Origin: Gammaproteobacteria bacterium
Lineage (GTDB): Bacteria > Pseudomonadota > Gammaproteobacteria > Steroidobacterales > PWYM01
DNA: 36,474 nt
NCBI GenBank assembly: GCA_007693855.1
Contig: RECU01000037.1
Location: forward strand, 1-36,474
Reading direction: 5' to 3'
A program made the translations under genes and the position numbers. Positions within the stretch are counted from its first letter, which is position 1. Every line of letters begins with the position of its first letter. Below are positions 1 through 36,474 of the stretch, piece by piece. The notes below the pieces were generated by a model. The model was given only the letters and a program-made list of their open reading frames with translations. It had not been told where the DNA came from and made no database searches.

Positions 1-1
1 C

Positions 2-3000
2 GCAGACGAAGTGCGGCTCCGGCATTACTCTGGTCGACCGCTATGGGCGCTGACGGTTGCCCGTATCGTCGCCTGGAACCAGGACGGGCGGCCAACCCGT
101 ATTGCCGGCATGGTCATCGACATCTCGTCGCGCAAGCGCCTCGAGCAGCTGCTGGCGAGAGACCGGCGGATCTATGAGCGGCTTTCCTTGATCGCCAGTA
201 ATACCGACAACCTGGTGATCTTCACTGACCGCGCCGGACGGACCACGTGGGTTAACGAAGGCTTCAGCCGCGCGACCGGCTTTGCGCTCGAGGACATCCG
301 CGGTCGCAAGCCGGGCGAGCTCCTGCAGGGGCCGGGCACCGACCCCGCGACCGTCGCGTTGATCCGCGCAGCAGTGGCCCAGGGTGAAGCGGTGACGGTG
401 AAGTTGCTTAACTACACCAGAGACCGCCGCCCCTACCAGGTCCAGGCCGAGATAAAGCCGATCCATGATGCGGCGGGTAGCCTTTCCGGCTTCATGGCCG
501 TACAGACCGACATTACCGAACAGACCGAAAGGGCCAGCGAACTCCAGCGACTCTATGCCCAGCTGCACGCACTGACCGAGCTGGTGCCCGGTGGGCTGTA
601 CCAGTACCGCGTGACCCCCGAGGGTGATCATCTTCTCGACTACTGCAGTCAGCAGTTCCGTGAGCTTCATGGGTTGGGGGAGGATGATCAGGACGACGTC
701 CTGCGACGGTTGCAGAGGCGTATTCCTGCGGATGAATACGCCACCCTGATCCGCCAGGTCGAGGGCGTTATCGGTACCTCAGAGTCGCTCGCCTACGATT
801 ATCGGATCCTGCTGGATGACGGTGGAGTACGCTATATTTCCGGCGTCTCGCGGCCTATCGTCCACGCAGACGGCTCGACGGTGTTCCACGGCTTCGTCCG
901 GGACGTGACCGAGCGTCGGGCCATGGAACGACGGCTAAGAGAGTCGCATCAGCGGTTCGCCGATATCGCCAGACTCACCCATGAGGTGCTGTGGGAAACC
1001 GACGTGGATGCGAAGCTCAGCTTCGTCAGCGACAATGTCGAGGAGATTCTGGGCTACCGCCCTGCAGAGCTGGTCGGCGAGACTTTTCTGGTGCTCTGTG
1101 ACCCCGATGCGCAGGCGAGAATCCTTGAGAACATGCGCGGTGTGCGCGTCCGGCGCCAGGAGTTCCGGGATTACCATCTGCCCGCCCTCGATGCGGCAGG
1201 CAACCGACGTTGGCTGGAATTCAGTGGGACGCCGCTGATCGGTGTCGATGGATCGCTCGTCGGCTATCGGGGGTCGTTCAGCGATGTCACCGCACGTGTC
1301 GAGACGGCGCGCAAACTGCGCCGGAGCGAGGAACGCTTCGAGCGCGCTGTACGGGGCAGCACCGATGGCTTGTGGGACTACACCTTCGCCAGCCGTGCGA
1401 TCTGGGTCTCTGCCAGGCTGGAGGAGCTGCTTGGACGTCGGCCCGAGGCGGCCCGTGCGGGTCACCGGCCGTTGTTTACCCTGCTGCGTCGACTGCACCC
1501 TGGCCACCACGCGACACTGCGGGCGGCCTGGCGGGCCCATCATGATTCCGCTCACCCGTTCGATATCGTTGTCCAGCTGCGGGTGGCGGATTTTGCATGG
1601 CGCTGGTTTCGGATCCGGGGTGAGCTGAGTCGTGGTGAGGCGGGTGAGGTCGTGCGCATGTCCGGCTCGGTGTCTGATGTTCACGAGTGGCAGCAGGCTC
1701 GCGAGCGCCTCGAGTGGCAGGTCCTGCATGATCCCTTGACCGGGCTCTCCAATCGCGAGCTGTTCATGGACCGGGTGGGTCAGCTGATCTATCGTCAGCG
1801 TGAGGAGCCTGCGTTGCGCGCAGCCGTATTCGCGATGGACTTCGACCGCTTCAAACAAGTCAATGATGTGCACGGACACGCTGTCGGTGACGAGCTGCTC
1901 CAGCGGATCGGACAACGGCTGCGCGAGCAGACCTCCGGCAGCGATATCGCCTGCCGTTTCGGCGGGGATGAGTTCGCTGTGCTGTTGCCAGGTGTGAACA
2001 ACGCCGAAGAGGCACGCGTGCGTGCTGAGCGCTTGCATGCCGCCCTGGGCCAGGCGTATCAGCTCCATGGCGGCCTGGAGATTGTCTGCTCCGCGAGCAT
2101 CGGGGTGCTGTATCTGGAGGCGGCACGTTATGAGAGCGCTGACGCCGTGCTGCGGGATGCTGATGCTGCGATGTACCAGGCCAAGGCCTCGGGAGGACGC
2201 GTCCAGTTCTTCGACGGCCGCCTGCGCGAGCGGATGGCACGGCTGGCGCATCTCGAACAGGGCCTGCGGCAGTGTGTCGCCAATCGTGAGCTGATGCTCC
2301 GCTACCAGCCGGTCATCTCACTGGAGAGCGGACAGATCACTCTGCTGGAAGCCCTGGTGCGCTGGCAGCGTCCCGGCGACACGGAGGTGGTGCGGCCAGA
2401 CGAGTTCATTCCCTTGGCGGAGGAAACCGGGCTGATCGTCGGCATTGGGCGCTGGGTGGCGGATCAGGCCTGTAGCGACCTGGTGGCCATGCGGGCGCAG
2501 GAGCCTGCGATGGCCTCATTGCGAATGGGTATCAACGTCTCCCGCCGGGAACTTGTGGAGCCGGACTACGTGGCGTGGCTGCAGGCTACGGTGGCTGCCC
2601 ATGGACTCCAGCCACAGGATCTGATGCTCGAGATCACCGAAACGGCCTTCGTCGACGCACGTTACGACATCACTGGCGCTGCCAGCCAGTTGCGGGCTGC
2701 CGGTTTCCTGCTGGCGTTGGATGACTTCGGTACCGGACAGTCGTCACTGAACAGCCTGCAGGAACTGCCGATCGGCATCGTGAAAATCGACAAGAAATTC
2801 ATTCGCGAACTCACCAGCCGACAGAGTTTCATGGCTATCGTGCATGCCATCGTCACGCTCGGGCACTATCTGGAGCTGCAGGTTATCGCCGAAGGGGTGG
2901 AGTCGGAAACCGAGGTGGCGGCGCTGCAGGGCATGGACTGTGCGATGGGACAGGGGTTCTTTTTCTCCCGGCCGGTGACTCGCGAGGAAATCATCGCGCT

Positions 3001-3103
3001 GGCACGCGCGCGCGCGGTCCAGCCGGTCAGCTGTGCTCAGGGCTGTCTGGCGAGCTGGCCGCGCGCGCGCGTGCAGCTTACCGGAGGGCAGGCCCATGGA
3101 TGA
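2..3103 (+). CDS. Multi-PAS GGDEF-EAL protein (5' end outside window)
   Basis: Predicted c-di-GMP turnover enzyme with sensory PAS domains. The frame is already open at base 2 and the first residues read as the end of a PAS/PAC domain (ending DISSRKR), so the true start lies upstream. The GTG at 11 is probably not the start. After this partial PAS, about four more PAS units follow up to about base 1715, each ending in a D(I/V)T or SDV segment. The GGDEF domain has RFGGDEF intact (GGDEF at 1961-1975), so diguanylate cyclase activity is plausible. The EAL domain has EAL at 2348-2356 in the context LEALVRW, then INVS, EITE, DDFGTG, KIDKKF and AEGVE. These are the metal- and substrate-binding residues of active phosphodiesterases, so both activities may be present. 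No membrane segment is visible in the part seen. Its stop overlaps the start of the next gene, so the two are probably co-transcribed. Confidence 0.93.
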   Translation, partial: ADEVRLRHYSGRPLWALTVARIVAWNQDGRPTRIAGMVIDISSRKRLEQLLARDRRIYERLSLIASNTDNLVIFTDRAGRTTWVNEGFSRATGFALEDIRGRKPGELLQGPGTDPATVALIRAAVAQGEAVTVKLLNYTRDRRPYQVQAEIKPIHDAAGSLSGFMAVQTDITEQTERASELQRLYAQLHALTELVPGGLYQYRVTPEGDHLLDYCSQQFRELHGLGEDDQDDVLRRLQRRIPADEYATLIRQVEGVIGTSESLAYDYRILLDDGGVRYISGVSRPIVHADGSTVFHGFVRDVTERRAMERRLRESHQRFADIARLTHEVLWETDVDAKLSFVSDNVEEILGYRPAELVGETFLVLCDPDAQARILENMRGVRVRRQEFRDYHLPALDAAGNRRWLEFSGTPLIGVDGSLVGYRGSFSDVTARVETARKLRRSEERFERAVRGSTDGLWDYTFASRAIWVSARLEELLGRRPEAARAGHRPLFTLLRRLHPGHHATLRAAWRAHHDSAHPFDIVVQLRVADFAWRWFRIRGELSRGEAGEVVRMSGSVSDVHEWQQARERLEWQVLHDPLTGLSNRELFMDRVGQLIYRQREEPALRAAVFAMDFDRFKQVNDVHGHAVGDELLQRIGQRLREQTSGSDIACRFGGDEFAVLLPGVNNAEEARVRAERLHAALGQAYQLHGGLEIVCSASIGVLYLEAARYESADAVLRDADAAMYQAKASGGRVQFFDGRLRERMARLAHLEQGLRQCVANRELMLRYQPVISLESGQITLLEALVRWQRPGDTEVVRPDEFIPLAEETGLIVGIGRWVADQACSDLVAMRAQEPAMASLRMGINVSRRELVEPDYVAWLQATVAAHGLQPQDLMLEITETAFVDARYDITGAASQLRAAGFLLALDDFGTGQSSLNSLQELPIGIVKIDKKFIRELTSRQSFMAIVHAIVTLGHYLELQVIAEGVESETEVAALQGMDCAMGQGFFFSRPVTREEIIALARARAVQPVSCAQGCLASWPRARVQLTGGQAHG

Positions 3104-3929
3104 CAGGTGCACGGCGGGTGACAGCGGTGCCCGGCAACGGCCGCGCCGGCTTCCGACGCTCGAGGTGGCAACCAGCCAGCTGATGGTTTATCTGCGCGAC
3201 CCGGAGGTTTCAGATCAACGGGTGCTGTCGTTGTTGCAGCTGGACGTAGCGCTGTCGAGCACTGTGCTGGCGGTCGCCAATTCGCCTTTCTACGGTCTGC
3301 CGCGACGGGTGGACTCGCTGCACCAGGCGCTGCGCATTCTGGGTTTCGACGCGTTGCGTAGTCTCATCTACGCCGCCACCATCCAGCGGTTGTTTCGCCA
3401 GGGTCGGATCTGTCCCGGTTTTGATGCCAAATGTCTGTGGTATCACGCCTCCACCACGGGGGCTGCTGCGCGGCGGCTGGCGCTGCACGTCGGTGGCCTC
3501 GATCCCCAGCAGGCCTTCCTCGCCGGGCTGCTGCATGACATCGGCCATATTGTCGAGATACAGATGGATCGTGACGCCTACTGTAGCGTGCTGGAGCAAC
3601 GCGACGAGGCCTGGTTGCCTGCCGAAGTCGAAGCCTTCGGCCAGGATCATGCGGCGCTCGGGGCCGAAGCACTACGGCTTTGGCGGTTTCCAGATTGGAG
3701 CGTCGAGCTGGTCGCCGGGCACCACGCGCCGGTGGCCGCGACGCGACCGGACGCCGCACTGCTGCGAGTCTGTCAGCTGGCAGACAGCCTGTCTGGCTCG
3801 CTGCCAGGCAGTTTCGAGCGTGATCTGGTGCCGGAGGCACTCGGCGCGTGTGCAGCCGCCTTGGGCATCGCTGAATCGCGGCTTGATGCGCTGCGCGCGC
3901 AGGTTCTGCTGGAATGCCCACCCATTTAG
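3096..3929 (+). CDS. HDOD domain protein
   Basis: HDOD-family signalling protein of 277 residues. I chose ATG 3096 because it overlaps the preceding stop (ATGGATGA) and has a GGAGG eight bases upstream; the frame is open further upstream inside the previous gene. The N-terminal half has the HDOD pattern: LPTLEVA, a stretch with LLQLDVALSSTVLAVANSPFYG, then SLHQALRILGFDALRSL. The second half keeps GLLHDIGH and an AGHHAP segment, so part of an HD-type metal site is retained, although HDOD proteins are usually not hydrolases. Known relatives act as output or scaffold proteins in c-di-GMP and motility control. The position between a GGDEF-EAL gene and an EAL-HDOD gene supports such a role. The exact target cannot be read from sequence. 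Confidence 0.87.
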   Translation: MDDRCTAGDSGARQRPRRLPTLEVATSQLMVYLRDPEVSDQRVLSLLQLDVALSSTVLAVANSPFYGLPRRVDSLHQALRILGFDALRSLIYAATIQRLFRQGRICPGFDAKCLWYHASTTGAAARRLALHVGGLDPQQAFLAGLLHDIGHIVEIQMDRDAYCSVLEQRDEAWLPAEVEAFGQDHAALGAEALRLWRFPDWSVELVAGHHAPVAATRPDAALLRVCQLADSLSGSLPGSFERDLVPEALGACAAALGIAESRLDALRAQVLLECPPI

Positions 3930-3944
3930 GCGCGGTTTCTGACA

Positions 3945-5186
3945 ATGGCTGATTTTTTTGTGGGCCGGCAGCCCATCGTCAACAGCCGCGGCAAGACGGT
4001 CGCCTATGAACTGCTGTTCCGTCAGGATCCTGCTGTCGTCGCCCCCGCGGATGGCAGCCCGGGCGCGCTGGATGGCGATGTCGCGACGGCACGGGTTATC
4101 GCGGGTATTCACGGCGGTAGCGGACTCAGTGCGCTGTCAGGCGGACGGCGCTTGTTCATCAATGCCACGCGGCACACCCTGACCAGTGGCCTGTTCACCA
4201 CGCTGCCGCGAGAGGGCGTCGTGGTAGAGGTCCTCGAGGATGTCGAGGTCGACGAGACGTTGATCCGTGAGCTCCATGCCCTCAAACGGGCCGGCTACCG
4301 AATCGCACTGGATGACTGGACCGAGCAAAGTCGCCAGCAGGCCCTGCTGCCGCTGGCCGATATCATCAAGGTCGAGATTCCAGCGTTCTCGCCTCGCCAG
4401 CTGGCCGAGACGGTGGAGGCGCTACACCGGCGTCGCCTGATGCTGCTCGCCGAAAAGGTGGAGACGCGTGAGCAGCATGCCATCTGCGAGAGCCTGGGGT
4501 TCAAACTGTTTCAGGGACACCTGTATGCCAGAGCGCGGCTGATCCGTGACCGCCAGCTCAATCCGGCACGCCGTACAGCGCTGCGGATGCTCAGCCATCT
4601 GCAACAGCCCGATATCAACCTGACAGAGATCAGCGCACTGATCACCCAGGATCCCGGCTTCGCCATCCGGGTGCTGCGGCTATGCAATAGCGCTCTGGTC
4701 TCCGGCGCTCGCAGCTTCTCGGACATTCCGACAGCGGTGAGTTTCCTGGGTACACGGCGGCTGCAGCAGCTGGCCAGTCTCGTGGCGTTCAGTGGTCTGG
4801 GTGCCAGCACTGCGGATGGGGAGCTGCTGCGTCTGGTCCTGACGCGTGCACGGGCCTGCGAGCTGATCGCGCCTCAGCACATGGCTGACAGCTCGGCGGC
4901 GTTTCTGGTGGGCCTGGTGTCGATGGCGGAGCGGATGCTGGGCATCGAGGCCGCCGTGCTCGCGGTGGAGATGGCGCTGGCGGAAGCCTCCCGGCGCGCC
5001 CTTGCCGGTGATGCCGACTCGCCGCTCGGCGCATGCCTGGCACGTGTGCTGGCGTTCGAGGCGCCGGGTGAACAGACAGGAGACGTCCTGGCGCAAACCC
5101 GGCGGTTCAGCATGGCCTATATCGAGGCGATGCGTTGGGCCAACGAGGTGATTGAGGAATTGCTGGGCGTCAGTCTGAGTGACTGA
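3945..5186 (+). CDS. EAL-HDOD protein (YuxH/CdgJ-like)
   Basis: Protein of 413 residues with an N-terminal EAL-like half and a C-terminal HDOD half, the arrangement of the YuxH/CdgJ group. The opening FVGRQPIV...YELLFR is typical of the group. The EAL signature is changed to ELL, DDFG to DDW, and the usual EGVE to EKVE, so phosphodiesterase activity is doubtful and c-di-GMP binding or a scaffold role is possible. The HDOD half includes DPGFAIRVLRLCNSA and a segment resembling the AI..LG..RL motif (AVSFLGTRRLQQLA). CdgJ of Vibrio affects motility, which suits this locus. The start ATG 3945 is 15 bases after the previous stop and has no good Shine-Dalgarno sequence, suggesting translational coupling. 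It is the last gene of the three-gene c-di-GMP module. Confidence 0.88.
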   Translation: MADFFVGRQPIVNSRGKTVAYELLFRQDPAVVAPADGSPGALDGDVATARVIAGIHGGSGLSALSGGRRLFINATRHTLTSGLFTTLPREGVVVEVLEDVEVDETLIRELHALKRAGYRIALDDWTEQSRQQALLPLADIIKVEIPAFSPRQLAETVEALHRRRLMLLAEKVETREQHAICESLGFKLFQGHLYARARLIRDRQLNPARRTALRMLSHLQQPDINLTEISALITQDPGFAIRVLRLCNSALVSGARSFSDIPTAVSFLGTRRLQQLASLVAFSGLGASTADGELLRLVLTRARACELIAPQHMADSSAAFLVGLVSMAERMLGIEAAVLAVEMALAEASRRALAGDADSPLGACLARVLAFEAPGEQTGDVLAQTRRFSMAYIEAMRWANEVIEELLGVSLSD

Positions 5187-5209
5187 CCCATCGCAGAGAC
5201 GCAAGGACG

Positions 5210-5238
5210 CCATGGCCGGTCATACAGACCGACCATGG
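5210..5238. terminator. Inverted repeat between convergent genes
   Basis: Two 12-base arms (5210-5221 and 5227-5238) pair with a single mismatch around a 5-base loop. The repeat lies 24 bases after the EAL-HDOD stop and 41 bases before the stop of the convergent small exported protein. That position suits a shared terminator. There is no T-run on either side, so it may be factor-assisted or a pausing hairpin. Confidence 0.5.
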
Positions 5239-5278
5239 CGCGCCGTATCGTCGCTGTTTGAAACGCGCCTGGTGGGTC

Positions 5279-5605
5279 TCAGCGCGAGGCGAGCTGGACG
5301 GCGCGGTTGAAGTTGCGGATCTCCCGGTTCATCCGGGTGGCAAGACGATGGGCGGCGTCGACGGCTTCATCGCGGTCACGGATATGATCGCGCTGATCGA
5401 TGCGGGAGAGCCCGTCGACACAGACCGCATAGGCTTCGATGGCTGTGACCATGTCAGCCACGGCCTGCTGGGCCTGCACCATTTCTGCCTCTGTGGCTGC
5501 GGCGCCGGACGGTATGTCGATCGAGGCGATGTCAGGGGCCTCGCAGGCCAATGCCGGACCGGAAATCAGCAGGGCGGCCGCAAGGGCTGTCAGGTAACGC
5601 TGCAT
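5279..5605 (-). CDS. Small exported protein of unknown function
   Basis: Protein of 108 residues. I chose the ATG at 5605 because AAGGAG lies six bases upstream and the protein then opens with a clear signal peptide (MQRYLTALAAALLISGPALA, cleavage expected before CEAPD). Starts further upstream would put charged sequence before the signal. The mature part is about 88 residues, mostly helical, with two cysteines (the first mature residue and one about 40 residues later) that could form a disulfide in the periplasm. The segment with IPSGAAATEAEM, followed by AQQAV and an AY..C motif, recalls a conserved gammaproteobacterial family of short exported proteins that I recognise only as uncharacterised. 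A FliA-type promoter lies about 90 bases upstream, implying expression with late flagellar genes. It is not an obvious lipoprotein because there is no lipobox. Confidence 0.82.
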   Translation of the reverse strand: MQRYLTALAAALLISGPALACEAPDIASIDIPSGAAATEAEMVQAQQAVADMVTAIEAYAVCVDGLSRIDQRDHIRDRDEAVDAAHRLATRMNREIRNFNRAVQLASR

Positions 5606-5695
5606 GGGGCACTCCTTGGAATAGCTGATGAATCTGAGTCGGAATCGCATGTACAGCCCATGCCGCTTGAGTTGCAGCATCGGCCTTCAAACGGC

Positions 5696-5722
5696 GGTTC
5701 GGCGGTGGGTAGAAAGACTTTA
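5696..5722 (-). promoter_or_regulatory. FliA (sigma-28) promoter of the small exported protein
   Basis: On the minus strand TAAAGTCT, an 11-base spacer and GCCGAACC match the enterobacterial FliA consensus TAAAGTTT-N11-GCCGATAA at 12 of 16 positions, including TAAAGT and GCCGA. It points at the start codon at 5605. No other promoter is obvious in the 316-base gap between the divergent genes at 5605 and 5921 apart from the sites listed here. Confidence 0.72.
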
Positions 5723-5749
5723 GGCCACAGGGGCGCCGGCTAGCGGAAA

Positions 5750-5765
5750 TGTGAATCACATCACA
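5750..5765. promoter_or_regulatory. CRP/Vfr-type operator
   Basis: TGTGA-N6-TCACA matches both half-sites of the CRP-family consensus exactly, and is preceded by AAA. It sits in the divergent gap, about 28 bases upstream of the minus-strand FliA -35 element and about 60 bases upstream of the plus-strand one, so it could affect either gene set. Binding is inferred from the motif only. Confidence 0.55.
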
Positions 5766-5824
5766 TGCCAGCGTGTCGCCGGGTGCGCGTCGTCACGTCC
5801 TGCGCTGGCGTGCGGCAGAGGCCC

Positions 5825-5851
5825 TCAAGATCCACTGGACAGCGCCGACAT
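5825..5851 (+). promoter_or_regulatory. FliA (sigma-28) promoter of the SCO1-receptor pair
   Basis: TCAAGATC, an 11-base spacer and GCCGACAT fit the FliA pattern (T.AAG and GCCGA with correct spacing). The same TCAAG variant of the -35 element occurs before cheV. The expected transcript would have a leader of about 60 bases before ATG 5921. Confidence 0.65.
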
Positions 5852-5920
5852 GCGCTGCAGACACGCTCGTCCGGCCTGGTGCCGGATGACAGGTCACCAG
5901 AGATCTTCCCAGGGGAGTCC

Positions 5921-6589
5921 ATGTACAGGCAGTTGTCCGTATCCGCCCAGCCGTCGCTGGAGACTGATTTGCTTGAGGCCCCGACGGGCGCACCAGGGCC
6001 ATTGCGTACGCTCGCAGGTTCGCTGCTCCTTGCACTGCTGGCACTTTGCGTGTTGTTGGCGTTGCCGCGGCTGCCCAAGGGCGATTTGGCGGTCGATGCC
6101 GAGGCCTTTCTGCCCGAACGCAGCAACAATGCGCCCCTGATGCTCGCCTACTTCGGCTTTCCCGGCTGTGTAGATACCTGCCCGGCGGCGTTGGCGGAAC
6201 TCTCGATACTGCGTGCGAGACTTGAGTCCATGGACTTGCACGGACGCGTGGAATTCGCTTTCGTCAACATCGACCCCTGGGCCGATCGCGGTGCGCTGGA
6301 TGCCTGGATGCGTGGCTTTGATCCTGCGATTACCGCCTACCTGCCGGACGAGGATGGCCTGGCGCTGCTGGAGCGGCGCCTGGGGCTGGTGCTCCGCCCC
6401 GTCGCCGGACGCGGCCATAGCCACGCGGACTATTTCGTGCTGCTCCGGCATTCCCCTGATCGCAGCTGGACGGTCATCGACCGCAGCCGGCGCCCCGATG
6501 GGGCGCGTCTCGAACGCCTGGCACGCGAGGCTGCGGGGCGTGGGTCAGGTACCGGTTCCACCAACACGCTTCATTCTCCACGCAACTGA
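5921..6589 (+). CDS. SCO1/SenC-like thiol protein
   Basis: Membrane-anchored thioredoxin-fold protein of 222 residues resembling SCO1/SenC/PrrC, which deliver copper or handle thiols at the CuA centre of cytochrome oxidases. ATG 5921 has AGGGGAG just upstream and gives a normal architecture: a short cytoplasmic tail, one membrane segment (about residues 29-50) and a periplasmic domain. The metal/thiol motif GCVDTCP places cysteines at 83 and 87 (CxxxC). The family's distal histidine is likely H168 in [14 protein letters not shown] matches the conserved strand seen as (V)SxDP in the family. No cytochrome oxidase gene is nearby. Instead the gene is followed after 14 bases by a chemoreceptor, and a FliA-type promoter precedes it. 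It may be a redox or copper partner of that receptor; this is inference. Confidence 0.82.
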
Positions 6590-6603
6590 TCAGGGTCACT
6601 ACC

Positions 6604-8778
6604 ATGGATAGCCACAACGCAGGATTCAAACCCCGGTTTGCGGAGGCACTGCTCTCCCTGTATGCCTGGGCGCGTGTGCCGAAACACAGTGAACAGCGGC
6701 GCAAGTTCGATGCCGACTTCCGTGCCGCGGACACCCAGATGCTCATGATCATCGCGGCCCACTGGCCTGTGGCTGTGCTGCTCACCAGTCTGGCGTACGG
6801 CACCTGGCTGCTGGGTCTGGTGGGTGGTGGCCTGATCGTCAGTCTCGCCGCCGGCGCGTGGTGGCTGTATCGCGGTCAGTGGCAGGCGCGGGTTGCCATG
6901 GGCACCTGCCTGATGCTGTTCTCGGCCTTGTTCATCGAACAGAACATGGGTCGGATCGAATTCCATTTCCACATTTTTGCCGCGCTGGCCCTGCTGATCC
7001 GCTATCGCGATCCCACGCCACTGCTGGCCGCGGCAGGTGTGATCGCCACCCACCATCTGGTGTTCAACTACTGCCAGGCCGCGGGTTTGACCGTCGCCGG
7101 CATGCCGATCATGGTTTTCGACTACGGCACGGGGCTGGACATCGTGCTGCTGCATGCGGCGTTTGTCATAGCCGAGGTGGCGATGCTGCTGTTTCTATCT
7201 GTGCAGATCAGTCGCGCGTTCCATCAGAGCATCCTGCTCGAGGAATCCATCGAACGGGTGGCTGAGTCGGGCGATTTCGGGATTCGCGCCGAGCAGGCTG
7301 CCGCTGGTCCGCTGTATGCCTTCAACAGCCTGATGGGGGCGCTCGATGGCGCCGTGCGCGATACCATGACGACGGTCGAGGCGATTGCCGCGGGTCGCTT
7401 CGAGCGACGCACGGCCGGCGCAGGTGCCGGGCTCGGGGATCTGGCACGGCTGGCCGATGGCGTGGCCGATGCAGGTGAAGCCCTGCAGTTCAACATGGCT
7501 GAACTCGGCCGGGTGATGCAGGGCCTGGAGTCGGGTGATTTCTCGATCCGGATGGATGAGCGGGTGCCGGAGCGTTTCCGCGCGCCGGTCAACTCGGCCA
7601 TGGGCACCCTGGCACAGGTGTTCGGCGAGCTCGAGCAGCTGGCCGACGGGCTGGCCTCGGGTGAGTTTTCGCAGCGGCTGGAGTTCAGCGGCCAGGGCCA
7701 GGTGGCGCGTATGCAGACTGCCCTGAACTCGGCCCTGGAGGCCGTGGACGGTGCGATCGACGGCATCAGTGACGCCTGCGAAGCGCTGGCTGACGGCGAT
7801 CTCACCACCCGGGTGGAGGGCGCGTTCCCGGGTCGCCTCCGACAGCTGCAGCAGGCGTTCAACACGGCGGGCGAGCAGCTCGAGGCGCTGGTCATCGAGG
7901 TCTCACGGGCGGGTGAACAGGTGGCCAGTCAGTCGGCGACCGTCGCGGACAACAGCGGGCTGCTCAATGAGCGGACCGTCCGCCAGGCCGCCTCGCTGGA
8001 GGAGACCGCGGCGTCGATGGAGGAGATGGCAGCAGGGTTGAAGGAGACCGCCTCCCAGGCCCGTGAGGCCGTCGATCTCGCCGAGCGCAGCGAACAGCTG
8101 GTGGGTCGCGGGGTGGAGGTCGGTGGCCGCACCAGCGAGGCCATGAGCCGGATCCGCGAGGCCAGTGCCGAGGTCAGCGAAATCACTACGCTGATCGACA
8201 ATATCGCCTTCCAGACCAATCTGCTCGCGCTGAACGCCGCGGTCGAAGCAGCGCGGGCTGGCGAGCACGGGCGTGGGTTTGCGGTGGTGGCGGCCGAAGT
8301 GCGCAGCCTGGCACAACGTGCCGGCAATGCCGCGGGCGAGATCCGCACCCTGGTGGAACGCACCGGTGATATCGTCGCCGAGGGCAGCAGCCTGGTGTCG
8401 GAGAGTGGTGGCGCACTGGAGCGGCTCGGTGAGTCGGCCCGTGAGGTCAAGCGCGTAGTCGCGCAGATCGCCAACGCGATCAACGAGCAGTCCGCCGGTG
8501 TCAACCAGGTCAATCAGACGGTCAACGAGCTCGATCAGATTACCCAGGACAATGCCCGTTTCGTCGAGGAGTCCACGGCTGTGGGCCAGCGCCTGAGCGA
8601 TGAGTCCCGGGGCCTGGGGGAGCTCATCTCGCGCTTCCGCACGGAGGTCTCGGGGACCGGCGCCGGCGTGTCGCAGACCGGTGCCGCGGCTGATCAGGGT
8701 ATGGCGGGTGAACCGGAGTCCGCTTCCGCGGAGACTCTCGTCGACGTCGCCCCGGAGACGCTGGCGGCGCCCGCCTGA
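6604..8778 (+). CDS. Methyl-accepting chemotaxis protein, multi-spanning with poly-HAMP
   Basis: Chemoreceptor of 724 residues. The N-terminal 200 residues contain about six hydrophobic segments (starting near 46, 68, 95, 120, 138 and 181) and no large periplasmic domain. This region carries HFH at 121-123, YRD and an HH pair at 150-151, which suggests an intramembrane ligand or metal/heme site. From about 213 to 430 come five HAMP-like units, each with a short SGDF/SGEF/DGDL-type turn (near 222, 263, 310, 352 and 397). The signalling domain has the hairpin tip [19 protein letters not shown] followed by [21 protein letters not shown], which contacts CheA and CheW. Methylation helices with the [10 protein letters not shown] pattern flank it. 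No C-terminal WxxF tether is present. The protein is probably co-transcribed with the SCO1-like gene and ends just before a strong hairpin. Confidence 0.93.
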
Positions 8779-8827
8779 GCACTTCGGCGGCCAAGTCGCT
8801 GCCCTACCGTATCGCCAAGGCAGCATG

Positions 8828-8868
8828 AAAACCCCGGGGGCGGCCAGTACGCCCCCGGGGTTTCTTTA
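8828..8868. terminator. Bidirectional intrinsic terminator
   Basis: A perfect 13-base-pair stem (8829-8841 with 8851-8863) closes a 9-base loop. It is followed by TTTCTTTA on the plus strand, and on the minus strand the stem ends in TTTT. It separates the convergent receptor (stop at 8778) and PilZ gene (stop at 8878) and can serve both. Confidence 0.9.
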
Positions 8869-8877
8869 ATTCTGCTG

Positions 8878-9564
8878 TCAGATGATGTCAGAGAGCTCGA
8901 GGCGGGTGGTGAACATGCCGACGAACTCGACCAGGGAGACCAGTTCGACCGCGCTTTCCATACGGAGCATCGCGTAGGCGGCTTCCTGATCGAAACTCAC
9001 GACGCGCCCGGCAACCGCGTGGGGTTCCGGGTCGTCCGGCAGCTGGACATGGACGACGATTGGCGTATCCACTGCCAGCTCAGGCGCGGTGTCGTCCAAG
9101 ATGGAGAGCGCCTGCGCCGGGACCCGGATGCGGCAGCCGTTCAGGCTGACATCGCGGATCACCGCCCGGGCGATCTCGAGCTCGCCGAGCTGCACCTGGC
9201 AGGGCAGATAACACGCCATCCGCGGATGGCGACGCAGAGAGTGTTTCTCCGCGTGATGGGGATAGGCGACGATCGTCAACGGATAAGGCTGAGTGATCCG
9301 CCCGAGTACCGGGCTGCGGAAGCCCACGATCACGCCGTCGTCCATGTAGCGCAGCGTCAGCACGTCATTGACCGAAAATGCGGTGGTGATCCCTGCCGGC
9401 AGATGCGCTTCAGGGGTTTCGAGCAGCAGGTACTGCTGTTCCTTCCAGCCGACGATCCGGGACCACATGCGCCCGGTCAGTCGGGTACTCTCCAGACTGA
9501 CTCGGGTACCCACTTCGGGCATGAGTAGCGGCATCCTGCCGCCGGTCTCCGGCTTTTTCGCCAT
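8878..9564 (-). CDS. PilZ-domain c-di-GMP receptor (YcgR/FlgZ-like)
   Basis: Protein of 228 residues with an N-terminal YcgR-type beta domain (about 15-105) and a C-terminal PilZ domain. The c-di-GMP binding residues are present as RRHPR (111-115) and DVSLNG (138-143), matching RxxxR and (D/N)xSxxG. Proteins of this type bind the flagellar motor or stator and slow swimming when c-di-GMP rises. The start ATG at 9564 has AAGGGAA upstream and lies 10 bases after the antitoxin-like gene, so it is the third gene of a receptor/antitoxin-like/PilZ operon. In Pseudomonas the counterpart flgZ sits beside flgMN; here it is about 10 kb away from them. I do not assign flgZ because orthology cannot be proved from the motif alone. 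Confidence 0.88.
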   Translation of the reverse strand: MAKKPETGGRMPLLMPEVGTRVSLESTRLTGRMWSRIVGWKEQQYLLLETPEAHLPAGITTAFSVNDVLTLRYMDDGVIVGFRSPVLGRITQPYPLTIVAYPHHAEKHSLRRHPRMACYLPCQVQLGELEIARAVIRDVSLNGCRIRVPAQALSILDDTAPELAVDTPIVVHVQLPDDPEPHAVAGRVVSFDQEAAYAMLRMESAVELVSLVEFVGMFTTRLELSDII

Positions 9565-9574
9565 CGAGATTCCC

Positions 9575-10024
9575 TTATTTCAATGACATTGCGCCCGCCC
9601 GGAGCTCTTCCTGAGCCAGCACCGGGGTGGCGTAATCGATCAAACTGAGTACCGTGAGTAAATCCGAGACGTTGCCGCAGAGCATCCGTGCCAACGGCGC
9701 AGTCCCGTTGCCGAACGGCAGGGCGGTCGCATCCCGGAGCCATGTCGCCGGCGTCTGGCCGTGTGGCAGTAGCGCAGTAACTGCCGCGTCGATAGTGATC
9801 AGGGTGCTGATCCGTTCGACCTGATCCCGGTGCAGGCGGCTGCGCTCACTGTTGCGGCGCCAGCGGCGGATACTCGCGGGTGTGCTTGCAAGCAGGACGG
9901 CCTGCTCGCGGGTGTTGAGTGCCCAGCGGTCAGCGATACGGAAAAATGTTCGCAGGGCAAGCGGTGCAAGCCGTGACCAGCCGCCTTTGGGCGCAGCGTG
10001 CGCCGTCGGGGCTTGGCCCGTCAC
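9575..10024 (-). CDS. MbcA/ParS/Xre antitoxin-like protein (DUF2384), no toxin visible
   Basis: Protein of 149 residues if GTG 10024 is the start, four bases after the receptor stop. No ATG is available in this part of the frame and no clear Shine-Dalgarno is seen, so coupled translation is likely and the start is uncertain (GTG 10045 is an alternative). Residues about 27-80 look like the Xre-type helix-turn-helix of the family (WALNTREQAVLLAS..SIRRWRR, then RDQVERISTLI). The C-terminal part has the toxin-binding DUF2384 pattern: a WLRD segment, PLARMLCGNVSDLLTVL and ID near the end. In known systems such proteins neutralise RES-domain NAD-degrading toxins encoded next door. Here the neighbours are a chemoreceptor and a PilZ protein, and no RES-like frame is seen. 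It may instead be a regulator recruited to the motility operon. Confidence 0.72.
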   Translation of the reverse strand: MTGQAPTAHAAPKGGWSRLAPLALRTFFRIADRWALNTREQAVLLASTPASIRRWRRNSERSRLHRDQVERISTLITIDAAVTALLPHGQTPATWLRDATALPFGNGTAPLARMLCGNVSDLLTVLSLIDYATPVLAQEELRAGAMSLK

Positions 10025-10028
10025 CCTG

Positions 10029-11186
10029 TCAGAACAACTCGACACTGCCCTGTTCCATGGAGGTCTGCGCCACCGGCCGGGCGCGCATACGCGTCTCCCG
10101 TCGATGCCGCAGCGTCCCGAGTTTCTCGGCAAGCACCGGGATGCAGCTCAGCGGATCCTCGGCGTCCTTCACCGAGGCATGCACTTCCACGCGCAGGTCG
10201 GTCAGCCGCGAGACGGCCTCGGCAGCGGTGCCCAGCGCCTGGGAGGAGATGTCCTCGAACTGCAGCGAGCGCACGGCATCGGCCACGGTCTTCTGCAGGT
10301 TGGTGTTGATCGGCGCGAGTTCTGCCATCAGCTTCTGGCGAATCTCGCTACGGGCCTGTTCGGCGCGCTTGAGGGTATGGGCGATGCGTTCCTTCTCTGC
10401 CGTGGTCTTGGCTATGTCGAAAGACACGAGACCGCGGGCATTGTTCTGCACGCGGGCCACCGCTTCACGGGTTTCCTCGACGCGCTCGCGGATCTGCTCG
10501 TTGAACTCCGCCGAGCGCTGCGAAAGCTTGCGCACCTCGTCAGCCACCACCGCGAACCCGCGGCCGGCCTCGCCCGCGCGTGCCGCCTCGATGCTCGCGT
10601 TCAGCGCCAGGAGGTTGGTCTGCTCGGCCAGGCTGCGGGCCTCCTCGAGCACGCGGAAAATCCCGTGCAGGTGCTGGAGCATGTTTTCGGTGTCGGTGGC
10701 CATGGCGACACTCTGTGAGCTGACGGTAACCAGCGCCTCCATGAAGTTCTGCAATGCTTCGGTGGTGGCGGCACTGCCGCCGTCCTCGGCTGCGTCGGCG
10801 CCGCCGCCCAGGCTTTTCTCCAGCAGTTCGCTTTGCGAGCGGGCGATGGCGTGCAGCCGGTTGAAGCTTGCCGTGAGCTCGCCGACCGACTCGCTGATCA
10901 GGTTCTGGACCCGATGAATTTCCAGCTCGATACCCTCGACGTCCTGGTCGAGCTCTGTGTCCAGGCCTCGGACCAGCTCCACCAGCGCCTCACGACTGAC
11001 CTTCGGCGAGCCCTGCAGGGGACCGGCCGTGGTCCGCCAAAGCGTGACGCCCGCGGTGACAGTCACCATCGCCGCGATTCCCGCGACCAGGCCGTTGCCG
11101 GCCAGCAGGCCGGTGATCAGCAGGCCGGCGGCACCGGCCAGGGTGGCCGTGGCGAAGGAAAGCAGAGCTACATCCTGTTTGTTCAT
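10029..11186 (-). CDS. Short methyl-accepting chemotaxis-like protein lacking a sensory domain
   Basis: Receptor-like protein of 385 residues. Two hydrophobic segments (about 7-29 and 32-51) form a membrane hairpin with practically no periplasmic loop, so no external ligand-binding domain exists. A cytoplasmic signalling domain follows, with the tip region [20 protein letters not shown] then [23 protein letters not shown] at about 183-226. The following segment includes LQFEDISSQ (308-316), a motif common in this receptor subclass. The start ATG 11186 has only a weak Shine-Dalgarno. A FliA-like promoter lies about 40 bases upstream, so this gene and the two after it probably form an operon separate from cheB. 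It may sense membrane state or an internal partner; that is inference. Confidence 0.85.
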
Positions 11187-11222
11187 GTGGGATCACGCCT
11201 GGGTCAGGTTGAACTGTCTTAA

Positions 11223-11250
11223 GTATCGGTCACGTGGTGCGCTAACTTGA
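11223..11250 (-). promoter_or_regulatory. FliA-like promoter of the short receptor/antitoxin-like/PilZ operon
   Basis: On the minus strand TCAAGTTA and ACCGATAC are separated by 12 bases instead of the standard 11. The half-sites are good (AAGTT and CCGATA), but the spacing is one base long, so this is weaker than the other FliA sites in the window. Confidence 0.5.
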
Positions 11251-11281
11251 GCGAGCGGGCCGGCAAAAACCGTGTGCTGGG

Positions 11282-12391
11282 TCACGCGCTGCGCGTCACG
11301 CGCTCGTCGCTGTGTGCCAACAGCGCCTGCGCGATGCCGGCGAGTGGCAGCACGGCCTCGGCCGCGCCCAACTTGACGGCCTCGCCAGGCATGCCCCAGA
11401 CCACGCTGGTCGCCTGGTCCTGGACCAGGGTCAGCGCGCCCGCCTCGCGCAGGCCAAGCAGGCCGCGGGCGCCGTCCGCGCCCATGCCGGTGAGCAGGGC
11501 GGCACAGGCATTGGGGCCCGCTGCTTCCGCCAGGGAGTCGAACAGCACATCGACACTTGGCCGATGCCGGTTCACGGGCGCGTCGTCGCCGATCTGGCAG
11601 AGATACCTGCCGCCGCTGCGTCTCACGCGCAGGTGATGGCCGCCTGGAGCGACGTAAGCGTGTCCAGGCAGTATCACCTCGCCGTCCTCGGCCTCCTTGA
11701 CCCGGATGGCCGCCAGCGAGTCGACACGCTTGGCGAACGCGGCACTGAATCGCGGCGGGATATGCTGGGCGATCACTACCCCGGGCGCGTCGGGTGGCAA
11801 GGCGCAGAGCACCTCGCGGATGGCCTCCGTGCCGCCGGTCGATGCACCAATGGCGATCAAGCGGTCGGTGGTGCGCAGGTGGCGGCGTCGCGCGGGTGGG
11901 CTGGCGCTGGTCGACGGCCCCCGGGCGGCGGTGCCGCGTGGACTGGCGCCCGGCTGCTGGCCAAGTGGGCGCACCGGTGTGCGGGCTGCGGCGCGGACTT
12001 TGTCGCGCAGCTCGTCGGCCAGCAGGGCAAGTCCGCTCTGCACATCGAGTTTGGGTTTACTGACGAAATCGAAGGCTCCGAGCGCCAGCGCGTCAAGGGT
12101 GACGTCTGCCCCTTTCTCGGTGAGTGAAGACACCATGACGACCGGCATGGGATGCAGGCGCATCAGGTTGCGCAGGAAGGTGACGCCGTCCATGCGCGGC
12201 ATCTCCACATCCAGTGTCAGCACGTCGGGCTTGAGTTGCTTGATGCGCTCACGCGCGATGTAGGGATCGCCCGCGGTCCCCACCACTTCGATGTCCGGAG
12301 CTTCATTGAGCATGGCGGTGAGCAGTTTCCGGATCAGCGCGGAATCATCCACCACCAGGACCTTGATGATCGGCGTTGTGGTCTCGCTCAT
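11282..12391 (-). CDS. cheB: Chemotaxis response regulator methylesterase CheB
   Basis: Removes methyl groups from (and deamidates) chemoreceptors when phosphorylated by CheA. The protein has 369 residues. ATG 12391 has AAGGA upstream and begins directly before the receiver domain; upstream starts would extend into cheD. The receiver has DDSALIRK and the phospho-acceptor region [13 protein letters not shown] Pro/Ala/Arg-rich linker follows at about 140-175. The esterase domain carries the serine motif [10 protein letters not shown], the histidine in AQHIPPRFS and the aspartate in [12 protein letters not shown], which make up the catalytic triad. It is the last gene of the che operon and lies 16 bases after cheD. 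Confidence 0.97.
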
Positions 12392-12407
12392 GGCTTGGTC
12401 CTTGTTG

Positions 12408-12998
12408 TCAAAAGAGCTCGGCACTGCCACTGACAGGCGCATCCATGGTTCGGAGGTAGCGGGTTTCGGCCACCGCGATCTCACGCGAGTCGACCCGCGG
12501 CAGCCGCCGTACCAGCACCCGTCCGGTGGCCGGATACATCAGCAGCTTGCGCGGCTGCTCGCCGCCGAGATCCTCGCTGATGACCGGCAGTTCCTCGAGG
12601 GCCACATAGCGGCGGACGAAATCGATATTGCGGGCGCCGACGTCGGAGAGTCGCGCCAGCACGCGAGCACCTCCGAACAGCTTGACCTGCAGGCGCTGGC
12701 GCGATGCGCCGCGGCTGAGCAGGGCGTTGATCAGGCTCTCCATGGCAAAGGCGCCGTAGCGTGCGCCGCTGGAGACCAGGGCAGAGGATTCCTCGTGCGG
12801 ACCGGCTTCCGGTAACAGGAAATGGTTCATGCCGCCGAGGCCGCGGACGGGATCGTGGATACAGGCCGCGACGCAGGAACCGAGCAGGGTGCCGATCACC
12901 TCGTCGGCAGTGGCCACATGGAACCGGCCCGGCATGAGCTTGAACACGTGTGCCTTCAGCCGCGGGTCGAAAAACCCGGGGCTGGTGTCGCCGCTCAT
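12408..12998 (-). CDS. cheD: Chemoreceptor glutamine deamidase CheD
   Basis: Deamidates glutamines in chemoreceptors to make them methylatable. The protein has 196 residues. ATG 12998 overlaps the cheR stop (ATGA), and the protein then begins [11 protein letters not shown]. Conserved catalytic elements are visible: threonine and cysteine in GTLLGSCVA and histidine in GGMNHFLLP, corresponding to the Cys-His-Thr set of the family. [12 protein letters not shown] and KLFGGARVL are also typical. It lies between cheR and cheB, consistent with a receptor-modification block. In some bacteria CheD also interacts with the CheC phosphatase, but no cheC is seen here. Confidence 0.96.
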
Positions 12999-13831
12999 CC
13001 GCGTGCTGTCCCGGCAGCGAGAGGCGCATAGACCGTATTTCCCCGTGCCAGGAACAGATCCGCGCAATGGCCGAAGCTCTCCGAGTGGCCGGCGAACAGC
13101 AGGCCCCGGGGGTGGAGCAGCGGATGAAATCGCTCGAGGATGCGCCGTTGCGTCGGCTTGTCAAAGTAGATCATCGCATTACGGCAGAAGATGGCGTCCA
13201 GCGGCCCACGCACCGGCCAGTCCGGCGCCACCAGGTTCATCGGGCGGAAGCGCAGCAGTTGTCTGACCTCGGGACGGACCCGTACGTAGCCGGCTTTGTC
13301 GCCAGTGCCCTTCAGGAAGAAACGTTTAAGGCGATCCTCACCCAGTCCGCTGACGCGCTCCAGTGGATAGATCCCCAATTCCGCCGTGCGGACTGCACGC
13401 GTATCCAGATCGCTGGCGAGAATACTGACTCGGGTCGCCTGGTCACCCAGTGCCTCGATGGCGGTAATGGCCATGGAATAGGCTTCCTCGCCGGTGGAGC
13501 ATGCCGCCGACCACAGCGTCACCGGCCCGCGCGCGACCTGCTGCTGCAGCAGGGAGCCCAGTGTGGCGAAGTGGTGGGCCTCGCGGAAAAACGCTGTCAG
13601 ATTGGTGGTCAGCGCATTCACCAGTTCCTCGAATTCCTCGACATCCCGCTCGATCAGCGCAAGGTATTCGGTGAAGGAGCTGAGCCCCGTGGCCCGCAGT
13701 CTGCGGGCCACGCGGCTGTAGACCATTTCCGACTTGCCCTCACCGAGGGAAATACCGGCATGGGCGTGGATCAGTTCACGGATGCGGGTGAAGTCCCGCG
13801 GCCGAAACTCAAACTCGCGCTGGCTGCTCAT
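12995..13831 (-). CDS. cheR: Chemoreceptor methyltransferase CheR
   Basis: Methylates receptor glutamates using S-adenosylmethionine. The protein has 278 residues, close to the usual length. The N-terminal helical domain includes SRVARRLRATGLSSFTEYL and NLTAFFRE (the conserved T..FFR motif). The SAM-binding region is SAACSTGEEAYSMA, followed by ILASDLDTRA and the CRNAMIYFD motif. The start ATG 13831 lies six bases after the receptor stop. That upstream receptor ends in a WxxF-type tether which CheR of this family can bind through its beta-subdomain. In Pseudomonas a cheR gene lies between cheV and flgB; here it is in the che operon instead. Confidence 0.97.
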   Translation of the reverse strand: MSSQREFEFRPRDFTRIRELIHAHAGISLGEGKSEMVYSRVARRLRATGLSSFTEYLALIERDVEEFEELVNALTTNLTAFFREAHHFATLGSLLQQQVARGPVTLWSAACSTGEEAYSMAITAIEALGDQATRVSILASDLDTRAVRTAELGIYPLERVSGLGEDRLKRFFLKGTGDKAGYVRVRPEVRQLLRFRPMNLVAPDWPVRGPLDAIFCRNAMIYFDKPTQRRILERFHPLLHPRGLLFAGHSESFGHCADLFLARGNTVYAPLAAGTARG

Positions 13832-13837
13832 GGGGCA

Positions 13838-16297
13838 TCAGAACTCCACCCATTCCTCGTCACCGACAATGAGCACGTCGGGCTTGGCCGGCGTCCTGGT
13901 CCGGGCGCCTGGTGTCGCGGCAGGGCCTGCCGCCTGGGTGCGTTCGGGTGCCACTGGCATGGGCTTCTCGGCCGTCGCGCCAGCCGGTGGACTCATGCCT
14001 GCGCCGGGCTTGCCGGTCCCGGCCGCGGCGCTGCGCTGCAGCTGCGCGGCACTTTGTGCGCTGCGCAGCTGGAACACGCCGACTGACTGCGCGAGGCGGC
14101 CCGCCTGCTGTTCCATGGCGCCGGCAGCGGCAGCGGCCTCTTCAACCAGGGCTGCGTTCTGCTGGGTCATCTCGTCGAGCTGTGTGACTGTGGTGTTCAC
14201 CTGCTCGATGCCCTGGCTCTGTTCCTCGGAAGCCGCCGAGATCTCGCTCATGATGTCGGTGACACGCTTGATCGAGTTGACGATCTCCTCCATGGTCTGG
14301 CCCGCTTCGCCGACCAGGGTATTGCCGGCCTCGACGCTCTTCACCGACTGACCGATCAGGTCCTTGATCTCCTTGGCCGCCTGGGCGGAGCGCTGTGCGA
14401 GCGTGCGCACCTCGCCTGCGACCACGGCAAACCCTCGGCCCTGCTCGCCGGCGCGCGCGGCCTCGACGGCGGCGTTCAGCGCGAGGATGTTGGTCTGGAA
14501 GGCGATGCCGTCGATGACGCTGATGATGTTCTCGATCTTCTGTGCGCTTTCGGTGATCTCGCTCATGGAACGCACCACATCGCGCACCTTGGCTCCACCG
14601 GTATTGGCGACCTCGCGGGCGCCCTGGGCCAGCTGGTTGGCCTGGCGGGCGTTGTCGGCGTTCTGGCGTACGGTCGAGGTCATCTCCTCCATGCTGGAGG
14701 CGGTCTCTTCGAGGCTCGCGGCCTGCTCTTCGGTACGCTGCGACAGGTTGGTGTTGCCCGCGGCAATTTCGCGCGAGGCGCTGCCGATGGCGTCGACCGC
14801 CTCATGCACCTCAGCGATCAGCTTTTCGAGCTGGGTGATGGTGGTGTTGGTGTTCTGCTGGAGCTCGGCGAAGGCACCGTCGAACTCCCCGGTGACGCGT
14901 TCGGTCAGGTCACCGGCCGACAGGGCCTTGAGCACCCGGATCACCTCGCTCAGGCTGGTTTCGGTCGTCTCGACCAGCCGATTCACACCCTCGCCGAGCG
15001 TGCGGAAGAAGCCGGCACTCGCGGCGATATCCATGCGCCGTGAGAAATCCCCGGCGGCCGCGGCGCCCACCAGCGCCTCGACTTCGCGCTCGGCCAGCAC
15101 CTGGGCGGTCTCGTCCACCCACTGGATGACCGTACCGAGGCGGTTGCCCGCCTCGTCGCGGATAGGCGTGGCGGTGAGGGCGAGATGGACGTTACCGATG
15201 CGCAGCTTTGCGTCATGCGGCGCCTCGAGTTTCTCCAGCAGCGCGCGCTGATGCGCGGGGTCACGGTGGAACAGGTCCATGTTCGAGCCGATCAGTGTGT
15301 CCGCGGAGAACTCCGGCAGGATGGTCTGGAAGTCGGCTTCGCGATGGTTGAACAGGGCGACGGCTGCCGGGTTCATGTGCACAATGGAGTAGTCGGCATC
15401 GGCGACCATGATCGAGTCGCTGACGGCATCCAGCGCATCGCTGGTGCGTTTGGCCCTGGCGGCCTCTTCGCGCTCGACGGCCAGTCTGGTGCTCAGGGTC
15501 TCCTGCATGTCACGCAGGCCGGCGAGGATGCGCCCCATCTCGTCCTCGGAGTCGATGACGATTTCGGAGTCGAGGCGGTCATGGCCGATGGCTTCGAACA
15601 CGGCCAGCGCGCGGTTGGCGGGTCGTACCACCGCTCGCGTCAGTAGCCAGCCTAGCAGGGCGCTGAGCAGCAGACTGACTATGACGATTGCGACGACCAC
15701 GCCGAGATCACGCTGGACGCGGGCTTGTCCCGCGGCGAAGGTGTCATTCGCGACGCCGTTCTTGTAGCTGGTCAAGGCACCGATGCTGTCGATAACGTCC
15801 TCGAACAGCGGCAGCGCGACGCGGGTGAGGGTGGCGTTGCCCTCGACGAACTGCCCGTCGCTGAATAAGGTCAAGGTGGGCACAAGCCCCTGGTCCACGA
15901 AGTTCGTCCGGGTCTCCGCAAAGGCGTTCGCCAGGGCACGTTCCTCATCGGTGCTCACCGTTTCGAGGTAGCGCTCCCAGATCATGCCGATGAATTCACT
16001 GTTCCCGGCAATCTCGTCGGCGAAGTCCTCCAGCGCGAAGCTCGAGGGCTCACGCCCGTCGTTCAGCCGCGGGTCGAGCTGCGACATGCGCAGCAGGGTC
16101 TCGACATTGGTGCGCGCCAGGTCCTGGACGGTGGCGAGTTGCTGGGCGGGCCGCATCTGGCGCTCGATGAGCTGCTCGACGTTATTATCGAGTGCGGACA
16201 TGCCGGCCAGGCCCGTGCCGGCGACGATGGCGATGAAGACCGCAGACATGAGTGCGGTCAGCGTCAGTTTCGCCTTGATGGAAAGCTTGCGGAACAT
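13838..16297 (-). CDS. Methyl-accepting chemotaxis protein with PAS domain and C-terminal tether
   Basis: Chemoreceptor of 819 residues encoded inside the che operon. Order of parts: transmembrane segment 1 (about 10-32), a periplasmic helical bundle (33-195), transmembrane segment 2 (198-220), HAMP (about 220-275), a PAS domain (about 285-400, with [12 protein letters not shown]), two more HAMP-like units (about 405-495) and the signalling domain. The hairpin tip contains [18 protein letters not shown] and [18 protein letters not shown] Pro/Ala/Thr-rich flexible tail of about 80 residues leads to the final EEWVEF. WVEF resembles the NWETF pentapeptide of Tar/Tsr that tethers CheR and CheB, and cheR follows directly. 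The PAS domain could bind FAD or another ligand, but no diagnostic residue is clear. Confidence 0.95.
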
Positions 16298-16336
16298 CGG
16301 GGGTCTCCAGTCCTGCGTAACGTTGATCAGCGGCGC

Positions 16337-16834
16337 TCAGGCGGCGGATTCGGCGTCGACCAGCCCGAGTTCCGGTGCACGCACCAGGGCCTCGATATCG
16401 ACGATGATGAGCATGCGCTCGCCGATGGAGGCGAGCCCTTCGAGGTAGTCCGTGTCGAGCTGGGCGCCGAACTCGGGCGCATCGCGCACCTCGTCGGCGG
16501 CCAGTGCGATCACGTCGGAGACAGCATCGACCACGATGCCGATGACGCGATCATCCACGTTCAGGATCACCACCACGGTGAAATCGTCGTAGACGACGTC
16601 GGGGAAGCGAAACTTGATGCGCAGATCGAGGATCGGCACGATCGTGCCGCGCATGTTGATCACGCCCTTGACGAAATCCGGCGCGTTGGCGATTCGCGTC
16701 ACGGACTCGTAGCGCCGGATTTCCTGCACCTGCAGGATATCGATGCCGTATTCCTCTTCGCCGAGCCGGAAGGTCAGCAGCTCGCGCTTGGCAGCGGCAT
16801 GGTCTTCTGTGCGCAGGGGCTCTGGGTGGCTCAT
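16337..16834 (-). CDS. cheW: Chemotaxis coupling protein CheW
   Basis: Adaptor that links chemoreceptors to CheA. The protein has 165 residues, the usual size, and consists of a single CheW domain: [20 protein letters not shown], then [20 protein letters not shown] with DLR after it (the most conserved part) and [10 protein letters not shown] near the end. The start ATG 16834 follows cheA by 33 bases, with AAGGAGTG just before it. The next gene is a receptor, completing a CheA-CheW-receptor block. Confidence 0.97.
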
Positions 16835-16867
16835 GGATTCACTCCTTGCTCGGTACTGGCGTCAGGT

Positions 16868-18952
16868 TCAATGCACGGTGCCGTGCAGGCGCGTCAGCGA
16901 GTCGACATCGAGGATCATGGCCACCCGGCCGTCCCCCATGATCGTCGCGCCGGAGACCCCGGGCACCTTGCGGTAATTGGTTTCCAGACTCTTGATCACC
17001 ACCTGGTGTTGGGCGATCAGTTCATCAACGAACAGCGCGGCCCGGTCCTCGGCCGACTCGACGACCACGACGATGCCGTCTTCAGGCCGTTCATGGGTGG
17101 CCGGGACGTTGAAGATGTTGTGCAGTGGCAGCAGCGGGATGTAATCACCGCGCAGCCGCACCACCCGGCCGCGCCCGGAGATGCTGTGCAGCTGATCGGG
17201 GGTCGGTTGCAGCGACTCGAGGATGGCCGTCAGCGGCAGGATGTACACCTCCTCGCCAACCCGCACGGACATCCCGTCGAGGATCGCCAGCGTCAGGGGC
17301 AGACGCACGGTGATCCGGGTGCCCTGGCCTGCCGTGGATTCGATATCGAGACGCCCGTTCACCGCCTCGATGTTCCGCCGCACCACGTCCATCCCCACCC
17401 CACGACCGGAAACATCGGTCACGGTCTCGGCGGTCGAGAAGCCTGGCGCAAAGATCAGCTGCCAGATGTCGCGATCGCTCGGGTTCTCCGGGACGGCCAG
17501 ACCCTGGGCGCGTGCCTTGGCGAGGATACGCTCGCGGTTCAGCCCACCGCCGTCGTCGCTGATCTCGATGACGATATTGCCGCCCTGGTGGCCGGCGCGC
17601 AGGACGAGGGTGCCGGCCTCGGGCTTGCCGGCGGCCAGTCGGCGCTCCGGAGATTCGATGCCGTGGTCGATGGCATTGCGCACGATGTGGGTCAGCGGAT
17701 CGACGAGCTTCTCGATGAGACCTTTGTCGAGTTCAGTCTCCTCGCCGATGATCCTGAGGTTGACCTTCTTGCCCAGGGTGGTCGAGAGGTCGCGAACCAC
17801 CCGCGGGAAGCGGCTGAAAACGAAATTGATCGGCAGCATCCGCACGCTTAAGACCGCTTCCTGGAGTTCACGCGTATTGCGCTCCAGCAGGGTGAGGCCA
17901 TGACGGAGCTCCTCGACGGCCCGGGCGTCGAGTTCGTCTGCCGAGTGGCCGATGGTGTTGATCATCGCCTGGGTGATGACCAGTTCCCCGACCATGTTCA
18001 CGAGGGTGTCGACCTTCTCGGTGGCCACGCGGATCGATGCGGCATCCGCACGCCGTTCCACCGGGGCGCCGTTGGGGGCGACGGGGCGGCCGTCGGGGGC
18101 GGTCTGCGGCTGGGCGCCCGCTGCAGGCTGTGCCGGGGTCTCGGGCGCTGCGGTCTCGGGCGCTGCGGGGGGGGTGATCGCCGGGGCGGACGTCGCGGCC
18201 AGCGGGTGCACGCTCAGCGTACATTGATCCTCGACCCACTCGAAGGCTTCGCGGATTGCGGCTTCATCGGTCTCCCCCTCGAGCCGCAGGCGCCAGCGCA
18301 GCTGGCAGTCCTCGGCGGCCAGGCTGTCCAGCGCGGGCAGGGCGTCGGTCTCGCAGTGGACCGTGAGTTCGCCGAGCTCGGCCAGCCAGGAGAAGATGCG
18401 CAGGGGGTCGTTACCGGAGCGCAGCAGCGCGGCTTCCGGCACGAACACAATCTCCCAGGCGCCGGCCGGTGTCGGGCTGCTTGCCCTGGCCTGGGGGGCG
18501 GGCGGTGCGGCCGCGGGCATGCTGGCCGCCGAGGCCGCGGCCTCGGGGTTTTCGCCGGGGCGGCCGTGCGCCGAGGCGAGCATCGCCTCGATACGGCCCG
18601 CGGTCTCGGCAACCCGGCCAGGGTCATGTTCGCTGCCGTCGCGGGCGGCCACCAGCATCTCGCGGATGCGGTCCACGGCCTCGAGCATCAGGCCGCGGAT
18701 CTCGGCGGTCATCTCGCGCTTGCCGTCGCGGACTTCGTCGAGGAGGGTCTCGGCACCATGGGTGAATTCACTCACCGCCGCAAACCCGAAGGTGCCGGCA
18801 CTGCCCTTGATGGAGTGGGCCGCACGGAAAATGGCGTTGACCTGCTCGGCGTCGAGCGCCTGCTCGCGCAGCAGTTCCACTTCCATCAGGTCCAGACCCT
18901 CGAAACTCTCATCGAGGAAGGCCTGGACGAACTGCGAGATATCGATGGTCAT
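16868..18952 (-). CDS. cheA: Chemotaxis histidine kinase CheA
   Basis: Central kinase of the chemosensory array. The protein has 694 residues. The P1 domain carries the phosphorylated histidine H46 in AAHSIKGSAGTFGF. A P2-like response-regulator docking domain (about 165-250) is bounded by Ala/Pro-rich linkers. P3 dimerisation starts at about 305 (VATEKVDTLVNMVGELVI). The kinase domain has the N box (HIVRNAIDHGIESPERR, 422-438), the G1 region (SDDGGGLN, 465-472) and G2 (GRGVGMDVVRR, 516-526). The C-terminal P5 domain (about 550-690) is CheW-like. All motifs needed for activity are present. CheY lies immediately upstream in the operon and CheW downstream. Confidence 0.98.
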   Translation of the reverse strand: MTIDISQFVQAFLDESFEGLDLMEVELLREQALDAEQVNAIFRAAHSIKGSAGTFGFAAVSEFTHGAETLLDEVRDGKREMTAEIRGLMLEAVDRIREMLVAARDGSEHDPGRVAETAGRIEAMLASAHGRPGENPEAAASAASMPAAAPPAPQARASSPTPAGAWEIVFVPEAALLRSGNDPLRIFSWLAELGELTVHCETDALPALDSLAAEDCQLRWRLRLEGETDEAAIREAFEWVEDQCTLSVHPLAATSAPAITPPAAPETAAPETPAQPAAGAQPQTAPDGRPVAPNGAPVERRADAASIRVATEKVDTLVNMVGELVITQAMINTIGHSADELDARAVEELRHGLTLLERNTRELQEAVLSVRMLPINFVFSRFPRVVRDLSTTLGKKVNLRIIGEETELDKGLIEKLVDPLTHIVRNAIDHGIESPERRLAAGKPEAGTLVLRAGHQGGNIVIEISDDGGGLNRERILAKARAQGLAVPENPSDRDIWQLIFAPGFSTAETVTDVSGRGVGMDVVRRNIEAVNGRLDIESTAGQGTRITVRLPLTLAILDGMSVRVGEEVYILPLTAILESLQPTPDQLHSISGRGRVVRLRGDYIPLLPLHNIFNVPATHERPEDGIVVVVESAEDRAALFVDELIAQHQVVIKSLETNYRKVPGVSGATIMGDGRVAMILDVDSLTRLHGTVH

Positions 18953-18974
18953 GGTCGTGCGCTCCGTCCGCGGC

Positions 18975-19337
18975 TCAGCCGAGCACCCGCTTGATGGTCG
19001 ACATCAGCTTCTCGGGATCGAAGGGCTTGACCAGCCAGCCGGTGGCACCCGCGGCCTTGCCTTCCTGCTTCTTTTCGTCGGAGGACTCGGTGGTCAGCAG
19101 CAGGATCGGCGTGAACTTGTAATCGGGCAGCCCGCGCAGCTCGCGTACCAGCGTGATGCCATCCATGTGCGGCATGTTGATGTCGGAGATGACCAGGTCG
19201 GCGGCCTTGCCCTTGGCCGCTTCCAGCCCGGCCACGCCGTCCGCGGCCTCGATGACTTCGTGACCGGCTTCCTTCAGCGTGAAGACCACCATCTGGCGCA
19301 AGGATGCGGAATCATCGACTGCGAGGATTGTTGCCAT
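18975..19337 (-). CDS. cheY: Chemotaxis response regulator CheY
   Basis: Single receiver domain of 120 residues. The acidic pair is in AVDDSASLRQ, the phospho-acceptor aspartate in ISDINMPHMDG, the switch threonine in LLTTES and the conserved lysine in LVKPFDPEKL. Phospho-CheY normally binds the flagellar motor switch; single-domain regulators beside cheA can alternatively act as phosphate sinks, which sequence alone cannot exclude. The motif SDINMPHMDG with the TTESSDEKK segment is typical of the CheY found between a STAS gene and cheA. It lies 48 bases after the STAS gene and 22 bases before cheA. Confidence 0.93.
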   Translation of the reverse strand: MATILAVDDSASLRQMVVFTLKEAGHEVIEAADGVAGLEAAKGKAADLVISDINMPHMDGITLVRELRGLPDYKFTPILLLTTESSDEKKQEGKAAGATGWLVKPFDPEKLMSTIKRVLG

Positions 19338-19385
19338 GGTTTAGACCCTGTGCTCTATGAAATTGCGGGAGAGGGGGAGGGACCC

Positions 19386-19676
19386 TTAGTGACTGGCTGC
19401 CGAGGTCGGTTGCGCACCGTCGGCCAGCAGCGTCTCGGCCAGGCCCAGCGAGACCAGCGCCTCGCGCAATGGCGGCGTGACATCGGCCAATCCTGCAGCC
19501 GCCCGTGGCTCGCCGAGCAGCGCGCTGGCAAGCAGCTGCACCCCAGCGGTGTCGACCCGCGCCACCTCCGAGGCCACCAGCAGCACAGGCCCGTGGGCGG
19601 TCGCTGCCATCAAGGCCTCATGCACGCCGGCGACGTGGCGGATGTCGAGCTGGGCCGGAAGCGTGAAACGCTGCAT
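19386..19676 (-). CDS. STAS-domain protein at the head of the che operon
   Basis: Small STAS-domain protein of 96 residues, related to anti-anti-sigma factors such as SpoIIAA. I chose ATG 19676 because a start further upstream would lie inside the FliA -10 region at 19707-19714, and AGGGA precedes this ATG. The core motif VDTAGVQLLASALLG fits the STAS phosphorylation-loop pattern D(S/T)AG, with threonine in place of the usual serine. That residue could be a phosphorylation site, but no SpoIIAB-type kinase is visible. STAS proteins often lead chemosensory clusters of this type; their role is not well settled. It is the first gene after the promoter and is probably co-transcribed with cheY and cheA. 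Confidence 0.85.
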   Translation of the reverse strand: MQRFTLPAQLDIRHVAGVHEALMAATAHGPVLLVASEVARVDTAGVQLLASALLGEPRAAAGLADVTPPLREALVSLGLAETLLADGAQPTSAASH

Positions 19677-19706
19677 GTCGGTTGTCCCTGAGTGGATCCC
19701 GTAGGC

Positions 19707-19733
19707 ATATCGGCCAGACAACCGTCCGCTTTA
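19707..19733 (-). promoter_or_regulatory. FliA (sigma-28) promoter of the STAS-cheYAW operon
   Basis: On the minus strand TAAAGCGG, an 11-base spacer and GCCGATAT give the TAAAG and GCCGATA cores of the FliA consensus. It lies 31 bases upstream of the STAS start codon and should drive the chemosensory operon down to cheB. Confidence 0.85.
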
Positions 19734-19821
19734 GGGGTCGAGGGAGTCGATCGAGCGGGTGGAGGAGGTCAGTGGGGAAAACTGTCGACCCGGTCACAGG
19801 GCGTGATCCGGGGACGCGGGC

Positions 19822-20265
19822 TCAGCCGATGGCCAGCGGTCGACCCCGGCCGGCGGGGAGGCCGCGCGGTGTGCTGGCGGGGCCGTAGCCCTGCGGTTCG
19901 GGTGCGTGGCCCAACAGGCCGAGAAGCTCCGCGTTCTGACGGAGTTGCGTGGACAGCGTCGCGCCGATGGCCTGGTTGAGTTCATGGCAGCGGGCGAGAC
20001 GCCCGAGCATCTGTTGCCAGGCGGCCGAGCGGGCATCGCCCTGGCGGCTCGGCACCTGCAGGCGCGTCACCTCGGCCTCGAGGTCTCGCAGCAGGCGACG
20101 CTTGTCCTGGGTGTGCCGGTTGAGGGCATCGAGATCGCCGGCGCTCAGCGCGGCGATCTCGCCGTCGAGCAGCTGCTCGAGGCGTTCGAGTGCCGGCAGC
20201 AGGCGTCGCGCCGCAGTGTCGAAGTCTACCAGCGCGGTACTGGTCGTCGCCGATGTCCGGTGCAT
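19822..20265 (-). CDS. flgN: Flagellar export chaperone FlgN
   Basis: Chaperone that escorts the hook-filament junction proteins FlgK and FlgL to the export apparatus. The protein has 147 residues (about 140 in enterobacteria). ATG 20265 has GAGGC eight bases upstream. The protein is helical and rich in Leu, Glu and Arg, with the family pattern of a LEQLLDGEIAAL segment near the N terminus, then DLDALNRHTQDKRRLLRDLE. The assignment also rests on position: it follows flgM by 25 bases, as in many gammaproteobacteria. Its clients flgK and flgL are encoded at 30339-33453. Confidence 0.88.
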   Translation of the reverse strand: MHRTSATTSTALVDFDTAARRLLPALERLEQLLDGEIAALSAGDLDALNRHTQDKRRLLRDLEAEVTRLQVPSRQGDARSAAWQQMLGRLARCHELNQAIGATLSTQLRQNAELLGLLGHAPEPQGYGPASTPRGLPAGRGRPLAIG

Positions 20266-20290
20266 GGGCTGTGCCTCAGGCCGCGAGGGC

Positions 20291-20590
20291 TTAGAGCTGG
20301 CGCTCGAGCGCGAACAGCCGCTCGACGACCCGGCCGGCATCGACCTGGTAGCTGCCCTCGGCAATCGCTTCGCGCAGCGCGGCCACCCGCGCGCCATCCA
20401 CCGGCGCGCTGGTCTCGCGACTGGCCTCAAGCAGGCTGCGGGCCGCCGCCGTGAGCGTGACCTGGTCGCTGGTCGACGCCTGCGCGCGGCCGGTAGTCTG
20501 ACCCCCGGCGGTACCGGTCTCGGCGCGCTCGCCAGCCGTGCCACGTGTCCCCGTGGTCAAGGCCTTGATGAGTGGGTTCTTGATTTCCAT
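20291..20590 (-). CDS. flgM: Anti-sigma-28 factor FlgM
   Basis: Binds and silences FliA until the hook-basal body is finished, then is exported. The protein has 99 residues (97 in Salmonella). ATG 20590 gives the start MEIKNPLIKAL. The N-terminal half is low-complexity and probably disordered, as known for FlgM. The C-terminal sigma-binding part contains the family elements VTLTAAARSLLEA and VAALREAIAEGSYQVDAGRVVERL. A near-perfect FliA promoter lies directly upstream, giving the usual feedback loop, and a sigma-54 promoter before flgA can also read through. Confidence 0.95.
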   Translation of the reverse strand: MEIKNPLIKALTTGTRGTAGERAETGTAGGQTTGRAQASTSDQVTLTAAARSLLEASRETSAPVDGARVAALREAIAEGSYQVDAGRVVERLFALERQL

Positions 20591-20661
20591 GATGTTTTCA
20601 TCCGTGTGTCGGTGAACCTGCGCCGTCCTCGAGCGGCGCGCATCCAACCCCTGTGACGCCG

Positions 20662-20688
20662 CTATCGGCCGGAGTCAGGGAAACTTTA
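20662..20688 (-). promoter_or_regulatory. FliA (sigma-28) promoter of flgMN
   Basis: On the minus strand TAAAGTTT, an 11-base spacer and GCCGATAG match the FliA consensus at 15 of 16 positions. It is the best FliA site in the window, in the gap between flgA and flgM, about 70 bases before the flgM start. Confidence 0.92.
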
Positions 20689-20791
20689 GGGTGGATCGTC
20701 AAAAAACCGTCGATTCGGCCGTTGTTGGGTCCGACGCGGAGGCCGCGTCGTGTCGGCGCGACGGCTCGGGTGTCGGTTTTCCGGCACCCGT

Positions 20792-21550
20792 TCATCGACC
20801 CGCCAGCACCTGGCCGCGGTCATCGACCAGGCCCTCGACGATCTGGCGGCTGCGCAGGTTGCGCACCCGCACCCGCTCGCCGGCGGCGGCATCAGCCAGG
20901 GCCTCGCCCTCACTGCGCACGGCGATGCCGCCCATCCCGGCGATCACCGCCACCCGCTGGCCGCGACGCACCAGCCGCGGGGCCTCCAGGGCCTCGCGCG
21001 TGATCACCTGACCCGGGCGTAGCGGTCGGCGGAGTGTCATGCCGACGGCGTCCTCCGGCGAGGTCATCCAACCGCCGTTGAGCTGGGCGACATCGTGTTC
21101 CTCGAGGCGCAGATGCTCGGCGCGCAGGGTTTCGCCGCGGCCAGCCGCATTGCCCAGCACCAGCACCTCAGCGCGCATCTCTACGCGCACGGGAATATAC
21201 AAGGTCCATTCGGCACCGCTCTGACAACGCACGCCCACACTCACATTCGCGCCGCCACGCCGGCCCGGTGGATCGAAGGTTTCCGGGGTCATCGCGCAGG
21301 CAGGCAGGCGCAGCCTGGGGTCGAGACGTGCGGCCTCGGCGCGCAGGCGGGCCCCGTCTGGCGCACTGCGTTCGGCCTGTTCGAGCGCGTGGGCGGTGGC
21401 CAGATCGCGCAGCTGCTGGTGGTCGGTCAGGGCCGCGGGCGCGGCTGTGGCCGGACCGCCGCCCAGCAGCAGGCCCAGGGCCAGCCACAGTGGCCCTGTC
21501 CGGCGGACGGACGGCGATGGGACGCGGGCAGGGCGGTGGCAAGGGATCAC
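20792..21550 (-). CDS. flgA: P-ring assembly chaperone FlgA
   Basis: Periplasmic protein needed to assemble the P ring made of FlgI. The protein has 252 residues from GTG 21550 (219 in E. coli). I chose this start because GGAGAG lies six bases upstream and a sigma-54 promoter covers the alternative TTG at 21592. A signal peptide follows (GPLWLALGLLLGGGPATAAPA), so the protein is exported after about 40 residues. The C-terminal SAF-type domain is clear: an AGRGETLRAEHLRLEE segment, then a run ending RRPLRPGQVITREALEAP and RRGQRVAVIAG. It heads the flgA-flgM-flgN set and is divergent from cheV. Confidence 0.95.
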   Translation of the reverse strand: MIPCHRPARVPSPSVRRTGPLWLALGLLLGGGPATAAPAALTDHQQLRDLATAHALEQAERSAPDGARLRAEAARLDPRLRLPACAMTPETFDPPGRRGGANVSVGVRCQSGAEWTLYIPVRVEMRAEVLVLGNAAGRGETLRAEHLRLEEHDVAQLNGGWMTSPEDAVGMTLRRPLRPGQVITREALEAPRLVRRGQRVAVIAGMGGIAVRSEGEALADAAAGERVRVRNLRSRQIVEGLVDDRGQVLAGR

Positions 21551-21587
21551 TGGGTCTCTCCGATAGCAGCGTGGGCCCTGGGAACAA

Positions 21588-21603
21588 AGCAAGAGCCATG
21601 CCA
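21588..21603 (-). promoter_or_regulatory. Sigma-54 promoter of flgA
   Basis: On the minus strand TGGCATG-GCTC-TTGCT fits the sigma-54 consensus TGGCACG-N4-TTGCW with GG at -24 and GC at -12. Transcription would begin near 21577, just upstream of GTG 21550. Such promoters need an activator such as FleQ/FlrA, which is not encoded in the window. Confidence 0.85.
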
Positions 21604-21635
21604 GGATGCTTGGTGACGGCGATGATCGACGCCGG

Positions 21636-21662
21636 TCAAGTTCCCCGGGCCGCCGCCGATAC
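21636..21662 (+). promoter_or_regulatory. FliA (sigma-28) promoter of cheV
   Basis: TCAAGTTC, an 11-base spacer and GCCGATAC match the FliA pattern well (T.AAGTT and GCCGATA). The expected start is near 21669, about 34 bases before GTG 21703. Confidence 0.83.
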
Positions 21663-21702
21663 CCCCGATCTGCGGTGGCAAGTGTGCGCGAGGGAAACAG
21701 TC

Positions 21703-22641
21703 GTGGCCCAGGTTCTCGAAAGTGTTGATCGTCTGACGCGTCTGGTCGGCCAGAATCGCCTGGAACTGCTGATGTTTCGGCTGAACGGCGATCAGCTGTA
21801 TGGCATCAATGTGTTCAAGGTGCGTGAGGTGGTGGATGCGCCACCGCTGCGCCGTTTCCCGCATGCCCATACGCTGGTGGCCGGCATGGCGAGGATCCGC
21901 GGGGCCACCGTCCCGGTGCTTGATCTGGCACGTTCCATCGGACAACCCTCGCTGGCGCCGGAGGCCGCGCGTTACGTCGTGCTGACCGAATTCAGCCGCT
22001 CCGTGCAGGGGCTGCTGGTCAGCGGGATCGAGCGCATCATCAACGCCGGTTGGGACAGCGTGCGCCCCCCGCCGGTGGATGACCCGGAGCGCTGTCACGT
22101 CACCGCCATCACCTATTACGGCGACGAACTGGTGCAGATCCTTGATGTCGAGCGGGTGCTCGATCTGGTGGTCGGGCCGACGGCGGGGGTGTCTGCGGCG
22201 CTGGCGGCGGACTCGCGCGCGCGGCTCGGCAGCAAGCCCCGCTGTGCGCTGGTGGCCGACGACTCCGCCGTGGCACGCGGACAGATCCGCCGCGCCCTGG
22301 CTGACATCGGGGTGGAAGCGATTCTCTGCAATGACGGCCGCCAGGCGCTGGAGCGCCTGCAGCTCTGGGCGGATGCCGGCAATCTCGACGAGCGGATCAG
22401 CATGGTGATCTCGGATATCGAGATGCCGCAGATGGACGGCTACACGCTGGTACGCGAGATCCGCAAGGACCGCCGCCTGGCGCAGCTGCATGTCATGATG
22501 CACTCCTCGCTCAGCGGCCGCTTCAACAGCCGGGCCTGCGAGGAGGCCGGGGCCGACCGGCTGCTGGCGAAGTTCGATCCGGACGAGTTCGCCCAGGCGG
22601 TGACCGAATACCTAGCAGGCGGCGTGCCGGTTCACCACTGA
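21703..22641 (+). CDS. cheV: Chemotaxis coupling/response regulator CheV
   Basis: CheW-receiver fusion of 312 residues, the normal CheV size. GTG 21703 has GAGGGA seven bases upstream and gives the family start VAQVLESVDRLTRLVGQNRL. The frame is open for about 145 further codons upstream, but that part overlaps flgA antisense and the promoter. The CheW part (about 1-165) has FKVREVVDAP and MARIRGATVPVLDL. The receiver (about 180-305) has VADDSAVARGQ, the phospho-acceptor in VISDIEMPQMDGYTLV, and lysine in LLAKFDP. Phosphorylation by CheA is thought to tune receptor coupling. In Pseudomonas a cheR gene separates cheV from flgB; here only 280 non-coding bases follow. Confidence 0.95.
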   Translation: MAQVLESVDRLTRLVGQNRLELLMFRLNGDQLYGINVFKVREVVDAPPLRRFPHAHTLVAGMARIRGATVPVLDLARSIGQPSLAPEAARYVVLTEFSRSVQGLLVSGIERIINAGWDSVRPPPVDDPERCHVTAITYYGDELVQILDVERVLDLVVGPTAGVSAALAADSRARLGSKPRCALVADDSAVARGQIRRALADIGVEAILCNDGRQALERLQLWADAGNLDERISMVISDIEMPQMDGYTLVREIRKDRRLAQLHVMMHSSLSGRFNSRACEEAGADRLLAKFDPDEFAQAVTEYLAGGVPVHH

Positions 22642-22768
22642 GCGCGTCACCCGCGTCAGGACCTTGACGCCATCCCAGGCGCCGAACGCACGCGCCGCCT
22701 GATTGCCCCGGTGATCAACCTGGGCCCGCCGGGCCCCTGACGCGTCCACGCCTCCGGGCGTCACCGAA

Positions 22769-22788
22769 AGCGGCAGAGGCTTGCCGCT
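22769..22788 (+). terminator. GC-rich hairpin after cheV (possible terminator)
   Basis: Perfect 7-base arms (22769-22775 and 22782-22788) enclose a 6-base loop in the 280-base gap between cheV and flgB. Other short hairpins occur nearby, for example 22722-22736. None has a T-run, so termination here would need Rho. Apart from these hairpins, the palindrome and the sigma-54 site, I see nothing coding in this gap. Confidence 0.3.
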
Positions 22789-22850
22789 GGACGGCACCCC
22801 GTTGCCGCGTCACCGCCATTTCGGCCTGAGTCCCGCGGTATTTCCCGCCT

Positions 22851-22862
22851 GACCGATCGGTC
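22851..22862. repeat. 12-base palindrome next to the flgB promoter
   Basis: GACCGATCGGTC is a perfect palindrome ending 10 bases before the -24 element of the flgB sigma-54 promoter. It could be an operator for a dimeric regulator. It does not match a FleQ site that I can recognise, and chance is possible. Confidence 0.35.
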
Positions 22863-22872
22863 CTGGCCACAA

Positions 22873-22888
22873 TGGCATGCCCCTTGCA
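22873..22888 (+). promoter_or_regulatory. Sigma-54 promoter of the flgB operon
   Basis: TGGCATG-CCCC-TTGCA matches the sigma-54 consensus, with the same TGGCATG -24 element as the flgA promoter. Transcription should start near 22900, about 20 bases before flgB, and drive the rod and hook genes. Confidence 0.9.
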
Positions 22889-22921
22889 AGAGCGGTTGCG
22901 ACAGACCATTGGAGGCTGCCG

Positions 22922-23344
22922 ATGAACCGCATGCTCGATGCCGCACTGGGGATCCACCCGCAGGCCCTGGCCGTGAGTGCCCGCCGCCTGGAGGTGCTCG
23001 CCGGCAACATGGCCAACGCCGACACGCCGGGTTTCAAGGCGCGTGATATCGATTTCAGAAGCGCCCTCAAGGGCGAGCTGGAGACCCGGCTGAACGGCGC
23101 GGCCGGCGGCATGCCGGCGACCCGTCTGGCCACCACCCGGGCCGGCCACCTGCCTGCCGGCGGCACGGCCGCGGCGCCCGAGCCGATGTATCGCGTGCCC
23201 CACCATCCTTCGCTCGATGGCAACACCGTCGATACCCAGATGGAGCAGGCCGCCTTTGGTGAGGCGGCGGTGCGCTACCAGGCCAGCCTCGATTTTCTCG
23301 GCAGCCGCGTGGAGGGCCTGCGTAAGGCCCTGCGCGGCGAATGA
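22922..23344 (+). CDS. flgB: Flagellar proximal rod protein FlgB
   Basis: Component of the proximal rod. The protein has 140 residues (138 in E. coli). ATG 22922 has GGAGG eight bases upstream. The rod signature is present near the N terminus as NMANADTPGFKARDIDF. The C-terminal helix includes MEQAAFGEAAVRYQASLDFL, typical of FlgB. It is the first gene of the flgBCDEFGHIJKL series and lies directly behind a sigma-54 promoter. Confidence 0.97.
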   Translation: MNRMLDAALGIHPQALAVSARRLEVLAGNMANADTPGFKARDIDFRSALKGELETRLNGAAGGMPATRLATTRAGHLPAGGTAAAPEPMYRVPHHPSLDGNTVDTQMEQAAFGEAAVRYQASLDFLGSRVEGLRKALRGE

Positions 23345-23388
23345 CGCGGCCACGCTGAGCCTGTGGCCCTGAACGGAGACCCCCACCC

Positions 23389-23808
23389 ATGAGCCTCTTC
23401 AATATCTTCGACATGTCCGGCTCGGCGCTGAGCGCCCAGTCGGTGCGCCTGAACACGGTGGCCAGCAACATGGCCAATGCCGAGACCGCCAGCAGCACCG
23501 CCGAGGGCGTGTATCGCTCGCGCCAGCCGCTGTTTGCCGCCGTGCTGCAGCAGCAGGGCGGGGCGGCGCCGACCCAGGCGGGCGTGCGCGTGACCGGGGT
23601 GGTCGAGAGCAACGCCCCGCCGCGCATGGAATACATGCCCGGCCATCCGCTGGCCAACGAGGAAGGCTATGTGTTCTTCCCGGCGATCAACATGGTCGAG
23701 GAGATGGCCAACATGATGTCGGCCTCGCGCAATTACCAGAACAACGTCGAGATGATGAACACCGTGCAGCAGCTGATGCTGCGCACCCTGCAGCTGGGGC
23801 AGCGCTGA
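23389..23808 (+). CDS. flgC: Flagellar proximal rod protein FlgC
   Basis: Component of the proximal rod. The protein has 139 residues (134 in E. coli). Its N terminus (SLFNIFDMSGSALSAQSVRL, then NTVASNMANAETA) and C terminus (INMVEEMANMMSASRNYQNN followed by VEMMNT) form the coiled-coil parts shared by rod and hook proteins. The stop overlaps the flgD start by one base (TGATG), so translation of the two is coupled. Confidence 0.97.
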   Translation: MSLFNIFDMSGSALSAQSVRLNTVASNMANAETASSTAEGVYRSRQPLFAAVLQQQGGAAPTQAGVRVTGVVESNAPPRMEYMPGHPLANEEGYVFFPAINMVEEMANMMSASRNYQNNVEMMNTVQQLMLRTLQLGQR

Positions 23809-24485
23809 TGGCCGGGAATATCGATGTCAACGCCCTGAGCCAGCTCGGCCTGACCGCCAAGCCCGCCGAGAAACCGCGCGACCGGCTGGGCCAGGAAGAG
23901 TTCATGCGGCTGATGATCACGCAGCTGCGCAACCAGGACCCCTTCGCGCCGATGGAAAGCGGCGAGTTCCTGGGCCAGCTGGCGCAGTTCGGCACCGTCT
24001 CCGGCATCGAGGACATGCGCCAGTCGTTCGAGACGCTGGCCGGCTCCATCGCCGGCAACCAGACACTGCAGGCGGCCGGCCTGGTCGACCGCCAGGTGCT
24101 GGTGCCCGCCCGCGAGGGCTGGCTGCCCCCCGAGGGCAGTCTCACCGGGGCGGTGGACGTGCCCGCCGGGGTCTCGGGTGTCGGTCTCGGAGTGTACGAC
24201 CTCGGCGGGCGGCTGGTGACCACGCTGCCGGTGCAGGCCGATGGCACCGGTGGGCGCGCGGCGTTCAGCTGGGACGGCCGGCTCCCCGATGGCGGTCGCG
24301 CCGCGCCGGGGTTTTATGAACTGCGGGCCACCGGCAATGAAGCCGGGCGGGCCGTGGCCCTGGAGGCGCTGGTCTCCGGGCGGGTCGAGAGCGTCGCCGT
24401 GGGCGAGCGCAACGGGGCGATGTCACTGACGGTGACGGGTCTCGGCGTCGTGGATTTCAGCCGCGTCCGCGGCATCGGTAACTGA
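23808..24485 (+). CDS. flgD: Hook cap protein FlgD
   Basis: Scaffold that caps the growing hook and directs FlgE assembly. The protein has 225 residues (231 in E. coli). The N-terminal export part has LGQEEFMRLMITQLRNQDPF followed by APMESGEFLGQLAQFGTVSG, which is highly conserved. A FlgD Ig-like/Tudor region follows, with the FSWDGRLPDGG pattern at about 155-165 and PGFYELRATG. It starts within the flgC stop and is followed by flgE after 25 bases. Confidence 0.97.
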   Translation: MAGNIDVNALSQLGLTAKPAEKPRDRLGQEEFMRLMITQLRNQDPFAPMESGEFLGQLAQFGTVSGIEDMRQSFETLAGSIAGNQTLQAAGLVDRQVLVPAREGWLPPEGSLTGAVDVPAGVSGVGLGVYDLGGRLVTTLPVQADGTGGRAAFSWDGRLPDGGRAAPGFYELRATGNEAGRAVALEALVSGRVESVAVGERNGAMSLTVTGLGVVDFSRVRGIGN

Positions 24486-24510
24486 AACACAGGGATACGG
24501 GAGTAACCTC

Positions 24511-25728
24511 ATGCCATTTCGCACTGCACTAAGCGGCCTGAACGCGGCCTCGGCTGACCTGCGGGTCACCGGCAACAACATCGCCAACTCCGGCACCACC
24601 GGCTTCAAGGGCTCGCGCGCCGAGTTCGCCGACATCTTCGCCACCGCTTATGGCGGCGTCGGCCGGACGGCCATCGGTACGGGTGTCCGCCTGTCTTCGG
24701 TCACCCAGCAGTTCTCCCAGGGCAACATCGACTTCACCGGCAGCAACCTCGACATGGCGCTGTCCGGCCGTGGGTTCTTCGTGCTCGACGATGGCGGCGC
24801 CCGCAGCTACACGCGCGATGGTTCCTTCCAGGTCGACCGCGATGGCTTCGTGGTCAACAGCGGTGGCAAACGGCTGCAGTCCTACCCGCTGCAGGATCGC
24901 CTGAGCGGCACGTTCAACACCGGTCAGCTCCAGGACCTGCGCCTGGCGACCACCGAGTCGTCGCCCGGGGCGACCAGCCGCGTGGAGGCTTCGTTCAATC
25001 TGCGCGCGACCGCCGAGGACCTCTCGGAGATCGACTTCGATGCCGACGATCCGAACAGCTACTCGTTCTCCACCTCGCTGACGGTGTACGACTCGCTGGG
25101 GCAGTCGCATGTGGCCACCGTGTTCTTCCGCAACGTGGGCAACCTCGAGTGGGAGGCCAACCTGGCAATCGACGGCCAGCCGGTGGGTGACGCACAGAGT
25201 CTCACTTTTGCCGCGGACGGCTCGCTGGCCGCGCCGCAGGACCCGCTGCAGTTCGGCGCATTCACGCCGACCAACGGCGCCGCGCCGCTGGACATCGAGT
25301 TCGATGTCAGCCGCGCCACGCAGTTCGGGGCCAGCGACAGTGTCAGTTCACTGCGCCAGGACGGCTTCGCCAGTGGCCGGCTGACCGGCATCGACATCGA
25401 TGATTCCGGTGTGGTGTTCGCCCGTTACACCAACGGGCAGAGTGCGCCGCTTGGCCAGGTGGCCGTCGCGAGCTTCGCCAACCCACAGGGCCTGCAGCAG
25501 GTGGGCGACAACGCCTGGGTGGAGACCTTCGCCGCCGGCGACCCGATCCTCGGCACGGCCGGCAGTGGCGATCTCGGCACGCTGCAGTCCGGCGGGCTGG
25601 AGGCCTCGAACATCGACATCGCCGCCGAGCTTGTCAACCTGATCACCGCGCAGCGCAACTTCCAGGCCAACGCGCAGGTGATCAGCACGGCCGACACGGT
25701 CACCCAGACCATCATCAACATCCGCTGA
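24511..25728 (+). CDS. flgE: Flagellar hook protein FlgE
   Basis: Subunit of the hook. The protein has 405 residues (402 in E. coli). The N terminus (ALSGLNAASADLRVTGNNIA, then NSGTTGFKGSRAEF) carries the rod/hook signature. The Ig-like central part contains YSFSTSLTVYDSLGQSHVAT, and the C terminus (LEASNIDIAAELVNLITAQR, then NFQANAQVISTADTV) is the conserved D0 helix. ATG 24511 follows a weak GGGAGT. It lies 25 bases after flgD and 12 before flgF. Confidence 0.97.
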   Translation: MPFRTALSGLNAASADLRVTGNNIANSGTTGFKGSRAEFADIFATAYGGVGRTAIGTGVRLSSVTQQFSQGNIDFTGSNLDMALSGRGFFVLDDGGARSYTRDGSFQVDRDGFVVNSGGKRLQSYPLQDRLSGTFNTGQLQDLRLATTESSPGATSRVEASFNLRATAEDLSEIDFDADDPNSYSFSTSLTVYDSLGQSHVATVFFRNVGNLEWEANLAIDGQPVGDAQSLTFAADGSLAAPQDPLQFGAFTPTNGAAPLDIEFDVSRATQFGASDSVSSLRQDGFASGRLTGIDIDDSGVVFARYTNGQSAPLGQVAVASFANPQGLQQVGDNAWVETFAAGDPILGTAGSGDLGTLQSGGLEASNIDIAAELVNLITAQRNFQANAQVISTADTVTQTIINIR

Positions 25729-25740
25729 CGGGGCTGAACC

Positions 25741-26484
25741 ATGGACAGACTGCTCTATGTGGCAATGACCGGCGCGCGCGAGGCGCAGGTGGCGCAGTCG
25801 GTCACCAGCCAGAACCTCGCCAACGCCTCGACCACCGGCTTCCGGGCCACGCTCGCCAGTGCCGTGCACGCGCCGGTGGCCGGCCCGGGGCACGCGGGGG
25901 CCCGGGCCTACGCGGTCACCGAAGGCCAGGGCATCGATTTCACCCCGGGGCCGCTGATGGCCACCGGCCGCAGTCTCGATGTCGCCATCGACGGCCAGGG
26001 CTGGATTGCCGTGCAGACGCCCGATGGCGGCGAGGGCCTGACCCGCGCGGGCGACCTGCGCGTCGACGCCTTCGGCATGCTGACCACCGGCACCGGCCTG
26101 CCGGTGCTGGGCAACGGCGGGCCGATCGCGCTGCCGCCGTTCGAGTCGCTGGAGATTGCCGGCGACGGCACGATCAGCATCCGCCCGCTCGGCCAGGACG
26201 CCGCGGGGCTGGCCGTGGTGGAGCGTATCCGCCTGGTTAACCCCGACCCGGCGACACTGGTGCGCGGTGACGATGGCGTGGTGCGCGTGGCCGCCGGCGA
26301 GCCGCCCCCGGCCGAGGCCGACGTGCGCCTGCTCGGCGGCATGCTCGAGGGCAGCAACGTCAACACGGTGAGCGCCATGGTGGAGATGATCCGCCACGCC
26401 CGCAGCTTCGAGCTGCAGGTGAAGATGATGAACACCGCCCAACAGAACGACCAGAGCTCCGGCGCACTGCTGCGCCTGGGCTGA
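25741..26484 (+). CDS. flgF: Flagellar proximal rod protein FlgF
   Basis: Component of the proximal rod. The protein has 247 residues (251 in E. coli). The N terminus reads [20 protein letters not shown], then [12 protein letters not shown], and the C terminus contains [20 protein letters not shown] followed by [13 protein letters not shown], as expected for FlgF. The middle includes [21 protein letters not shown], the family's beta domain. Confidence 0.96.
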
Positions 26485-26521
26485 ACCGCGTGATGCGCGC
26501 ATCGCGCAGGAGGACAGACCC

Positions 26522-27313
26522 ATGAACCAGGCCTTATGGATTGCCAAGACCGGACTGGATGCCCAGCAGACGCGGCTGGCGACGATTTCGAACAATCTCG
26601 CCAACGCCAACACCACCGGTTTCAAGAAGGACCGCGCGGTGTTCCAGGACCTGGTCTACCAGAACATCCGCCAGCCCGGCGCGCAGAGCTCGCAGGACAC
26701 CCAGCTGCCCTCCGGGCTGATGCTCGGCACCGGCGTGCGCACCGTCGCCACCGAGAAAATCCACACCCAGGGCAACCTCATCCAGACCGACAACGCGCTG
26801 GATGTTGCCGTGCAGGGGCGCGGTTTCCTGCAGATCCTGATGCCGGATGGCACCTTGTCCTACACCCGCGACGGCGCCCTGCAGGTCAACCGCGACGGCC
26901 AGGTGGTCACCGCCAACGGCTTCGAGCTGCAGCCCGGGATCGTCGTGCCGGACAACGCGCTGTCGGTGAGCATCGGCCAGGACGGCATCGTCTCGGCCTC
27001 GGTGCCGGGCAACCCGGTGCCGGTGGAGCTCGGCGCCGTGCAGCTCGCCGACTTCGTCAACCCGGCCGGCCTGCAGGCCATCGGCGGCAACCTGCTCATC
27101 GAGACCGCGGCCAGCGGCCCGCCGCAGGTCGGTGTGCCCGGCCTGACCGGGCTCGGCACCCTGATGCAGGGGATGCTCGAGAGCTCCAACGTCAACACCG
27201 TCGAGGAGCTGGTCAACATGATCGAGACGCAGCGCGCCTACGAGATCAATTCCAAGGCGATCTCCACGGCCGACCAGATGCTGCAGTTCGCGAACAACAA
27301 CCTCGGCCGCTGA
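26522..27313 (+). CDS. flgG: Flagellar distal rod protein FlgG
   Basis: Subunit of the distal rod (driveshaft). The protein has 263 residues (260 in E. coli). ATG 26522 has AGGAGG upstream. The N terminus ([20 protein letters not shown], then [20 protein letters not shown]) and C terminus ([20 protein letters not shown], then [16 protein letters not shown]) are both strongly conserved, and the FlgG-specific [13 protein letters not shown] motif separates it from FlgF. The 37-base gap upstream contains a perfect palindrome (26492-26503) of unknown meaning. Confidence 0.98.
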
Positions 27314-27345
27314 GGCGGCCGGGCCGAGTCCCAGGGAGTGTACCC

Positions 27346-28119
27346 ATGAACTTTTCGCCACCATCCCCCGACTGTTACGGGAGCCACGCGGGCCTCGCGC
27401 GTCGCGGCGCCTGCCCGCCGCGGGGCTGGCGCGCGGCTTGCCGGGCGCTGGCCCTGCCCCTGGCTGCTGCCCTGTTGGCCGGCTGTGCGGCCGGCGCGCA
27501 TATCACCTATCCGGGGGGCGACGAGCGCTTCGCGGCCACGCCGCCGCCCGAGCCGCGGCCGGCCTTCGACAACGGTGGCGCGATCTTCCAGACGGCCTCT
27601 TCGCAGAGTCTGTTCCAGGACTACAAGGCCCGACGCGTGGGCGACGTGCTCACCGTGCTGCTGGCCGAGCGCACCAATGCGCGCAAGTCCGCCGGCGCGG
27701 CCACCTCGAAGGAGAGCAGCGTGCGCATGAACAACCCGGTGATCATCGGCCGGCCGATCACGCGCGACGGCAACCCGCTGTTCGAGGCCGAAGTCAGCGG
27801 CTCACGCAGCTTCGAGGGCCAGGGGGATGCCTCGCAGAGCAACCTGCTCGAGGGCTCGATCACCGTCACCGTCGCCGAGGTGCTGCCCAACGGCAACCTG
27901 CGGGTGCAGGGCGAGAAGTGGATGCGCATCAACCAGGGCGAGGAGTTCATCCGCCTGCGCGGCATCGTGCGCCCGGTCGACATCCGCGCCGACAACAGCG
28001 TGCTCTCCACCCAGGTGGCCGACGCCCAGCTCGCCTATGGCGGCACCGGCACCATCGCCCACTCCAGCTCACCGGGCTGGCTGACACGGTTCTTCAACAG
28101 TCCGGCCTGGCCGTTCTGA
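27346..28119 (+). CDS. flgH: Flagellar L-ring lipoprotein FlgH
   Basis: Outer-membrane lipoprotein that forms the L ring. The protein has 257 residues (232 in E. coli). ATG 27346 has AGGGAG eight bases upstream. The lipobox LLAGC is visible ([11 protein letters not shown]), but the region before the hydrophobic stretch is unusually long, about 33 residues including several cysteines. The mature part has the FlgH pattern [20 protein letters not shown] and, towards the end, [20 protein letters not shown] followed by GIVRP. It lies between flgG and flgI as usual. Confidence 0.96.
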
Positions 28120-28129
28120 GGTGCCCGCC

Positions 28130-29266
28130 ATGAACACCCGCCGTTTCGTCTCGGCCGCGCTCGGGCTGCTCGCCGCGGTGCTGATCTTCGGCGCGCCGCT
28201 GGCGGTGTCGCCGGCCGTCGGCGCCGAGCGCGTCAAGGACCTGGCCAGCATCGCTGGCGTGCGCTCCAACCAGCTGGTCGGCTACGGCCTGGTGGTCGGC
28301 CTCGATGGCAGCGGCGACCAGACCACCCAGGCGCCGTTCACCTCGCAGAGCCTGCGCAACATGCTCGGCCAGCTGGGCGTGACCATCCCGCCGGGCGTGA
28401 ACCTGCAGGTGAACAACGTGGCGGCGGTGATGGTGACCGCCGACCTGCCGGCCTTTGCCAAGCCCGGCCAGACCATCGACGTGACCGTCTCCTCCATCGG
28501 CAACGCCCAGAGCCTGCGCGGCGGCAGCCTGCTGATGACCCCGCTGCTCGGCGCCGACGGCGAGATCTACGCCATGGCCCAGGGCAACCTGGTGGTCGGC
28601 GGCTTCGGGGTGGAGGGCCGCGACGGCTCGCGGGTCAGCCTCAATGTGCCGAGCGTCGGCCGCATCCCCGCCGGCGCCTCGGTCGAGCGCGAGGTGCCGA
28701 CCAGCTTCAACCAGGGCGACAGCCTGGTGCTGAACCTCAACCGCGCGGACTTCACCACCGCCCGGCGACTGGCCGAGACCATCAACGAGACCCTCGGCGA
28801 CCAGATGGCCCAGCCGATCGATGCCACCTCGGTGCGCGTGCGCGCGCCGCTGGATCCCGGCCAGCGCGTGGCCTTTGTCTCGGTGCTGGAGAACCTCACC
28901 GTCACGCCCGGCCAGCCGGCCGCGCGGGTGATCGTCAACGCACGCACTGGCACCATCGTGATGGGCGGCGCGGTGCGGGTGCTGCCGGCGGCCGTCTCCC
29001 ACGGCGGGCTGTCGGTCACCATCACGGAGAGCTTCGATGTCACTCAGCCCGAGCCCTTCGCCCGCGGCGATACGGTGGTCACGCCGCGCAGTGATATCGA
29101 GGTGGAGCAGGGTGCCTCGCGCATGTTCCCCTTCGGCCCGGGCACCAGTCTGGATGAGATCGTGCGTGCGGTGAACGAGGTGGGCGCGGCCCCCGGCGAC
29201 CTGGTCGCCATCCTCGAAGCCCTGCACCAGGCCGGCGCCCTGCGCGCCGAGCTGATCGTGATCTGA
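28130..29266 (+). CDS. flgI: Flagellar P-ring protein FlgI
   Basis: Periplasmic subunit of the P ring, assembled with the help of FlgA. The protein has 378 residues (365 in E. coli). I prefer ATG 28130 to the GTG at 28121 because GAGGTG lies seven bases before the ATG. A signal peptide ([20 protein letters not shown], cleavage expected after VGA) precedes [20 protein letters not shown], the hallmark start of mature FlgI. SVVVTA-like [20 protein letters not shown] and the C-terminal [20 protein letters not shown] are also typical. Confidence 0.97.
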
Positions 29267-29283
29267 GCCGGGGCAGGGCGGCC

Positions 29284-30342
29284 ATGCGCGCAGACCTCCA
29301 GGGCAGCTTCAACTTCACCGACGTGCAGGGCCTCGCCGCCCTGCGCCGTGAAGCCCGCGACGACACCCCCGAGGCGCGCCGCGCGGTCGCCCAGCAGTTC
29401 GAGGCGATGTTCCTGAACCAGTTGCTGAAGCAGATGCGCGATGCCACGGCCGTGATCGACGGCGGGCTGGTCGATCGCGACCGCATGCGCTTTCATGAGG
29501 ACATGCTCGACCAGCAGCTGGCCCTGACGCTCTCCCAGGGGCGGGGGATCGGGCTTGCGGATGCGATCCTGCGGCAGATCGGCGGCGAGCCGGCCGCGAC
29601 GCGAACGGCGCCTGGCACGGCCGTGCCAGGCGTTGCCGCCGCCGCCTTCCCCCTGCAGCCCTCGGACAGCCGGCACGGCCGCGCGGGCGGCCTGCAGCCT
29701 GCGACGGGTTTGGCCAGACCCGCCCCGGAGGCGGAGTTCCGCACGGTCCCCGCCCCGCGCGCCGCGTTTGCGCCAGAAACCCCTGAGGACTTCGTCGACG
29801 CCGTCTGGCCCCATGCCGAGCGCGCCGCGCGCAGGCTCGGGGTGCCGGCCGACGTGCTGGTCGCCCAGGCGGCGCTGGAGACCGGCTGGGGCCAGCACAT
29901 GATCCGCGATGCCGCGGGCGAGAACGCCTTCAACCTGTTCGGCATCAAGGCCACCGGTGGCTGGGACGGCCGCCAGGCGCGGGTCTCGACGCTGGAATTC
30001 GTCAACGGCGTGCCGGAGCGTCGCCAGGAGCCGTTTCGCGTCTACGACGGCCTGGCGCAGAGTTTCGAGGACTATGTCCGCCTGATCGAGAGCCTGCCGC
30101 GCTACGCCGAGGCCCGGACGGCGACCACCGCGGCGGACTACGCCCGCGGCCTGCAGGCCGGCGGCTATGCCACCGATCCTGACTACGCCGCCAAGATCCT
30201 TGCGATCGTCGAGCGCGGCCTGCCCGGGCGCCCGGCCCCCCACGAGCGCGGATTCCGTGATCAAGTTCACACGGCTGCGGCCGATAACACGCCATCGGAG
30301 CTGGCCGCGCGGGTACGCCCGGCCCCAGGAGATGAGGTATGA
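29284..30342 (+). CDS. flgJ: Rod assembly and peptidoglycan hydrolase FlgJ
   Basis: Two-domain protein of 352 residues (313 in E. coli). The N-terminal rod-capping domain (about 30-100) contains AVAQQFEAMFLNQLLKQMRD and similar family motifs. A linker rich in Ala, Pro and Arg of about 60 residues follows, longer than usual. The C-terminal domain (about 175-325) is a GH73-type N-acetylglucosaminidase that opens the cell wall for the rod. It includes AQAALETGWGQ with the catalytic glutamate, then NAFNLFGIKA and YARGLQAGGYATDPDYAAKI. Its stop overlaps the flgK start (ATGA). Confidence 0.96.
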   Translation: MRADLQGSFNFTDVQGLAALRREARDDTPEARRAVAQQFEAMFLNQLLKQMRDATAVIDGGLVDRDRMRFHEDMLDQQLALTLSQGRGIGLADAILRQIGGEPAATRTAPGTAVPGVAAAAFPLQPSDSRHGRAGGLQPATGLARPAPEAEFRTVPAPRAAFAPETPEDFVDAVWPHAERAARRLGVPADVLVAQAALETGWGQHMIRDAAGENAFNLFGIKATGGWDGRQARVSTLEFVNGVPERRQEPFRVYDGLAQSFEDYVRLIESLPRYAEARTATTAADYARGLQAGGYATDPDYAAKILAIVERGLPGRPAPHERGFRDQVHTAAADNTPSELAARVRPAPGDEV

Positions 30343-32231
30343 GCGGAGGCGGCATACTCGGTGTCGGCACTTCGGGCCTGCTGGCCTACCAGCGCGCCCT
30401 GCAGGTGACCGGCCACAACATCGCCAATGTCGGCACGGAAGGCTACAGCCGCCAGCAGCTGCAGCTTGGCACGCAGCAGCCGCAGAACACCGGTTTCGGT
30501 TCGCTCGGCACCGGCGTGGCGCCGAGCAATGTACGCCGGGTGGTCGACCAGTTCGTCGAGCAGCGGCTTGGCATGAACCTCTCCTCCGAGGGCTATGAGC
30601 GCACCTACGCCGAGTTTGCCCGCCAGCTCGACAACGTGCTGGCCGACCCGGACGCCGGCCTGGCCCCGGCGCTCAGCCGGTTCTTCGCCGCCCTCGAGGA
30701 TGTGTCCACCGATCCCACCTCCACCGCCGCCCGCCAGCAGCTCATCACCGAGGCCCAGGCGCTGACCGACCGCTTCGCCCAGATCGAAGGCCGCATCGAG
30801 GACCAGCGGACCATCGCCAACGGCCGGGTGAAGAGCACGGTCGATGAGATCAACCAGCTCGCCGGCAGCATCTCGCAGCTCAACCAGGAGATCGTCGAGT
30901 CTCGTGGCCGTAACGGTGGCCGCGACCCGAACGATCTGCTCGATCGGCGCGACAGCCTGGTCCGCGAGCTCTCCGAGCGCATCGCCGTGAACACCGTCGA
31001 GCAGTCCGACGGCAGCATCAACGTGTATATCGGCCGCGGCCAGGCGCTGGTGGTCGGCGCCCAGCAGACCGAGCTGTTCGCCCAGTCGCTGGGGTCGGAC
31101 CCGCTGCGCCTGGACATCGGCTTCCGCAATGGCTCGGCCATGGTGGTGGCCACCGAGTTCATGACCGGCGGGCGGCTGGGCGCGCTGCTGGAGCTGCGCG
31201 ATACGCTGTTCGACCCGGCGAGCAACGGCCTGGGCCGGATCGCGGTCTCGCTGGTGGATACCTTCAACGAGATCCACGGCAGCGGCATGGACCTGCGGGG
31301 CCTGCCGGGCGGGGACTTCTTCTCGCGGCCCGAGCCGCGGGTGCTCGGGAATCGGACCAACAGTGCGACCGGTGAGCCGCGGCTTGCGATCGCCGATGTC
31401 GGCGCGCTGGAGGCCAGCGACTATCAGCTGCGCTTCGATGGCGACAACTGGACGCTGCGGCGGCTGGCCGACAACCAGCGCATCGCGACCATTCCGCCTG
31501 GCGAGACCCTGGAATTCGATGGCCTGGCGCTCGATCTGAGCGGGCTGGCCGGCGCCGCGCGGGGCGACAGCTTCCTGCTGCGTCCGACCCGGGTGGCCGG
31601 CGACCTGGAAGTGCGGGTGACCGACCCGCGTGCCGTGGCCGCCGCGCTGCCCGTCACGGCCGAGCCGGCCGCGGCGAACACCGGGACGGCGAGCGTGCGG
31701 GCACTCAACATCACCGACGCCGGCAGCGGCACGCTGCGCGACCCCGTGGATGTCGAGTTCACCGGGGGCATGTTCATGGTCGGCGGGACGGCCGTGGCGC
31801 CGGACCCGTCCGGCGACACCACGATCGAGGCCAACGGCTGGCGGCTGGTGATCCGCGGCACGCCCGAGGAGGGCGACCGCTTCAGCGTGCGTGACAACGC
31901 CGGCGGCATTGGCGACAACCGTGGCGCGCTGGCGCTGGCGGAGCTGGCCAACCGGCGCACGCTGGCCGGCGGGGCTGCGACGCTCGCCGAGGGCTACTCG
32001 GAGCTGGTGGCCGACGTGGGCGTGAAGAGCCGTCGCGCCTCGGTGAACGCCGATGTGCAGGCACGGCTGCTCGAGGATGCCCGCGCCCAGCGCGAGAACG
32101 TCTCCGGCGTCAACCTCGACGAGGAGGCCGCCAACCTGATCCGCTACCAGCAGGCCTTCCAGGCCAGCGCGCAGGTGATCGCGGTGGCCGGCTCACTGTT
32201 CGACACGCTGATTGCCGCGGTGCGCCGATGA
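30339..32231 (+). CDS. flgK: Hook-filament junction protein FlgK
   Basis: First junction protein between hook and filament, and a client of FlgN. The protein has 630 residues (547 in E. coli), the extra length being in the variable central domain. The N terminus has GTSGLLAYQRALQVTGHNIA followed by NVGTEGYSRQQ, the HAP1 signature. The C terminus ends ENVSGVNLDEEAANLIRYQQ and AFQASAQVIAVAGSLFDTLI. The start ATG 30339 overlaps the flgJ stop, implying translational coupling. Confidence 0.97.
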   Translation: MSGGGILGVGTSGLLAYQRALQVTGHNIANVGTEGYSRQQLQLGTQQPQNTGFGSLGTGVAPSNVRRVVDQFVEQRLGMNLSSEGYERTYAEFARQLDNVLADPDAGLAPALSRFFAALEDVSTDPTSTAARQQLITEAQALTDRFAQIEGRIEDQRTIANGRVKSTVDEINQLAGSISQLNQEIVESRGRNGGRDPNDLLDRRDSLVRELSERIAVNTVEQSDGSINVYIGRGQALVVGAQQTELFAQSLGSDPLRLDIGFRNGSAMVVATEFMTGGRLGALLELRDTLFDPASNGLGRIAVSLVDTFNEIHGSGMDLRGLPGGDFFSRPEPRVLGNRTNSATGEPRLAIADVGALEASDYQLRFDGDNWTLRRLADNQRIATIPPGETLEFDGLALDLSGLAGAARGDSFLLRPTRVAGDLEVRVTDPRAVAAALPVTAEPAAANTGTASVRALNITDAGSGTLRDPVDVEFTGGMFMVGGTAVAPDPSGDTTIEANGWRLVIRGTPEEGDRFSVRDNAGGIGDNRGALALAELANRRTLAGGAATLAEGYSELVADVGVKSRRASVNADVQARLLEDARAQRENVSGVNLDEEAANLIRYQQAFQASAQVIAVAGSLFDTLIAAVRR

Positions 32232-32256
32232 GCGCCCCGCCGAGGAGGTCCTGACC

Positions 32257-33453
32257 ATGCGGATATCGACAGCCCAGGTGTTCTCAGGCGGCATCAGCGC
32301 CATCCAGCGACAGCAGGGTGAACTGGCCAACGTGCAGCGCCAGCTGGCCACCGGCCGGCGCATCCTGTCCCCCTCGGACGATCCCGGCGGCGCGGTGCAG
32401 GCGCTGAAACTGCGCGAGCGCGTGGCCCAGCTCCAGCAGTACGATCGCAATGCGACGCTGGCCACGAATCGCCTGCAGCTGCAGGAAACCGTGCTCACCC
32501 AGATGGGCGAGTCTTTGCAGCGCGTGCGTGAGCTTACCGTGCAGGCGGCCAACGGCGCCCAGACCAATGAATCCCGTGCAGCCATCGCCCGCGAGATCCG
32601 CCAGCTCTCCGAAGGCCTGCTCGACCAGGCGAACACCCGCGATGCCAGCGGCGAATACGTCTTCGCGGGCTATCGCTCGGGCAACCGCCCGTTCGTGCGC
32701 GATGCCAGCGGCGCGGTGGAGTATCTCGGTGACGGCGGCCAGCGCCGCGTGGCGCTCTCGCCGGACCGCACGGTGGCGGTGGGCGACAGCGGCCTGTCCT
32801 GGATGAACATCCCGTTCGGCAATGGCGTGTTCCGCGCCACGCCGGAGGAGACCAATGCCGGGACGGCGCGGGTCAACGTCGCCGAGGTGACCGACCCGAC
32901 CGCCATCGTCGGCACCACGCTGACGCTGACCTTCGACACGCCCGAGAGCTGGACACTCACCGACCCCAGCGGGGCCGCGGTGGCCACCGGCAGCTACACC
33001 CCCGAGGCGGCCATCGAGTACGCCGGCCGGCGCATCGTGCTGAGCGGTACGCCCGAAGCCGGCGACAGCTTCACGCTCGGCCCAGCGGGGGCAGGCTCGC
33101 TGTTCGAGATGGTCGACCGCCTGGCCACCACGCTGGAGACGCCACGCAACACGGCCGCCGGCGGCGCGCTGCGCGACCAGGCCATCACCGCGGCGCTGGA
33201 GGACATGGACCAGGCGCTGGGCCGGGTACTGGAGCTCCGCACCAGCGTCGGCGCACGCCTCAACACCATCGACAGCCAGCTGGCTGTGAACGACGACCAG
33301 AAGCTCCAGCTGCAGACGGCGCTCTCGGAGGTCGAGGATCTCGACTTCGCCGAGGCGATCAGCCGCTTCAATCTCCAGCAGGTTGCGCTGCAGGCGGCGC
33401 AGCAGACGTATGTGCAGTTGGGGCGGTTGAGTTTGTTTGATTATCTGCGGTGA
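32257..33453 (+). CDS. flgL: Hook-filament junction protein FlgL
   Basis: Second junction protein, a flagellin relative. The protein has 398 residues (317 in E. coli), with a larger middle domain. ATG 32257 has GAGGAGG upstream and gives the typical start MRISTAQVFSGGISAIQRQQ. Other family motifs are ATGRRILSPSDDPGGAVQAL near the N terminus and SEVEDLDFAEAISRFNLQQV near the end, followed by ALQAAQQTYVQLGRLSLFDY. It is the last gene of the flgB-L series. Confidence 0.97.
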   Translation: MRISTAQVFSGGISAIQRQQGELANVQRQLATGRRILSPSDDPGGAVQALKLRERVAQLQQYDRNATLATNRLQLQETVLTQMGESLQRVRELTVQAANGAQTNESRAAIAREIRQLSEGLLDQANTRDASGEYVFAGYRSGNRPFVRDASGAVEYLGDGGQRRVALSPDRTVAVGDSGLSWMNIPFGNGVFRATPEETNAGTARVNVAEVTDPTAIVGTTLTLTFDTPESWTLTDPSGAAVATGSYTPEAAIEYAGRRIVLSGTPEAGDSFTLGPAGAGSLFEMVDRLATTLETPRNTAAGGALRDQAITAALEDMDQALGRVLELRTSVGARLNTIDSQLAVNDDQKLQLQTALSEVEDLDFAEAISRFNLQQVALQAAQQTYVQLGRLSLFDYLR

Positions 33454-33493
33454 GCGATCGCTGCCGCGTTGAATTGATTTGGGAGGTCACCCT

Positions 33494-35071
33494 ATGGGAC
33501 AGCCGGCACGCCAGTTGAATGGTGCCAGTCCGCAGGACCGCGTCACGCAGTTGCTAATTAAGGCGCAGGCTGCGTTGGATGGCGGCGACCGGCAAGAGGC
33601 TGCGCGCTGTTTGCAACAGGTGCTCACATTGGAGTCAGAAAATATCGGTGCCCTCAAAGGCCTGATTAACCTGGCGCTGCAGGCGGATATGAAAAATATC
33701 GCCCTGCAGTATGCGGTCCGCCTGTTACAGGTCGCCGGAAACAGCGCGGATGCGTATGAGATAGTTGGCTTAGTTTTCCTCGAACTGGGCCGTCACGAAG
33801 CCGCCGGCGCCGCGCTTCGCGAGGCAATGCGCCTGGAGCCCGACAGGCAGTCGGTTCTCGACAACTACTGCATCGTCCTACAGGCCGAGGGCAAAGATGA
33901 AGAACGGGTCGTCTTTCTGGAGGCCTTGCTGGCCGTAAAGAAGACCAGTCCGCGCCTGTGGTACGCGTACTCGGAGTCTCGCCACTTTGAGCGCGGTGCC
34001 CCTGAGGTGGCCCAGATTCGCCGTTTGCTGAAGAAACCCGGTCTCAAGGACGAGACCCGTGCGCAGCTTCAGTTTGCACTGGGCAAAATGCTGGCGGATG
34101 GAGAGGATTATGACGCGGCCTTCCGGGCATTCGAGGCGGGCAATCGGCTCAAGTGCGAGGCCGAACGGAAATCTGTGGAGGCCTGGCGTGCCGGGTATTG
34201 GCGGAATCGCGCGGCCGCCATCGCGGGCTTTTTCGATGCCGAGCGACTCGCGGAATGGTCATCCGCGGGCGTTGCTCGCCGGGGGTTGACGCTGCTGGTG
34301 GGGCCGCCACGTGCGGGCAAGAGCCTGCTGGAAGGCGGACTCGCCGCACACCCGGCACTGGCGGCGTATGCCGAGCGGACGGTTGTGGATGAACTGCTCA
34401 AGCGGCACGGCGCGCTTGAAGGATACCCGGATGTTCTGGAGTCTCTGCAGTCCGAAGCCTTGGTCGCACTCGGTGTCCGCCTCGATGCTGCCTGGGGAGA
34501 GCGCCCTGAGCAGGCTATTGTCTCGCATCTGATCACGACCCCAGGGAATATCTTTTACGCGGGCCTGATCCTCTCTCTAGAGCCGACCAGCCGACTCGTC
34601 CTGTGCCGGCGCGACCCGTTCCAGAATGCGCTGGCCATCTTTATGAAATGGTTCGCCAAGTCCCATCCATACGCCTGGGCAGTCGACACGATTGCGGAGC
34701 ACATAGCGATCTGCGACGCCCTGGGTGACCACTGGCAGAGACGTTTCCCAGACCGCGTTACTGTTGCCGACTATGACGCGATCCTGGCCGATCCGGACGC
34801 GACGGTGCGCCGCCTGCTCGCGTGGCACGGCCTGGAGTGGGACGCGGCGTGCGCGAATGACAGGGCGGTCGCAGCTCAGCCGGGCGTGGTCGGTTTGGCT
34901 GGGAGCGGCGCACAGCGATCGGCCGTGGATCCGTCGTTCGCGCGGATCTCGGAGATCTATGGCGATCAGAGGCAGGCCTTCGAGAGCGAGTATGTCGCGG
35001 CCTGCCAGCGTGTCGAGCAGTCCTGGGAAGCTGCGGGGCTTTCGCCGCCACAACAGCTCTGTCGCGCATGA
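33494..35071 (+). CDS. TPR-sulfotransferase-like protein, possible flagellin-modifying enzyme
   Basis: Protein of 525 residues in two parts. ATG 33494 lies seven bases after GGAGGT; a TTG five codons upstream is less likely. Residues about 15-240 are helical tetratricopeptide-like repeats (for example AAGAALREAMRLEPDRQSVL). Residues about 264-460 resemble the PAPS-dependent sulfotransferase fold. The 5'-phosphosulfate loop is LLVGPPRAGKSLLEGGLAAH, where the usual RSGTS/T is RAGKS, and GPPRAGKS (270-277) also fits a Walker A. The 3'-phosphate motif is RLVLCRRDPFQNALAIFMKW (367-386), followed by HPYAWAVDTIAEH and a (V)xYD...DPDATVRRLLAWHGLEWD segment as in the family. Base composition is a little less GC-rich than its neighbours. 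Its place between flgL and fliC suggests sulfation or another modification of flagellin; this is inference. Confidence 0.83.
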   Translation: MGQPARQLNGASPQDRVTQLLIKAQAALDGGDRQEAARCLQQVLTLESENIGALKGLINLALQADMKNIALQYAVRLLQVAGNSADAYEIVGLVFLELGRHEAAGAALREAMRLEPDRQSVLDNYCIVLQAEGKDEERVVFLEALLAVKKTSPRLWYAYSESRHFERGAPEVAQIRRLLKKPGLKDETRAQLQFALGKMLADGEDYDAAFRAFEAGNRLKCEAERKSVEAWRAGYWRNRAAAIAGFFDAERLAEWSSAGVARRGLTLLVGPPRAGKSLLEGGLAAHPALAAYAERTVVDELLKRHGALEGYPDVLESLQSEALVALGVRLDAAWGERPEQAIVSHLITTPGNIFYAGLILSLEPTSRLVLCRRDPFQNALAIFMKWFAKSHPYAWAVDTIAEHIAICDALGDHWQRRFPDRVTVADYDAILADPDATVRRLLAWHGLEWDAACANDRAVAAQPGVVGLAGSGAQRSAVDPSFARISEIYGDQRQAFESEYVAACQRVEQSWEAAGLSPPQQLCRA

Positions 35072-35136
35072 CCGTGATGGGTGTCACATTCCGCGCGGGC
35101 CCCTGCAGCCTGGATAATTATTTTTCAGGCCTGCCC

Positions 35137-35163
35137 TAAAGAATAGATCACGTCGGCCGACAA
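35137..35163 (+). promoter_or_regulatory. FliA (sigma-28) promoter of fliC
   Basis: TAAAGAAT, an 11-base spacer and GCCGACAA match the FliA pattern (TAAAG, GCCGA.AA). Transcription would start near 35170, leaving an untranslated leader of about 94 bases before ATG 35264. Confidence 0.87.
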
Positions 35164-35205
35164 CACACCCGCAAGCGGCTCAGTCACGCCGCCTAATGGG
35201 AAGCC

Positions 35206-35221
35206 CCGCCGCAGGCGGCGG
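35206..35221 (+). promoter_or_regulatory. Hairpin in the fliC leader
   Basis: CCGCCGC and GCGGCGG form a 7-base-pair GC stem (2-base loop, or 6 pairs around 4 bases) about 43 bases before the fliC start. An upstream CGCCGCC at 35187-35193 could pair with the same right arm, so two structures are possible. Two GGA motifs follow near the start codon, as in AGGAGTACGGAAATG. Confidence 0.45.
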
Positions 35222-35263
35222 TGAACTGAAAGCAACCTCAAGACAGGTACCAGGAGTACGGAA

Positions 35264-36469
35264 ATGTCACAGGTCATCAATACCAACGTGCTGTCGCTGA
35301 ACGCCCAGCGCAACCTCAGCACCTCGCAGAATGCCCTCGGGATGTCGCTGCAGCGCCTGTCGTCCGGTCTGCGCATCAACAGCGCCAAGGACGACGCGGC
35401 GGGGCTGGCCATCTCGGAGCGCTTTACCACCCAGATCCGCGGTCTCAACGTCGCCGTCCGGAATGCCAACGACGGCATCTCGCTGGCGCAGACCGCCGAG
35501 GGCGCTTTGGCTGAAGTGGGCAACAACCTCCAGCGCATCCGCGAGCTGGCAGTCCAGGCCTCGAATGCGACGAATTCGGCCAGCGACCGGGCTGCGCTGA
35601 ACGCCGAGGCCCAGCAGCTCATCGGTGAAATCACCCGAGTCGCTGAACAGACCGACTTCAATGGCACACGGCTACTCGATGGCAGCTTCAGTGGTGCCAA
35701 TTTCCAGGTTGGTGCAAACGCGGGGCAGCTGATTTCAGTCGGTAGTATTGTAGATGCCCGTGGTGATCAGCTGGGCGGGTCGTTATTCTCAGAAGCAAGC
35801 TTCGTCGTATCTGAGCCTGCTTCTGCCACCTCCGCAGGCGATACGATTTCGCTTGCAGGTCTGGTAATCAATGGGGTCGCGTTCGACGACATTGAAGTTG
35901 TCGCTGAGGCGTCTGCAGCAGCTACTCAACAAACTCAGTTGCAGGAAGCCGTTGTCGCCGCGATCAATTCGCGTTCGGCAGAGACGGGCGTCGTCGCGGC
36001 CGTAGATGCGGGCACGACCCCGACAGAGGGGCAGATCAATCTGACATCAACCCTCGCGACGGGTGTCGGCGGTGAGGATCCCGTGGCCATGACTGTGGAT
36101 GTTGGGGCCGGCGGAACTACTGCGACGATCACTGCGGTGGGTGACCTGGAGTCCTCCTTCGTAAGCAACGTCAACATCTCCACGTTCGATGGCGCTCAGA
36201 GGGCCATTGCCATCGCCGACGCCGCCCTCGGCGAGGTCAACAGCGTCCGTGCCGACATGGGCGCCGTGCAGAACCGCTTCGAGTCGGTGATCGCCAACCT
36301 GCAGACCAGCAGCGAGAACCTCTCGGCGTCGCGCAGCCGCATCCGGGATACGGACTTCGCGTCGGAGACCGCCGCGCTGACCCGTGCCCAGGTGCTGCAG
36401 CAGGCGGGTGTGGCCATGCTGTCGCAGGCCAACGCTGCGCCGCAGAACGTGCTGGCGCTGCTGCGGTAA
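35264..36469 (+). CDS. fliC: Flagellin
   Basis: Filament subunit of 401 residues. The N-terminal D0/D1 part (about 1-170) starts [20 protein letters not shown] and contains [20 protein letters not shown] and [15 protein letters not shown]. The C-terminal part (about 300-401) has [20 protein letters not shown] and ends [20 protein letters not shown] followed by R, as usual. The central part (about 175-300) is variable, rich in Ala, Thr and Val, and less GC-rich than the rest. It is the surface-exposed region where glycans or other groups are added in many bacteria. ATG 35264 is preceded by AGGAG. A FliA promoter lies upstream. Later genes such as fliD and fliS would lie beyond the right window edge. 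Confidence 0.98.
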
Positions 36470-36474
36470 CGCAG

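Follow-up and report, generated by a model that had tools for sequence, protein, structure and literature searches.

The window analysed here is one entire contig of the assembly, 36,474 bases long, which ends just past the flagellin gene fliC. Between flgL and fliC lies a gene for a protein with tetratricopeptide (TPR) repeats and a sulfotransferase fold, which we call ST. It is separated from the end of flgL by 40 bp and from the start of fliC by 192 bp. The remaining window ORFs that were scanned are chemotaxis, flagellar and c-di-GMP genes, one SCO1/SenC-type gene, and several without a match. The features of the locus are as follows.

32257..33453, plus strand: flgL, given for context (ORF call; homologous neighbours in relatives)
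33481..33486, plus strand: GGGAGG, likely ribosome-binding site (read in the sequence)
33494..35071, plus strand: TPR and sulfotransferase-fold protein (ST), 525 aa (ORF call, translation, Pfam)
33530..34231, plus strand: TPR-type helical region, residues 13-246 (Pfam TPR matches; helices of the full-length model)
34280..34963, plus strand: sulfotransferase-fold domain, residues 263-490, approximate (PF13469 at 268-450; domain model)
34301..34324, plus strand: P-loop GPPRAGKS, residues 270-277, Walker-A type, instead of PRxG[TS][TS]
34373..34375, plus strand: Glu294, equivalent of the catalytic Glu of tyrosylprotein sulfotransferases (TPSTs)
34529..34546, plus strand: LITTPG, residues 346-351, instead of the canonical xDKxPx; Thr348 takes the position of the catalytic Lys of TPSTs
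34610..34636, plus strand: 3'-phosphate-site motif, residues 373-381; Arg373 retained, Ser381 replaced by Ala
34901..34918, plus strand: GSGAQR, residues 470-475; Gly470 where TPSTs have their catalytic Ser, Ser471 adjacent, Arg475 retained
35137..35163, plus strand: sigma-28-like promoter TAAA-N15-GCCGACAA, one mismatch, before fliC
35264..36469, plus strand: fliC, presumed client, without tyrosine (ORF call)

The ST gene starts with ATG, and its product matches Sulfotransfer_3 (PF13469; 5.1e-19, residues 268-450, 69.8 bits against a cut-off of 27) as well as TPR_8 (1.3e-07) and further TPR models, bearing out the preliminary description of a 525-residue protein combining TPRs with a sulfotransferase domain between flgL and fliC. 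It is not a chance ORF, since orthologues 41-47% identical to it are found in five other genomes, Sulfotransfer_3 and TPR models are matched in 6/6 members, and dN is 0.053 against a dS of 0.50 for the closest orthologue pair (L035-L065). A pseudogene was ruled out by the open frame and a dN/dS of about 0.11. GC content is 0.69-0.73 across flgE-flgL and drops to 0.61-0.65 across the ST gene and fliC (window positions 33001-36000). The window contig stops 5 bases past fliC (36470-36474) and the contigs of three other orthologue-bearing genomes (G317, G476 and G483) stop within fliC; assembly may have been interrupted at these contig ends by repeated flagellin genes.

Including the window protein, we found six orthologues in two genera belonging to different orders, each encoded directly 5' of fliC. 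A protein search of 97 relatives of the window genome (G000) found family members in 84 and full-length orthologues in only two, the congeners G002 and G003, scoring 476 and 409 bits against 153 for the next match; both retain the gene order flgI-flgJ-flgK-flgL-ST-fliC (L032 and L033). A class-wide sample of 369 genomes added one orthologue (G317, 525 bits against 200 for the next match), and 47 genomes of a second family added two from the same genus as G317 (G476 and G483). The ST gene is directly upstream of fliC in all three genomes of this second genus, where flgL is not adjacent. No orthologue beyond the six was found among the 369 class, 47 second-family and second-order, 296 home-order and 398 phylum genomes; these samples overlap, and in three of the searches no more than 4, 5 and 3 candidates were scored in each genome. 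A scan of genome contigs returned only the G002 and G003 records, and viral contigs gave no match to the orthologue profile.

The distribution of the gene follows that of the flagellar genes in the home genus: it is present in 3/3 genomes with flgL and fliC, and in the congeners G001 and G004 a search for flgL, flagellin and an ST orthologue found none of them. Across the home order we read 30 flgL loci, of which 3 have the ST gene, 3 are at a contig edge, 2 are without flagellin, and 22 have flagellin adjoining flgL. The flgL-flagellin gap measures 166-440 bp in 17 of these 22 (those for which the script found an exact start), which is too short to hold the ST gene. At L093 (G069) and L097 (G096), no flagellin gene lies within 1.5 kb downstream of flgL, unlike at other readable loci of the order. 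In the second genus, three loci without the ST gene (L143, L149 and L156) have, some 0.3-0.6 kb before fliC, a gene that shares 79-85% identity with the Yip1-domain gene of G317; in G317, G476 and G483 this gene lies farther from fliC, at about 1.8-2.2 kb, and the ST gene stands between them. Relative to fliC, the ST gene was thus gained or retained at the same position in both orders. The earlier idea that the protein serves flagellin is supported by this linkage.

The promoter before fliC was named by its likeness to the sigma-28 consensus. The window site was equalled in 0 of 400 shuffles of the ST-fliC gap, and the other five ST-fliC loci have sigma-28-like sites with one or two mismatches (shuffles doing as well, of 400: L032 4, L033 0, L035 4, L064 6, L065 3). 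A sigma-28-like site was also looked for in the flgL-ST gap of the window, and none was found. With a site found only between the ST gene and fliC, the arrangement suggests that in the home genus the ST gene is expressed with flgL, ahead of flagellin. It would probably lie on the flgL transcript, with the protein present before fliC is switched on by its own sigma-28-type promoter.

The neighbouring flagellins limit what could be modified. The window FliC has no tyrosine in 401 residues, that of G002 none in 391, and that of G003 one in 395; among the incomplete flagellins, no tyrosine appears in the residues that could be read (138 for G317, 186 for G483 and 176 for G476). Sulfotyrosine on the window FliC is thereby excluded, and tyrosine sulfation of FliC, one of the modifications first proposed, is not borne out. 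Serine and threonine together number 71, 67 and 74 in the three complete proteins (window, G002 and G003). Freedom from tyrosine is no special mark of these flagellins, because those of two relatives without the ST gene (L088 and L103) are likewise tyrosine-free. Maf-type flagellin modification was rejected on the lack of a PF01973 match in 10/10 genomes, in a search whose control was positive only in four archaea.

By fold and family, the C-terminal domain belongs with the sulfotransferases, so that the original call of a PAPS-type sulfotransferase domain agrees with both the family profile and the fold. A model of the domain (pLDDT 85.8, pTM 0.87) best matches TPST1/2 (Foldseek, 3ap3, 3.8e-8; 5wrj, Z 17.7, rmsd 3.3, 234 residues aligned), and a profile search of solved sequences likewise places TPSTs first (8w5z, 9.6e-22). 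The alignment behind this model included 16 canonical sulfotransferases, and the model is therefore mute on chemistry. All 50 listed matches to it are sulfotransferases or proteins of that fold, and the lack of kinases among these 50 excludes nothing. The full-length model gave no usable geometry, because its P-loop is largely below pLDDT 50 and its listed PDB matches are helical-repeat proteins, mostly TPR. For closer comparison we assembled 72 sequences, the 6 orthologues and 66 other family members from fetched loci, after dropping duplicates and family hits that do not span the domain. In a tree of these sequences the orthologues form a single branch of 2.92 changes per column with support 100/100 (midpoint root; bootstrap not fully settled). 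In one family of the order, sulfotransferase matches lie two or three together over a few kb (L005, L006, L007 and L010, in G056, G012, G047 and G025).

The orthologues differ from the other family members at positions that matter for catalysis and donor binding in TPSTs. The catalytic residues are R78, E99, K158 and S285 in TPST2 and R79, E100, K159 and S286 in TPST1, according to the excerpt of PMC5562738 used here; ST residues were mapped to these numbers by reading one printed profile alignment. The P-loop reads PR[AS]GKS in 6/6 orthologues, within G[PT]PR[AS]GKS, which matches the Walker A pattern GxxxxGK[ST], as against PRxG[TS][TS] in PAPS sulfotransferases. Position 276 is Lys in all six, and in the 66 others it is Thr in 37, Ser in 28 and Lys in 1 (T or S in 65/66). 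At position 348, equivalent to TPST K158, all six have Thr and 63/66 others Lys; at 381, in the 3'-phosphate site, all six have Ala, and the others have Ser (60) or Gly (6); at 470, equivalent to S285, all six have Gly, followed by Ser at 471, and 66/66 others have Ser. Gly270, Arg273, Glu294, Arg373 and Arg475 are retained in 6/6. No acidic residue is present at 347-349, after strand beta-3, where a Walker B acid would be expected, in any of the six; E294 and D/E374 might act as stand-ins for it.

This remodelled site is conserved. The 12-residue windows starting at 270 and 272, which overlap, are the most conserved of the protein, with 10/12 positions invariant against 99/525 overall (p 8e-5 for the P-loop window within the domain), and we conclude that the P-loop is under selection rather than decaying. 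The two lysines exclude each other across the 72 sequences (K348 only in 63, K276 only in 7, both in 0, neither in 2), an exclusivity that comes from a single clade and one sequence outside it. This pattern resembles the relocation of a lysine, out of the DK motif and into the P-loop, where Lys276 may be catalytic. The outside sequence is a non-orthologous TPR-sulfotransferase (L037:784-2727, G259) with the P-loop GMPRTCKT, no DK lysine and Gln for Glu294; this single sequence may be an independent K276-type variant or a pseudo-enzyme. Relatives on viral contigs with a readable loop have Thr or Ser at 276 in 16/16, and at the DK position 15 of them carry Lys and one (L117) Gln; eight further viral ORF lines did not match the loop pattern.

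A PAPS-dependent enzyme needs its donor, and we examined the genomes for APS kinase. In the window genome, a gene near that of a canonical TPR-sulfotransferase codes for a CysN-like protein with a fused APS kinase domain, and PAPS is likely to be available there. These two genes lie with a TonB receptor on contig C75 (L069:7128-11881), and in G001 and G004 an APS kinase match is about 2.4 kb from a sulfotransferase on the same contig. Among the six orthologue-bearing genomes, all drafts, three have a strong APS kinase match (G000, G002 and G476). G317 (99% complete) and G483 (100%) have weak matches just over the cut-off in the genome tally; the proteins concerned belong to AAA_33 (5.1e-34) and the SRP54/FtsY type (6.8e-77), and a scan of the whole proteins gave 19.3 and 20.2 for the APS kinase model against a cut-off of 21.1. 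Once these matches are identified as other families, neither draft contains a recognisable APS kinase, and the single Sulfotransfer_3 match in each is the flagellar ST protein. A search of the 87% complete G003 draft found no APS kinase match and five further Sulfotransfer_3 matches; its assembly is less complete, and its canonical sulfotransferase copy is near the start of a contig. Elsewhere in the second genus, APS kinase is present in each of the genomes with other Sulfotransfer_3 matches (G476, G470 and G477). Sulfotransfer_3 matches are lacking in G482, which has APS kinase, and in G478, whose only APS kinase match is weak. On balance, ST appears to persist where no PAPS source is recognised, as judged from two draft genomes, which favours another donor or none.

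We propose, with a probability of roughly 0.4, that ST is a transferase dedicated to flagellin, docked to it through the TPRs, and that it probably uses a donor other than PAPS. The N-terminal TPR superhelix would serve as a cytoplasmic dock for flagellin, like the TPR half of Caulobacter FlmG; the TPST-fold C-terminal domain would bind a nucleotide donor in its rebuilt pocket; and a small group would be moved to Ser/Thr of FliC, or to something that FliC carries, before export. PAPS is disfavoured by the shift of the lysine out of the DK motif into the P-loop, together with the loss of the serine at the 3'-phosphate site; candidate donors are ATP, which would give a phosphoryl group, and APS, which lacks the 3'-phosphate and would give a sulfuryl group. 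A fuller version of this proposal is possible though doubtful: that a lineage of the TPST/TPR-sulfotransferase family bound to flagellin left PAPS, rebuilding a Walker-A lysine, dropping the 3'-phosphate Ser and shifting its catalytic lysine, and is now an ATP phosphotransferase or an APS-dependent sulfotransferase. The word sulfotransferase, applied to ST, denotes ancestry and not chemistry.

Several observations weigh against a donor other than PAPS and lend themselves to a somewhat unlikely alternative, that ST does sulfate flagellin from PAPS, either on Ser/Thr or on a glycan that the flagellin carries, with Lys276 substituting for the DK lysine and Ser471 for the serine lost at 470. WNK kinases, in which the catalytic lysine is relocated to the glycine-rich loop, offer an analogy for Lys276. 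Fold and family are those of sulfotransferases, Arg273 is retained in 6/6 together with Glu294, Arg373 and Arg475 of the PAPS-type site, and the mutual exclusion of Lys276 and Lys348 would suit a substitution. The absence of an acidic residue at 347-349 makes a Mg-ATP kinase not obvious. APS kinase accompanies the orthologue in three genomes, among them the window genome with its CysN-CysC-type protein; the genome tally puts G317 and G483 just over the cut-off, and these are two drafts only; and G003 combines five other Sulfotransfer_3 matches with no APS kinase match. Against PAPS stand the Ser-to-Ala change at the 3'-phosphate site in 6/6, the lack of a recognisable APS kinase in G317 and G483, where ST is the only Sulfotransfer_3 protein, and a window FliC without tyrosine. 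The PAPS-type sulfotransferase of the preliminary description therefore stands as to fold and family and is doubtful as to chemistry, with the catalytic Lys and Ser and the 3'-site Ser all replaced in 6/6 and two near-complete genomes without a true APS kinase.

ST could also lack catalysis altogether and be a nucleotide-binding relative that serves as chaperone or regulator of flagellin, holding FliC or reporting on it through its TPRs. The replacement of 2/4 TPST-type catalytic residues, the long branch and the position ahead of fliC would fit such a role, which we consider unlikely given that the invariant Glu294 and a P-loop more conserved than any other part of the protein go beyond the needs of a dead scaffold, and that the chaperone FliS is already encoded beside the ST gene in L032. 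It is improbable that the substrate of ST has nothing to do with flagellin and that only expression or descent accounts for the gene's place next to fliC: TPR-sulfotransferases are indeed common at many loci, with matches in 84/97 relatives, but the adjacency to fliC recurs in two orders, whether or not flgL adjoins the gene, which is absent from the two congeners without flagellar genes.

If ST is a flagellin-docked transferase using a donor other than PAPS, it would add to the bacterial flagellin modifications one that differs from glycosylation, and would be a naturally occurring example of a switch of donor in a sulfotransferase fold, with the altered residues already mapped. The lysine-swap pattern would also give a simple rule for spotting family members that are perhaps misannotated as sulfotransferases. 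Flagellin surface chemistry influences motility, phage attachment and host recognition.

Our literature search on flagellin with sulfation or sulfotransferase found no bacterial flagellin sulfation, returning one review and papers mostly on archaellins or Halobacterium. The earlier remark that flagellar sulfation is little described thus fits the bacterial literature searched, but sulfated N-glycans on the archaellins of Halobacterium salinarum have been published, as excerpts of PMC6591318 and PMC11980604 indicate. That system resembles our proposal in placing sulfate on a swimming filament and differs in being archaeal and glycan-borne on an unrelated filament. In Pseudomonas aeruginosa, FliC is reported to be phosphorylated on Ser/Thr, including Thr27, likewise a small anionic group on FliC (excerpt of PMC5049796), and phosphate on a flagellin is therefore not outlandish; that excerpt draws no link to an ST-like protein. 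An 80 Da mass difference was taken there as a sign of FliC phosphorylation. Since sulfate and phosphate both add about 80 Da, the +80 Da mass test put forward as a check would not by itself separate the two.

Among sulfotransferases, TPST1/2 (3ap1, 3ap3, 5wri, 5wrj and 8w5z) share the fold and the equivalents of Arg78 and Glu99 with ST, whereas ST has the Lys158 and Ser285 equivalents replaced, GKS for GTT, a TPR fusion, and a neighbouring flagellin without tyrosine. Bacterial TPR-sulfotransferases (PF13469), such as the paralogue in the same genome (L069:7128-9116), share its architecture and family, but the orthologues stand on a separate branch with four signature positions altered, which rules out an ordinary TPR-sulfotransferase as a full description. 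That paralogue scores 180 bits to PF13469 against 70 for ST, and its gene is near the APS-kinase fusion, whereas the ST gene is beside fliC. A published screen left out TPR proteins with sulfotransferase domains, according to the excerpt of PMC11870540. The closest functional parallel is FlmG of Caulobacter, in which a TPR half binds flagellins and the other half is a transferase (excerpt of PMC7591256). Like ST, FlmG has N-terminal TPRs and a C-terminal transferase domain, and it is dedicated to flagellins; its transferase half is a GT-B glycosyltransferase, whereas that of ST has a sulfotransferase fold. By this analogy, we regard FlmG as the best working model for the ST protein.
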